This document shows positions 1 through 64,000 of a stretch of DNA of 64,000 nucleotides, piece after piece (positions within the stretch are counted from its first letter, which is position 1; each line of letters begins with the position of its first letter). The DNA lies in assembly GCA_026770025.1 (NCBI GenBank), contig JAMXDE010000030.1:468001-532000 (forward strand). Reading direction: 5' to 3'. Below the pieces are notes generated by a model that saw only the letters and a program-made list of their open reading frames with translations, was not told the origin of the DNA and searched no databases. This DNA comes from Craspedostauros australis (taxonomy: Eukaryota; Bacillariophyta; Bacillariophyceae; Mastogloiales; Achnanthaceae). The translations under genes were made by a program, and so were the position numbers.

Positions 1-297
1 CATGGACATAGAATCCCACAAGGGGGATGGATTGGATTGACGTGTGTAGGAGTATTTCCTACAAAGAAAGGGAGACAGAGATCGGCGCATGCCCACAGTC
101 GCATGTGGCATCACGTGGCAAAGCGCTCTCAGGAGGGCACGAAACGAAGCCAGTACGGGAGAGTGCTCACTTTTTGCGCGAACCAAATAACAACAAAACC
201 CCAACACAACAACAAACAAGAAAGAAAGCAGAATCAACACCAGTAACAACACCAATAACAATAGTAGCATCACCACAACAGGCAAACACAATCAACA
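1..297. other. 5' flank of the first gene
   Basis: No gene is supported here. The last 120 bases before the ATG at 298 are rich in CAACA/AAC motifs and almost lack G, which looks like an untranslated leader. Two short open frames overlapping this stretch have no protein-like composition. Confidence 0.4.
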
Positions 298-720
298 ATG
301 AAGTTCATTTGTCTGGCATCCATGCATGCTGTTCGCAGAAGCGGCTCAACCTCTGCTTCCTTCGCAGGTCTTCGTGCCAAGAAGTTGGCATGCATCCCAG
401 ATCATGCCTCTGCCCCCATTCGTCGTGGGTTTGCTGCAGATGGTGCTGCAGGGGGTGCAAGTAAGAATGGAGATCAACCAGCTGCTTTCCAGATCATGAC
501 TCAAGACGACTTTGCACTGGCAAAGCAGGTGGCCATCGTTGCTGTCGTTGGTGGTGGCATTGGTGCTACTGTTGTGGGCAACATTATCAAACTCTTGGTC
601 GATGACAGCATCAACAAGAATGCAGCCCACACCAAGGATATCATCGACTATGTGGACCAGACTGTGGAACACCGTATCAAGGAGACTTTCAAGGGCACCA
701 CCAAAGAAGCGCGCAATTAA
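298..720 (+). CDS. Small, probably mitochondrial, single-pass membrane protein (140 aa)
   Basis: The family is not recognised. The first 50 residues are rich in Arg, Ser, Ala and Lys and poor in acidic residues, ending near an R-R-G-F-A sequence, which resembles a mitochondrial targeting peptide. Residues of about 78-100 form one hydrophobic Gly/Ala/Val segment (the VVGGGIGATVVGNIIKLLV region), followed by a charged, helix-prone tail. ATG 298 is the natural start because it follows an A/C-rich leader. The gene is short and intronless with codon use like the larger genes in the window. Targeting is inferred from composition only, and a plastid location is not excluded. No neighbour gives functional context. 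Confidence 0.6.
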   Translation: MKFICLASMHAVRRSGSTSASFAGLRAKKLACIPDHASAPIRRGFAADGAAGGASKNGDQPAAFQIMTQDDFALAKQVAIVAVVGGGIGATVVGNIIKLLVDDSINKNAAHTKDIIDYVDQTVEHRIKETFKGTTKEARN

Positions 721-854
721 CAAACGGACAACGTGGCCAGTGTCGCAGGAGGCCGGTTTGTTCAAGGTGATGTGGAAGGGTTGTTGCTCCTTCCTTTCCA
801 TGCAGCGTGGAAGCTTTGCCTCTGGCTTGGCACATCTTTGGCAAACATGTCCCG

Positions 855-896
855 CACCAACACCAACACCAACACCAACACCAACAATAACAACAA
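855..896. repeat. CAACAC microsatellite
   Basis: About five near-perfect CAACAC hexamers run into AAC triplets just downstream of the first gene, probably in its 3' flank. Confidence 0.8.
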
Positions 897-1426
897 ACCA
901 ACCAGCTGATCTCTTTCATATGCACTCTACTGTGACACCCATACCATGGATGCCATGGAGGGCAAGAACAGAATGCAGCACACTCCTCATGCTTGTTCAT
1001 AGAATGATTTGATATAACATTATGACAACAAATAGCAATCATCATCGCAAATCATTCCTCCTGTAATATTCGTATGAGTACATTTGTTCGACCGCAGTCG
1101 ATCGAGCAGCGTCATCTTGCCTCAGACATGAGCAGCCCAGATCATGGGTTCCTTTTCTTGCTTGTTGGCTTGATGACAAACCAATCAGCATGCCCGCAGA
1201 ACAAGCCATCATCCTTCCATCCGGTTGCCATTGGCATCTCATCCGTGGGTCTGTAAGAGTGCGCAGAGCGGCACGGAGTCGAACGGAGTTGAGTATCAAC
1301 ATGCGTCCAAGTGCGCAAGTACGAGTAGTGTCGACAACAAGATGATGGAAGAATCAAGGTGGAGGCGAAGTGAGAAAGCGGCGAGGATGGATGATTCCAT
1401 GAACGACAGATCACTGCGTCGCTTCA
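897..1426. other. Intergenic, nothing recognised
   Basis: Open frames on both strands here are short, overlap each other and lack protein-like composition. I see no repeat structure or RNA gene. Confidence 0.4.
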
Positions 1427-1853
1427 TCACTGCGTACATATCATATCATAGCATGACCATGAGCACAAGCACCAGCTCAATTCCGTTTGTGTGCTCATGT
1501 TAATACATGATATCAAGCATCTGTGCTCTGACCGAACTTCCCGCTTCGATGATTCAGTCTTTGGATGCTTGGTTTCGTTCCCAACAAGACCGCCTGCATC
1601 GATCAGATCACTCCCAAATCCCGAGCATGCGCCACACCAGTCAATTCCATCGCCCACGCGATTCATCAAATACGCTGCATCACGCCTGTCGATGACCGCG
1701 GTGAAGAAATCATCATCGTCAGCGCCATTGTTGGTGCTGCTGTGGATATTGTTGTTCGTGACGTTCATGGTGATGATGGTGGTGGTGTTGTTGTGAGCGC
1801 ATCCATTCCTTTTCGTGGCGCTGGCGGTGCTGATGTCGTTGGAATCGAAATTG

Positions 1854-1886
<33 letters not shown>

Positions 1887-2478
1887 GTGGTGGTGGTGTG
1901 GATACTGGCCAGCAGTTGCTGCCGTTGCTGCCGCTGTTGCTTCTCGTGGTACTGGTGATGCTGACGATGATGTTACACATGGGAAGGAGCAATCGCATGG
2001 GGGGTGGACCATCGGAGTGGTCTGCATCGTCATGGTCTCGTTGCAATTGTTGGTGACAGCAACGTACTGGATGCTGTGCTGCACATGGCAAGGAAGCATG
2101 GCAAGGAAGCTTCCAACGGTTGGGAGGGAGACGATCGTGGCGCACCAAGCCATTGTTGATCGAAAGATGCTGCTTCCGCCCATCCCTGTGCAGGATGCGA
2201 ATCGGCACACTCCATTGCAGAGACTCGATGTAGCTGGCTTGCATCGGTGGAATGACGACGACGATGGTCGTATCATTCATCACGCTTGCTTCGGGACACA
2301 GCGCAGATCCGGCGCACACCTCAACTTGGTTGATGAGCAAGGTGAAATGTGTGCCTGTGATTGTGCTGTCGGTGTGCTTGATGATGTCAACTTCGCCAAT
2401 GCTGTGGAAGCGGGTCTGTGGGGAGGAATCTCCCACCCAGGCATGAATCTGGCCCGTAGAACACCGCACAGAGCGCAT
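1427..2478 (-). pseudogene. Damaged or intron-containing host gene with an N/T-rich low-complexity segment
   Basis: Three successive minus-strand stretches read like one protein but lie in different frames. The first runs from ATG 2478 to about 2097, with good codon use and hydrophobic/polar alternation (TLLINQVEVCAG, TTIVVVIPPMQ). The second runs from about 2096 to 1975 and holds HSIQYVAVTNNCNETM. The third runs from about 1970 to 1427 and holds a poly-Asn run and then an Asp-rich stretch (NNGADDDDFFTAVIDRR). The first frame change coincides with a 13-bp tandem duplication at 2084-2109; one copy alone would keep the frame. The second lies in a CAG/AAC-rich stretch and could be a short intron or slippage. 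Upstream of 2478 another frame is open to about 2560 and may hold more of the gene. No family is recognised. Confidence 0.4.
2084..2109. repeat. 13-bp perfect tandem duplication
   Basis: The sequence CATGGCAAGGAAG occurs twice in succession. It falls inside the damaged minus-strand gene and shifts that gene's frame by one. Confidence 0.9.
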
Positions 2479-3577
2479 GGGTGGAGATTAGATGTCCTGG
2501 CGGGGTTGCAGCCACTGATTTGATCCTCCTGTAGAGGACAGGCTCCTCCCGTGGAAGGTCTTTTGATCTTTGTCTGCCCCAGCAATACCTCGTGCAACGA
2601 CCACTTCCAATCAGCTGTATCTGCTCACACCACGAGTACGAATACACAGATCGGATAATAGATTGCATTCTCGCGCAATGTGCGACACTCCAGGGAGGCG
2701 CGGTAATCCCTATCATCGGCGTATCACAAAAGGGTATTTTTCGTAGCAAAACGGTGTTCCACACCTCTTTTCATGCTTTTTACTCGCGATTCCTGATGCT
2801 TTCTGTTACGACATCCTGTGTCTGTATCGCATGTACTGCGGAAGTCGTGCTTCACCCCATGCGCAATGGGCGATATTTGGCACCCCCCTGGTTTTTTCCG
2901 TTTCTGCTACGTGACTTCTGGGAAGGAGGCATGCTGGTGCAAGAGCCACCCAAGTCACTTGTAGCGGACGAGCTCCTGGGCGTACCAAAGCATAGTGCAA
3001 TGATTTGGATTGTCTGTTGCGACGATCATTGTGAATAGAGCAATAAATGTGGAATAGAGCGCAGAGGCGGCAAGTGTGCCAACATAGTATCATATGATAT
3101 AATAGATGGTTGTGAAGGTGACGTTGTAATACAATTTTGATGACTTGTGTACCCGTATGCAATGGATGACTTCTAGGAAATGGTAGACTGCTCAACCCAA
3201 ACCAGTCGCAAGAGTCGATGCCATCGGCTTGCTTGTCTCGTTCGATCAACACGTGACGAACACAGACCGCTCATGTGAGTCCCAGGTGCGATACCTGCAG
3301 TGGAAAAGGGCCGTTCTGGCGGCGACGAATCTGTTCTGCTTCGCATTCGCACCAACCGACGCCAGCTCAATGGGGGGGCTTTCTTGGCACGCAGCGCAGT
3401 TCGTGATCTTCATCAGGTAGGGAAGTTACATCAGTTCTACGTGGGAATGTGGAAAGAGTCCCAGCGAAAAGGGAAATACGACGAGGCGAATGGAAATATA
3501 AAATAAATTATATTGTAATTCCGGCCCTCTCTCCCCAGCAATTCCACCCAAAAAGGGAAAAATCTCACACTGCCATC
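2479..3577. other. Intergenic, nothing recognised
   Basis: No convincing gene is seen. Open frames on both strands are mutually overlapping and lack recognisable domains. A 12-bp palindrome TATCATATGATA lies near 3090. The 19-bp sequence at 3506-3524, just outside the next transposon, recurs on its other side. Confidence 0.4.
3506..3524 (+). repeat. 19-bp direct repeat, left copy
   Basis: AATTATATTGTAATTCCGG occurs here and, in the same orientation, at 8326-8344, just outside the two inverted ends of the 3.6-8.3 kb transposon. It could be a short flanking repeat or part of an outer end of the element. Confidence 0.6.
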
Positions 3578-3783
3578 GTCTTGATATCCGTAAGGAATTT
3601 TTCGGGACTGAGGAGTCCACTTACGGCTAAGTGGATTCCTCAGTCCACTTACCATTTTTGTTGTTTCGTAAGTGGACTCCTCAGTCCAGTTACCGTAAGT
3701 GGACTGAGGAGTCCACTTACGACTACAAAAAAAGTAGTCGAATTTCGCTCATCTGAGAAAAGACTACTTCGACCACCCCACCC
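3578..3783 (+). repeat. Left terminal inverted repeat with palindrome array
   Basis: It contains near-copies of the palindrome CGTAAGTGGACTGAGGAG (with its mirrored half) at about 3604-3626, 3627-3653, 3667-3693 and 3694-3721. The inner part ends in GAGAAAAGACTACTT and CGACCACCCCACC. Confidence 0.8.
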
Positions 3784-4045
3784 TGTCACATTTTTTGGAT
3801 TCTTCGTGTTGTTGTGTGTAACCTTGTGCACACAGCGATTTTGCATTGAGACGCACCTCCTCCGTTCTTTCCTTACACAAATACTCTCTCCATCCCCACA
3901 ATAACAGCAATCAACACTGACTCTACTCTGCATTATATTGTCTTTCTCTACTGTTATGATACTGTCGTGCTACTGTTATGCTACAGTCATCCTTGCGAGC
4001 CTCTTGTGCGTGGAATACGTTGGTGTACATAAATCGTATTGCATA

Positions 4046-7000
4046 TCATCGTTTCCGCTTCCTTCCATGCAGACCGTGCGTTATGACCTCTGTATCTCTG
4101 CTCTGGATCCTGGCTTCGGCGGCTGCCTTGTGCGCAGCTTGTATTGCTGCTTCCAGATTCAGGACAGGCACCCTTGAGCTAATTATTGTGGCTGTGTTTG
4201 TTTGATTTGCCTTGGCAGTGGTGGTTTCACCGTCAGCATTGTCATTGCTTTCGTTGCTCATCTCTCTTGCTATCTCTGTTACTGCATCTGTAGCTGTGGT
4301 GGTTGTCTCATCTGTGTTTGCGCTGGTAGAGGCGTTCATTGTGGTGGCTTCTCCCATTGATGCTGGGCCTTCACCTTCTCTACCCATTCGACAGGCTCCT
4401 TGTGCACAATTCGATGACATAAGTTGTGAACAATGATTGCGTCCGCTCCTTTTGGGATGTTTCTTAACGCCATGGTTAGGGCAATGCCACATGTCGTGAG
4501 CCACTCCTGTTTGTCAGCTTCGATGTATCAGCAAGCATACAAGTTGCATCCTGGACAGATCCAGTGTCTACACACTGAACATGCAACACAGGTTCCCCTC
4601 ACGTCTGGACAGTACCTTGCTGCATGCTCACCCTGCCGCAATCCTTGGTCATTTTGATCTCCTCCTTGGGATCCATCGTGGATAGGCTGGCAAGCATTCC
4701 TTTTTATTTTGACGGTCCTCGGGGCATCCCCGTGGACGCATCTCGCCATCTTCGACGGCTGACCCGCCTGCTGGAATGATATCAGTGTTGTGGGTCGCTG
4801 TCTCCGTGCCTCCCTCTTGTTTCTTGCCCTTTCTTTCGTCTGCAGCCATGACTGCGAGCAACTTGCGCAACCGAGCAATGATTCATCCCATCAACTTGTT
4901 CAGGCTTCACTCATGATTTACTCTGCTGGGATATTGTTCGATGGTGCCAGTGTGGCCTGCTTCAATTTCATGATCGGAGTGTGCCTCTGTTGCGTAGTGA
5001 ATCAATCAGTGCAGTGCCACAAACATGGTTTGTAGCTGTCAACCGACTGCTATGCAATGGATTGTTGCAATGAGTGGGGACGCTTTGTGCTGCTGGATGA
5101 GCTTTGTTGTTATGTCAGACCCACCATTCAGGCAGTTCCATACAGCACAGTTCAGGGGAGGAACGTCTTCACTGGAGGTACTGGGAAAGCAAGAATGTTG
5201 TGGTGGGTTTGTCAAGTCTTCTTGTGATGGAATACACCATCCCCTGTGATGTTCCACAGGTTCTTGCTTGCCCTGCAGAACTTGTTCGTTTTTGGGTTCA
5301 GCTTGCGAAACTCTGTATGGAGCGTCTTGGATGATTGCTGATCTGCCCCTGGAATTTTGGGGAAGGCAAACGCCAAGAGCAAACGGGATGCATCTTCAGG
5401 GACGTTCTCAGAATGATGCAAGAGGCCAAGGGAAAACCTCGTTCCTACAATGCACAGGATGTTTCCCTTTTTGTCTCCTGTCACCCAATCGAGCGTTCAT
5501 GTGAGTCAGTGGTTGTGGAAAAGGGATCCACAGTTGTGTGAGAAGACAGATGAGGTTGGTACGGAACAAGGTGAAGCCATTCGGACATGGAGAACCTGTG
5601 TTGCATTTGCCACAAGGCACACTTACCAATCGCAATCAGAGCTCCTCTCACACCATAGACACATATGCATGGTGAAGCACCTGAATCATTTCTTCGTCTG
5701 CCCGGAAGAGTGAGTGATATGTTTTATCTTGTGCATTCAGATATAGATGGGTGCTAGTTGGGAAATTGTGCACATGTTCCACATTTCCGATGCGACTCCC
5801 CTTTCAGTTTTGTGTTCTGAGTTGTTCTCGTCTTCATCTCTACAATGAATACCTCATTGTGTGCATCATTGGTTGGATCCCCCACAATGCTCAGGAAATC
5901 GATGGAGGCACGTACATAGGTTTTGCTCTGTTTCCGGACGAGGCCAGCATGAAATGCGGCCTTGATGGTCATGTTTATTCCACCCACATGTTCGCAGTCC
6001 ATGACTGCTCTCATCAGTAGTTCCTCGTCTGCGTGTCCCAGACATGTGTAGGCATAGGATATACCATGCCAGGCCTTCATGAACCATGCCTGCAAAGCCG
6101 TCTTTGCAAGCCGTTGCTGTAGTCCCAGCAACTGGAGTGATGCGGTGCCATCACTTCGTTTGCTGAGCACATCATTTATGTTGCGTTCTCCTTGTGTATC
6201 AGTCTGGAGACTGGAGTTACTGTTCCTTGTTGCTGCTGTGGCTTTGTCTGCATTGTTGGACGGGGGTGAAGGATTGCTGTGCTCTGAGCTACCTCTATTT
6301 TCGCGTGCAGCTGTGCTATCATCTGGTAGGCATGCATCAGTGAATGTTGATGTGTCTGCAGCCTCTGCTCTACTGGAAGCACCTGCATTCGACGCGGATG
6401 TGGCAGTAGTGGATGGACCAGAGGCAGATGTGCTCGATGCTGCAGTGTTGGAAGCTGGCGTGCCTGATGTGCAAGGGGTTGGTGTGTTGAATGTGGACGA
6501 TGTGGATTGTGAGGCAGGTGAGCCTGAAGTCTTGGGCGCAGATGCCGCAGCTGCGGCTTCATCAGTGAGGTGTGTGTTACATGCCGAAGTTTGAAGATAT
6601 GGAGGATTGAGCTGGAGATGAAGGGAGAGCGAAAGTGCTGGCGACTGAGGTTGTAGATGTTCAAGTCTGCCAAGCAGACAAATATTGTCCTTGATGGCAG
6701 TGGACGGACTTTGTGCGCCTTGATGCTGGTGTGAGTCGAGATGGCCTCGTCCATCTAGAAGCAGATGACCTCGTGCTGTGCGTTGTAGATGTGGATGGAG
6801 GAGGAGCTGATGTGGCAGACATCAATGCGGACGATGTGAATGAAGGGGAGGCACAGCAATTGCATGTACTAGGTGCAATTGTATACCTGCCAAAGTCGCG
6901 GTTGATGCTGGCTGCAGCATCACTTGACTGCTGGGTTGCAGCAGCCTGGGCAACACTGAATCCCTTCTCATGGGCGATGTCGTGCGGGTCCTGCAGTTGT

Positions 7001-7837
7001 TTGTTGTCTGGCTAGGAGATGGGATGGAATGGTTTGCATTGGTCGAGGCAGCCATCATTGCAGTCTTGTAGAGGATGTCCATGTCCTTTGAAAGCTGCTT
7101 CATGCACAGCCGTTGAAAACGGTTTGGCAGCATTGTGCAGTGCTTGCAATTTGCCTTCCCATGGGTGCTCAGGGTGAGGCTGAGCTTTTTTGCAACGTCT
7201 TGGCTGGACGCTTGTTTCCATTGTGCGAGCACAGACAGGTGCAGACTTTCTGCTGAGCAGTCATCCTCTGACCATTGCGCAACAGAGGCTCGTAGGTTGG
7301 CCTCCAATTTTGCTGAGTTGTCTGGTTCATTTGTGAGCTGCTTGTAGTGCACCTTTGCATCAAGCAAGGCCTTTCCCACAGCAACACAAACTCTGCCGTG
7401 TTGGGATCCAGCATCTTCCATTGCAGGCCCATAGAAGCCACTCGTTCTGGTTCTGTCAGAGCTGGTTGTTCAACAGTTTCGGATGTGCTGGTTACAGATG
7501 TGCTGGTTACAGATGTGCTGGTTGTAGTTGTGTTAGTGCAAGCATCATTGGGGATGATGATGTTGGCGGCAGCAACAATGGCAGCAATCAGCATGGCTGC
7601 TGGTGCATCGTTGGCCACATGAGCATTGCCAACAGGGTAGACTCCAGTATCGACGTTGTTGGAGTCAACATTGCTTTCGTTGTGGACACCAAGGATGTCA
7701 TCATTGTTGTCACTGTCAAGATGGATTGGGGTATCAATAACCCAGTCTTCGTATGAACTGTCAGTGTCATTGTCGCTGTGGTTGGTGGCGTCTGCTGTGT
7801 GCTCGATGAGGGATGCGATGTCAGGCAAAGTACTCAC
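4046..7837 (-). pseudogene. Transposon-encoded multi-exon protein with nuclease-like motif and Cys-rich tail (degenerate copy)
   Basis: Coding-like minus-strand segments, in order, are as follows. An N-terminal acidic/Ser/Thr-rich part lies at 7837-7390. A helical part (VGKALLDAKVHYKQLTN, then CKHC) lies at 7400-7000. A Ser/Thr/Ala-rich linker lies at about 6980-6180. A conserved-looking block at 6150-5820 holds ASIDFLSIV and, about 19 residues on, VFIVEMKTR; D...E-x-K is the signature of PD-(D/E)XK nucleases. Further exons lie at about 5690-5670 and 5490-5240. A block at 5150-5050 holds NGGSDITTKLI, and a Cys-rich end at 4590-4530 reads CVACSVCRHWICPGC. GT...AG introns of about 70-90 bp are plausible near 5755-5690 and 5670-5597. 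Near 7380-7400 the frame changes with no room for an intron, so this copy is probably dead. The open frame at 7837 begins with GTG, so the true start is unknown. Confidence 0.45.
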
Positions 7838-8098
7838 GATGAAACAAGCTTCTTGAAGCTGGTGGGAACCTAAACGGTGTTATATTAGAGCAACATTTGA
7901 TGATGAAAGACGTTGATGGTACTGAAGGGGACGACAAATACGATAAAAAGCTTGTGGTTACACACAAAGTTGTTGTGTTACCGTCTACAAGTCTATTGAA
8001 GTCCAAGGATGCGGTTGACAACACGTAATTCAACGCGACAAAATACGAAGCCAGCATCACAACCAGAACGCAACCGAGAGAAACAGGGAATTTGGAGG

Positions 8099-8304
8099 AG
8101 GTGGAGTGGTCAAAGTAGTCTTTTCTCAGATGAGCGAAATTCGACTACTTTTTTTGTGGTCGTAAGTGGACTGAGGAGTCCACTTACGGTAACTGGATTG
8201 AGGAGTCCACTTACGAAGCCCAAAAATGCAAGGGGGTCGTAAGTGGACTCACCAGTCCACTTACGAAAACGCCCACACAAAAAATTCCTTACGGATATGA
8301 AGAA
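8099..8304 (-). repeat. Right terminal inverted repeat with palindrome array
   Basis: This is the inverted counterpart of 3578-3783. Palindrome copies lie at about 8161-8188, 8188-8215 and 8238-8266. The outer tip reads AAAAATTCCTTACGGATAT. Confidence 0.8.
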
Positions 8305-8325
8305 TACGCTGAGAATAAAAAAAAG

Positions 8326-8363
8326 AATTATATTGTAATTCCGGGTGGAATTACAATTTATTT
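8326..8363. repeat. 19-bp direct repeat (right copy) forming an imperfect hairpin
   Basis: The right copy of AATTATATTGTAATTCCGG (8326-8344) is followed at once by its near reverse complement (GGAATTACAAT...), making an imperfect hairpin around GGGT. Confidence 0.6.
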
Positions 8364-8410
8364 CTTTGGGAGAAGGAGGAGCAAGTAAGGGGCCAAATCA
8401 TCAGAGAATA

Positions 8411-9511
8411 GGGGGATATCGCATTTCACATTGCGAGTCCCACGGTACAAAATAACCTGATAATGACATTTTTAGAGGGGCGACATGCGAACTTCCCCCT
8501 CGGAAAGTGAAACTCGATTGCGTTTTAGGAGCCAAAAACACAATTGAGTTTCACATTGCAGTCCCGGCAATCCAACCTTCCACGTGTTGGAACGAAACCA
8601 ACGACCAATCATTTCTCTTCATTTGCAGCAATGTTGAGTCGTCCTTGTCGTGCTGATGATAGTTTTTATGAGATGCTAATGATGATGAAACTAGCATTCC
8701 GAATGAGGGGTGCATGGAGCGATAGAGAGTGATTGCGATGTCGAATATGCTTGTAAGCTTCACATATGATATCTGCGCGCAAGTATCAAAGGCCCCCTTC
8801 ATGATCCAGCTGAGGAATCTTTGCTCATATCCTATTTCACCCGATGCAACATCCGCGGCGTGTTCCTGATGCTCTGAGGATTAGTGTAGTCAGATACGAC
8901 CAGGGACTTCGACCAACGGACATTTTGCATCCTTTGGAGATCCTGAATGCCATATCAGAAGTCGTTGGTGGTCTCCAATCACCCCAACATGCAATCGCAA
9001 TAGTTCTGTGTAGACTGCGTGAAGAGCTTCTATTGGACAACAAACTGCTGATCTATCTCCATAATACGGTGATCAAGAGGTCTCTGCCATCGACATTGGC
9101 AACAGAACCTTGAACAAACCGTGAATTAGCAGGGACAAAGTGCTTGCGCATCTGTTGCCGGACCTCTGTTGGTGGCAAAGTTGAGACAGAAGAGATGGCA
9201 ACGAACCTCTCACAACACGAAACTCCTAAGAGGAGAAAGAGGGATGTGTGTTGCGTACAACTCAGAGCACACCCATTAACGATCCTACCATCCTTTGGTC
9301 TCAACAAGTGATGCGATAACCTGCAACGAAGCATTCAGATCATGACAGTCTAAACTCGAACTCTATTCTACAGAAGAGAAGCCGATTCAGTCATGTTGGT
9401 CGTCTTTCTGTGTAGGTCACGAACTAGTCACGAGTACCAATGTGAAATCCGAACGTGAGTGCCACATGTGACATGAATGGAGGGGTGTGAATGTGAAATG
9501 CGATATCCCTC
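8411..9511. mobile_element. MITE-like non-autonomous element, 1.1 kb, TA target duplication
   Basis: The left end reads GGGGGATATCGCATTTCACA and the right end, on the other strand, GAGGGATATCGCATTTCACA. These are 22-bp inverted repeats with one mismatch. TA lies immediately outside both (8409-8410 and 9512-9513), as for Tc1/mariner-class insertions. Subterminal copies of TTTCACATTGC lie at about 8425 and 8549. The interior has only short, non-conserved open frames, so mobilisation in trans is inferred. Confidence 0.7.
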
Positions 9512-11103
9512 TAATGAAGGAGGAATTCATCAGGGAATGAAGCGTGGCTTCTTTTGGGTTCCAGAGGCGCTCCTGCTGACACTTGCGTCAAACGTGTCGT
9601 GCAACGCGACATCATCTCGTGTGTGAGGTCGTGTTGAACAGACAAGCATACTACAACTATCACTACCACCACAACTACTACCGCCACTGGCACTACTACT
9701 ACCACTACTAATACACTACTAAGCATAATAATCCTGCTAATACTACTACTAGTAGTCAGACAAACAGACAACTCAATAGCGTGGATTGCATCAACATCAG
9801 GATGCACAGTAAATGTGTGTGGTGCAAGGGAGATGAGGAGGCTGCTGCCTGTTGTTGTGATGCATCATGCAACAACACACAAAACGGAACATGAAGCCGG
9901 AGCGGGACGCAAAAGAGGCGTGGACGAACTCGGAAGCACCAAAGCAATTCATCGAAAGCGAATTTCCCAGAAATCTGTCGAGTCTTCGCGCAAGGTTCGA
10001 AAGGAACAAAGGAAGTACTATTTATCCGTGGCGTTTGCATGAGATGACTTGCTTGACTATAGTGGGCGTGACTGATCGATGCGTGACCCGAAAAAGTGCT
10101 TTTCAGTGAAACGCCAACGAGTCTCCAACCGTTTCCGGGCTTGCAGCGAATGCCAAGACGATTTGGAAAGCTACACGAATGATCCAAACCAACATCAACT
10201 TGGCTAACCTTGTCAAATTTACCAAAAATGGAACAATGGAGCCACTGCTGCCATTCCTGGGGATTACCGCGCCTCCCAGGCAATTCCTTCACACCATCGG
10301 CATCAGCGGGTCACACAAATTGGAGAACAGAAGCGAATTTAAACTCCGCGGTTCTGCCAACGGTGGTGATTGTGGTGGGTGATGTTGAGGAGAGCAGATG
10401 CGTGCGTTCGGCAAAATGCCGAGACTCTGCTCCGACAAATTGTGTTGGTCTCCGCAGGCTGCCCCAAGGATGTGAAGCAATCCAACGAATCTTGGAGGAT
10501 GGCGCATAGCTGCAGTCTGCTCTCAATTCCTCCCATGCTCTGCGACTACGCGAATTATTTGGTGTGAGTGCGCACCATTGCACCCTTGGTTAATTGGTGA
10601 GAAAGATGCATGGACACGAGTGCGCACTTTGCCAGTTTCGCTTGTGACCGGCTGGCCGCCTCTGTCATTCTCCTCCCTGGTTGGTTTTGTCGCAATGATG
10701 GACGATCCGGCAATGTCGAACCAAAGCACAATGGAGAGGCAAGGGATTGTTTCGACCGTCCCAAAGAGATGGGTGACATTGCTCTGCCAAATCGAGGGCA
10801 GGATAGGAAGGAGGGAAGCGTTGTAGAAACACGCGGCGTGAAGTTATGCGACGAGAGACTGTTAGCTCTATGCGAGCTAGGAGCACTTTTCTATTCTGAT
10901 CTATTGTACTATACTTTTGATGTTACTTGCCTTGGTGAAGACAAGTCCCTGTGTACCTGCCCATTTGCGTACCTGCGCATTTGTTTGATGTTGCTCCCAC
11001 ACCCTTCTGTTATTGCATGCATGCAGGCTTGCTTGTGACCGACATCGCTCTCCCCGTTGCGCTGATTCCAGAATCCGATCCCGGTTGACATCCAATGTCA
11101 ACC
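9512..11103. other. Gene-poor intergenic stretch
   Basis: No supported gene. A CAC/TAC/CTA triplet-rich tract lies at about 9658-9750. The longest open frames (178 aa minus at 9756-10292, 142 aa plus at 10610-11038) overlap others and show no domain or biased codon use. Confidence 0.4.
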
Positions 11104-12195
11104 TCAATCGAAAGTCTGGAATCTGCGCATGGTATCTTGCTGGCTGGTTTGGCTGTACATGAGGTATGCCGTTCGAAAGTCGACGGCGCTCTCTTCTGTT
11201 GTTGCAAATGCCGATGTCTCATCTCCATGGATGGCAGTGCTACTGCTGCTGTTGTTGTTGTTGCCGTTGTTGCTCACGTTATTCGACAGCTGGGTCTGGT
11301 GGTGGTTATCGCTTGCCTTTCCCTCGCTAGGCGACGGATCAGCAGAAGAGAGGGCTTCATCTGACTTTTGCTGCTGCTGCTGGTCGCTCTGACCGCGCTT
11401 GCTGGATGGTGTTCTCGATAGCATCAACTCCAAGGCACTGTCGCTGGTGACGACCTCGGCCGACCATTCAGGATGCAGCCCCATGATGACGACCTGGTCC
11501 AGTCCGAAGGATCCACGGTGCGATGTGTATCGCACCATCGACAACACCACGTTGTCCTGGTCCGCCTGGGTTGGCTTTGGGCCAACGAAGGAGGATGCGT
11601 CGATGCTGAACCGTGCTCTGGAGGACTCCAGAACCAGCTCGCCTTGGATCAGGATGGAGTTGTCCGTTCCATGCTCCTCCAGGACGACGTTGAGCAGACC
11701 TTCCAGGTACATATCGCCTTGGCGCACGTGGAAGGAGGCCTCGTTGCCTTCCATGATGATCATTCCTGATGAAGTGACATGAACGTCATGTCCTTCTCCA
11801 ACCAGAACGAGGTCACCGACATCCACCATCTGGACCGATGAGATCTGAATCATGGGTGATTGTGTAGCGCCATTCTGCTGCTGCTGCTGCTGATCCTCTG
11901 CCTGCTGATGACCGCGCTTCACACGTGGGTCATCTTCGTCGCCTCCCGGCATGTTGGGCTCCAGCACGATGGTGCGGTGCGGCCATGTCTTGGACGGAGC
12001 TGCTACCTGTTGTTGTTGCTGTTGTTGTTGTTGCTGCTGTTGCGCGTACTGGTTGGAAGAGGGTCTCGTGGAGCGCAGCCTGGCTGCTTCCGCCACTTCG
12101 GTGTTGAGCAGCAACGCCGAGATCACGATCGTCAACACCAACAGCAACGACATGTTGCCGCGTGCTGGTCGCTGGCAGCGATTTGTTGTCGTCAT
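11104..12195 (-). CDS. Secreted protein of unknown family with poly-Gln and a beta-rich core (363 aa)
   Basis: The frame is open up to 12393, but the start chosen is ATG 12195. It puts a signal peptide at the N terminus: basic residues, then a hydrophobic stretch of about residues 15-33 (LLLVLTIVISALLL) ending near EVAEA. A glutamine run and a basic/acidic linker follow (about 50-105). The core (about 110-270) alternates short hydrophobic strands and Gly/Asp turns (VDVGDLVLVGEGHDVHV, GDMYLEGLLNVVLEEHG, ILIQGELVLES), like a beta-solenoid or beta-sandwich. The tail is rich in Gln, Ser and Asn (NNGNNNNSSSS). No catalytic motif was seen. Cell-surface or extracellular location is inferred from the signal peptide. 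It is divergently arranged with the kinase gene at 13647. Confidence 0.7.
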   Translation of the reverse strand: MTTTNRCQRPARGNMSLLLVLTIVISALLLNTEVAEAARLRSTRPSSNQYAQQQQQQQQQQQQVAAPSKTWPHRTIVLEPNMPGGDEDDPRVKRGHQQAEDQQQQQQNGATQSPMIQISSVQMVDVGDLVLVGEGHDVHVTSSGMIIMEGNEASFHVRQGDMYLEGLLNVVLEEHGTDNSILIQGELVLESSRARFSIDASSFVGPKPTQADQDNVVLSMVRYTSHRGSFGLDQVVIMGLHPEWSAEVVTSDSALELMLSRTPSSKRGQSDQQQQQKSDEALSSADPSPSEGKASDNHHQTQLSNNVSNNGNNNNSSSSTAIHGDETSAFATTEESAVDFRTAYLMYSQTSQQDTMRRFQTFD

Positions 12196-13646
12196 GGCTA
12201 TCGCTATCGCTATCGTGCTTGTGTTGGTTGCTGTTGCAATGTTTGTTTGGATTCCGAAAATGAGAGAAGTTGCGAAGAGACTGCTGCAGTGAGACCGACA
12301 ACGGCCCCGAAGCAGTTTGCGCCCGTGTTGTGACCCTGTGTGATTCCGATAGCTCTGTGCACAATGGACAATTCGCCAAGTGCAAGGTGCCATCCGATGC
12401 GCGATGACCCACGCACATTGACGAGAATGAGAATCGTCGGCTGGCTCCTTGGCAGATTCCTGCTCTCCGTGGATTTGTGAAGCGGCATTTCAACCCCAAA
12501 TACGTTTTAAACCAAGCCCCCCTCTGTGGTAATTCCGTCACAACGCTCCACCGCCGAGGGCAAACAACCCCTTCCCTCCGCCACAGGCACAACGAGCTGC
12601 CGTGCTGGCAGCATCGCAGAAGCAGTAGTGTGAGGACCATCCAAAACGCCCGCAGAAATAGCAATCGCAACCATCGCACAAGACATCACTGGAAAAACAA
12701 AAAACGCTTCCAATCCACTGGATGGTCGTTTCGCTTCGCTTTGGGTGGGAGGCTGGTGCACTCCTCCATTCTGGTTTCGTGTCCGATGATAAACTTCTTA
12801 TGCCCGTTGATGAATTTCGTTTCTTCCTCCGTTATTTCGTCACCTTTCGCACAGCCACAAGGTTGCCGCAGGGATTTCGCGCTTTGCGAGTCCGTGAGTG
12901 GTAGGATAATTTGTCACACTCACTCGTCGTGCGTGTGCTCGCCTTGCCCGATAAAATGGTGAGAAAACCCTGCGCCGGGTCATTCGCATTATATAAGCCA
13001 GCGCGCACTTGTTGATCGTGAATTGACATGCGACATTCGCGAACTGGCCAGTATATATGGACGCACGATTGATGACGCGTGAACCCACACAAGAACGAAA
13101 ACAGGGCGCAACCCCTTCATTTGGGAGAATGGACGCAACAGCTAAGCTGTCACATCGCATCACAAGATTCTGGAAGTTGTCCTTGTGCGAGTATCAATGG
13201 AACTCTCTGATTGGTGGAAGAAGATACCACAGGGAGTCGTTATCTCGGAAGCTATTGCGTCACCACACGAATTGAGGCTCGGGACTAAAGATCCAACAGA
13301 TCGTTGTGGTTGTCGCTTTTGGTGCACATCAGCGACCGTTGGAGGGGGCAACATCAAACATCAAACATCAAACACCAAACGCCAAACACGTTGCGGCAGC
13401 AACACAAACAGGACGGCACAATCCACCTCGCTGGAGATTCATCAGTCGATGCACAGATCGTCGGCCGCACACGTACGTCTAGTCGTACTGATAGATCGTC
13501 AAAGTACCATACTCGTACGACGACGACGACGACGACAACACACCAGCCAACAACGAAGGATCAACTAGCTCGCACTACGGACAAAGCAACGCCATCATTC
13601 AGGCCAGACACTGTGAGCAGACACTGCGAATAGCCGATGTGACACA
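12196..13646. other. Divergent intergenic/promoter region
   Basis: No gene is supported between the minus-strand gene ending at 12195 and the plus-strand kinase gene. TATA-like strings occur at about 12989-12996 (TTATATAA) and 13053-13059 (TATATATG). Short repeats CATCAAA (13350-13375) and CGA triplets (13517-13537) are present. No promoter can be proven. Confidence 0.35.
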
Positions 13647-15065
13647 ATGGCTGCCACAGGCACCGAAGACTCCCATCATGCACACTCGCGAGCCTCTGAA
13701 GCACAACGCAGGCTGCTGGAGGAGATCGTTGCTGGCATTCTGCTGCTGATACCCGCTGGATTTTGGATCGGGGTGGTTGCCGTTCGACTCTGCGCGAAAT
13801 GGAACCCAGCAAAGCAGTACATTCCGTCCAAGTACTGGACGACCTTCCTCCAGGCCGTCCTCAGCTCCGTCCTGGTCCGGCTGCTGATGGCGTCCTTGCG
13901 ATGCTGGGTTTGGACAGACGATGCGGCAGCAGCTGCGCAGCATGAGCAGCATGCGATGCAACCAAGCGGCAGCAGCAGCGTCGTTGGCTGGCTCGTTCAG
14001 ATGTACGGCCTTGCATCGCAATGTCAAGATGACGCAGCATCCATCTCCGACTCCACGCCGCACCAATACAACCTCGCACTCCGATACGTTTGCTGCGCCT
14101 TGCGGATGCTCCTGCTTTCCGTCGGCATGTACTTTGGAGAATCCTACATGCCGATATGCTTGACGGGTGGCATCGCCTGTGGCAAATCCACCGTCACGAA
14201 GATGCTGTGTCACAACACGAATGATACTGCCGACGCGGCTGCTTTCGCTGGATCGCAGGTCACCATCATCTGCGCGGATTCCATCTCGCATGAGATCCTG
14301 CTGCCATCGGAGGAATTGCAACAGAGCGTCGTTGCATCGCGGGCAGCCAACAGCAGCGACGTCGACGACAAAGGGCCCTACATCGTGAAACCACATCATT
14401 CCGTTTACAGGAAGCTGTTGAAAGCGTTCGAAGGACATGACATCCTGTACGATGCCAACGACAGCGACAACGGCGCCGTCGGTGACAATGATACTGCAAA
14501 CCCCAAAACAAGCACGCAGACCGCGGCTCCAAAACTCATTGACCGTCGCAAATTGGGCGCCATCGTGTTTGCAGATCGATCCCTGCGTCGACGTCTCAAC
14601 GGCATCACGCATCCCCAGATTCTGTCGGTCATCTTCCAGAACGTACTTTGGAATTGCTTCTGCACAAGGCATCAAAACTTGACCGTCGTCGACATCCCGC
14701 TGTTGTACGAATCCGGCATGCTGCGGCATTTGTTTTCGGGCGTCGTCCTCTGCGTTGCCATCACCGATCGCGACATCCAGTACCGACGGTTGCAGGCAAG
14801 AGATCCAGACATATCCGAGCAGGAATGCTTGCAACGCATGGACAGCCAGTATCCATTGGATCTCAAGATGAGATTGTCACACTTCGTTGTGGACAACACG
14901 TCCTGCACGATGTCACAGCTGCAGGACCAAGTCTGGAAGATCCGGCTCGAGTTGATGGATCGACTGTTCGGAATGACTGGCTACTGTCTGTACCACATCA
15001 TGATCTCGCTCACTTTCCTCATGTTTGGGAATGCAGCGTACGAGTACTCGTGCCACGAAACATAA
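13647..15065 (+). CDS. Dephospho-CoA kinase with N-terminal membrane anchor (472 aa)
   Basis: This enzyme phosphorylates the ribose 3'-OH of dephospho-CoA with ATP, the last step of coenzyme A synthesis. The family signatures are a P-loop LTGGIACGKST (172-182), an ICADSISHEIL stretch (about 208-218), RRKLGAIVFAD (300-310) with THP shortly after (321-323), VVDIPLLYE (347-355), and a C-terminal region with R-x-x-A-R-D and FVVDN. The core is of usual length but carries a 170-residue N-terminal extension with a membrane segment at about 28-50 and further hydrophobic stretches near 65-85 and 145-165. Another hydrophobic segment lies near the C terminus (about 443-465). Inserted Asp/Asn-rich loops occur at about 265-295. 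Eukaryotic DPCK-domain proteins are often membrane-anchored, and an organelle or ER membrane location is inferred. Start ATG 13647. It ends 95 bp before the convergent GH3 gene. Confidence 0.88.
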   Translation: MAATGTEDSHHAHSRASEAQRRLLEEIVAGILLLIPAGFWIGVVAVRLCAKWNPAKQYIPSKYWTTFLQAVLSSVLVRLLMASLRCWVWTDDAAAAAQHEQHAMQPSGSSSVVGWLVQMYGLASQCQDDAASISDSTPHQYNLALRYVCCALRMLLLSVGMYFGESYMPICLTGGIACGKSTVTKMLCHNTNDTADAAAFAGSQVTIICADSISHEILLPSEELQQSVVASRAANSSDVDDKGPYIVKPHHSVYRKLLKAFEGHDILYDANDSDNGAVGDNDTANPKTSTQTAAPKLIDRRKLGAIVFADRSLRRRLNGITHPQILSVIFQNVLWNCFCTRHQNLTVVDIPLLYESGMLRHLFSGVVLCVAITDRDIQYRRLQARDPDISEQECLQRMDSQYPLDLKMRLSHFVVDNTSCTMSQLQDQVWKIRLELMDRLFGMTGYCLYHIMISLTFLMFGNAAYEYSCHET

Positions 15066-15159
15066 CTCCAATAGCATTGAGAAGGGTCCGCAGTATAATG
15101 CATCACACACAATGTACACCATTATAATATATTATATGTGCACACTCGTAGTATGCCAC

Positions 15160-18100
15160 TCAACTGCTGCTGCCGCTGCCTTGAACATCGCCAGGCGCAG
15201 TGGTCAGTCCCCGCCAACATCTCCGAAACAACTGGATCCAATGGCCATTCAACGCATCGATTATTCCATCGATCATGTTGAATGAGAGGTTGCCGCTGCT
15301 GAACAGCACGATGCCCCGAAGCGGCATATCATTCGTCATCGCTCTAGCAACCATGCCCAGCCCCGGATCTCTCCAGACCTTCAGCTTGAACCACACTGAT
15401 CCGTACACCATACTGGAAAAGCAGTATCCGATCCATGATCGTTTCGAGATTTCGCAAAGGAGCGAATTCCTGTGGAAGGGCGCCACAGCGGATGCGGTCG
15501 TCGTGGCTGCGGTGGTCGTCAGGAAGGGAAAAGCCTTTGCGGCGATAGTTGACGATGCCAGGAAGGCCAGGTTCGGTCCCAGCATCTGCTGAAAAGACCT
15601 GTTGCTTGTGTGGTCGCGAACGATCTCGGATGAAAGGAGCTTGCGTGGTGGATGCGAGATCTGCGCTTCGCTGCTGGGTTGGCGCCCATGGATGAAACGC
15701 ACTGTCCCAACCAAGCGCATGTCCTGCGACGAAGCACCGATCATGATCGTGTACTCTCCCGGTTCCACGATCCACGCTTGGTGGCCGACATCCCAGAAAG
15801 AGAAACAGTCAATTCCCGCAATGATCGAGATCTCCCTGCTTTCCCTCGGCCGCAGCTTCACCTTGCCAAAATCCTTCAATTCGAGATCCGGGTGATCCAC
15901 CGTCGACGTGCCTGGCTTCTTCACGTACAGTTGCCACGTCTCGGCGGCGCTCATGCTCCCCGTGTTTGACAGACAGAATGAGAGATCGACGCGCTTGTGC
16001 TCGTCTTCATCATGGGTCACGTTGAGCCTCATGCTCGAGTAGTCGAAGGTCGTGTAGGACAGCCCGTGTCCAAATGGAAATTGAACCTCGCTGGTGTACC
16101 GCTGCATCCTTCTCATGTCGGTCTGCGAAGAGTGTGGATGATTCTGGACGTTCGACAACGGCGTGCAACAATACCGACGGTATCCCACATGCAGGCCTTC
16201 GCGGTACTCCACCTGGTCATGTCCAGGGAAGTCCTGGTACGCGGGTACGTCGTGCACGCCTTGCGGTGTTGGAAACGTCATGGCCAACTTCCCGCTGAAT
16301 GATTCCTTGCCGAACAGCAAGTCCACCAACGCTTTCCCGCCGGCCTGTCCAAGGAGGAAACTTTGGACGACTGACGCGGCCTTGTGTATCCAAGGTGACA
16401 TGATGGTCGGGCTGCCGCTCACGATAACCACTGCGGTGTTTGGATTGGCCTGCAACACCGCATCGATGAGAGCAAGGTGGTGCAACGGAAGATCCCAGCT
16501 CGTCCTGTCGTATGCCTCCGACTCACAAATATCAGGAAGGCCGACCATCAGCAGAACTTGATCCGCTCCCTCCGCCATCTGCCGAGCCTCGTCGATTTCG
16601 CTGGGGCGGATCTTAGTGCCAGGGTCATCCGCACTGTAACCGCGGGCATACGACACGTTGATGGCAAATGAAGAGCCAATGATGCTATCCCAGACGGAGT
16701 CGGTTCGGTACGGATTGACCTGGCTGCTCCCCATGCCTTGCAGGCGAGGGCACTTGGCGAATTCGCCAATGACAGCCAGCGATCTGTCGTGCGCAAATGG
16801 AAGCACCGGTTTGGTAGACGATTTGCGATTTGCGGAGAGACCTCGGCTGCTGATCGGGCTGTTCTTCAGCAAGACCGGAGCCTCCAACGCCACTCGGTAG
16901 GCAATTTGATGATGCTTGTCGAGCATGGACTTGTTGGATGGGATCTCGCTTTCCTTGTCGTTTTCGGCAAGGCTCGAAGTGCTGCCGTCGCCGGTCCTCT
17001 CTTTTCCATCATCGGAATGCTCGCTGTTGACATCATCGACATGCTCGTTGCTGTCGGCACTCGTTCGCTGCGCGTCATCACTACCGTCATCACTACCGAC
17101 ATTGGACTCGCAGGCATCCCAGACCTTGAAATGAAGATCAATGATACGAGACACGCATTCGTCGAGTTGCTGGGGCTGAATCTGCCCGACACGCAATGCC
17201 TTTTGGATGTGCGCATCATGGACCCCGTGGCTGCCCGGCATTTCCAAGTCGATACCTGCCTGGATTCCGTTGACACGATGGTTGGTCGCGCCCCAATCCG
17301 TGACGACGATACCGGCGAACTTCCATTGATTCCGAATCAACTCCTGGAACAGCCACCGGTGCTCGCTGCAGTAGGTGCCATTCAGTTTGTTGTACGCGCA
17401 CATGAGCGCCCACGGTTGTTGTCGGTGCTGCTGCTGCGGTTGTGAACGAAACAATGCGCGACTTCCTTGGTCTGGCCCTTCGTTTCCGCTGGCGCCAAAC
17501 ATGTCAATGGCGCTGACGTTACCATCGCTGCTGCCCACAGTCGATCCACAAATCGCAACCTCGTACGCCTTCAAGTAGATTTCCCGCAGCGTTCGCTCGT
17601 CGACAACCGTCGACACCACGAAACGCCGATGCTCCTGATGGTTGACGCAGACGTGCTTGAGGCAGGCCCCGACCTTGCCTGTGGATTGTATGCCTCTCAC
17701 CAAGGCGGCCGCGATCTTCCCGCTCACGATGGGATCCTCGGACAGATATTCGAACGTCCGTCCGCAGCATGGATGGCGCTGTATGTTCATGGCTGGTCCG
17801 AGCAGGACATGGACGCCGTGATGCTCGCATTCCTTGGCAAGCGCGTTTCCCACGGCGGTCTCCATCAGTTCCGCGTTCCATGTTGCGGCCAGAGCCGATC
17901 CGGTGGGAAAGCAGGTTGCCGGGTGGCTCTGCATCGACTCCTCCGTGACCGTCTTGCGCAATCCGTGCGGGCCATCCGACAGTCGCAGCGTTGGCAGCGG
18001 TTGCTGCTGTTGTGGTGGCTGCAAGATGTCGCTGCGCAAGGTCCAGATGGATGCACCGCTGATCAATGACAGCTTGTCTTCGATCGAAAGGCCATCCAGC

Positions 18101-18345
18101 GTCTGCTGGACTCTCTCCGCCCGGCTTGCGTCTGGAGTGACTGCGAACGCAGCTGAGTCTGCTGCGCCAATGCTCTCTTCTTGCGACATGGTCCCGCAAA
18201 ATCGGTTGCTCGTGGGTATGATGCGCGGACGGGGAGGTATTGCTGTTGATACTTGCTCCAGAATAGCTCGTACTGGTTCTGGCGAGACCGTGGCGATGCT
18301 GTCAGCTTCTATGTGGATGAGTGGCTCCTGCGAGTTATTATACAT
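15160..18345 (-). CDS. Glycoside hydrolase family 3 beta-glucosidase-like protein (1061 aa)
   Basis: GH3 enzymes remove terminal beta-linked glucose or xylose from oligosaccharides by a retaining mechanism. The N-terminal barrel is clear: LRLSDGPHGLR (120-130), GRTFEYLSEDP (195-205), KHVCVNHQE (230-238) and the nucleophile region IVVTDWGATNHR, with Asp350 the predicted nucleophile. The second domain has a SEAYDRTSWDLPL sequence, matching the region of the usual acid/base Glu. A fibronectin-III-like domain follows at about 770-880 (QLYVKKPG...DLELKDFGKVKL). Insertions of low complexity (QPQQQHRQQ, and a Ser/Asp/Glu-rich stretch at about 405-455) and a roughly 170-residue tail make it longer than most relatives. 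ATG 18345 is used; Met53 (18189) is an alternative. No signal peptide is evident, so a cytosolic or vacuolar role is open. Confidence 0.9.
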   Translation of the reverse strand: MYNNSQEPLIHIEADSIATVSPEPVRAILEQVSTAIPPRPRIIPTSNRFCGTMSQEESIGAADSAAFAVTPDASRAERVQQTLDGLSIEDKLSLISGASIWTLRSDILQPPQQQQPLPTLRLSDGPHGLRKTVTEESMQSHPATCFPTGSALAATWNAELMETAVGNALAKECEHHGVHVLLGPAMNIQRHPCCGRTFEYLSEDPIVSGKIAAALVRGIQSTGKVGACLKHVCVNHQEHRRFVVSTVVDERTLREIYLKAYEVAICGSTVGSSDGNVSAIDMFGASGNEGPDQGSRALFRSQPQQQHRQQPWALMCAYNKLNGTYCSEHRWLFQELIRNQWKFAGIVVTDWGATNHRVNGIQAGIDLEMPGSHGVHDAHIQKALRVGQIQPQQLDECVSRIIDLHFKVWDACESNVGSDDGSDDAQRTSADSNEHVDDVNSEHSDDGKERTGDGSTSSLAENDKESEIPSNKSMLDKHHQIAYRVALEAPVLLKNSPISSRGLSANRKSSTKPVLPFAHDRSLAVIGEFAKCPRLQGMGSSQVNPYRTDSVWDSIIGSSFAINVSYARGYSADDPGTKIRPSEIDEARQMAEGADQVLLMVGLPDICESEAYDRTSWDLPLHHLALIDAVLQANPNTAVVIVSGSPTIMSPWIHKAASVVQSFLLGQAGGKALVDLLFGKESFSGKLAMTFPTPQGVHDVPAYQDFPGHDQVEYREGLHVGYRRYCCTPLSNVQNHPHSSQTDMRRMQRYTSEVQFPFGHGLSYTTFDYSSMRLNVTHDEDEHKRVDLSFCLSNTGSMSAAETWQLYVKKPGTSTVDHPDLELKDFGKVKLRPRESREISIIAGIDCFSFWDVGHQAWIVEPGEYTIMIGASSQDMRLVGTVRFIHGRQPSSEAQISHPPRKLLSSEIVRDHTSNRSFQQMLGPNLAFLASSTIAAKAFPFLTTTAATTTASAVAPFHRNSLLCEISKRSWIGYCFSSMVYGSVWFKLKVWRDPGLGMVARAMTNDMPLRGIVLFSSGNLSFNMIDGIIDALNGHWIQLFRRCWRGLTTAPGDVQGSGSSS

Positions 18346-18540
18346 GTATCATATACTTAGGTCGTACGACTATGGCATCAATGGTCCAACCCAAACCGAA
18401 AAGGATGCACAATCGAATCGAATTGGTGAGACGAGAGACACGCAAGAATCGGATCTGTTTTGTGTGGTCTCATTGTGGATCTTTCCAGCCGCGATTCGTT
18501 TCCCCACGTCCATCGCTGTCGAAGTCTAAACACCAGACTA

Positions 18541-18560
18541 GAGAGAGAGAGAGAGAGAGA
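18541..18560. repeat. GA dinucleotide microsatellite
   Basis: Ten GA units in a row upstream of the GH3 gene. Confidence 0.9.
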
Positions 18561-21500
18561 CATCAGGCTAGAGTCGAGCAGAATGGACGGACGTTGCGGG
18601 GCAGGAGTGACCAAGATGGCATTGCATTTGTTTCAGGTGCATGGAGCGTCTCTCGAGTATGCGTCGTTTTCAATCTTCAAACTTCTGGCGATCTTACCTT
18701 CAAGGTTCCATCGACACTCGCACATGGGCGGACGCCTCAGCAAGGATTCTCTCCGATGAATACAATGGTCACAACTTGCGATGCATTGCATTGCAAGACA
18801 TGTTCTGAGGTGCTATGCTCACCCATATGTGTAGCAATCCTCTGTTCACAATCCCTGGGAACATTGGCAGGTCAGCAGTCAACACTGCGTCATGGATGAG
18901 TTGCCACTGCATGCTCTCCGCAGCGATGTTGGCAAGTTCCGTGATTGGATACTTGCGATCGTGGAAGGCAATGTTGGTTGATAGTCGTTCTGTTTGCTAT
19001 TTCATTTAGTTGAGCACTCCAATCCTCTCAGTGTCTCCTTTCTCTTGCCTGATGCTCTTGGCTCGTCTGTCTGTTTTGTAGATTCAGTCTCCGACTATGA
19101 GTCCGTACGCAAGATGCTCTCTTGCTGCTATTGTATTCTCTCTCTTCTCAATGTTGCATGTTTGTGTCACACGACACTCCATGTTCGATGCATGCTCCGC
19201 ATTCGACACTCTGTTCGTTCACTACTGGCTCCTACTCCATGAGCACTTACCACTTGAACTCCTCTTAGTGTATCCATGATCTCAATGCCCTTCTGTCATC
19301 GAATCTTCACCTTCTGCTTCTGACATGGAGACAGATGTCAACGTGGTGACACGATGACATCCTGTCTACGTCGGTAGGCATCCTTCTGCTCTCCAGATGT
19401 CACGTTCCATCGATGATGCGATGGTCTGTCAGATGATATCGTCATCTGGGGTTTAGTTGAGAAGTACCTCAAGATTCGCTTGGTACCATGCGTCTCCATT
19501 GATGGATGGACGGACGATATTTCCAATTCTCTCAGAAATCGTTGATTGCAAATTTCCTCCAGAAATTCTGCTCATTTTCGTGTGTTCTATTTTCACTGTA
19601 ATTCTGACAAATCACAGCATACTATCGACACGAGTGTAGTTGTACCGTCCAAGTACGTATGAGAGAATAGCGGGTGAACGATGCACATATACACGTACAT
19701 CTCGACATATACTCACATGTACATCTCGACACACAATTCAGGATCACTCTTTATCGTGGGGGCACCCCAACAGGTCATGCACGACGTGTAGCTGTGGCTC
19801 CCTTCGCCTCAAACAGGATACTTGATCCAAACAAGTGTCAAACAACGGTCGTGAAATCACTTTCAGCAACCAATTGGTCCCCACATTTTGTCATCGGTGT
19901 CTGAACAGGTTCATTCACAGAAAATGTTGAGAATTTGAAGGGGTTCCACAGTGTAAATGATGTTCCCCAAGATTGTTTGCGTTCGTGAAGGAGAGTAGTT
20001 TCTCCGAAGAGAGAGGTAGAACCACCGCATCAAGTATCTATCAAGGAACGCACCAAGATTGCGCCACCACAATCACCCATTCATCGACTGGCCCGTGCAC
20101 GGGAGCAAGGAGCGTAGGAGTAGGTCGTAGCTGACACAGACGAATCCAACGAATCCTAACCAATCTCTGAGCCCGCTTCGTCCTTCGTCCTTCCTCCATC
20201 GTCGATTTGTTGAATTTGCACATTGGAACCGCCAACCGCAGCGTCATCGCGGCACATACCCGATCACCTATCACCAACTGGAGCAGCATATAGTATCTCG
20301 TTCGCTTGGAATGGAGTAGAGCATGGGCATTCCTCGGCGATGATCCCCCACCTCCAACTCTGCAAGCTCTGTGGTATGTGATAGTTCGGATGATCACTTG
20401 TGGAGTAGGTAGTACTACATGGCAGATCAGACGACGGGTACGGTAGGAACCAGGGGATTGATCAAATTTTCGCAGGTGGTATCAAATGGCCTGCTATACT
20501 TAACAGTAGTTTGAGCGTTGCACAAGCAGCACATAAGGCCTTTCTATTGTTGGTTCATCCACGATTGAAGCAGCAACAGATACCACAAAGCAAGATCATA
20601 ACGGACGTCCGGTATCCGTCGAGGGATCATTCGTCACAAGAATGCCATTCTCAAGAACTGCACGAGACGAACGGAAGCGGAGCATGGGATCCTCACTCCA
20701 CCCTCCTCCGCTCTCCCACCATGCTCAACATGTTGTCACTCACAAAAGCAGCTGCGATCGGCCGCAACCTGAGGATGTCGCCCAGCGCGTGACCGTTTTG
20801 GTTGTTGAAACAGGTCTCTCTTTGTAGCTCAACATTGACCCAGTAGACCCTGATAATATTGATGTCTTTTGTTTGTGTTGTCTGTACTAATAGTGGTTAT
20901 TGTTGTGGTTGTCAGTGTTGTTGTCAGCTCTGTTGTCTGCTCATTATGAGATCAATTCCATCTCATCTGCTTTCTGGATCTTGATGTGCGATTCATCATC
21001 GCCTTTCACCACGTCTTATCCTGTCATTCTGGCAGTTGCTCAACCAGAATCAACCACTTCATTCTTCAATTTCTACTCAGTTCACCGTGTAGTGGCATGC
21101 CTTCATATTTCTGCACGATTGGATGTCTTGCCTCTTGGTGATCTGCTTGTTTCTCATGCATGGTTGCTCGTTTCTCACACATGGTTGATAGGTCACATAA
21201 CATAGTCATCAGACTCCATCACATGGGCTCTGAATCTCATCATGTGATCTCCGAATCTCATCACATGATCTTGGTCAGTCGTATTTTGGTCCCATATCTC
21301 AATTTTCCATGTTCTTCCGAGTTCTCCATTATTTTCTACTTAGAGTCACGATCAATCACACATTCGCCAATGACGGATCCAAGATTCTCATTTTGGACGA
21401 CCGAACCCGGTCCCACATTTTCCAAAATAATCCGTCTGTCTTGACATTTGGTGAGAACAGAACACAAACGGTGACGTTCGCGAAAGAGTGCTCAGAATTG

Positions 21501-21718
21501 TGGCTTGGGCTGTCATTGATAAACTTCATGTCGCCAACACAGGTGATTATAAAACTTGCTCGTTATCAACCGGACATGCGGAATCAGGAAGAGAACGTAT
21601 TGGTCCAACACTCCGACTACAGATGACCCACATCAGATAGACGCTCATACAACATCGCAGCTTGACATCGAATACAATGTTCCGTTTATTATGTGGAGTA
21701 GTCGTATGTATGTCTGCA

Positions 21719-21742
21719 GACCAATTGATGTATCAATTGGTC
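21719..21742. repeat. Perfect inverted repeat (10-bp stem, 4-base loop)
   Basis: GACCAATTGA and its exact reverse complement flank TGTA. It is not associated with a visible gene end. Confidence 0.8.
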
Positions 21743-22181
21743 TTGTCAACAAGAAGAGAGAGACCCAACGAGGTGGCAACTTCACGGTCGTCGCCGTTTC
21801 AGGTGATCATGATCTGTGGTTGAAATCGAAAATGCTTCCTGATCTTTCCGCTCACCCGCATCGAACAAGGAGATAGAGAGAGGCACTCGCCACAATGGGT
21901 TCAACTTCATGCCGCGCCGATGGATTTGATCCACACACAAGTAGAGTGGAAGTGTTCATTTTTTAGTGAATCGTCGCACTGCTCATCACACGCTGCCTCT
22001 TCATTCGAACAAATAACTTCTCCGCTTCAGAAAGCCATCCTGTCAATCTCACAAAATCGATCGACCGCCACATTACAAACCATACCATTATCACTCGTCA
22101 TCACTCATCATCGCCCAGCTTCCAACAACGACAGCAACGGCAGCAACGGCAGTAACGATAACAGCGACAACGACAACAAAC

Positions 22182-22408
22182 ATGCGCATCACGAAGACAA
22201 CTCTCGTGGCGTTTTTCGCCACCGCCAACATGGCAACGACCCATGCTGTGCTCCGCGGCAGCAAGAACCTTGTGGACCCAATGGAAGAGATCCATACCGT
22301 ATTGGAGAAGACCCGCCTCCTCAAGCACGATGTCGATGGCGCGAAGACCAACAAGGGCAACAAGAGAAACAACGAGACATCAACAGCGAATCCGACTGGC
22401 ATAGAGCT
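22182..22408 (+). CDS. 5' part of a secreted SAPT/Cys-module protein gene, interrupted by a copia insertion
   Basis: ATG 22182 follows a CAAC-rich leader and opens with a signal peptide (MRITKTTLVAFFATANMATTHA), so the product enters the secretory pathway. About 75 codons follow, with basic and Asn/Thr-rich sequence, before the LTR element begins at 22409. The 6-bp sequence AGAGCT at 22403-22408 is repeated at 30022-30027 beyond the element. The host frame on the far side is in the same phase once one copy of that duplication is discounted. I therefore treat 30028-33055 as the rest of the same gene. The insertion should disable this allele. Confidence 0.75.
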
Positions 22409-23154
22409 TGTTGGAAATCCGGGGTTATAGTTAGTACTAAATTCTAATCTGCTGTTAGAAACTGTACCGTTTTAGAACTGTGTGCACAATCTCACTTTCT
22501 CTTCCGATTTCGTCTTCATGGCAGGCATCTGTCGCGGTGGCGACACGGGGCATCCTGTTGTCTCTCAGGTGCTTCCCTCTTTATTCATCATGCTCTGTTC
22601 TTGCTCCCTTGTCTCTGCATCGTCGTAGCTGTCTACGCTTGCATGGTAGGGATCTGCAGTCTTGAGTTCTTGCCTATCTCATGTTTCCGTCGTTGATCTC
22701 GCGACACCATCGTCTCATGGTTGATGTCACCTTTGGTGATGTTCCAAACCTGCGGTTGTTCTGATCCTTTCTGATGTTCCAAACCTGCGGATGTTCTTGT
22801 CCGCAGGAGGGGCGTGCGCTGTCCTCTGAAGAAGGTGCGTCACTTGCCCATGGACATGCCGTTCTGATCGACGTCGTCGTCTGGGTGATTGCCATGGTTG
22901 GCGTGGTATCGGGACCTCCTGATCCGCCGTGGGTGTCGTCCTTATGTTACTGGAGGACAGGCTACCCTCCTCGCGGTTATATAGGTATCAATCGCGTCCG
23001 TATGCTTAGTCATAGTCATAATGACATGGCATGTAAAGGTGTGACAAATAGTCTCAGAACATGTGACGAATAATATTCAAAGTTGTGATGAACAATGTTG
23101 GGAGGTTCGGCAATCATGGGTATTCCGACAAAGTCGTACCCTCAATTCCTAACA
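22409..23154 (-). repeat. LTR (3' in element orientation), 746 bp
   Basis: It starts TGTTGGAAATCCGGGG and ends CCTCAATTCCTAACA on the plus strand. Near 22975 it holds TTATATAGG, a possible TATA box of the LTR promoter. An internal GTTCCAAACCTGCGG is repeated twice. Confidence 0.95.
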
Positions 23155-23228
23155 CCCTTCCATTGTCGCATCGACAACATAACATCCATCATCACCATCC
23201 TTCTCTTTCACCTTTCGCCTTACTTCCA

Positions 23229-26200
23229 TTAGTCCATTGCGGACCGCAGTTGGATGAAGTGATTCTTGTGGTTGTCGTAGATCTCCTTTTTGGTGTTCTT
23301 TGTGAAACCGTCTGCGATGTTGTCTTCCGATCGCACGAATTTGGTTACGGCTTCTCCATTTTTGACGAGTTCACGTATGAAGTGATGTCGGATGTCGATG
23401 TGCCTTGTTCTTGCGGATGTCGATGGGTTTGAGGCGATGAAGATCGCTCCGACGTTGTCGACCATAACGTCCGCGGGTTTGTGCATCTTTAATCCGATGT
23501 CTCTCATCAGTTGCGTCACGAAGCGGATTTCTTTCCCCGCTTCTGACAGTGCGACGTACTCAGCTTCTGTTGAGCTCAGTGTTACGCTGCGTTGTGCCTT
23601 TGATCTCCATATGATCGGCACTCCTTGTAGTAGGACGATGTGCCCTCCTACGCTGATGCGATTGTCCTTATCACCCGCGAACTCGCTGTCGGTGAATATT
23701 GCAATCTTCCATGCATCGTTAGTCAGTGGACTCGGTTTCATCTTCAGTCCATATTCTCTTGTGTCCCATACAAACTTCATAACTCGTAGCATCTCCTTGT
23801 ATGCTGAGGCTGTTGGTCCGTCCAGTACTTTGGTCAGCTCTCGCACGGCGTTGGCGATGTCGGGTCGTGAGTGTTTCACCAGGTATAGCAGCATGCCTAC
23901 TCCGCTTCGGTATCGGCTGTGTCGCTGTTCGTCCACCTTGGGTGCATCGCTGTTCCTTTGGATGCCCTGCCCTGGTGTTCCTGGTGTTCCGTATCGTTGT
24001 AGCTTCAGCACATCGCGCCCGAACGTATCGATGATGTTCTTGAGGATGTGTGGTTGGTTCACCCAACAGTTTGTCTTGTCATGGTTGAATATGATCTTGC
24101 AGCTTAGGTAGTCTTCAAGATCTTCCTCCACTTTGACCCCGAACCGTTCCGCTCGGATATCCTTCACGAGCTTCTTCAGTTCCTGCTTTTCTCCGATGCA
24201 GAGACAATCGTCCACATAGGTGCCGATTAAAAGCAGTTGCCCTTCCTGATTCCGAATCAGTAGGCATGGGTCTACCTCACTCTGCCTGAACCCTAGTTTG
24301 AATAGGATGTCGACGAGTTTCTTATTCCATTGTCTGGCACTCTGCACGAGTCCGTAGATGGTTTTCTTGAGCAGCAGACATTCGTCGGTTTCGTGCTTCA
24401 TACCCTTCGGGCATTGCATGTAGATCTCCTCGTCGAGGTCACCGTGCAGGAATGCTGTCTCGAAGTCGATGATGATGCTGTCTAGCTTCAATATCATCTT
24501 CATGGTGAGCATGATGCGGTAGGTTGCGTCATGTATCACCGGTGCGTGGTGCGCTGAGAAGTCGACTCCTGCGATTTGCGAGTATCCGCATGCCACGAGT
24601 CTGGCGCGGAATACCCCGTTTCTCTTTTCCTTGAAGACCCATTTGGTCTTCACGCACCGCCGATCCCTCGGCATTCGGTCCTTCTTGATCTTCTCCCATA
24701 CTTTCCTTCTGGCCATATCGTAGAATTCCTTGTTGATGGCCTCTCGCCATTTCTTTCTCTTACTGGGGTCCGCGTGGTCCCAGCAGTCCTCGAATGTGGT
24801 TGGATCTAGCAGCATAGCGATGCTCGCTAGTTCCATCCCATCTTCATTCCGTTCGTTGTTCAATGCTTGGTCCGCAGTGATGATATCGTCGAGTCTCATC
24901 ATTCCGTGAGGTGTATCTATCATCATACCTGCGATATCTCTGTTGAATGTTGACCCGTCCGCGTGGAAGTCGGGTCCTCCTGTGTCCGATGGGGATGCGA
25001 TGGTCTCTTGGGGTGTCTCGTACCCTTCGTCTGTATTTGGTTCTGATTCATCGCTCGATTCGAGGTCTCGCTCCTCCTCTGGAATGGGTTCTTTGTTGTA
25101 CCCTGCGAGAGCACTCACCATCCTTGGTACGCGTTGCACAGGCTCTGCGATAGGGGTCTGCTCCGGTCCACGATTGGCCTCTTCATTTGCTCTCCCCTCA
25201 TCGTCCCTTCCGAATTCGTCGCCGTCATTATCGTTCGACTCATTTTCCCCTTGGGTGGGGAGCAAGTCATCTTGCCCTCGCGCAGCGTCTTCTGTATCTT
25301 CTTTCTCTCCGGCTCTGCTGCTGCGATCTGCGTCGTCGGTCTCCATTCCTTTGATGGTCTCCGATCGTCGCTCCCAAGCTGCTCTCGTGTGTCGGGTCTT
25401 CATACCCGATGTAGAGTCGTCATCTTCCAGATCTATTAGTATTGATCTGTTGGCATTCTCGATACCTCTGAATTGCCCATATGACTGATTCATCCATGTC
25501 ACGTCTCTCGTGATTAGGATCTTAGTTGTTGCGAGGTTCAGCATTCGATACACTCCCTTCGCGTGTGACTGGCCGTATCCAACGAACATGGCTGGTCTGG
25601 ATCTGTCATCCAGCTTCGCCTTTATCGTGCGACCTCCGATGTACACCATGCCTATTTCCCCAAAAACGCGTAACCCATCCACGTAAGTTGGGATCCGGTT
25701 GTTGAACAGCACGCATGCTGGTTCTCTCGTTTTCGTCCCGATGATATTCTCTAGTTGGGTAGCGGTTCTGGCCGCCTCGGCCCACAATTTTCCTCGGGCA
25801 TTTTTCGGCAGGTGCGTCTGGTTGAGCATGGCTCGGACTTTCCCGTACAACGTGGAGAATTTTCTTTCCACGCGACCGTTCTGTTGCGGCGTCGATGCCG
25901 CAGTGTACTCGAACGTTGGACCGAACCCTGCGACGAGCAGTTGCTTCTCCGCGGAATAATTTTCTCCTGCGTTGTCACATCTGATAATTTTCACTCGTGT
26001 TTGCTGATTGGCGTGGAGCCACTTAAGCAACAGAATCATTTTTGTTCCAACCTCACTCTTCTCCTTCAAGAAATAGCTCCAGCAGTAGTCACTGTAATCA
26101 TCGAGGACTAGGAGCCAATATTTTCCTTGTCCGTAGCTGTGTGACTGGACACTTGATGTGTCAATGAACAGTCGATCACCAACCCCCTTCGCTCGTGATT

Positions 26201-29195
26201 GGAGTTTCTTCGTCATGGCCTTCTGCCTTTGTTTGCCAATGGCACAGTCCACACATGCATGCAATTTGCCTGTGACGTTCCAACCGTATCGTCCCGCTGT
26301 GCGAGAGATCGTGTAAGTGTCAACATGGCCTAACATTTTATGGATTTGGTTGATGTCCACCGCGGTCTGGGTGGACACGCCAACATTGGCTTGGTCGTGG
26401 GAGTGTGGGGCGGTGGTCATGTTAACACCGCTCACGAACCCACTGTGGGTAGCCATAAGCCGGTCAAACGTGATACGTTGTCCGCGCTTCTCCAGGCTCA
26501 TCACAACACCGCGGTTGCTGATGTTGAAGCCGCTCTCAAGCGCTTTGTTGATGCTGAGGAGGTTCACCCACAAATTGGGCACGAACTTCACGTGCTTGAG
26601 GAGGATGGTTGCGGTGGTACCGTTTTTCTGCATCACCACCATTCGCTTGTCGCCCACCTTTGTTGCCTTGATGTAGCGACCGCTGCCGATCTTGATGGAG
26701 TGGTCGGCCACGCGCACGTTGGTCATCCCCTCGTCGTTGTTGGTCAGGTGGCACGAGGCACCTGAGTCACCCAACCAAGTGTTTGCCTCATGGCGGTCTG
26801 GGGCGAGCGTGATGCGGCGTTCTTCGACGCCGTCGATGTCACCGATCACCATCGCCATGTCTGGTTGCGGGTTTCTCTCGCTGTAGATGGGGAGTTCAGG
26901 GAACGCATTTGGGCTGCGGACTCCGTAGTGGCCTGGGTGGTATTTCCACATGACTTGGAGTGCTCCACGCGAGGCCAGACTCCCGATGAGTCCATGGTGG
27001 ATGGCTGGCAGCTGCTCCTTCTCTAGCCTTTCGTTGATAAACGGCATGTACTTCATGACGTTGAACGGAGTCATCATCCCGATTTCGCGTAGGAGGAAGT
27101 AGAGGGTGCGAGCATCCGCGCAGGTGCGTCTGTCTCTCGAGTTGTACTCCTCCACTGTGTCGAGGCACAGCAAGGCAAGCTCGGAGCGCACACTGTCAGC
27201 CGGCATGGCGTTGCTCAATGAGTATCGCACTGCGAGTGCGAGGGACTCCTCCTTTGCGAGCATTGCGCGGCGTTCATCGCGTTCTTCGTGGGTTGTTGGT
27301 TTCACCACGTCCGTTCCTTCCGGTAGATCGATGAGGAAGGGTTGGGCTGGACAATCGACGCAGTACGAGTAGATGTACCCTTGTTTGAAGCACAGTGGGC
27401 ACGATGCCCATCCTTGGTACATTGCGCGGCCTGCTGCTTCGATCGTCTTCTCGATGGGGGACTTGTTGGTGGAGAGCGAGAAGATAGGCTCTCTGCAGAT
27501 GTCTTCCGCTCCGATCACCATCGCCACTTCGTTGGCAGACTCCTCTTCGGTGCTGACGAGGTCTTCATCGTAGATGACCTCGTCGAAGAACCCGTCGTCT
27601 TCAGTAGACTCGTCGTCAGACGGGAAGAGTTCGCGGTTGATGCGCTCGGCGGCGACCGCTGGTGGTCCGTAGTGACCATACACCCCTGGGTGGTGGGCCG
27701 CCCGCTCTTCAGCTGTCCACTCGGAGCCTTGGTTTGGCTCTTCGTTGCCTTGGTCGGCCATCTCTTCGTCGGTGGACGTGAGGGCGAGGTCTTCGGTGGT
27801 CTCCTCTTTGGGAGGCATCATGGCGTGGTCGTTGCTCATGTTTTTCTTGATGTTCGCAATTTCTTGGGTTGTTACGAGTCTTGGGTTGGTCACATTTTTG
27901 ACCTCTGTCGAATCAAGTTCGAACTCGTTGGTGAGGAAGCACATCATTTCCGTGCTATCCATGGACTTGTCGTCCTCGGGCAACCAGAAGGGTTCCTCGA
28001 TCATGGCTAGGCAAACGTCGTCGGCCTTCTCGTTAGAGGGCAACCACATCTCCTCGTCAACTTCAACGAAGGAGTCGTAGCCAGCCACATCGTCTTCGGT
28101 AGTCCGCCACATGTGTTCTTCGACCATCACGAGGGCGACGTCTGTCTCTTCCTCCATGCCGTCGGTCGCCACGTTTGCGGCCTCGGCTTCTCGCATCGCT
28201 GCTTTCAACTTGAAGCAGTCGAGGATCTTGTGCCCCTTCTTTCCGCAGTACTTGCAGTTTCCGTTGAACTTGTTCTTGGCGGGGGTGTCTCCTCTCTTGT
28301 TGTTCTTCTTCAAGGTCTTGTTGTTTTTGTTCTTAGGGGGAGAGCGGCAGTCCGCCTTCTTGTGCCCGTAGGCACCGCAGTTGCGGCAGTACCCTTTGAA
28401 GCCGCCCGTGGCAGCGAGAGCCATTTCCTCTTTGGTGTCGCTCTCGCGGCGGTTGCTTCCTTGCTTGATGTGACGTGCGTCGTAGGTGGCACTCACTGCT
28501 TCACGGATGTCCTCGATTGACATCGTGCTTTCGATGCCGTTGAACTTGAGCTCGATGAGCTTCACATCCATCTCGTAGTCCCTTGCGAGGGCGTTGAGCA
28601 CGAGCATGTGGTACTGAGTCATGTCCAAGTCGACGCCGGCGTGGGAGAGGCGTCCACGGAGCACTTCCATCTCGGTGAGGAACGTGTCCGGGTGTTCTCC
28701 CTTCTTCATGCGCATCCCATTGAGCTGCGCCAACAACTTTGCCTTCATAGGCGCAGTGCGCTGCTCGTAGATGCGCTCAAGAGCTTTCCATGCCTTACGT
28801 GGGTCTCCTCCCTCGTAAGCGCTGCTCTTGCATCCCAACACAGCCATGAAGGCAACATTGCCTTCGGTTGTTTCATGGCTAATAGCCATGGTCAGTTCTT
28901 CAAACGCGTACTTCGCCAATGCCTTCTTGTACTCGGCCTCCTCTTTAGGAGTCATGGCACTTGGCTTCTTGGCTTCTTCGTCGTCCTTCTTCTTGCCTTT
29001 CACAGGGAGGGAAGCAAAGGAGGGGACGAAAGGTTCTTCTTTCACAACCACATCACCCATGTCCTTGAGATACAAGTCTCCATAGCCCTTTCGATTGGCG
29101 CGGGCCAGGAACTTCGCACTCCAAGCTTTCCAGCTGGACCGCTTGCCGTCGAACATGATCATGTAACGATCAGTCTTACCTAGGAAGGATGTCAT
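23229..29195 (-). CDS. Copia gag-pol polyprotein (1988 aa)
   Basis: One long frame. The gag part ends with CCHC zinc knuckles (CRNCGAYGHKKADC, CKYCGKKGHKILDC). The aspartic protease motif DSGASCHLTNN follows, then the integrase zinc motif and core, then the reverse transcriptase with YVDD, and finally RNase H with FTDSEFAG and TLSSTEAEYVAL. Products would form virus-like particles and carry out reverse transcription and integration. An acidic spacer lies between the gag zinc knuckles and protease. Confidence 0.95.
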   Translation of the reverse strand: MTSFLGKTDRYMIMFDGKRSSWKAWSAKFLARANRKGYGDLYLKDMGDVVVKEEPFVPSFASLPVKGKKKDDEEAKKPSAMTPKEEAEYKKALAKYAFEELTMAISHETTEGNVAFMAVLGCKSSAYEGGDPRKAWKALERIYEQRTAPMKAKLLAQLNGMRMKKGEHPDTFLTEMEVLRGRLSHAGVDLDMTQYHMLVLNALARDYEMDVKLIELKFNGIESTMSIEDIREAVSATYDARHIKQGSNRRESDTKEEMALAATGGFKGYCRNCGAYGHKKADCRSPPKNKNNKTLKKNNKRGDTPAKNKFNGNCKYCGKKGHKILDCFKLKAAMREAEAANVATDGMEEETDVALVMVEEHMWRTTEDDVAGYDSFVEVDEEMWLPSNEKADDVCLAMIEEPFWLPEDDKSMDSTEMMCFLTNEFELDSTEVKNVTNPRLVTTQEIANIKKNMSNDHAMMPPKEETTEDLALTSTDEEMADQGNEEPNQGSEWTAEERAAHHPGVYGHYGPPAVAAERINRELFPSDDESTEDDGFFDEVIYDEDLVSTEEESANEVAMVIGAEDICREPIFSLSTNKSPIEKTIEAAGRAMYQGWASCPLCFKQGYIYSYCVDCPAQPFLIDLPEGTDVVKPTTHEERDERRAMLAKEESLALAVRYSLSNAMPADSVRSELALLCLDTVEEYNSRDRRTCADARTLYFLLREIGMMTPFNVMKYMPFINERLEKEQLPAIHHGLIGSLASRGALQVMWKYHPGHYGVRSPNAFPELPIYSERNPQPDMAMVIGDIDGVEERRITLAPDRHEANTWLGDSGASCHLTNNDEGMTNVRVADHSIKIGSGRYIKATKVGDKRMVVMQKNGTTATILLKHVKFVPNLWVNLLSINKALESGFNISNRGVVMSLEKRGQRITFDRLMATHSGFVSGVNMTTAPHSHDQANVGVSTQTAVDINQIHKMLGHVDTYTISRTAGRYGWNVTGKLHACVDCAIGKQRQKAMTKKLQSRAKGVGDRLFIDTSSVQSHSYGQGKYWLLVLDDYSDYCWSYFLKEKSEVGTKMILLLKWLHANQQTRVKIIRCDNAGENYSAEKQLLVAGFGPTFEYTAASTPQQNGRVERKFSTLYGKVRAMLNQTHLPKNARGKLWAEAARTATQLENIIGTKTREPACVLFNNRIPTYVDGLRVFGEIGMVYIGGRTIKAKLDDRSRPAMFVGYGQSHAKGVYRMLNLATTKILITRDVTWMNQSYGQFRGIENANRSILIDLEDDDSTSGMKTRHTRAAWERRSETIKGMETDDADRSSRAGEKEDTEDAARGQDDLLPTQGENESNDNDGDEFGRDDEGRANEEANRGPEQTPIAEPVQRVPRMVSALAGYNKEPIPEEERDLESSDESEPNTDEGYETPQETIASPSDTGGPDFHADGSTFNRDIAGMMIDTPHGMMRLDDIITADQALNNERNEDGMELASIAMLLDPTTFEDCWDHADPSKRKKWREAINKEFYDMARRKVWEKIKKDRMPRDRRCVKTKWVFKEKRNGVFRARLVACGYSQIAGVDFSAHHAPVIHDATYRIMLTMKMILKLDSIIIDFETAFLHGDLDEEIYMQCPKGMKHETDECLLLKKTIYGLVQSARQWNKKLVDILFKLGFRQSEVDPCLLIRNQEGQLLLIGTYVDDCLCIGEKQELKKLVKDIRAERFGVKVEEDLEDYLSCKIIFNHDKTNCWVNQPHILKNIIDTFGRDVLKLQRYGTPGTPGQGIQRNSDAPKVDEQRHSRYRSGVGMLLYLVKHSRPDIANAVRELTKVLDGPTASAYKEMLRVMKFVWDTREYGLKMKPSPLTNDAWKIAIFTDSEFAGDKDNRISVGGHIVLLQGVPIIWRSKAQRSVTLSSTEAEYVALSEAGKEIRFVTQLMRDIGLKMHKPADVMVDNVGAIFIASNPSTSARTRHIDIRHHFIRELVKNGEAVTKFVRSEDNIADGFTKNTKKEIYDNHKNHFIQLRSAMD

Positions 29196-29275
29196 GGTGA
29201 TGATGATGAGAGGATGTTTGTTGCTGTGTTGATGGTGGTAGAAACGTAGGATTTCAATCGTAACGTTTCGAAACG

Positions 29276-30021
29276 TGTTGGAAATCCGGGGTTATAGTTA
29301 GTACTAAGTCCTAATCTGCTGTTAGAAACTGTACCGTTTTAGAACTGTGAGCACAATCTCACTTTCTCTTCCGATTTCGTCTTCATGGCAGGCATCTGTC
29401 GCGGTGGCGACACGGGGCATCCTGTTGTCTCTTAGGTGCTTCCCTCTTCATTCATCATGCTCTGTTCTTGCTCCCTTGTCTCTGCATCGTCGTAGCTGTC
29501 TACGCTTGCATGGTAGGGATCTGCAGTCTTGAGTTCTTGCCTATCTCATGTTTCCGTCGTTGATCTCGCGACACCATCGTCTCATGGTTGATGTCACCTT
29601 TGGTGATGTTCCAAACCTGCGGTTGTTCTGATCCTTTCTGATGTTCCAAACCTGCGGATGTTCTTGTCCGCAGGAGGGGCGTGCGCTGTCCTCTGAAGAA
29701 GGTGCGTCACTTGCCCATGGACATGCTGTTCTGATCGACGTCGTCGTCTGGGTGATTGCCATGGTTGGCGTGGTATCGGGACCTCCTGATCCGCCGTGGG
29801 TGTCGTCCTTATGTTACTGGAGGACAGGCTACCCTCCTCGCGGTTATATAGGTATCAATCGCGTCCGTATGCTTAGTCATAGTCATAATGACATGGCATG
29901 TAAAGGTGTGACAAATAGTCTCAGAACAAGTGACGAATAATATTCAAAGTTGTGATGAACAATGTTGGGAGGTTCGGCAATCATGGGTATTCCGACAAAG
30001 TCGTACCCTCAATTCCTAACA
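29276..30021 (-). repeat. LTR (5' in element orientation), 746 bp
   Basis: Same length as the copy at 22409-23154 and about 99% identical by eye. The short palindrome CGTTTCGAAACG borders it on the inside. Confidence 0.95.
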
Positions 30022-30027
30022 AGAGCT

Positions 30028-33000
30028 GTCCGAAGTAAGCTCATCGCCAACTGAGCCGCCGACTGCTAGTCCAACTACCACCAGTCCAGCAGATCCCCCC
30101 ACCTCGTCCCCCACAGATGACATGACCGGACCGCCAACGGGCCCTCCAGCTGAGATTCCCTCAATGCCGCCTGCCACCCAGCCGTCGGCTGCTCCAGCCA
30201 TCGTCGATTCCACCATCGAGGTCGTTTGCAAGCCAGATGGTACCACCATCCTCACGCCACAAGAGGCAAGCGCCAAGACAATCATTTGCGATGGAAACAA
30301 GCCCTCCTGCCGCGAAGCTATCACCGCCGTCAAGGGGTCCAAGCAACTGCAGAACTTTTTCGGATGCGCAGGAGACCTTGGCGAAGATGCCGCACGCAAG
30401 CTCTTCAACAAGTACTCGTCAAACGACGTGCTCTCAGGACAATTGTCCCTGATCGCTGTCGCCAACGCGATCCTTGTCACCGAGCGAGCAGATGCCATGG
30501 ACACAGCATGCGCAGCCATCGCGGCGATGCAATCGCCTCCCGTCCCCACCCCATGCTGCCAAGGACCCTCGGGATGCACCTCAGTCACCGGTTCCGCCTC
30601 CAACTCCCCTCCATTCATGACCGTCACCGTCACAGCATGCACCGGCGACAGCGCATGCAAGGATATGGGCCCCAATCCCCTCATCCTCGATTCCTCCTGC
30701 ACTGGAGACAGCGCATGTGAGTTGATGAATGAGAACGAGATCAACCCGTCTATCACAGGAGTCACCTTCGTCGGTGAGATGGCATGCACCACCCCTCAAT
30801 CTTGTGAGGGAGTGGGACGTCGTTCTCATGGTGATGTCACCATCCAGACCGGCGCATGCATCGGATCAGACGCATGCAATGCAGCTGGCCGTCGTGTGGA
30901 GCAATCAGCGCCATCCTTTCGCTTCCGCAGCCACATCGATATTGGCCCGAATGCGTGTGTTGGTAGCAATGCCTGCAAGGACGCCCATTCAACCGTCAAC
31001 CATGGCACTGGTGGCAAGTATGCAGGCAGCCTGACCATTGGTGCAGGTGGTTGCGCCGCCGATGGGTCATGTGAGAAGATTGGCTTCAGTGACAGGATGA
31101 GAACCGACCTCGTCGTCCCTCCTGGTGAATGTGGCAGCGTTGATAGCTGCAGAGGATGCATGACAAAGACAGAGTGCGACTCCGACGAGGTCTACATCAT
31201 CATTGATGTCGATGGGGCCTGTCCAAAGGGAGGCAACGATAGCAATATGAATCCCACTGGTGACAAGGTGGAGGAGTACTGCATTGGCAAGGACACCTTG
31301 CCCACAGACTCTCCGACCTTTTCTCCCACTCCTTTCCCCACACCTCTCACGTCAGCTCCCACATCAGCCCCAACAGCTCCGACAGCAGCTCCAACATCAG
31401 CTCCCACATCGGCTCCGACGTCAGCCCCAACAGCTCCGACAGCAGCTCCTACATCAGCTCCCACATCGGCTCCCACATCGGCTCCGACGTCAGCCCCAAC
31501 TTCAGCTCCAACTTCAGCTCCGACATCAACTCCCACATCGGCTCCCACATCGGCTCCGACGTCAGCCCCAACTTCAGCTCCAACTTCAGCTCCCACATCG
31601 GCTCCGACGTCAGCCCCAACTTCAGCTCCTACATCAGCTCCCACATCGGCTCCGACGTCAGCCCCAACAGCTCCGACAGCAGCTCCTACATCAGCTCCCA
31701 CATCGGCTCCGACGTCAGCCCCAACTTCAGCTCCAACTTCAGCTCCGAAATCGACTCCAACTTCAGCTCCCACATCGGCTCCGACGTCAGCCCCAACTTC
31801 AGCTCCAACTTCAGCTCCGACATCAACTCCCACATCGGCTCCTACATCGGCTCCCACATCGGCTCCCACATCGGCTCCAACGTCAGCTCCAACTTCAGCT
31901 CCGACGTCAGCCCCAACTTCAGCTCCAACTTCAGCTCCGACATCAACTCCCACATCGGCTCCCACATCGGCTCCGACGTCAGCCCCAACTTCAAATCCAA
32001 CTCTCACCCCGGCATCTTTCACCGTTGGATGTCTCTCAACGCCGGGTGACGACACATCAACGTTCAATGCCATCATTGGTGACGTGTTGTGCGATGGTGT
32101 AACAGGCACATGCGCGGACTTCGTCTCCGACGTTGACGCTCTAGCTGATGAGGGGAAGCGTAAGATGATCAAGAGCATCTTTGGATGCAATGGTGAAGAT
32201 CCTCCACAGCCCGTGACATTGGAGGTGGCGCAGGAACGCTTTGATAAGATCAAGAACGAAGAGAGTGTGACCACAGCATTGTTGGCGACCGCACAGGAAC
32301 CAGCAACAAAGCTTTTCACTGGTAGCGCGTCTGCGGTGACGACTGCGTGCAATGGCTCATGCTGCAGTGGTGGTGATGCTTGCACCTTTCGCTCTGTTGA
32401 TGGCGGTGTCATGACGGTGAGCTCAGGGGCATGTACCGGGTTTAACGCCTGCAGAAACACATATCCCAACACAATCATACTTGACAGTTGCAAGGGAGGC
32501 TATTCTTGCTTTACTGCGGGCTCTTTCTTGGAAGGTCAGCCAGCTGCTGGTGCCGAAGTCGGTTTCAGGGTGATCGGACCAAAAGCTTGCCTTGCAGATC
32601 AGAGTTGCACCGGTGTTGGATTTCATGCCTTTGGCAATGTACGAGTGGAAGAAGGAGCATGTGATTCAATCGAGTCATGCATGCGAATTGCTGCCCGCAG
32701 CTTTCAAGGGTCTACAACCACATCGATCGTGGCAAATGTCTTCATCGGAAAGAATGCGTGCAAGGGGAGATCCTCTTGCTTTGAATTGCATCATGTTCCA
32801 GCGTCGTTCAGATTTCCAGGAAGCGTGATCATCGAGGACGGTGCCTGCTCGGGCGAGAGCACGTGCAATCGTCTTGGCCAAAGTGTCAGTGCAACCAATG
32901 ACATTATCATCAGAGCAGGAGTGTGTACGACAGCCGCCAACTGCACCAGTTGCGCCCAAGGATCATTGTGTACATCACCCGCAGAGACGTACGTAATCGA

Positions 33001-33055
33001 CGACGCAGAGATGGATTGCCCTACCCCATCCCAAGCTGCCTGTGAAGTGCTCTAA
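30028..33055 (+). CDS. 3' part of the secreted SAPT/Cys-module protein gene
   Basis: This holds the bulk of the host protein, about 1008 codons to the stop at 33055. It starts in a Ser/Pro/Thr linker in the same phase as 22182-22408. Two copies of one architecture follow, separated by a stalk. Each begins with a roughly 100-residue helical part that includes a Cys-bounded segment (IICDGNKPSC; VLCDGVTGTC) and an FFGCAG or IFGCNG turn. Each continues with repeated modules of the form G-A-C-x-G-x-x-A/S-C (ACTGDSAC, ACIGSDAC, ACVGSNAC; ACTGFNAC, ACSGESTC). These likely form a disulfide-stabilised beta-helix. The stalk (about 31341-32015) is a run of S-A-P-T tetrapeptides that may be O-glycosylated. 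No enzyme motif is seen. A cell-wall or extracellular role is inferred. Confidence 0.8.
31341..32015 (+). repeat. Coding minisatellite: 12-bp S-A-P-T repeat
   Basis: About 50 units of 12 bp, variants of TCAGCTCCAACT, TCGGCTCCCACA and TCGGCTCCGACG, arranged in higher-order blocks that recur. The array encodes the stalk between the two Cys-module domains. Length variation between alleles is likely. Confidence 0.95.
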
Positions 33056-33244
33056 TCATCGCATACATAGCCACACATACCAGTATGCTCTTCCTCGTAC
33101 TCTACCGCCATTTTCCCGCTTTGTGCTGGCAAAGCAGAGCACTCTGTGACGATGATGTCAACTCTAGCTTCGCTTGTGTCTTCTACACTATCTCAGTCAC
33201 TAATCGAGTCAAAGATATTGTCTTGGTGCCAAATATCTCGTTAT

Positions 33245-33282
33245 TGCTGGTGTTGGTGCTGGTGTTGGTGCTGGTGTTGTTG
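33245..33282. repeat. GGTGTT/GGTGCT short tandem repeat
   Basis: Three units of GCTGGTGTTGGT-type sequence, downstream of the SAPT gene. Confidence 0.85.
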
Positions 33283-33306
33283 TCTGTGCAATGGCAAGCA
33301 ATGGTC

Positions 33307-34347
33307 TGTTGGAAATCTGGGGTGGTGATAGTAGTAGAGTGCTAATCGTTTGTTAGGATCTGCTTCTCTGAACTGAGGGCTCTTCATTGCTCTCTCTCTC
33401 TCTCTCTCTTCCTGATGATCGATCTCCTGCTGGAATCCCGTTAGGAATCGAGGGTACAACTTTGTCATTATATACATGATTGCCGCACCTCTCAAAGTTC
33501 TCGATCACGACTGACCAAATCGACTCTTGTTGATTATACCCTTGACCCAGCGCAAACATGACTGATCTCAGTCTTACCAAAAAAAACAGCCTGTCCTTCT
33601 CCAACAAGAAAAGCCACGACGACGCAAGACAGGATGTCCCGACGTTAAACAGACAATGCAACAACTCAGTTATCGACGTCATAGGAGAAGAATTGCAGGG
33701 CAATGAGTAGGAGTTGCATCCCATCTGAGAAACAGAAACCTACGTCTGGAGGATGTAACACATGTCTCCGATGGACAAGATCATTCGTATGATTGGGCAA
33801 TCAGAATGATTCAGAAAAGCAATCAAGATGTCACCAATTGTAAAACAGGTGCAATCAAGATGTCACAGGATCGAGGCGAAGCCTGTGACGAGATGGATGC
33901 AAGACTGCAGAAACGTGTCGCATGAATGTAGACGAAAGCGAGTGTGCAGATACGCACAATGAGATATCGAGAAGAAGACACGATGAGATGCACCCGAGGA
34001 TGTATGAGGCAAGGCATGATGATCACAAGGGAGAGCAACTATGAATACAGCAGAATCTCATGATGCTACTACGGAATATGCCTGCAATGGAACTGAAACC
34101 GAAAGAGAGGATGAGACTGAGCTCACAGTTCTAAAACGGTACAATCCAATAACAGTTGAGATTACTATTCTACAACCATAACCCCGGATGTCCAACAGAC
34201 CAGATTTCAGCACACAGGCAGGATAGGCTGAAAGCTAGTATAGAGAGCCACGAACACACGTTGGTTGTATTTCGTCGTTGTGGTACTATGGGATGTGCGG
34301 CAGCAAATAGTTATCAAAACAAATTGAGCCCCTCCATTCCTCACGGA
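33307..34347. mobile_element. Cluster of old copia LTR fragments
   Basis: At 33307 a TGTTGGAAATCTGGGG start resembles the left end of the 22.4-kb element's LTR. From about 33439 to 34197 a complete-looking solo LTR lies in the opposite orientation. It starts near GTTAGGAATCGAGGGTACAA and ends with AACCCCGGATGTCCAACA, matching both LTR ends of that family, with a much diverged middle. After 34197 the stretch to about 34347 again resembles an LTR end (CCCCTCCATTCCT). This could be an older LTR with a second inserted in it. No internal region and no clear target duplication remain. Confidence 0.55.
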
Positions 34348-34659
34348 CGTCATCGTGACAAAGAGTGGTTCGCCTCTGTCGTTCTCCCCGAACGTCCCCC
34401 TGACATCCTTGACGCTTCCTTGTCCAACAGGAATTCCGACAACGGGCGCCAACCATCCACCCAACAAAGGGGCCAACAACACAAACAAGGACAAATCGGA
34501 AGAGCAAGGCGACAAGTATCGGAGAGGTGGCATGGATACCACAACAAGACCCACTTTGCCAGAAACAAGACAACAATCGCACATTCATTTGAACGTCAAC
34601 GGCAAGCGCATACGTGGTGGATGGATGCCACACCAGTATCAGAGAGAGAGACAACAGCA

Positions 34660-35053
34660 ATGAGTGAAGCAGACAGAAACAGCGACGTGGACTCCGACAG
34701 TGGCGCCGCCGCCGCCGCCGCTTCCGCTGTTGCTGCTTCTGGCCGAGATATAGAGGATGATCGACCCATGGTCGGAGCCATCGCTGTGACGCCCTCTCCA
34801 GAACCATCTTCACAAGGGGATGTCCAGAGCTCGGGCCGCAGTCGCACAGGAATGGCCGCCCCCTCACACCAACCCCATGTCCAGCTTCAACGATCCCATA
34901 GTCGAAGCCGAAGCCCTAGCCGAAGTCGTCAAAGCAAGGCAGCTCTCGCGCTCCAAAGCGATGAAGTGGGCGTCAACAATATCAACCGCCGCAGTAGTAC
35001 TGGTAATGGTGCTAAAAGTACCAGCGGTAGCAACGGAAACAGGATGATGACAC
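34660..35053 (+). CDS. 5' part of a large type II membrane protein gene, interrupted by a copia insertion
   Basis: The frame is open from 34156, but that upstream part overlaps LTR debris. ATG 34660, after an AGAGAGAGACAACAGCA leader, begins a plausible cytoplasmic tail: acidic start, an Ala run, a Pro/Ser segment, then Arg/Ser-rich SRSRSPSRSRQSK. The element at 35054 interrupts it. GACAC at 35049-35053 is repeated at 41957-41961. The host frame continues in phase at 41962, so this is the first part of the gene described at 41962-47157. Total coding length over the three pieces, excluding the element and one intron, is 5436 nt, a multiple of three. Confidence 0.7.
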
Positions 35054-35573
35054 TGTGATATTGGTTCCAGATGTCAGCACTGTGAGACCGGCGTGTGCAG
35101 TGGTGAGATCGTGGGCTCTGGTTTGGAGGTAAATTGGTAATCGTTAGTTGTCGATTTAGTTGGTTTGCGTTGTTGAGTTGATTGAACTCTCGGATTATGA
35201 GATGATGACGAGATGTTGTTCTGTCAGAATGCAAGTTGCAGGGTCAGCAGCATCTCCCGTGTAATTCGTCGTGATCATCATCCTCATTCGATTTGGGTCC
35301 TCGCAATACACCGTGTTGTACTTCATTTGGTCTTGGGTTGCGATGGCACTCCGAGGTCGTGCTCGGTTGGTCGATAGTTATCCAGATCCACGATCGATCC
35401 AGAATCTTCGCCGTGTTTTGATTGAACGTAACACACAAGGAACATTGTTGAAAAAATGGCGCGCATGGTTCCTGGAGTCGTGATTGATTTGATTGAGGAA
35501 CAAAATTCATTCACGACACAATTTGATCACTCTCAAGGTCACAAAGTATGCGTGTCATTGGAATATTCCCACA
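35054..35573 (-). repeat. LTR (3' in element orientation), 520 bp
   Basis: Bounded TG...CA; the end of pol lies within ten bases of it. Confidence 0.95.
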
Positions 35574-35581
35574 CTCCCTTG

Positions 35582-38500
35582 TCAACCTTGATCCCTTTGT
35601 GTGAACTTCCATCCCATAGAGAGCTCCGTGAACTTGTGGAACTTATCGTCTGCGAGTGGCTTCGTCCAGAGGTCTGCGAGCTGGTCGTCGGTGTCGATGG
35701 CGTAGATTTCGATGAGTTTGCGATCCACGTACGATCGGAAATGGTGGTATTTGATGTTGATGTGCTTTGTTCGGGGTCGCATCTTCGGAAACTTGGCGAT
35801 CTCGTAGGCGCCTGAGTTGTCCTCGAATGCATTGCAGTACACCCTGGGCTTGTACTTCTCTGGTACGATCTCCCTGGCGCACATTTCGTTGAGCAGGTTC
35901 ATCATTGGAATCACGTCGCGCAACGCCGTTGATAGTGCGATCACTTCGGCTTCGGTTGTGCTCAATGCGATCTCCGTCTGCAAGCGCGATGCCCATGCGA
36001 TGGGGCATCCTGCAAATCGAATCAGGTATCCAGTCCTTGATCTGGCTGTGGCTGAGTCTTCGGCTGCTGTGTCTCTGTTCCACAATCCCGCAAAGTCTGC
36101 ATCGGCAAAGCATTCGAATGCCTTGTCGTTGGGGTTCAGGATGATGCCTTCGTCTCTGGTTGCCATCAGGTACCGCCCGATTAGGTTCACCGCTTGTGAG
36201 TGCGATTTCTTCGGATTGGCGCTGAATCTGGCTGCTTGATGCACGGCGTACCCGATCTCCCCGCGAGTGGATTTCTCCAGGAAGTTGAGCTTTCCGATGA
36301 CCGATCGGTAGCTCCAGGTCGCGTTGTGCTCCTCGCCATTCTCGTCTGCATCCAGGATCTTCGTCGTCATTGCCGGCGTGTCCCTGGGTCTGGTGTTTGG
36401 ACGAAAGTTCAGGTCCTTTACGATCTGATCGATGAGATGGGGCTGCGACAGTTTGATGCGTCCGTCCTCCAGGTGAGTGACATGCACACCCAGATAGTCC
36501 GTGAGGTTCCCTTCGTCGGTGATATTGAACCGCTGTTGCATTTGATTGAGAAGCTTGTCAATCTCTTCTGCGCTTGGGCCTGCGAGGATGCCGTCGTCCA
36601 CATACACCAGAAACATTGTCTTACCGTGGTAGTAGACGCATTCGTCGACTTTGCTCTGTGTGAATCCGATGTCGCTCAATCCCCGGTGCAGATGCTGGTT
36701 CCAGACTCGTCCGGCCTGCTTTTGGCCGTACAGGTTCTTCACCAGCTTCAGGACATAGTCCTTCGTGTCTCCATCTCCGATGCTCACTCCAACTGGTACT
36801 TCCATGTAGATAGTTGTCTCCACTTCCGCCTGAGGGTATGCGAGCACGAAATCGATCTGCCTTGTGTGCCATTTGTGCAGGATTGAGAGGATGAGGACGA
36901 GTCTGATGGACATCCAGGTAACGACCGGGGCGTATGTCTCCCAGAAGTTCACTCCTTTGACCTGCTGGCCTCCGTGGACGTTGAGCCTTGCCTTCCACTT
37001 GTACACCTCTCTGGTCTTGATTCGGCGTTTCCGCTTCATGGACCACACCGATGCTACCACCTTGGTTCCCTCTGGCACTTCTGATCTCGGGACGACCTCC
37101 CAGTGGCCGTTCTCGTGGTGAGCGTTGAGCTCAGCTTGCATCGCCTCCTTGAACTTCATCCGATCCGGTTGCTTCATTGCTTGGTGATAGTACATGGTGT
37201 CTGGGTCGGCTGATGCGGCGAATGCGATCGGATCTGAGGTCTCGTTGGTGTCGAATCCTTTTCCGTTCTCGAATGTGCTTGCCACCTCGAATGCGCTGGG
37301 TAGTGCGACGACTTCGGTGTCTCCATTCTCTCTTACCTTTCTGGATGGTGTTCGGTGCCTGTTTGATCGACGCAGTCCTGCTGACTGCTCCTGTTGATTC
37401 CTGGCTGGTGGCTCCGTGGTGGCGGTGTTGCTGGGCGCTTCGCCGATGTTGATGTCGTCGCCCGTTGCCGCCTGTGATGCTTCGAACTCTTCGTCTCCTT
37501 CCGGGTCATCTGCGTTCGTATGCTGATTTGTTGGCGATGTTGGCGCATCCGTGTCGGAGGACCCGCGTAACCCTTCGGTTGCGGTCACTCCCTTGGAGCG
37601 CTTGATCACTCCAGGCTTGCTGATGCCTGCCAACTGCTTCCATTGGCCATGATTGGTGCCTGTGGTACCCACCACTGTCTCAAACATGTCATCGCACTTG
37701 ACGTGAAATTGCGGCGACACCAGTCCTGTCCTTGGGTTGAGGATGAGCGCCACCGATCTTGCGTGACGAGGAGAGAGTCCAAGGTAGATCCCGATCCTTG
37801 CCTTCGACATCCATTTTGGCTGTGATTGGCCATTGGCGAGTCGAGGGTTCAGGACGTACGTTGGGCATCCGAACGAATGAAAATGCTTCAGCTGGGGCTT
37901 GATTGCGGACCCAGAGAATCGTTCAATAGGTGTGATGTGATTGATCACTGGATTCGGGGTTGCGTTCATCACCTCATTTGCCATGCGCAGAGCGTACGGC
38001 CACAGTGAAATGGATGCGGCCTCCTTCCACCTGATGTGCATGTGCAGCAGCATTGTCCGAGCTGCCTCCTGCAGATCCCTGATGCGTTTCTCCGCCACTC
38101 CGTTTTGGAAGTGGGCGTATGCGGCGCAAAAGGTGATGGTCTGGCCGGAGCGATCGACATGCGAGAGGAATTTGTTCTCTGCGAATCGACCATTGTCGGC
38201 GTGATAGTGCCGAATCGTCACTCCGTAGGTCTTGGCGTATGCCTCGAATGCTTGTTTGGCATGCAGGGTTTCTTCGGCGTTGGTGCTCTTCTGAAGGTGC
38301 ACGTAGCTGAATCGACTGTGATGGTCAGTGAAAATGGTGGCTGCGCGGTACCGCTGGGTAGTCAGCCTGCCTTTGATCTGTCCGATGAACCCCTGTGTTG
38401 GTGACTCCATCTGGTCCACCGACACACAGTCTCCAGGCCGATTGATTGGCACGAGTTTGCTCACTTGCTGATTGCCTCCCTTGGTCCGCCATGGCCGTCT

Positions 38501-39670
38501 GGTTGCCTTTCCATACTCACATGATGCGCATGCGGGCAGTTGGCAGTCTCGGAACTTCGCAGGGATCTCTCCCTTGGAAGCCATGGTCCTCATCTTGTTG
38601 AAGGATACATGCCCAAGCTTGTAGTGCAGTCGGAGCATGTCGGCTGTTGGAGTAGAGCTGTACTCCGAGGTAGCATCGATGGGTGCTCTGTAGGGCACAT
38701 CCCTGAAGTCGATCTGCGTAGGCTCCTTGCTGAGTTGGTCCTCCGCTCCGCTGGTGGTGATTGCTTGCTCACTCTGGTTGATGCTCCCGTCATCATCGTC
38801 CATTACCACTGACTCCTCGTCGTCGCTGACCAGATTGGCTGCGTCCATTGGTTCGGTAGGAGTGATTTCCTGCACTGAATTTGTCAAGCAGTACTTCCTG
38901 AATCCATTGTAACCCGATGACGATCTGATCATGCCGATGTTGGATGACGTGAGTGGTATGGATCGTCGGTGCTTGCGACGGTCCCAAAAGATCTCCATTC
39001 TGTTGCCGAGGGTGGTACATCCGGTTCCCTCAAGATCCTTGCTGCATTGCGCCCAGTGTTGTGGGCAGAGCAGTCGGAATGGAAGGCTGGGCTCATAGAT
39101 CACTTTGTCGAGCTCGATGATGTGCCGGTTTCCGCGGTCGTCCTCGATCTTCCATCTTACCTTTCCTTGCAGGTTCACCTTCCGACTCCCAACTCCCTTC
39201 ACGACCTTGTCGATTTTCGTAGGTTCTCCGATGAAGTCATCCTTGCTGTTGGTGAATGACGTGGATGCACAGTTGTCAACCGCCATCTGAAACGAGTCTG
39301 AATCGAACCGGGCGAGCGGCATTGCGAATGTGTCGTCTGTCTCCGTGTCTGCGGCTGCCCAGAGATGTCGCATTGTTCTTGTGCGCCATCCGGACTTTCG
39401 TCCAATCCTGGGTGGCCTGATTCCGTTGCCGTGCGCGTAGTATCGCCGGCACTTGTGGTGGTTTGGTCGCCATCTGGTGTGTTTGCGTGGGTGTCCTTGG
39501 ATTAGCGCGATGCGCCAAGCTGTCCACGTGACCAGAGCAACCACCACCATAGCCATTCCTGACTCCTCATCTCCGTGCACGAAGGCGGCAACGCAGATGG
39601 CTGTCAGTAACGCCATGATGAGTGGCCTGCAGAGGGTGAGCAACTGTGCCCACACCCTCCGGCCGATCAT
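35582..39670 (-). CDS. Copia pol polyprotein (1362 aa)
   Basis: Domains in order: N-terminal hydrophobic stretch, protease region, integrase zinc motif (LHYKLGHVSFNKM...CASCEYGK) and core (TIFTDHHSRFSYVHL, HYHADNGRF), reverse transcriptase (RQIDFVLAYPQAEVE, YVDDGILAG), and RNase H (CFADADFAGLW, ALSTTEAEVIALS). The order with integrase before reverse transcriptase is diagnostic of Ty1/copia. Confidence 0.95.
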   Translation of the reverse strand: MIGRRVWAQLLTLCRPLIMALLTAICVAAFVHGDEESGMAMVVVALVTWTAWRIALIQGHPRKHTRWRPNHHKCRRYYAHGNGIRPPRIGRKSGWRTRTMRHLWAAADTETDDTFAMPLARFDSDSFQMAVDNCASTSFTNSKDDFIGEPTKIDKVVKGVGSRKVNLQGKVRWKIEDDRGNRHIIELDKVIYEPSLPFRLLCPQHWAQCSKDLEGTGCTTLGNRMEIFWDRRKHRRSIPLTSSNIGMIRSSSGYNGFRKYCLTNSVQEITPTEPMDAANLVSDDEESVVMDDDDGSINQSEQAITTSGAEDQLSKEPTQIDFRDVPYRAPIDATSEYSSTPTADMLRLHYKLGHVSFNKMRTMASKGEIPAKFRDCQLPACASCEYGKATRRPWRTKGGNQQVSKLVPINRPGDCVSVDQMESPTQGFIGQIKGRLTTQRYRAATIFTDHHSRFSYVHLQKSTNAEETLHAKQAFEAYAKTYGVTIRHYHADNGRFAENKFLSHVDRSGQTITFCAAYAHFQNGVAEKRIRDLQEAARTMLLHMHIRWKEAASISLWPYALRMANEVMNATPNPVINHITPIERFSGSAIKPQLKHFHSFGCPTYVLNPRLANGQSQPKWMSKARIGIYLGLSPRHARSVALILNPRTGLVSPQFHVKCDDMFETVVGTTGTNHGQWKQLAGISKPGVIKRSKGVTATEGLRGSSDTDAPTSPTNQHTNADDPEGDEEFEASQAATGDDINIGEAPSNTATTEPPARNQQEQSAGLRRSNRHRTPSRKVRENGDTEVVALPSAFEVASTFENGKGFDTNETSDPIAFAASADPDTMYYHQAMKQPDRMKFKEAMQAELNAHHENGHWEVVPRSEVPEGTKVVASVWSMKRKRRIKTREVYKWKARLNVHGGQQVKGVNFWETYAPVVTWMSIRLVLILSILHKWHTRQIDFVLAYPQAEVETTIYMEVPVGVSIGDGDTKDYVLKLVKNLYGQKQAGRVWNQHLHRGLSDIGFTQSKVDECVYYHGKTMFLVYVDDGILAGPSAEEIDKLLNQMQQRFNITDEGNLTDYLGVHVTHLEDGRIKLSQPHLIDQIVKDLNFRPNTRPRDTPAMTTKILDADENGEEHNATWSYRSVIGKLNFLEKSTRGEIGYAVHQAARFSANPKKSHSQAVNLIGRYLMATRDEGIILNPNDKAFECFADADFAGLWNRDTAAEDSATARSRTGYLIRFAGCPIAWASRLQTEIALSTTEAEVIALSTALRDVIPMMNLLNEMCAREIVPEKYKPRVYCNAFEDNSGAYEIAKFPKMRPRTKHINIKYHHFRSYVDRKLIEIYAIDTDDQLADLWTKPLADDKFHKFTELSMGWKFTQRDQG

Positions 39671-41359
39671 TCAGTACTCCTCTTCGGCCACATGTGGCAT
39701 GGCCACCGTTGGCTTGTTGCTGGAAGTACCATCTCCTCCTGATTTGTCAGGCTTCCCATCCGAATTGACCCCTCCCTTGAGGGCCTTGCACTCCGATGGC
39801 TTGTGCCGGACCCACTTGCCGTTGGTTCCGTGGTTGGGGCACCAGTGGACATCTTTTCCACTCGGATCCTGCTTGGTCTTGGGCTCTCCGCTGGCCGGTG
39901 GTTGATAGAACCATGGGGTGTCCCCAGATCCTCCTTTCTTTCCGTCCTTCTCTTTGCCCTTCTTGCCCTTCTTGCCCTTGCCGTCCTTGCTGTCCTTGCC
40001 CTTCTTTCCGTTGCCGCCCTTGTTGGCTTTCTTCATCTTCTCGAGTTCTGCCGTCAGCGCCACGATGTGTTTCTGGTCCTCTGTCTGGGCCTTCCACGTT
40101 CCGCGCTCCACCATGGTCTTGTATTTCTTGTCTACCAGATCCATGAGTTCGTCGGCGTCAATCGCGATCCCTTCGTTGTGCTGGTCCTCCTTGCTTTCGA
40201 TGTACCGGCGGAAGGTCTCATCGTTCACCTGCTTGTAGGCGTCGAAGAGGTAGATCAGCAGGTCGTGGGTGACTTGTCCACGTGCCGTCAATCCGTTGCG
40301 TTGCAATTTTGCATACTCGTTGAGTTCGGTGATGTTGTCCGAGAGATCGCCGATCTTGCTTGGCAGGTTGGCCAGGTTGCTTCGCAGCATGCTGATGGTT
40401 GCGTTGGTGTTGACCAATGACTTCTCCATCAGGACCTTGAACATCAACAGACCATCATGGACTTTTCCTTCGGCTGTGCTCAGGGAGTACTTCTCTGACT
40501 CCAGCTGCATGCGGGACCTTGCGTCTTGCGTGAGGGACTCCTGAATGCATTTTGCGATCTGCATTGCGTTCTGGGCGTGCCTGGTCTGTCGGCTAGAGTA
40601 TCCTTCGGCGTATGCCAGAACCTCCTTGTAGCTGATTGTGCTATGTTCGAGGAACAGGTTTCGCTTTTCGCCGCGGATGTTGATGATGATGGTTTGGAGC
40701 CAGTTGAACTCCATTGCTCGGGCGTTGAGGAGATTGGTGAACTTGTGTACAAGGTTCGAGGTCATGTCGAACTCCACTGGGAGTGACTCGACGGCCTTGT
40801 AGTACAGCTTCGCCACAGATGTCTTGCTGTAGTCGAGCAGCCGATTGTGGATGCGAGCTGGCGTCAAAGCGTACTGGAATGCAGGCTGTGCATCCACTAC
40901 CTCTTCATCGTCCTCTTCATCGTCCTCATCGTCGCCCCCACCGTCTCCTCCGAAGTTGTCGAAGAAGGGATCGTCCTCTTCGTACGGGTCGCCCCCGCCT
41001 CCGCCATCTCCTCCGCCGTCCCCGCCGCCGTTGCCTCCTGGGTTGGTGTTGCCCTGTGGAACGTTCTGAGCGGGTGGCTTCAGGTTGCCTTGGTTGGTTG
41101 CCATGGCGTTTGGGTTGTTGTCGCCTGGGTTGGACGGTTGGTTGCTGGCTGCGGCTTGATTGCCCGCAGTGCCTCGGCCTGCAGCTGTGTTGGGTGCGGC
41201 GCTCGTGTTGGCAGCTGTGTTGGCTGCGGTGCTGGATTGTCTCGCTCTTGAGCGAGTTGTTGCTGTGGCGACCATGATTCCGTCCAGTTGGTTTGACCAG
41301 TCGTTGAATAGGTACACTTGATTGTTTGTGGGGCCTGGAGACGAGATTGTGGATTGCAA
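39671..41359 (-). CDS. Copia gag protein (562 aa)
   Basis: Begins with an Ala/Asn/Thr-rich disordered segment, then Gly/Asp-rich GGGDGGGDGGGGGDP and an acidic run. A helical capsid-like region follows (SVAKLYYKAVESLPVEFDMT). The end is a Lys/Gly-rich basic tail with a Cys/His cluster (WCPNHGTNGKWVRHKPSEC). It matches the general layout of diatom copia gag proteins. Confidence 0.85.
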   Translation of the reverse strand: MQSTISSPGPTNNQVYLFNDWSNQLDGIMVATATTRSRARQSSTAANTAANTSAAPNTAAGRGTAGNQAAASNQPSNPGDNNPNAMATNQGNLKPPAQNVPQGNTNPGGNGGGDGGGDGGGGGDPYEEDDPFFDNFGGDGGGDDEDDEEDDEEVVDAQPAFQYALTPARIHNRLLDYSKTSVAKLYYKAVESLPVEFDMTSNLVHKFTNLLNARAMEFNWLQTIIINIRGEKRNLFLEHSTISYKEVLAYAEGYSSRQTRHAQNAMQIAKCIQESLTQDARSRMQLESEKYSLSTAEGKVHDGLLMFKVLMEKSLVNTNATISMLRSNLANLPSKIGDLSDNITELNEYAKLQRNGLTARGQVTHDLLIYLFDAYKQVNDETFRRYIESKEDQHNEGIAIDADELMDLVDKKYKTMVERGTWKAQTEDQKHIVALTAELEKMKKANKGGNGKKGKDSKDGKGKKGKKGKEKDGKKGGSGDTPWFYQPPASGEPKTKQDPSGKDVHWCPNHGTNGKWVRHKPSECKALKGGVNSDGKPDKSGGDGTSSNKPTVAMPHVAEEEY

Positions 41360-41436
41360 TGTGTTGTCGTGTCCTGGACCTGCAGTAGAATAGCGCTACG
41401 AGAGGTGACTTGCCTTGACGTTGCGCAGAGGAAGCG

Positions 41437-41956
41437 TGTGATATTGGTTCCAGATGTCAGCACTGTGAGACCGGCGTGTGCAGTGGTGAGATCGTGGGCT
41501 CTGGTTTGGAGGTAAATTGGTAATCGTTAGTTGTCGATTTAGTTGGTTTGCGTTGTTGAGTTGATTGAACTCTCGGATTATGAGATGATGACGAGATGTT
41601 GTTCTGTCAGAATGCAAGTTGCAGGGTCAGCAGCATCTCCCGTGTAATTCGTCGTGATCATCATCCTCATTCGATTTGGGTCCTCGCAATACACCGTGTT
41701 GTACTTCATTTGGTCTTGGGTTGCGATGGCACTCCGAGGTCGTGCTCGGTTGGTCGATAGTTATCCAGATCCACGATCGATCCAGAATCTTCGCCGTGTT
41801 TTGATTGAACGTAACACACAAGGAACATTGTTGAAAAAATGGCGCGCATGGTTCCTGGAGTCGTGATTGATTTGATTGAGGAACAAAATTCATTCACGAC
41901 ACAATTTGATCACTCTCAAGGTCACAAAGTATGCGTGTCATTGGAATATTCCCACA
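41437..41956 (-). repeat. LTR (5' in element orientation), 520 bp
   Basis: Second copy of the LTR at 35054-35573. The target duplication GACAC follows at 41957-41961. Confidence 0.95.
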
Positions 41957-41961
41957 GACAC

Positions 41962-44900
41962 ATATTGGCACATCAAGCTCAAGAGCAAGCTACTTTGCAG
42001 CACGTCGCAAATCATCCATGCTCTCTCGTCCATCGCGTCAGCTGTCTCTCAGGTTATCGTCTCCTCAAAACAACGAGCCTTCTTCGTACTACGAGCGGCT
42101 GCAAGCAAAGGATGACATGATCAACAGCGAATCCACACGGCTTTCGGACAAGCCGACGCAGCGCACGTCAGCTTCATCTTCCAAAGCATCCACAGATCCA
42201 TCGAGAGACACCAGCCTACTCGATCCAGAAGACAATGAAAAAGATGCGAAGAGCAACGCGATGGCATGTGTGACGTCGGGGTCCACAAAGAGGAGCTCCA
42301 AATCGACACTAATTTCGCACGGTGGCAGCAGCAAGTTAGCGACGCAGCAACAAGCGGACAAGGAACAACATCAGATGGCTGTCGAACTTGATGGTGGAAG
42401 CCTGGTTGGGACAGATCAGCCACATGCGCTGGGCAATCCAATACCTCGACTCGTCTCAGGCATCAGCGAGGACATGGACGACATGGGCGGCGTGGACAGC
42501 ACAGCTGGCACGCCGCCTGCGCAACTTCTTCAGCCCGTCGACGGGCTCCACAGTGACTCACCATCTCCGTGGAATACGGTGACATCTCACGATGAGGTAA
42601 CTTCAGCCGCCAACACGAGCGCAGCCGATGGCCGATCGCCACATCTTCCTGAACAGCAGCAGCAACTATCTCAGCTGCCACAGGCACAGATCATCGACAG
42701 CGCAAGCTCGACCACGCCTCAATCCCATCCCACCATCACAGACGTTGAAAGACAGGCCATCCGAGAGGAAGCAGAAGCGCGCACACGGATGAGATTGGAG
42801 GCAATTGAGGCCGTTGCAACTCGGGCCCATCATCTCGATGCAAACAAAGACAGCCACGGCGGGAATGGTAGAAATAGAAATGGTGGATACACCTACGACG
42901 ATCACGATGGTGAGAATGGCAACATCCAGCAAGGCCATTCCGATGATCGCAGACGAAGGATGCTGATTTTCATGCTTACCAGCTGCGCGGTGCTCTCCAT
43001 CATTGTGGCTGTGATCGTCGGGCTCGTGTTTGGCTTGTTGAATGATTCCTCTAATTCATCGTCTCCTTCAAGCTCTGCGAACAACAACAGTGGATCTGGT
43101 ATTGCTCCAACCCACGCTCCATCGTCAATACAGGTCAAGTCCAATCCACCAACGCCCACAATCAAGCTCCATCCCCTCTACACAGACCAACCAACCGCGT
43201 TCCAGGATCCATGTCCGTCCAATAACAGATGTGAGTGTGCGCGCGACATCGAGCTTGGCAACATCAGCACATCTCTTTGGGGCAGCACAGCGAAGGCCGG
43301 AATCGATCCCGTCAACACCTGCGATGGGATCACCAGAAATGGTATGGGTGTGTGGTATCGAGTCCAAATGGCAGACAACTCAGATACGGGAAACCAGGCC
43401 ACACGGAATAAGTCGTTGTCGCTACTCTCAATGTCCTCCTCTTCGTCCTCCTCCAGCAATGTACCGAGCAGCATTAACCGACGCATGATGGCATCGCTGT
43501 GCGGGTCATCCTTCGCGATCGATCGCACCAACCAGACCATCAGCATCGAAACTGACTACGATTCCCAGCTCTCCATCTTCTCCGGCGACCGCTGCGACCG
43601 GCTGAGTTGCATTGCAGGCAACGATCAAGGTGGGGGAGATTGTGACGACCGCAGCCAAGCAGTGTTTGTTCTGGATCAACAAACGACGTACTACGTGTAC
43701 GTGCACGGCTTCCGATCATCTCACGGAACATTCTCGTTGGAGATATCGGAGATGCCCGACAACGTAGACTGCCGAAATGCGATCGACATCACCTCCACGC
43801 GATCTGCCGTTGGATCGACAAAAGGCGCAAACGTGGCACCATCTGCGCTTGGTACTTGCCTAGGCTTCACCTCGACCGCACCAGGGGTGTGGTACAAGTT
43901 GGACGTTGGTTTTACCTATCCCAGCGGTCTTCCGTTCTCCTTCTTCGCCCAGCCTATCGCAGGAGGATTCCTCCCATACGTGAATGTGTACCTGGGCAAC
44001 AACTGCGGAGAGTTGGTCTGCATTGGATCTGATTCACCTCAGCTCATCTTCCAGATCACTGCCGGAGCGACATACTACGTTTTGGTGCATGGACCCGGAC
44101 ACAGCGTGGGCGACTTCTCGATCGATTTTGGGTTCCCAAACACGGGAGACCCACCGCCACCGCCTGACAAGCTCTGCGAGGATGCAAGGAGCTTGCCAGT
44201 TGGTTCCAGAGCGAAGGAGTTCATGTTCGGTCTCACCACGGAGGTTGACCCGGTCGCATCTTGTGGGAACGATGCCATCATCGAAACGAAAGGAGAAGCA
44301 ATATCCATCTACCGCGGGGCATGGTTCAATACCACAGGGATGGGGACCGTGCTTCGAGCTTCGACCTGCAACCTTGGAACAGGCGTCGATACGCGCATCA
44401 GTATCCTGACTGGCCGATGCGCAAACTTGCGTTGCATCGATGCCAACGACGACCGATCGCAGACCTTCAATGTCACAGCTTCGGTGTTGGATGATGCGAC
44501 CTCGACCAGCTGCAGTACTGTGGAATGGTTCGCAGAGTCTGGTGTTGGATATCATGTTCTTGGTGAGTCGCTTGTCAAAGTGCAACGAAGAGTGAATGCC
44601 GTCATCAAGGACTGGGTGCTGTGATGCTTGCATTTGCGATCAAGCCCACTCAATCCTCGCTTCTGTTCAATGGAATGCATTGAAACGCAATTTAATCCCG
44701 CCCTGCCCAATCACAGCCCACATGCCCATCCCCAAGTCTTCTGGGGTGGATGCTACCGTTGTTGTTTCGTTAGATGAGGTGGAGCCAGCCTTGGGTGCAG
44801 CAACAACATGCGAAAAATCTCGACCCATGCCCATCGATGACACCGCTGTGATCGGCACATCCCGAGATGTCTTATCTTCCGTCACAGGCACACCCGGCAG

Positions 44901-47157
44901 CCAAAGTGAAGCTGCTGGCATTCCGTGTCTCAGCGAATCGGCTGATGGTGCAGACTCACAATCGTCTTACCGGCTGTTCTGGTACTCGCTGGTCGGAGAT
45001 GGGCAACGGATGACTGCTTCCACCTGCCACCCTGGATCCAAGCGAGATGAATCCACAGCCACCGCCATCACGGTCCTCGCTACAACCACCGACTCGTGCA
45101 ATGATCTACAGTGCCTATCACGGAACGAAGTAACCGAAATACCATGCCAAGGTCACATGTCAACCACATGGCAGTCAATCGCCGGCGAAACGTACCGGTT
45201 GATGGTTCAGATGCACGTACTACAGGATCCAACAGCAATGGCAGCGGAAGCCGATGCCCGCTCTGGTCAGTCCTTTGCGAAGTACTCCACTGAGCCAAAC
45301 AGTACTGATGGAAACAACACCAACAATGATGTGAAGAGCTTCGCTTTGACCGTTGAGCCTGTCGTTCTCAATGACAATTGCCAGTCAGCGATCGGTCCTG
45401 TCCCACTGGATGGGAACTCTCGACACTTCACAACGAGAAGCGCCACATCGAGTTCCTCTGTTGACGGGTCAAGCTTTGCAACAGATCCGCAAGACTACAG
45501 CACGAATCCTCACTTGTACAGCTCTTCACATTGTCATCACAACAGCAACACTAACAACAGTGGCAACGGCAGCAACAGCTATGGCGGCGATGGCCATGCC
45601 ACCTGGGGAGACAGTGTGGGTGATGGCACGACCGTGAATGGCATCATTCATCGACCAGCAAATGGGCGCGACGCATGGTTCACTGTGCTTGGAAACGGTT
45701 ATGAGCTGGTTGCGTCCACGTGCTCCTTATACACACAGTTTCCCACCAGACTGTCGCTCTACACTGGTGACGAGTGCCATTCATTGGCATGTGCAGACTC
45801 GATGGATGGGGATGTGAGTGGGAATGAGGAAGTAAGCATTGTGGTGAGCACATGTCACGATGCCATTCTGAGCAAGAATCCTTTATTCAACCCCATCGCA
45901 CAAACTCGAGGAGGCTACATGCGATGGAAATCTAGGAAGGATGCGCTGTACTTTATCCGAATCGCGGGCTATGATGTCGAAAAAGACTACGGCGTGGTCG
46001 ACTTCCGCGTTGCGCCTTCCAACGAGCGATGCAACTGGGCCACATGGATCGATGTTCAACCACCATTGGAGGATGGAGCATACCGCACAGTGACGATAGA
46101 AGGCACAACCGAAGGTGCCCAGCCCCAGGAAATTGAATTTGAAAGGTACTTGTTCGATTCCAGCCCAGCTGTGTGGTACGAGATCAAGGGTGTTGGGCAA
46201 CCGATGTTTGCCTCAACGTGTTATACATCTTTATCAGTGGCAGCATCAACGGCAACACCGTCAACCACGAACGTGTTGATCCATGAGCCATCGATCGTCA
46301 CGCCACCTTCGAATCTCACCGACTGTGATGGCTTGCATCCCCTATCATCAGTTGAGTCTGTGGCATGCGGACTACATAACACAGTCTCGTGGTACGCAGT
46401 GAAGGGCAAGACGTACCATGCGGTAGTACGGAGCTTTGGGCTGCCGTTCCAACTTGATGTCGGTGTGTATGATGGCCACAGCTGTATCGGAGCAATGCCA
46501 TTGGACGTCCACAGCGACGATGTCCAGGTCACTCTGAACACGAGCTCCCTGCACATTGAAGCGACGAACGCTGAAGATGCAAGGTCCTCGGAAAATCCTG
46601 GCCAATCGATGTTGGAAAGCTGCAACGGAGACTGGCGCAATCACAGCATCGGCAGCAACATCAGTGACAAAGAGGAAACGGATGGTAGTGGACGTGATGC
46701 ATTGGGTGAGTTTCGATTGTGGAAGACCTACTTCTACGAATACGAACCAGCCATGCTTGGAGAGCAAGATGCGTCCATCATGGCACTTGTATCAACGGTA
46801 TCGAACGCCATCTGCCTCCCATCGCTTGCAAACGAAGCCATTTCACGGCTCCAACATACACAAGTGTACTTCTCGGTATCCATAGCTCAGGGAAGCTGTG
46901 CCACAGGATGGCAATGTTTGAATACAACGACGAGAGAACAATCACGACAGCACCAGGAGGATCAGGAAGCAGGCACCCATTGCGACGTCGAAGTGTCAAT
47001 TCCGGCAGCAACGGACTCGCCTGGGTTTGCCGGTGGCGAAGCTGGCCATCGCATCGCCATCCACTTCTTTGGATTTGGAGATCCGGCCGGGCGGAATATC
47101 ACAGACATCCAGCACTCGGTATCGGTTGATGCGAAGAGCAACAGCCCAGCAACATGA
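41962..47157 (+). CDS. Main part of a large single-pass membrane protein with repeated PPC-like extracellular domains (two exons)
   Basis: Exon 41962-44562, intron 44563-44716, exon 44717-47157. The GT-AG junction joins the two long frames in phase. With 34660-35053 the product is about 1811 aa. A long Ser/Gln-rich cytoplasmic part ends in basic DDRRRRM, followed by a transmembrane segment (about 42960-43035, LIFMLTSCAVLSIIVAVIVGL). Outside are about six repeats of one beta-sandwich: C-x-x-A near the start, an aromatic V/A-W-Y/F strand (VWYRVQ, VWYKLDV, AWFNTTG, FWYSLVG, AWFTVLG, VWYEIKG), a T-x-x-S-x-F-S/T-G-x-x-C-x-x-L-x-C stretch, and Y-Y-V-x-V-H-G. This pattern resembles bacterial pre-peptidase C-terminal domains, common in diatom surface proteins. 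Adhesion or ligand binding is inferred; no catalytic site was seen. Asn/Thr glycosylation sites are frequent. Confidence 0.75.
44563..44716 (+). other. Predicted spliceosomal intron, 154 bp
   Basis: Donor GTGAGT at 44563 and acceptor TCACAG ending at 44716. Removing it joins two frames that both carry the same repeated domain type. The exon boundary falls after GVGYHVL, at the last strand of a repeat. Confidence 0.75.
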
Positions 47158-47619
47158 TCCCACAGTGACTCCATGATACGGTGTCACAAATGTCGTTGGG
47201 TGTACTGTGGGAGGCGACATAGGATAAGGCGGGGCAACACAAGCTCTTTGCGCAAGATGAGATTACAATCCGTGCTATCAAGATTATTCGCCATCAAACC
47301 ACTCGAGATCCCTTAGCAACTCGAGTGGAAATGAATGTCTCCAGGCCGTTTTCTCTTCTACCGGCAGGATCAAGTTGGAACAACGAGTATTGTGCCAGCA
47401 TAGCATAGCAACGCATAGTCGTACTCCCGTACTATGCGCTGGGCTTTGTTGGCGATCGTGATGGTCCATAATCCAGCGTAGTGGTGTCCCTGGCAATCAC
47501 GCGTCGTCGTACTTGTGCGAGCATGATGGCTTTGCACGTTAGTTTCAGACCGGCGGTATCGTCGTACGGCATGACACGGTACGGCACAGCGTATGGTGCG
47601 CTCGCATGTGTGCCATGCA
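47158..47619. other. Convergent intergenic region
   Basis: Separates the membrane-protein gene from the K+ channel gene. No gene or repeat recognised. Confidence 0.5.
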
Positions 47620-49300
47620 TCATGGGATTGCCCCTCGTGGCGTGCTGCCCGCTTCATACTTCTGCAGGATAGTACGGAGTCGTTGTTCATTTGCTTGGAG
47701 AGTTTGCAAGACAGCCTGTAACTCGCGCACATCGTCCACATCCATCATCAAAGAAATGGATCCACCACGATTTGCTTGAGGGCTTGAACGGTTTGAGTGA
47801 CTTGAATCAAGTGACTGTGTGGCGTCGAGCATGCGTCTGTTTGCATCGTGTGGCGTAACGTCGGGTTCACTGTTGATCTCTTCCGACCACAAATCGGAGA
47901 ACACAGACACGGGAAATGCGATCACCAGCACGCCCAGCAACATCGCCACACAGGAGCACCATTGGCCCATGGATGACGTTGGGTAGTAGTCTGCTCTTCG
48001 TCGTTGATCGTTTGTGTGATCGAGTGGTTGAAAGCAATGTAAATGAGTACGATGGACGGGTTGAGAGAGTGGAACGACACGGTGCAGGCATGACGTAGAC
48101 CTGACGTAGACACGATACAACCCAGCAACGTGCGCTGCTGTCCAATCGAACCCCTTTGACTCCGCCACACTCTGTCACACGGCATTAGCTCATGATCAAC
48201 GTACCTCCGTATCCAACCGTCGTGGATGTCACGATGAACCACCAAAACGCGGCTGGGATGGACCGAAAGGGACTGATCTCTTCGCTGATGCCATCGACCG
48301 CGATGCGGACGTATTGGTACGTTTGGGATGGTTCGTGGTACTTCCACGTTCCGCGCTCCAACCAATAGAGGATGGATCCAAACACCATGGCACCAAATAC
48401 AAGCACCATCAGCAGCAGCTGCAAGTAGGGAACGCTCTTGTGCAGCACGTTCACGAGGCTTTGGAATGTCCTGTGGTACTGGCTGAGACGGAAAACCTGC
48501 AGGATGCGGAAGAGCCGCAGCAGACGCAGCGAAACGAGCCCATTTGTATCGATTGTTTCGAGGAAGTACGGAAACGTCGCCAGCGCGTCCAGAATGGTGT
48601 TGGGATTGATGAAGAGAAAGCTGAGCCACTGTGTGATCGCTTCACGAGCCGATTGCGCTGGTGCTTCCATCGTGAAGACGAGCACCCGGAGGATCCACTC
48701 GATCGCCAAGATGACCATCAGATGATGCAGCAGTTGATCCGTCCATGGCAGTGGTACCGGTGGACAGACGCAGGGATACTGTGACCCGTCGGCATCATCG
48801 GCCGCAGCCATGGTCGTCGTCATTCGTTCTGGAGTTACAGTGAATGCTGTGCTCCCGAACGCATTACAGAAAGCACATGATGCAGGAGTTGACTGGTACA
48901 TTGACATGGTCTGTATCACGTTGATAATGTTGCTGGCCGTGATGACGACGATGATGAAGCCGAAAGCGAGACGCGACGCGATGGAGGCATCGGGCTCTGT
49001 GAGGATGAGGAAGCAACGCCGACGGATCTTCCACCCGAAGTGGCGCCGCATCTGCCGTTGCTCTTCCCTTGCACATGATGATCGTTGTGTTTGTGATGCT
49101 GAGATTGCCTCGTCTTCGCCGCCATCATATCCAGCGATACAGGTGTTGCCGTCGAAGTCGTTGCTGCGGTGGTGCTCATGTGACGGCCATGATTGGTCAA
49201 CGATCTTCCCTGTCCTCGGCGAACTTGGTAGACAGCCCTGCGCAGCCTCTAACGAGTTCGTGAGCTTGGCACTGTGCATCAACGGTGATGACTCCGTCAT
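47620..49300 (-). CDS. Voltage-gated potassium channel alpha subunit, two exons (488 aa)
   Basis: Six-transmembrane K+ channel of the Kv type, expected in a cell membrane as a tetramer. Exon 1 is 49300-48205 and exon 2 is 47990-47620, separated by a 214-bp GTACGT...CAG intron. The splice rebuilds the filter as TTVGYGD YYPT. S1 lies at about 109-131, S2 189-209, S3 231-250. S4 is LRLLRLFRILQVFRLSQ (258-274) with regularly spaced Arg. S5 lies at 291-312, the pore helix FWWFIVTS at 352-359 and the filter TTVGYG at 360-365. S6 in exon 2 is VAMLLGVLVIAFPVSVF, with the Pro-Val-Ser hinge of Kv channels. A C-terminal coiled coil (VRELQAVLQTLQANEQRLRTIL) may aid tetramerisation. The N-terminal 100 residues are polar, without a clear T1 domain. 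S1-S2 has an unusual Cys-rich loop (about 137-180). Confidence 0.92.
47991..48204 (-). other. Predicted intron in the K+ channel gene, 214 bp
   Basis: Donor GTACGT and acceptor GAGCAG on the minus strand. Splicing restores G-Y-G-D of the selectivity filter in phase, strong support for the boundary. Confidence 0.9.
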
Positions 49301-49355
49301 GTTTCAGCCAGGCCCGTATTCACACGAGTGTCTGCAGGTTGGCTGTTGTTGGTGG

Positions 49356-49390
49356 GCGTTGCGTTGCGTTGCGTTGCGTTGCGTTGCGTT
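49356..49390. repeat. GCGTT pentanucleotide repeat
   Basis: Seven perfect GCGTT units 56-90 bp upstream of the K+ channel start codon, a site where repeat-number changes could affect transcription. Confidence 0.9.
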
Positions 49391-50029
49391 GACAGTGAGA
49401 GGAAGAGAGAGAGAATGGTGCAACGCTCGACCAATACTCTACTGTGGCTTTGAATCTATCCGTCTCTTTTGCGTCGATGTATCTTTGTCTTCGTTGTTGT
49501 CGGTGTCGATGTCGATGTCTGTGTCTGTGGCATTACGTTATTTGCATGTGCTGTTCCCTTCATCCTTCATCTTCCATCCATGATGCAGTTGCTGCATTCA
49601 TTCCTTGCGTCGCCAGAGAGACCAGGCCTGACCAGAGTCCATAAGATCCTTGACAACCGGAGACGTGCAGAGATGAGGAATGGTGTCCCTCAATGCATGT
49701 CCATCGACGCTGCTGCTGCCAACAACCGTTCAACACCGCTGTCGTCGCTGCCGTTGGAGTTCTTCGGAGATACTCGCGCAAGCGCAGAAGAGACAGGATC
49801 CTTTTCTGTGAGAACAAGATACGGAGTCGTGGATAAATGAATGAAGCAGATTCCGCCGTTTGGGGACGTTACATCACGTCACGATGAACTCACTCGACGA
49901 CGTGCCTCCAATCGTGACGGGCATTCCTCGACCTCGACGAAGAAGCGCGGACTGTTGGAGCGCATCGCGCATTCCCCACTTTTGACAGATCATGGGCCCT
50001 CATCTCCAACCTCTCGTCTGCCATAGCAA
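49391..50029. other. Intergenic, possibly transcribed toward the next fragment
   Basis: A plus-strand frame from an ATG at about 49580 to 49840 has fair composition (SPERPGLTRVHKILDNRRR) and could be an upstream exon or an unrelated short gene. Nothing definite. Confidence 0.3.
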
Positions 50030-50477
50030 ATGATGCAGTGGCTGCGGACGCTCATCGCGAGGCAGAGCCGAAGCAGCATGATGGCCGTGAGCCACATCAA
50101 GCAGGCGATGCAACTCCAATACAACCATTACAAGTGCATGTCCACGCTTTTGCGGCAAAGAACGCACCATCTGGTTAGCATAGTTGGTACTTGTTGGACA
50201 TGCACATGTGACGGGAGCGAAGGGCGCACTCGACCGCATGTACATCCGATGGCACGGCCATCTGTACACCAGCAAGCAGAAGAGGTGTGCTGGCGTGTTT
50301 GTCTGGGGCATTGGTGATGCCATCAGCCAATTCGCCGACAAGATACTATTTACACAAGATCTGGAGTTATTGGTTATGTGCGAGCAACTTGCGAATAAGA
50401 TGCTCACCAGATCAACTCCACCGCCCGTCACATTGGGAGACGTTCCTCTCGACTCGTATTCTTATCATCCAAGATGA
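50030..50477 (+). CDS. Possible Mpv17/PMP22-family fragment
   Basis: Two overlapping plus-strand frames, 50030 to about 50190 and about 50184-50477, read like one N-terminal region. The second holds RMYIRWHGHLYTSKQKRCAG and VFVWGIGDAISQ, resembling the start of Mpv17/PMP22 inner-membrane proteins (W-x-x-Y-x-x-x-L...T, then G-x-G-D-x-x-x-Q). The frames differ, so a short intron or a frameshift must lie between. The protein stops at 50477, far short of the roughly 180-200 residues of the family, and its end overlaps the convergent LRR gene by 13 bp. It is therefore probably a truncated remnant; confidence in the family is low. Confidence 0.3.
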
Positions 50478-53400
50478 CTGGCTGTGAAGTTTCTTGTCTT
50501 GCACATCCCAGATGTCTCCTCCAACACGCATGATCCGGAACAGAGCTCCATGCTCGTCAGCGCATCAAAATCAATCCACTTTGGCGGTATCCCCAACGAC
50601 GAAATGTTGCGATCGATGCAACCAGCGCATGACGAAACAAATCGCTCGTTGCCGCATGATGTGCATTCGTTGTTGTAGCACATGGTGTGCGCTGGGTTAC
50701 TCTTCTCTTCGCACTCCACATCTCCAGAATGATCGTCGGTGTAACAGCATTCGCTGCAGCACGAGCATGTGACTTGTGAGAGAACGCTGTCTCCAGGCGG
50801 TGAAGCGCAGTCCGCCCAGATGTAGTCTGGCATATTGTCCGCAAGGCAGAGGATTGGGTCCAGGTTGCCGACGATGCTTGTGCCACCGATGGAGAGCTCC
50901 TCGAGGTTGCTGAGATTGGATATTTCTGATGGAAGAGTGCCGTTGAGGTGCTTGTTGCCATGGAGGTACAATTTTCGTAGATTGGCCAGCTGGCCAACCT
51001 CGGATGGGATATGTCCATGGAATTGACAGTTCTCGACGTAGAACACCTCCAGACTCTCCATCGAGCCTATCTCCGTTGGGAGAAGGCCAGCGAATGAATT
51101 GTCGTACATGTAGGCGTACTCCAGGTTGACCAAGTTCCCAAGTTCGGTTGGGAGAGACCCGGTCATGACTGTTTCCGTCACATCTAAATATTCAAGGCTG
51201 GTCATATTTCCGATTTCGGTTGGTAGGCTCCCACTAAAATAGGAGTAGTAAGACTGCCAAGATTTCAGCCCGGTCAGCAGTCCAATCTCGCTTGGAAACT
51301 CTCCGTGCATCGTTGTCAATTCCAACCCCACCTCCAACAGGTTAGTCAAGCGCCCGATATGGGTCGAGATCGTGCCGTCGATGTAGGTGCATGAACCAAA
51401 ATCCATGATCTGCAAATTCGTAAGGAAATACAGTTCATCTGGTATGGTCCCACTGATGAAATGGTCGCCCAACGAAATCGTGATCACTTCAAAATCTTCA
51501 TTGCAGAAGATGCCTGACGACTCGCCAGGCTTATGCCATTGGCAGTGATGGAGGTGTGGCTCAAGGTAGTCGTAGAGGGAAGCCCATCTTTTGTTGTTCA
51601 TCTTGAAGTATAGCAGCACAAGCACATACTTTTCCAGGAGCTGGTTGAGATCGGATGCATCTATGTTGAGAGCACTTTCGTTGCGGGGGCTTGTGACATC
51701 GCCATTGTCGTGGTGGGCCAATGTTTGACTTCTGGCATTGCTGAACGTCTGCTGGTCCGAGCCTGAGATTTCGTGGTTCTCCGCCAGCCAACGTATCGCT
51801 TGAGATTCAGGGCTGGTTGGGTCCTCGAAGACAGACCGATTGGTGAGGCTTGGCTCTGCCTGCAAGATCGGCGCAAGGATGTCGATGTATTGCAGGAAGA
51901 GCGGGTCGATCGTTGGCGACGCAGACATGGAAGGTACATTGCTTGGCTGTACGGATGGCAAAGCAGAAGGCAATGTGGACGGTGCGGTGGACAAAGTCGG
52001 TGCAGTCGATGGCGCCATCGATTCGGATGGAGAAACCGATGGCACCAGCGAGTTGGTTGGTGTGACTGATGGGGAGGTTGACGTTGAAGGTGAGAGCGAC
52101 GGTGATACCGAGATGGAGGGTGCCAGGCTTGGCCACATGGTTGGAGAATTGGTAATCCTGAGTGTTTTTGTGCCGGTGCTGGTTTGTGGCACCAGCACTC
52201 CCACGGCGATGGCGATCGTTGCCACGATGACGCACAGTGCCACGGACAGAATTATGCACTGTCTCTTGCGCTTTGCCTCTGTTTCGAGCTGCGTCTCAAT
52301 GACAGCAACCTCGGAGACTGGTTCTGCATCAGCAATACCATGTTGCGCAATAATTCGTTCGCGAAGGTCTTTTTCCATGTGTTCGTCGTATTCACGTTGG
52401 AGCTGCTCGTTCACCAAAACGTCCAGGTCTTCTTGGACTCGTGCCAGCTCCGCAACGACAGGTCTTGGCGGTGGCTGCAATCCTGCATTTCCGTCGGTCG
52501 GTGCAGATGGTGTCGGCAACGACAAAGGTGGCACCGCTGGTGACGAGGGCACTGCTGGTGCGACGGACATGGTTGACGGCATAACGTGGACGGCTCCATG
52601 CATTGTTGTTCTGGCTTGTTGCGTTGCTTGCTGGCGATGTTGATGTTCCGGCCGCTCTTCATTCGGAAGTCCGATGCGCGTATCTGCCATGTCCAGGGAA
52701 GAGTCACCAGACCTCGTTTGACATTCTCCTTGTTCCAGGCGATCTAGCATCGTCGAGACCTGTCTATTCCATTTGCCATCTGCAGTGTCGCTCATGTCGC
52801 TCACTTCGTCTGCTTTGGCGTCAGCCTTCAGTGGCATTTGTTGCATGGATCCTGCTGCTATCGTTTGAACGCGCATCGGCGTCAAGACAGCCTTGGCTCC
52901 GTCAAGATTGCCATCGGTCTTTGCAGCTGCCCGTTTGCGCTGGAACCTGCGACCAAATTTCGTGCTGGGTTTGGTGGAGCACGAATTGGCCAACCTCGTC
53001 TCCCCTGTTCTCGCCGGCAGTGCTGATTCGAGACAGTCTGATCCTGTCTGGGTATTCTCATCGTTAGATAATGCCACCGAGCGCACTGTTTCCAGGTTTG
53101 CTGCGGGTGCTGCGTTGCGTCGCAGGTTGCTGGATGCGGCGTGGCCAATCTCGTCGTTGTGGTTGGTGATGTGTGACGAGATGTCAGCATGGCTGGTCGC
53201 AGTTGCGGTGATGGCACAAGTGGGGGAAATGGTGTGAAATTCGCCTATGTTTGCGGAGGTGCCAGCGAAAGCCGTTGCGATTCCTGCGACGCCATCAGCG
53301 CTTGCAGTGACATCGGAAGACTCTTGTGTTGGGGGACTGCGACCATCTCCCATGGTGCTGTCTCCTGTGGTGTTTCCGTTTCCGTTGCTGGTGCCGACGT

Positions 53401-53581
53401 CGGCATCGGCATCGGGCACACTAAGCCCTGCCATCGTTCGCACCGCCGCTTGCACTGGGTGAAGATCATCGTCGCCATTTCGCTCTTCCCCGCCGAACGC
53501 TTGCTCCTCGCCAGAGTAAGGGAGTGCGACGCCACCGTTGGCATCGTTGGCATCACTTCTGAGGTTGCTATCTTTCGTCAT
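50465..53581 (-). CDS. Single-pass membrane leucine-rich-repeat protein (1038 aa)
   Basis: Typical diatom receptor-like LRR protein without a kinase domain. Residues 1-430 are a polar, disordered cytoplasmic part ending in a charged coiled-coil-like stretch (ELARVQEDLDVLVNEQLQREY) and KRKRQ. A transmembrane helix lies at about 440-462 (IILSVALCVIVATIAIAVGVLV). A Ser/Pro/Thr stalk with SPSxSPS repeats follows (480-560), then a cap region (565-700). About eight plant-type LRRs follow (720-930), for example LPTEIGNMTSLEYLDVTE, SGTIPDELYFLTNLQIMDF and LPSEISNLSNLEELSIGG. The Cys-rich end begins CSCCSECC. N-in, C-out topology, with the LRRs outside, is inferred from basic residues before the helix. 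The ligand is unknown. Start ATG 53581, no intron needed. Confidence 0.92.
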   Translation of the reverse strand: MTKDSNLRSDANDANGGVALPYSGEEQAFGGEERNGDDDLHPVQAAVRTMAGLSVPDADADVGTSNGNGNTTGDSTMGDGRSPPTQESSDVTASADGVAGIATAFAGTSANIGEFHTISPTCAITATATSHADISSHITNHNDEIGHAASSNLRRNAAPAANLETVRSVALSNDENTQTGSDCLESALPARTGETRLANSCSTKPSTKFGRRFQRKRAAAKTDGNLDGAKAVLTPMRVQTIAAGSMQQMPLKADAKADEVSDMSDTADGKWNRQVSTMLDRLEQGECQTRSGDSSLDMADTRIGLPNEERPEHQHRQQATQQARTTMHGAVHVMPSTMSVAPAVPSSPAVPPLSLPTPSAPTDGNAGLQPPPRPVVAELARVQEDLDVLVNEQLQREYDEHMEKDLRERIIAQHGIADAEPVSEVAVIETQLETEAKRKRQCIILSVALCVIVATIAIAVGVLVPQTSTGTKTLRITNSPTMWPSLAPSISVSPSLSPSTSTSPSVTPTNSLVPSVSPSESMAPSTAPTLSTAPSTLPSALPSVQPSNVPSMSASPTIDPLFLQYIDILAPILQAEPSLTNRSVFEDPTSPESQAIRWLAENHEISGSDQQTFSNARSQTLAHHDNGDVTSPRNESALNIDASDLNQLLEKYVLVLLYFKMNNKRWASLYDYLEPHLHHCQWHKPGESSGIFCNEDFEVITISLGDHFISGTIPDELYFLTNLQIMDFGSCTYIDGTISTHIGRLTNLLEVGLELTTMHGEFPSEIGLLTGLKSWQSYYSYFSGSLPTEIGNMTSLEYLDVTETVMTGSLPTELGNLVNLEYAYMYDNSFAGLLPTEIGSMESLEVFYVENCQFHGHIPSEVGQLANLRKLYLHGNKHLNGTLPSEISNLSNLEELSIGGTSIVGNLDPILCLADNMPDYIWADCASPPGDSVLSQVTCSCCSECCYTDDHSGDVECEEKSNPAHTMCYNNECTSCGNERFVSSCAGCIDRNISSLGIPPKWIDFDALTSMELCSGSCVLEETSGMCKTRNFTASHLG

Positions 53582-54140
53582 GGTGTTGGGAGGAGTATGC
53601 CGATCTTATTTGTTTCTTGGCTTTCGCGTGGACTTCGGATTTGCTCTCTTGTGGTGGTTGGGAGGGGTTATGTGCATCTCCGATTTGTGAGTAAAAAGAG
53701 ATGATGTGTTCCCGACTTCTTTCTCCAACCTTGCTCTGTTTGGACTTGGGAGACTGTTCCGATCGAATGTTCTTCTGCCTGTCGCCAGAGCGTTCCCAAA
53801 GCCGACGAAGCCTGCGATCAAAAATGCGTGGATCCAAAGCAGTACTACTACAACTGTGATCACAACGTGTTCTCTTCAACTTCTGGGACACCCGGCAAAA
53901 TGGGTCGAATTAGTCAATCTGCGATGTGACTGACCCAGCCAATCAGAGCTTTCTGTATTGGCGATGACAACTGTTTTCCCGAGAAGAAAGTTCTCGATTC
54001 AAACTGGTGTTCTCGGGAACTCTTTGCGGGTCACAGACGCCAATTTCATTTATGGGGCACATGGGAAGAAACTCCGAGAATGACCCTCGCTAAGTTTGCC
54101 TTGGTTAAATCCCGAGCAATCGTGCCAACACCAAACCCTT

Positions 54141-54320
54141 GATTTATTTAGACGTCATTCGAATTAAATAGTCGTCATTAGATTTATTTAGACGTCATTC
54201 GAATTAAATAGTCGTCATTAGATTTATTTAGACGTCATTAGAAATAAATAGTCGTCATTAGAAATAAATAGTCGTCATTAGATATATTTAGACGTCATTC
54301 GATTTATTTAGAAGTCATTC
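54141..54320. repeat. Tandem array A, nine 20-bp units
   Basis: Two unit types: GATTTATTTAGACGTCATTA/C and GAAATAAATAGTCGTCATTA (or GAATTAAATAGTCGTCATTA). All end in (A/T)GTCATT-like sequence, so the other strand carries TGACGTC or TGACGAC every 20 bp. The AT-rich half is inverted between the two types. Confidence 0.9.
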
Positions 54321-55137
54321 GATTTGTTTCACGGGACATGCCACTTGGCTCAACTGACTAGATCGACTAAGCAAAGCTCTTGCCACGTCACGATTGATGA
54401 AATGGAAACAGACCAACAAACAGGGATACACAGACGGGATTCGATGAGAGCAACACATGGCGCTCGCGCGTTCGTTTGGAATGGCCAAGCCATGCAAACC
54501 ACTTCACAACATCAAGTATCAACGTAGTGTAGCGAACGCGATACAGTCGCAATACAAACCGATGCACGCATGTGTTACTTCCTACGTCGCAGTAGACCAG
54601 TGTGATGGCATGCTCGTTTCGTCTGTTCTGCACTTGGTTTTGCGGTATCAGTGAAGGTGTCTCTTTGTTCGAAGGGTAGTCACATTGTATTTCTCTGTGC
54701 ATTGCTCACAAATCCTGCTGTTCGCCACAAAACAATCGCCATGAGATTCCCCCCGCCCCACGCTTCCTCCTTCCAACAAAGCAAAGCCGCTGGCATGAGC
54801 GGCAGCCATATCATTCCAATGGCTCTCTCCCGCTCCTCTTCTTCCAATACAGTACCAAATGGACAACAGATCAGAACTCTTCGAGGTTGACCACGAACTC
54901 TTTGCACAGTCTGCTTCACATTTATACAATCGTAACCAAAATAAAACGTATTCTATAATAGACAATAACACTCCAACTCCACACTCGTCTCTGTTGTGAT
55001 CCGGGCAGAGAGGGGCAAAGTCGAGGAGAGCCACCGTTTCGTGGTTTGCTTGTGTGACCAAATGCATTTGATTAGTTCGATCACTTACCGGCCTTGTCTT
55101 CTTGGATCACGAGTGACAAAATGTATCGATTTATTTA

Positions 55138-55309
55138 GACGTCATTAGATATATTTAGACGTCATTTGATTTATTTAGACGTCATTAGAAATAAATAGTC
55201 GTCATTAGATTTATTTAGACGTCATTAGATATATTTAGACGTCATTTGATTTATTTAGACGTCATTAGAAATAAATAGTCGTCATTCGACTTATTTAGAT
55301 TTAGGCGCT
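55138..55309. repeat. Tandem array B, eight 20-bp units plus a partial one
   Basis: Same family as array A and in the same orientation. Here it is organised as a repeated four-unit block (ATT-TTA, ATA-TAT, ATT-TTA, AAA-TAA types), suggesting expansion by 80-bp duplication. Confidence 0.9.
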
Positions 55310-56131
55310 GATTGTCATCGGTATTGACGGGACTCGGTCATTTGGGCCAGCGGCATCGATGCCTCGTTGTATTTGTCCGAAGTAGGACCAACATGATGTC
55401 TCACTAAGTTCTTCGAAAGGAGGTTCGTTCTTCGCCAATCGCGGAATGTCAATTGAGGCTTTCTTGTGTCTGGTGACAAAATCGTTATTCGATGTCGAAT
55501 TAGTCGTACTAGTCGAGTTTCCGTCTCCGCTGCTTTTTGCCGGGTGTCCCTGTTAGAAATATCTCTCGCGGTTCGTTCGTGGACAAGTAACTTGTGGGGA
55601 CACAACGCGGCTAACGTTGGCATCGCGCATGGCGCGAAACGAAAAAGAGGAATTGGGGACTTATGCACGACTGAATTGGTTGGTCCCGTGTACGATCACA
55701 CGTGAGTGACTTGATCCCACACAAAGTCACCAACATCAACCGAAAAGATCGCAACGCACCAAAGCACAAGCAGTGCTGAACAGGAGTCCTCACACATGTG
55801 TGGGGATGGATGCGGCAAGGCTCCCACGCTTTGTCCTCCAGAATGCGCCAAGTGTTAAGTTGTTGGCGTATTGGGATGTGATGCCAACGTGCGACGGCAT
55901 CGTGCTCTGGAGAGAGCAGAGCCGAGTAGACGGGGCTTGAAGCGGAGACTTGGACAGGACCACGGCACACAAGAGAGATCTGGCACTGAACAATACATTG
56001 AGATTGCGTACTCCTCTGTTCCACTTGTCTATGAAATGATATGTTTGACAGTAAAACTTCCCCACAATCTTCTTGTTACGCATGCTGCTGCAGCATGATT
56101 TGGATGGACAGAACAGTCGTCGACGACAGCA

Positions 56132-57982
56132 CTACGTGCAAGGGATCTCTCCCACCCGACCGAATGGCGTCAACGCATCCCCGTCGCCATCAACGTTGCT
56201 GTCGTCCCGATGCGAGCTGTCGCCGGCACCCGGTTCGCCGTAGTAGTACACATCGTCTCCCTCGTTGAGCTTTTGCGCACGTTGTGACCACAGATCCTCG
56301 AACATTTGAATTTTGTCCGGCACGGACGATGGCGGTTTCTTGGGTGGTTTGAGGGATGATTTGGACGATGATTTCTTGAGTGATTTGCGCGCGTTCTTGG
56401 ACGATGGCTTTTTGGATTTGCTGCGGCTGCTGCTGTTGCTGATGTCCATCGTCGATGATGATTTCTTCTTTTTCTTTCGTTCGGATTTCGCTGACGGAGA
56501 TCCGAACGGCGAGAGGTTGTACGATGGCAGGGACTTGAGGGAATCGGCAGATTCGCTGTACTGCTGCAACGCTGCTGATATTTTGGTGGCCTTTCTGCTG
56601 CTGCTACGACGTGATGATGACGACTTCTTTTTGGATTTCTTGATTCTGGCCAAGCCCGATTCGCTGCGGACGCTCTTCATATCGTCATCATCATCACCGC
56701 CGTCATCGTCATGGTCATCGTGATCACCATCGTTATCGCTGTGCCTGTCTCGATGTTTCCTGCGACTTGAATGCTCGCCCCTCTTATTTTTGGACGATGA
56801 TGACGATTTGGAAGATTTCTTCTTCTTCTTGTGACTGCTTCTGCTGCTGCTGCCGCTCTTGGAGGGCAGTTTCAAACTGCGCGTGGACGTCGCTTTGCTC
56901 ATGCCATCGCTCCTGAGCGCTAGCTTGGTATTGCCGACGCTGAGGGGAGACATCAAATCCGCCTCTCGATTCGATTCGTTGCTTGGTGCCGCCAGGGACA
57001 TCTGGCTCGGTGTTTGTGACGAAAAGCGAGAGATCCTGCGCCGACTTTTGCCCGCCTTGCGATCCTTGGACAGAGCCGGCGCACTTTTGAAGCTGGAAAT
57101 GCTGTAGACGCTGTGCATGTCATCATCGTCATCATCGTCGTCGTCGGCAGTGCGAGACGATGACCCATCTTGTTCACCTTCGTTGTCGTTGTCGCTGCTG
57201 GATCGATCGAAGTACGAAAATGGCTTTGTCTGTTTCTTGAATGTGATGCGAGAACTGGGTTTCTTCTGCTTCAAATTGACATCGTTGCCTTGCACGTCGT
57301 CGTTGTTGTCGTCATTGCTACCATTGCTACCATTGCTGTCGTTGCTGTCGTGAGTAGGGGGATTATCGCCATCGTCAGCAATTTCAAAATCGCCGATCTG
57401 CAACGAACCAAAGGATGACAGAGATCCCGTTCCGAGAGAGGACACCGATGACGCGAACTTGGCGTTGGTGCTGGGCTCGAACTGGAGTTCCACCTCGATG
57501 TCACCGGTTGCAGCATCGTCTGCTTCTTCCTGTTTGTCTGCGTTTGTGGATGTGTCTCTGTCTGCGGCTGCGGCTGCGGCTGTATCTACGCTTGTGACTG
57601 TGACTGACGCCCGTTTATCATCTGCATCTGTAGCAGCCGCATCTGCAGCAGCAGCATCTGTGGCAACAGCATCTGTAGCAGCAGCATCTGCAGAAGCGCT
57701 CCCCTTGTCACTTATCCTGCCTCTCTTGCCATCCTTCTTGGCACCGCGCCTGGATCGCTTCGGTTTGGAACTGGACGACCGCTGCTGTCGCAAAGAGCGC
57801 AAAGCGCTGAGACGGTTGGAGCAGCGGGAACGGGACCTCGAGCGATCATCCGGATCCGTGGACTTGCTGCCATGTTTGGCCTTCTCGATGGACCTCCCCC
57901 TGCCGTTGCTGTCTGTTGCGGACAGCATCTTGTCCTGCTTGGTGTCGCCATCCCGCAGCTCCAGCTCTCCCTCGATCGTCAT
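56132..57982 (-). CDS. Intrinsically disordered Ser/Lys/Asp-rich protein (616 aa)
   Basis: No folded domain recognised. The sequence has an RS-like segment near residue 50 (DRSRSRSRCSNRLSALRSL), an Ala/Asp/Thr repeat (ATDAVATDAAAADAAATDA), long acidic runs (ADDDDDDDDDM; HDDHDDDGGDDDDDM), and many KKKKKSSS or KKSSSSRRSS stretches. A short ordered-looking end, PDKIQMFEDLWSQRAQKLNEGD, may be a helical interaction motif. Nuclear localisation or chromatin/RNA association, or a lysine/serine-rich biomineral-type role, would be guesses; no signal peptide is seen. Start ATG 57982. Low-complexity repeats make length differences between strains likely. Confidence 0.7.
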   Translation of the reverse strand: MTIEGELELRDGDTKQDKMLSATDSNGRGRSIEKAKHGSKSTDPDDRSRSRSRCSNRLSALRSLRQQRSSSSKPKRSRRGAKKDGKRGRISDKGSASADAAATDAVATDAAAADAAATDADDKRASVTVTSVDTAAAAAADRDTSTNADKQEEADDAATGDIEVELQFEPSTNAKFASSVSSLGTGSLSSFGSLQIGDFEIADDGDNPPTHDSNDSNGSNGSNDDNNDDVQGNDVNLKQKKPSSRITFKKQTKPFSYFDRSSSDNDNEGEQDGSSSRTADDDDDDDDDMHSVYSISSFKSAPALSKDRKAGKSRRRISRFSSQTPSQMSLAAPSNESNREADLMSPLSVGNTKLALRSDGMSKATSTRSLKLPSKSGSSSRSSHKKKKKSSKSSSSSKNKRGEHSSRRKHRDRHSDNDGDHDDHDDDGGDDDDDMKSVRSESGLARIKKSKKKSSSSRRSSSRKATKISAALQQYSESADSLKSLPSYNLSPFGSPSAKSERKKKKKSSSTMDISNSSSRSKSKKPSSKNARKSLKKSSSKSSLKPPKKPPSSVPDKIQMFEDLWSQRAQKLNEGDDVYYYGEPGAGDSSHRDDSNVDGDGDALTPFGRVGEIPCT

Positions 57983-58384
57983 GGTGCGAGTGTGTTGAGT
58001 TGTTGAGTTGTTGCGACTGTGCTTCTATAGTCGTAGAATAGTATGATGAGTTTGATGTTGTTGATGTTGTGCATGGAATCGGAGAGTGTTGCGATGCGTC
58101 ATCAATAACGCTCTCTGTTGGTGTTCGGTGTTCCGCTGGTTGCGTCAAAGTCGCCTTGACTCTTCTTGCTGTTCCGCACGTGCCACTATGTACTATTACT
58201 ATGTATTCGTTGTGGACTTCGGTGTCGGCTTCGTTCAGAGGTCTTGTTGCGCGCGAAATGTTCGTGGCCGCAAGTCACCAAGATCGAGACGGAAGTTGTC
58301 TGTCGATCCACCTGTCTCTCTGCATTGCGCTTAAGTGTTTGTCATGTCCAACCGTAACATTGGCGATGTTGGTCATCTCGTTAT
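57983..58384. other. Upstream region of the disordered-protein gene up to the transposon
   Basis: Nothing recognised apart from GTTGTTGA/GTTGAT repeats just upstream of the start. TTAT at 58381-58384 is the target duplication of the neighbouring transposon. Confidence 0.4.
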
Positions 58385-58542
58385 GACCCAGGTGAGCGAG
58401 TGGACCAACCTTTGGTAAAGTAGAGTGGCACTTTTTCTTCAATTTCAACACAACCAAGCATATAAACCAACTCATTATAGTCTCCATAGCACCAAGAAAA
58501 TTACCCAGAGCCTTGAAGTCCGTAGTTTAAGTTTTATGGACC
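58385..58542 (+). repeat. Left TIR of the 4.55-kb transposon
   Basis: 158 bp, inverted relative to 62775-62932, ending inside at TTTAAGTTTTATGGACC. Confidence 0.88.
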
Positions 58543-58797
58543 TGTCAATGTGCACATTTTTGGACTACTCCTAAACTGAGCGATAGACATCCGACAAGTT
58601 CGATCCAAAATAACGTGTTTGTGTTCTTAGTTTTGGCGAATTTGTTCACATTTTGAATTAATTAGTCCTTATTTTGTTCCTCCATTTTCGCCACCAGTCT
58701 CCGTCTCATCTTCGTGCGAATCGCATCCCTCACTTCTTGCGGGACCATCTCTTTGTTCTCCGCGTGCCTCCTGGTGGTGTTGGCCTCACACCACATC

Positions 58798-61700
58798 CTA
58801 TTCTCCCTTTCCTCTTCTTCCATCTCTTCCTCTTCTTGGCTCTTCTGCTTGTCTGATGGTTTCGTACCTGTTGGTTCCATAGCAGTTGCTGTTGCTGTTG
58901 CTGTTGGTGATGGTGGTGATGGTGATGATCCTGATGCCGTTTTTTTTGTTGTTGTTGGTCGTACCTGCTGCCGTGGCTGTTTTCTTCGCGTCTCGTTGTG
59001 AGCTGTAGTACGCCGCGGTCAGGTGCGATTTCACGCGCATTGGACTTCCGTGCAATTGCGTGAACCAATCAGTCTCTGTTCCCTCCAGCTCCATCAATCG
59101 GCGGTGCGCTTCGTGTTCTGTTGGCCGATTTTTCGGGTCCTTTTTGGCGGCCGTGCTCATTTCATCCAATTTCTGCAGTACGTACCGTGGTAACTCCGCG
59201 TTGCTGCGCGTTGTTTTCACTGCCCAGCCCTTCACCGCGAGTCGGGGGATTTCGGCTTCCGCGGTCTGGTCTTTCAATTTTGCGGTGTGGTTGTGTGGTA
59301 GCTCTCCTTGCCCCATCTCCAATGCATCGCGAAACACGAGCGCCTTGCTCTCCACCGCGGTAGCACCCCACTTTCGCGTCTTCTTCTTCTTCTTTGGCGA
59401 TTCGGCGGTGAACGGTTCCTTTCCTGACGTGTGCGTTGCGATCGTGCGGACACCCAGCCGGTTGATTTCCCATCCCTCCCACTCCACACACGGGACAAGT
59501 ACGTCATCTGTGACGCCAGATGCCGCCACCAAATTGGCCTCATCGTCTCCGAACTTGACCTCGTGCGTTTGGCGTACCTTTTGCCCTTTCGCGCAGAAAC
59601 GCTTCTTTGGCATGCCAGGGAAACTCAGGACACGCCACTCGAGGCATTCTGCATCCACCAAAACCGTGGTTGTTCCTGCGATGTTGCCAGCTTCCAATGC
59701 GTTGAAAAGTTGGTGTTCTGTTTTGATGTCATTGTCCTCCAGCACATACGCTCGCAGTACAACAGTGATGTACGCAAAGTGCGTGTCGAGGCGGCCTTTT
59801 CCAGTTTGGGCTTCGGTGTAGATCCAGGCAGAAATCTTCGGGACATTTTGTGTTCCGAGGTTCTTGTTCAGCACTGATGTGATCAGCGGGATGTGCTCGT
59901 GGCTCGCGAAACAAGACGCATTATCGGATTGGATGACAATTTCGGTGACCGATGGAAGAATTTTTCTCACCTGTTGTTGCACAATTTCGAGAAGCCCGCC
60001 AACTTGGAGGGTGTCTTGAGTTGGCCTCCCCTTCACAATGATATTGATGAAGCGATAAGTGAATGTGTCATTGTGACATGTGATCACCATCGCACCCAAC
60101 AGAGACATGCCCTTCTTGCCCCAGTATTCTTGTTGAGCTTCGCCTTGGCCAGTCGGAAGAATTTTCTGTTTGTGGTCCAGCACCACATGTGCACGATCCT
60201 CTCGGTTGTTGATACTTTGGAGGTACTGCTCAATTTGTCCGAATTGAACCTTGCTGCACACTTTGTGTGCCATGTACCACAGTATTTCGTTGTTGAACCC
60301 CAGTGCAGCATTGAGCATCGACTCCAATTCTGTCGCGTGTTCCGCAAGGTGATCTTCCATAAGCAATGTCACGAAAGGGACATATCGGTCGTCCACAAAA
60401 CGCATCACCCCTGCACAACGGTTACATACTCCAGTGTGTTGTTTGTCTGTGGTGGCGCAAGGCTGTTCATTATTGTCAGTGGTGGTGTCATTGGCAGCAG
60501 CATGTGTCACACGAGTGATGTCAGGAATATCAATTGTGATGGTTGGAGTGTCGTTGGTGGCAGAAGCGATGTCATTTGTTTGAGTGATCTTCTTCCTGAG
60601 CTTGTGCTTGTTGGTACGCGTTCTGGTTGATTGGGATTGTTTCGTCATTGTCTTCTTCTTCTGGTTGGGCATGAGCGCAAATTGAGCTGAGTGCATTGGG
60701 TCATCACACTCCATCTGCATGTGAGAGGCAGTGAATTCCCATTTGACGAAGACAACAAGAAGCTCCAATGAGTACAACAGAGACTTGGCTGTGCGCAGAT
60801 GCCGGGAAATCACGTCATTCTCGTCCTCAGCGCCGTTTGTTGTGGGATACTTAGCCTTCAAAAGTGTGACGAGGCGCGAGATCGTGCGTTTGAGAGTTAG
60901 CATTGCCAACAAAAAGTGGCTTTCGAAGGAAGACAGCCCTGTGTTCACTTTGCCACGTCGTGTTAGTAGCTTTGTCATCTCTTTGAATGCTGGTTCGCCC
61001 ACTGGGTTGGTGGTGGTAGTCTTGTACATGTCGAATAGCGCCTTGATGCTTTTGCCTCCACGATCAAAGACCGGAACTTTCTCGAATACGACTCCTTCCC
61101 ACTCCACTGCATGACACAAGCCAGCCTTGTACGTGGTCGTAGTGCAGAGAAACGACACCACACCAGACAAAGCACACGCAGTCACACGGTATTGGAGAAT
61201 TTTGGGCGGAATGGTCTCCCCATCACTCAACATGTCGTAGTAGTGCTGCAATGTCTTCTGTTGGCTTTTAGTGATGGTTTGTCGATTGCTATGTACATGC
61301 ACGCGTTCTTCCTCCGGCAATCCATTGGCGTATCCAGTGAGAATATCTGTGCATGCTTTTGGAGATGCAGACTCTGCGAGAACGGCTCTCGCGCAGAGGT
61401 GCATCAGTTTGCTCCCTCCAACACATATGCGGTACAAATTTGGTGCAAGCGTCAGTGGTGGCAGTGCTTGCCCTGCCCGGACAAAATGCACCACCTCATG
61501 CATCTGGCCAGTTGGTGTCGCTTCTTTTGGGAGCAACACATCCCAGAGCGCAGAAGCAATTGGCACCCACAGCCGTTTGATGTTGCACCAGACTTGCTTG
61601 TTGTGTTTTCCACCAAGTGTGAATCCCGTCTTTGGCATGGAGTCGAACACTTTTGCAGGTAGCCCCGACTTAACCAACCCTGCAACGCGGACCAACGCAT

Positions 61701-62280
61701 CGCGACGCCATCCTCTCACTGTTTTCTGGATGAGTCTGTTGCGGCCGGTTCGCTTCTTCCTGCGATCACAGCCGTCCATGTAGTCGTCGTCGCTGTCAAC
61801 ATCAACTTGCTCGGAAGCACCTCCAGCGACAGCGTTTGCGTGTCGCGCAGTGCTTGCGCGGGTAGTTGGTTTGGCAGGAGACTCAATGGGAGGTGGCACG
61901 TTCACACTGATGTCTACCACTGTGATAGCACCGACACCTTGTCCAACCGTACGCAGTGTGACCGTTGGTGCATCAAAGATGACACCAGCCGCACTGGACA
62001 GGCGCACGTCAACGCGCAGGTTAGCGGCATCGACATGCGCCAAAGTTGGAACAAGGTTGCTGTCCACCGGAAGCATCGGCTTCACCTCGATCGCGTGAGT
62101 GATGTCGGTGGGCTTCCGCAATCCAGTAGACAGCTTGTCAGGCAACAGCTGCTCACGAGTAGGTGCCAAGTTGCCATCCGAATCAAAAGGAGAATCGAGA
62201 GGGGCAGCACAGGAACGAGGCTTCTTACGAGGAGATGGGTTTTCGCCCTTGATTGTTGCTTTGGCGGGGATGGAGGACAT
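58798..62280 (-). CDS. Putative DDE-type transposase, family unassigned (1161 aa)
   Basis: An uninterrupted frame fills the element. The open frame reaches 62595, but ATG 62280 gives a sensible N terminus with a nuclear-localisation-like SPRKKPR, so it is preferred. Residues 150-620 are mixed charged/helical with a probable DNA-binding role. A Lys/Thr-rich linker with Asn/Asp-Thr repeats follows. The C-terminal half carries a series like an RNase H-fold transposase: VVLDHKQKILPTGQ (Asp702) with WGKKGMSLLGAMVI, IVIQSDNASCF (Asp786), and IYTEAQTGKGRLDTHF (Glu823, with Asp832 as alternative). The 83- and 36-residue spacings suit a DDE triad. A pair CNRC lies upstream of the first Asp. The end is basic (KKKKKTRKW, later RRGRDGRRGKG). 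Function as transposase is inferred from the motifs plus the surrounding TIRs. Confidence 0.75.
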   Translation of the reverse strand: MSSIPAKATIKGENPSPRKKPRSCAAPLDSPFDSDGNLAPTREQLLPDKLSTGLRKPTDITHAIEVKPMLPVDSNLVPTLAHVDAANLRVDVRLSSAAGVIFDAPTVTLRTVGQGVGAITVVDISVNVPPPIESPAKPTTRASTARHANAVAGGASEQVDVDSDDDYMDGCDRRKKRTGRNRLIQKTVRGWRRDALVRVAGLVKSGLPAKVFDSMPKTGFTLGGKHNKQVWCNIKRLWVPIASALWDVLLPKEATPTGQMHEVVHFVRAGQALPPLTLAPNLYRICVGGSKLMHLCARAVLAESASPKACTDILTGYANGLPEEERVHVHSNRQTITKSQQKTLQHYYDMLSDGETIPPKILQYRVTACALSGVVSFLCTTTTYKAGLCHAVEWEGVVFEKVPVFDRGGKSIKALFDMYKTTTTNPVGEPAFKEMTKLLTRRGKVNTGLSSFESHFLLAMLTLKRTISRLVTLLKAKYPTTNGAEDENDVISRHLRTAKSLLYSLELLVVFVKWEFTASHMQMECDDPMHSAQFALMPNQKKKTMTKQSQSTRTRTNKHKLRKKITQTNDIASATNDTPTITIDIPDITRVTHAAANDTTTDNNEQPCATTDKQHTGVCNRCAGVMRFVDDRYVPFVTLLMEDHLAEHATELESMLNAALGFNNEILWYMAHKVCSKVQFGQIEQYLQSINNREDRAHVVLDHKQKILPTGQGEAQQEYWGKKGMSLLGAMVITCHNDTFTYRFINIIVKGRPTQDTLQVGGLLEIVQQQVRKILPSVTEIVIQSDNASCFASHEHIPLITSVLNKNLGTQNVPKISAWIYTEAQTGKGRLDTHFAYITVVLRAYVLEDNDIKTEHQLFNALEAGNIAGTTTVLVDAECLEWRVLSFPGMPKKRFCAKGQKVRQTHEVKFGDDEANLVAASGVTDDVLVPCVEWEGWEINRLGVRTIATHTSGKEPFTAESPKKKKKTRKWGATAVESKALVFRDALEMGQGELPHNHTAKLKDQTAEAEIPRLAVKGWAVKTTRSNAELPRYVLQKLDEMSTAAKKDPKNRPTEHEAHRRLMELEGTETDWFTQLHGSPMRVKSHLTAAYYSSQRDAKKTATAAGTTNNNKKNGIRIITITTITNSNSNSNCYGTNRYETIRQAEEPRRGRDGRRGKGE

Positions 62281-62774
62281 GGTGTTGATGGTAGCAAAGG
62301 AGGTTGATTGATTGATTGATTGATGAATCGCACCGTAGAACGCTGAATGAAAGCGGGTGGAGGAGGTGATGCCGATGGAGGTGTTGGATGCAGCAGCGAG
62401 AACAACAACCGCCAATGTCACTAGTGCTCTCACTACTCGTACTACAACCGCAGCACAACAGATACAACGAGCATCGCATCGGCGGAGGCACCTTTGGAAT
62501 GAAGCAAAAATGTGACGGTTTTTGTGTCGGCGTGGCGACGATGTGTGCGTGCGCATGTGATGATGTGTGTGATGTCCACAAGTGGAAAATGTCAATCGAT
62601 TCCGGAGCAGCTAACGGTGTGTAACGTGTTCCAAACGAACGAGGAGGAAGGAAAAAGCTGGAGACACCAACGTGAATGGACACCAATCGTTATTAACTCG
62701 GAATAGCAAAGAACTTTCGGCAAAATTACATTGTGGAACACTACGTTTGACCCAAACGATTCCAAATATTTGAT

Positions 62775-62932
62775 GGTCCATAAAACTTAAATTATAAACT
62801 TTAAGATTCTGGGTAATTTTCCTGTTGCTATGGAGACTATAATGAGTTGGTTTATATGCTTGGTTGTGTTGAAATCCAAGAAAAATTGCCACTCTACTTT
62901 ACCAAAGGTTGGTCGACTCACTCACCCGGGTC
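62775..62932 (-). repeat. Right TIR of the 4.55-kb transposon
   Basis: 158 bp, inverted counterpart of 58385-58542. The target duplication TTAT follows. Confidence 0.88.
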
Positions 62933-62936
62933 TTAT

Positions 62937-63295
62937 GTGATCGCTTCGTTGCTTGGTCTTTCCGCACATGTCGCAGACGAGTCCCTTCGGACTTGCCATT
63001 TGCACTCGGGATTGCGCCAAGTTTGCTGTAATCCATCAAATCGTCTGTGCAGTTTTCAGCCACAGCATTGTTCTCCTTCTCATCCATTCGCATCCAACGG
63101 ACGAACCAGGTCCCAGAGCACCGCTGTGCCACACAGCTGTGTGCAACCCACACCCACCAAGAAAGGAAGGAAGGAAGGAAGAAAGAAAGGAAACCTGGAC
63201 TGCAACGACAAGGCACAAGCACCGCATGTCCGCCAAGCGAGAATTGGCACGCTCTCATTTATCATCGCCCTCTCTTCATTTGCGACACCACCGAC
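62937..63295. other. Upstream region of the last gene
   Basis: No gene. A GGAA tetranucleotide tract lies at about 63160-63193, roughly 100-135 bp before the start codon at 63296. Confidence 0.5.
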
Positions 63296-64000
63296 ATGAA
63301 GATCACCACGAAGAAGTCAATTCGGCGCAAAGATGGCACTCACAAGTGGAGGAGGAGCGTGTGGGCCACTTTCATCAAAGTGGCCCTGTTGGCCACAGCC
63401 GTGGTCTCGCTCAACACCTCATGGCTGCTCGACGATGTGTCAGTGACCATGGCGACAAGGACAGCACCAACACAAGCGGCATCAACGGCATCAACGGCAG
63501 CAACAGCAACAGACGTTGACAACAGCTACGGCGACGACAATGACAATGGCACGAACTCAACGCAAAGCAAAAGGAATGAACCGAAGTTCTACGAGGTCGT
63601 GGTCAATCGAACGCACGGCACGAAGAGCGACTTCTACTACGCCCTCAGCTGCGATGGCAAGTACGAAGAGAACAAGGACAAGGTCCCGACGCACGACGAC
63701 TGGGTGGACCTGCGACGCGTCTACAACAAAGTCATGGGCGAGAGCAACTCCTCGCTGTCGGGTCCCATCGACGGCGATGCCTTCCACGTCCCCACCTACA
63801 TCGACCTGCACCCCACCATGAACCGCGGCGTCTTCGCCAAGAACTTCATACCCAACGGCACGCGCGTGTGGACCGACACCTATGAGGCCGAGTTCACGAC
63901 AGCCGAACAGTTCCGCATGTTCCTCATCAACATCCCGCGCAAGTTCGCCTGCGAGGTGTTGCAGATATGGTCGTACTACTGCAAGATGGACAATGTGCTC
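63296..64000 (+). CDS. SET-like membrane-anchored protein, 5' part (runs off the window)
   Basis: ATG 63296 opens 235 codons that continue past the window edge. A basic N terminus (MKITTKKSIRRKDGTHKWRR) is followed by one hydrophobic segment at about 24-42 (WATFIKVALLATAVVSL), so it is a signal anchor or signal peptide. A Thr/Ala/Asn-rich linker with N-x-T sites comes next. Residues of about 175-225 read YIDLHPTMNRGVFAKNFIP, then NGTRVWTDTYEAEF and FLINIPRKFACEVLQIWSYY. The N-R-G-V-F-A...I-P-x-G-T pattern matches the start of SET domains, as in diatom secretory-pathway SET-like proteins that keep the fold without evident histone targeting. The catalytic part (the N-H and Y motifs) lies beyond the window, so methyltransferase activity cannot be judged. 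Confidence 0.65.
   Translation, partial: MKITTKKSIRRKDGTHKWRRSVWATFIKVALLATAVVSLNTSWLLDDVSVTMATRTAPTQAASTASTAATATDVDNSYGDDNDNGTNSTQSKRNEPKFYEVVVNRTHGTKSDFYYALSCDGKYEENKDKVPTHDDWVDLRRVYNKVMGESNSSLSGPIDGDAFHVPTYIDLHPTMNRGVFAKNFIPNGTRVWTDTYEAEFTTAEQFRMFLINIPRKFACEVLQIWSYYCKMDNVL

Follow-up and report, generated by a model that had tools for sequence, protein, structure and literature searches.

In the genome of the diatom Craspedostauros australis, a long open reading frame lies between two inverted repeats, raising the question of whether the segment is a mobile element that encodes its own transposase and, if so, to which transposon superfamily it belongs. The locus is part of the window, which is the whole stretch of 64,000 nucleotides that was analyzed. 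The same genome contains 88 matches to silicon transporter genes, consistent with a diatom host; a search with an 18S pattern found no match. The segment very probably represents a DNA transposon family of autonomous type that has been active recently, encodes its own DDE/D-type transposase, and moves by cut-and-paste. The observations behind this reading are terminal inverted repeats (TIRs), target site duplications, the number of copies and their dispersal among unlike flanks, a gene under purifying selection, and conserved acidic residues.

The element and its ends

The exact boundaries of the element are positions 58385 and 62932, with the following features at its ends.

58385 to 62932, gene on the minus strand: transposon of 4,548 bp, a subfamily A copy, for which the two tips and the duplicated target site were identified
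62775 to 62932, minus strand: TIR flanking the gene at its 5' side, 158 nt and 90.5% identical to the other arm, tip 5'-GACCCGGGTGAGTGAGTCGACC
58385 to 58542, plus strand: TIR flanking the gene at its 3' side, tip 5'-GACCCAGGTGAGCGAGTGGACC
58381 to 58384, no strand: left copy of the target site duplication TTAT, ATAA when read with the gene
62933 to 62936, no strand: right copy of TTAT, matching the left copy

Two comparisons of the inverted arms gave 161 nt at 90% identity and 158 nt at 90.5%, and similar TIRs occur at least 40 times in the genome (40 of 69 candidates scored). A reading made from the sequence alone (the sequence-only reading) had described a DNA transposon with 158-bp TIRs and a TTAT duplication, and all three claims hold: the two arms, the TTAT flanks, the minus-strand gene, and many further copies are present. 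The tips read GA...TC, in agreement with 5'-RR / YY-3' termini.

Copies, target sites, and recent movement

The search of the same genome with the catalytic core found at least 150 matches (150 of 368 candidates scored), 24 of them at 90 to 100% identity and 126 at 73 to 76%. A lack of other copies, which the sequence-only reading would have counted against a transposase, is thus not what the genome shows. Among these 150, five have a stop codon inside the core and 105 lie in stop-to-stop frames of at least 1,150 codons. The whole-protein search found at least 43 matches at a minimum of 40 places (40 of 518 candidates scored). Both ends were found in 29 of the 40 copies fetched, leaving 11 without a located end pair, and the two-ended elements range from 4,548 to 6,092 bp. 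A frame of at least 1,150 amino acids is present in 23 of the 29, a count that includes the window copy, despite its shifted tail (see below), and L037, whose start codon was unchecked.

The sequence-only reading had suggested looking for further copies with 4-bp duplications, and perfect ones flank 28 of the 29 two-ended elements, more than expected by chance and every one of the form NTAN, as called by a script that favored matching 4-mers near the TIR ends and is biased that way; the tips are identical in the listed copies. The exception is L033, where the two flanks are unlike. The middle positions are T and A at all 27 target sites profiled. Apart from local repeats no longer than 287 bp, the 700-bp flanks of the 29 elements share no sequence between copies, and the elements are therefore separate insertions. 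Residues 1 to 1100 of copies L027 and L032 show 99.2% identity, and the two differ in their sites and duplications, which supports recent movement and agrees with the earlier suggestion that the family could still be active. When the joined flanks of L026 and of L020 were compared with repeats in the 64-kb window and in L008, neither comparison produced a clean empty site.

In the mechanism that we propose, the single long gene would encode a putative DDE/D-type transposase that binds the TIRs of about 158 bp, excises the element, and places it into a staggered cut with a 4-bp offset centered on TA (NTAN), which would give the 4-bp duplications. Cut-and-paste is favored here over another DNA route.

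The gene and its candidate catalytic residues

The gene and the residues discussed below are placed as follows, with conservation counted in 22 aligned copies.

58798 to 62280, minus strand: putative transposase, single exon, 1,160 amino acids plus stop (1,161 codons)
58798 to 58941, minus strand: C-terminal tail, in a frame that differs from that of most other copies
60415 to 60426, minus strand: CxxC (C619, C622), invariant (22/22)
60175 to 60177, minus strand: D702 in VVLDHKQKI, proposed first catalytic acid (22/22)
59923 to 59925, minus strand: D786 in IVIQSDNAS, proposed second catalytic acid (20/22; N in L002 and L005)
59812 to 59814, minus strand: E823, alternative third catalytic acid (22/22)
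59785 to 59787, minus strand: D832 in EAQTGKGRLD, favored third catalytic acid (22/22)

The sequence-only reading called the element apparently intact with an uninterrupted long gene. The open frame of 1,161 codons stands, but the intactness does not, since the window copy has indels relative to L005 that start at an A-run near 58940 and put residues of about 1114 to 1160, the last 47 or so, out of frame. Of the 29 listed proteins, 25 have an acidic tail with the motif WC[DE]A; the four that lack it are the window copy, L002, L007, and L015. The C-terminal frameshift may mean that the copy in the window is impaired.

The alignment used for residue conservation covers 22 of the 29 listed proteins, with the window sequence standing for L001 and with L007, L015, L019, L032, L036, L039, and L040 left out; a separate conservation line omits L007 and L015. 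We favor a putative triad of D702, D786, and D832, where D832, with 45 residues between it and D786, is chosen over E823, with 36, by inference. C619 and C622 are possible zinc ligands. The two copies with D786N, L002 and L005, nonetheless carry perfect duplications, which would mean either that they were mobilized in trans or that D786 is dispensable. Two single-sequence AlphaFold models of the window protein have mean pLDDT values of 33.7 and 35.2, too poor for use, and Foldseek with these models gave no match at an E value of 0.001 or below. Their predicted order of strands and helices is compatible with an RNase H core, to which we give no weight because the pLDDT is below 36.

Selection on the gene

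Across 17 hand-picked copy pairs, dN/dS ranges from 0.15 to 0.36 for residues 1 to 1100 and from 0.07 to 0.51 for the core, the highest core value coming from the pair L001 and L005. The three pairs between subfamilies have core values of 0.09 to 0.11 at a dS of 1.9 to 2.3. Purifying selection acts on the transposase-like gene.

These values bear on whether the 1,160-residue protein could be a passenger on an element mobilized in trans by another transposase. Its catalytic role is putative, and copies with stops or with D786N still show duplications, as such a passenger would allow. Against this, it is by far the longest open reading frame in subfamily A, where the others listed reach at most 343 amino acids and lie on the opposite strand or are pieces of the same gene, and it occurs in both subfamilies and evolves under purifying selection. 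In subfamily B, an extra 1.5 kb or so follows the gene, and the open reading frames there in the six copies inspected gave no supportable second gene. We consider the passenger explanation very unlikely, and a transposase encoded by the element itself remains the preferred reading.

Searches for relatives

The searches of Pfam, NCBIfam, PHROGs, and PDB do not yield a credible relative of the transposase-like protein, in line with the earlier remark that it carries no recognized superfamily signature. Thirteen Pfam families are matched by any of the 22 members at an E value of 10 or below, none of them a transposase, with a best E value of 0.019. Superfamilies with Pfam transposase or integrase models include hAT, MULE, and Ginger, and no model of this kind is among these matches. 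The EAQTGKGRLD stretch presumably resembles the "PQ-x-x-G-K-x-E" stretch preceding the third acid in retroviral-type integrases and Ginger, with the difference that Pfam rve is absent from the matches of the 22 members at this threshold.

Viral contigs, searched by protein and by alignment, and prokaryote genomes gave no distant relative, and neither did phage records queried with the core residues only. A degenerate motif pattern occurs at 11 places in the viral contigs, where the best tblastn match (L042; E value, 0.006) spans 57 amino acids at a motif selected by the pattern, has stops upstream in frame, and was judged to be due to chance. The pattern occurs at 118 or more places in the prokaryote genomes, of which 80 were compared with four family members, with no match at an E value of 0.5 or below. 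A second motif was found at two places in the diatom's own genome, both in stop-filled frames. In animals and oomycetes, uncharacterized proteins carry the motifs SDNA, TETQDGK..DAHFA, and GKRGM in what we take to be a very similar order, a lead only; relatives of this type were not found in the viruses, phages, and prokaryotes searched.

Superfamily placement

The transposon probably adds a new member to a class of DNA transposons that is already known.

The placement that fares best, at a little under even confidence, is in an existing named superfamily, likeliest in or near Sola (Sola1, Sola2, or Sola3); the mechanism would be the same, the family would be ordinary except that it is undocumented in this host, and this reading competes only with that of a novel superfamily. 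Sola is described with 4-bp duplications, a DDD transposase, TIRs of 11 to 1,124 bp, and sizes of mostly 2 to 9 kb (PMC10741241), and the family here resembles it in its 4-bp duplications (28 of 29 two-ended copies), its long TIRs (158 bp in the window copy), and its elements of 4.5 to 6.1 kb. Of the residues that could form a DDD triad, D702 and D832 are present in 22/22 and D786 in 20/22; E823 is also found in 22/22. Sola-1 and Sola-2 are listed for the brown alga Ectocarpus (PMC12477816), and dictyostelid Sola2 has AT-rich 4-bp duplications of the form AWWT (ATAT, AAAT, and ATTT) (PMC3627910), not all centered on TA, in contrast to NTAN in all 28 here. The likeness to Sola is one of described features.

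A possible but less likely placement is an undescribed eukaryotic DDE/D superfamily, with a transposase of about 1,200 amino acids, the spacing D-(83)-D-(45)-D, the motif EAQTGK..LDTHFA, and TA-centered 4-bp duplications. It would number at least 150 copies in one diatom, most of them in long open frames, and other eukaryotes might harbor relatives that still lack annotation.

Kolobok is highly improbable. It has TA-centered 4-bp duplications, its 5'-RR / YY-3' rule is obeyed by the GA/TC termini here, and it is known from the diatom Fragilariopsis cylindrus (PMC9587614). Its duplications are TTAA in the same source, whereas TTAA makes up 2 of the 28 here, and because the duplications are mostly not TTAA, Kolobok is disfavored; of its C/DxxH motif between the second D and the last acid, our reading of the alignment finds only C790-x3-H794. 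The same TTAA duplication (PMC9587614) sets piggyBac apart, as do the 2-bp TA duplication of Tc1/mariner (PMC10741241), compared with 4 bp here with matching outer bases, and the 3-bp duplication of PIF/Harbinger (PMC12477816).

Implications

About 100 or more copies lie in long open frames, some insertions are nearly identical, and the duplications are clear, which makes the family a promising candidate for an element that is natively active in a diatom. The profile libraries used do not recognize its transposase, and a model built from the family could classify repeats that are now labeled "unknown."

A multicopy TIR transposon family

The element at window positions 58385-62932 belongs to a real, large and recently mobile TIR transposon family, whose encoded protein is probably a DDE/D transposase. 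It is flanked on either side by TTAT, and the sequence-only reading had both its coordinates and this duplication exactly right. The inverted arms extend over 158 nt with 90.5% identity (161 nt and 90% in a second comparison) and enclose one gene:

62280-58798, minus strand, putative transposase ORF, 1160 aa

The same reading called the element apparently intact, which is overstated, because the window copy differs from another copy, L005, by indels starting at an A-run near 58940, and from about residue 1114 on it is unlike the acidic WC[DE]A tail of the family. This tail is present in 25 of the 29 listed proteins, being absent from the window copy, L002, L007 and L015. Other copies do have a frame that is open through to the end.

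The search of the genome holding the window (74.8 Mb, 90 contigs) with the whole protein yielded 43 matches at no fewer than 40 places (best 40 of 518 candidates), with an identity of 89-100% at 17 and of 52-64% at 23 of the 40 places listed. The core, residues 688-905 around the candidate catalytic acids, gave at least 150 matches (best 150 of 368 candidates), 24 of which form subfamily A, including the window copy, at 90-100% identity, and 126 the divergent subfamily B at 73-76%. Stops interrupt the core in 5 of these 150 listed matches, and 105 of the 150 are contained in stop-to-stop frames 1150 codons or longer (A, 11/24; B, 94/126). The TIR alone found at least 40 matches (best 40 of 69 candidates).

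Subfamily A elements are mostly 4.55-4.69 kb long, with two at 5.1 and 5.7 kb, and subfamily B elements 5.98-6.09 kb. Frames encoding 1150 aa or more occur in 23 of the 29 elements with both ends (A, 8/12; B, 15/17), a count that takes in the window copy and L037. Subfamily B has an extra segment of about 1.5 kb 3' of the gene, without a counterpart in subfamily A, located about 4.2-6.0 kb from the tip in L018, L021, L024, L027, L037 and L038. The ORFs on both strands of this segment in these six inspected copies include none supported as a second gene.

Ends and target sites

Requiring the tip G[AG][CGT]CC on both sides, we located both ends in 29 of the 40 fetched places; the other 11 gave no such pair, in some cases because too little sequence was fetched or the TIR was altered. 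Identical 4-bp flanks are found in 28 of the 29 elements, the exception being L033. The end search gave preference to 4-mers that match when no more than 25 bp from the TIR ends and is thus biased towards duplications, but the listed copies end in the same tip. The duplications are ATAA, ATAT and ATAG (5 each), ATAC (3), TTAC, TTAA, GTAT and CTAT (2 each), and CTAA and TTAT (1 each), so that all 28 follow the pattern NTAN. The profile of 27 target sites has an invariant middle T and A and no other fixed position. The 700-bp flanks of the 29 elements are not common to the copies, save for local repeats no longer than 287 bp. Window positions 8152-8301 and 19444-19730 hold other dispersed repeats, which also occur in flanks of L026 and L017.

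Candidate catalytic residues and classification

D702, E823, D832, C619, C622, C525 and H530 are invariant in 22 aligned copies, and D786 is replaced by N in L002 and L005, two separately inserted copies that have this change in common. Among 40 copies scanned, the D786 motif was located in 36, with D in 34 and N in these two, and was not found in L003, L004, L007 and L016. The spacings are D702-83-D786, D786-36-E823 and D786-45-D832. We prefer D832 over E823 as the candidate third acid because EAQTGK..LD seems to resemble PQ..GK.E, an integrase stretch that has its last acid at the start of a helix. L002 and L005 have perfect duplications despite D786N, which makes the proposed triad less certain; either D786 is dispensable or the two copies were mobilised in trans, and the combination suggests the latter.

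The Pfam search (E<=10) gave 0 families for the window protein and 13 for 22 family members (best E 0.019), none being a transposase model. PHROGs and NCBIfam gave 0 families each, and the PDB gave nothing better than E 0.63. The searches of virus, phage and prokaryote collections yielded no convincing relatives. Similar motifs may occur in uncharacterised animal and oomycete proteins.

By published description, the element fits the features given for Sola where measured (PMC10741241). Kolobok is made unlikely by the duplications, of which 2 of 28 are TTAA, and by the lack of a C/DxxH motif (PMC9587614). A description of the family was not found in literature listings and abstracts or in passages of PMC3627910, PMC10294476, PMC8147415, PMC8613185, PMC10741241, PMC12477816 and PMC9587614, and, with the main Sola and transposase-superfamily papers outside this coverage, the silence is weak evidence of novelty.

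Host genome

The silicon transporter family has 88 matches in the genome, of which 32 score above 760 bits or are close to full length, and the control of 14 genomes gave one weak signal below the cut-off, supporting a diatom or another silicifier as the probable host. The 32 strong matches (761-831 bits, most nearly full length, 4 with stops) are spread across many contigs, some in clusters (for example, C2:977655-1028778, C11:710408 and C61:24421-130392), and seem to be more numerous than in other diatoms. One match, C2:2623888-2625273, ends about 320 bp from a family TIR (C2:2625592), and another, C2:1027174, has a transposase core at a distance of about 3.2 kb; this proximity may be due to chance. 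The genome also has 89 rve (integrase) matches, 4 above the family cut-off; many of the 89 have tied scores and sit in open frames whose length is about 2450 or 2080 codons. MULE has 9 matches, each above the cut-off. Both sets represent other, apparently young mobile elements.

Selection and age

Comparing 17 pairs of copies, we obtained dN/dS values of 0.15-0.36 over residues 1-1100 and of 0.07-0.51 for the core, with the maximum in the pair of L001 and L005. Three pairs of A versus B copies have a core dN/dS of 0.09-0.11 at a dS of 1.9-2.3, which is saturating. L027 and L032, which occupy different insertion sites, share 99.2% identity across residues 1-1100. The dN/dS values, together with this identity, show a family that has long been maintained as functional and has also moved recently.
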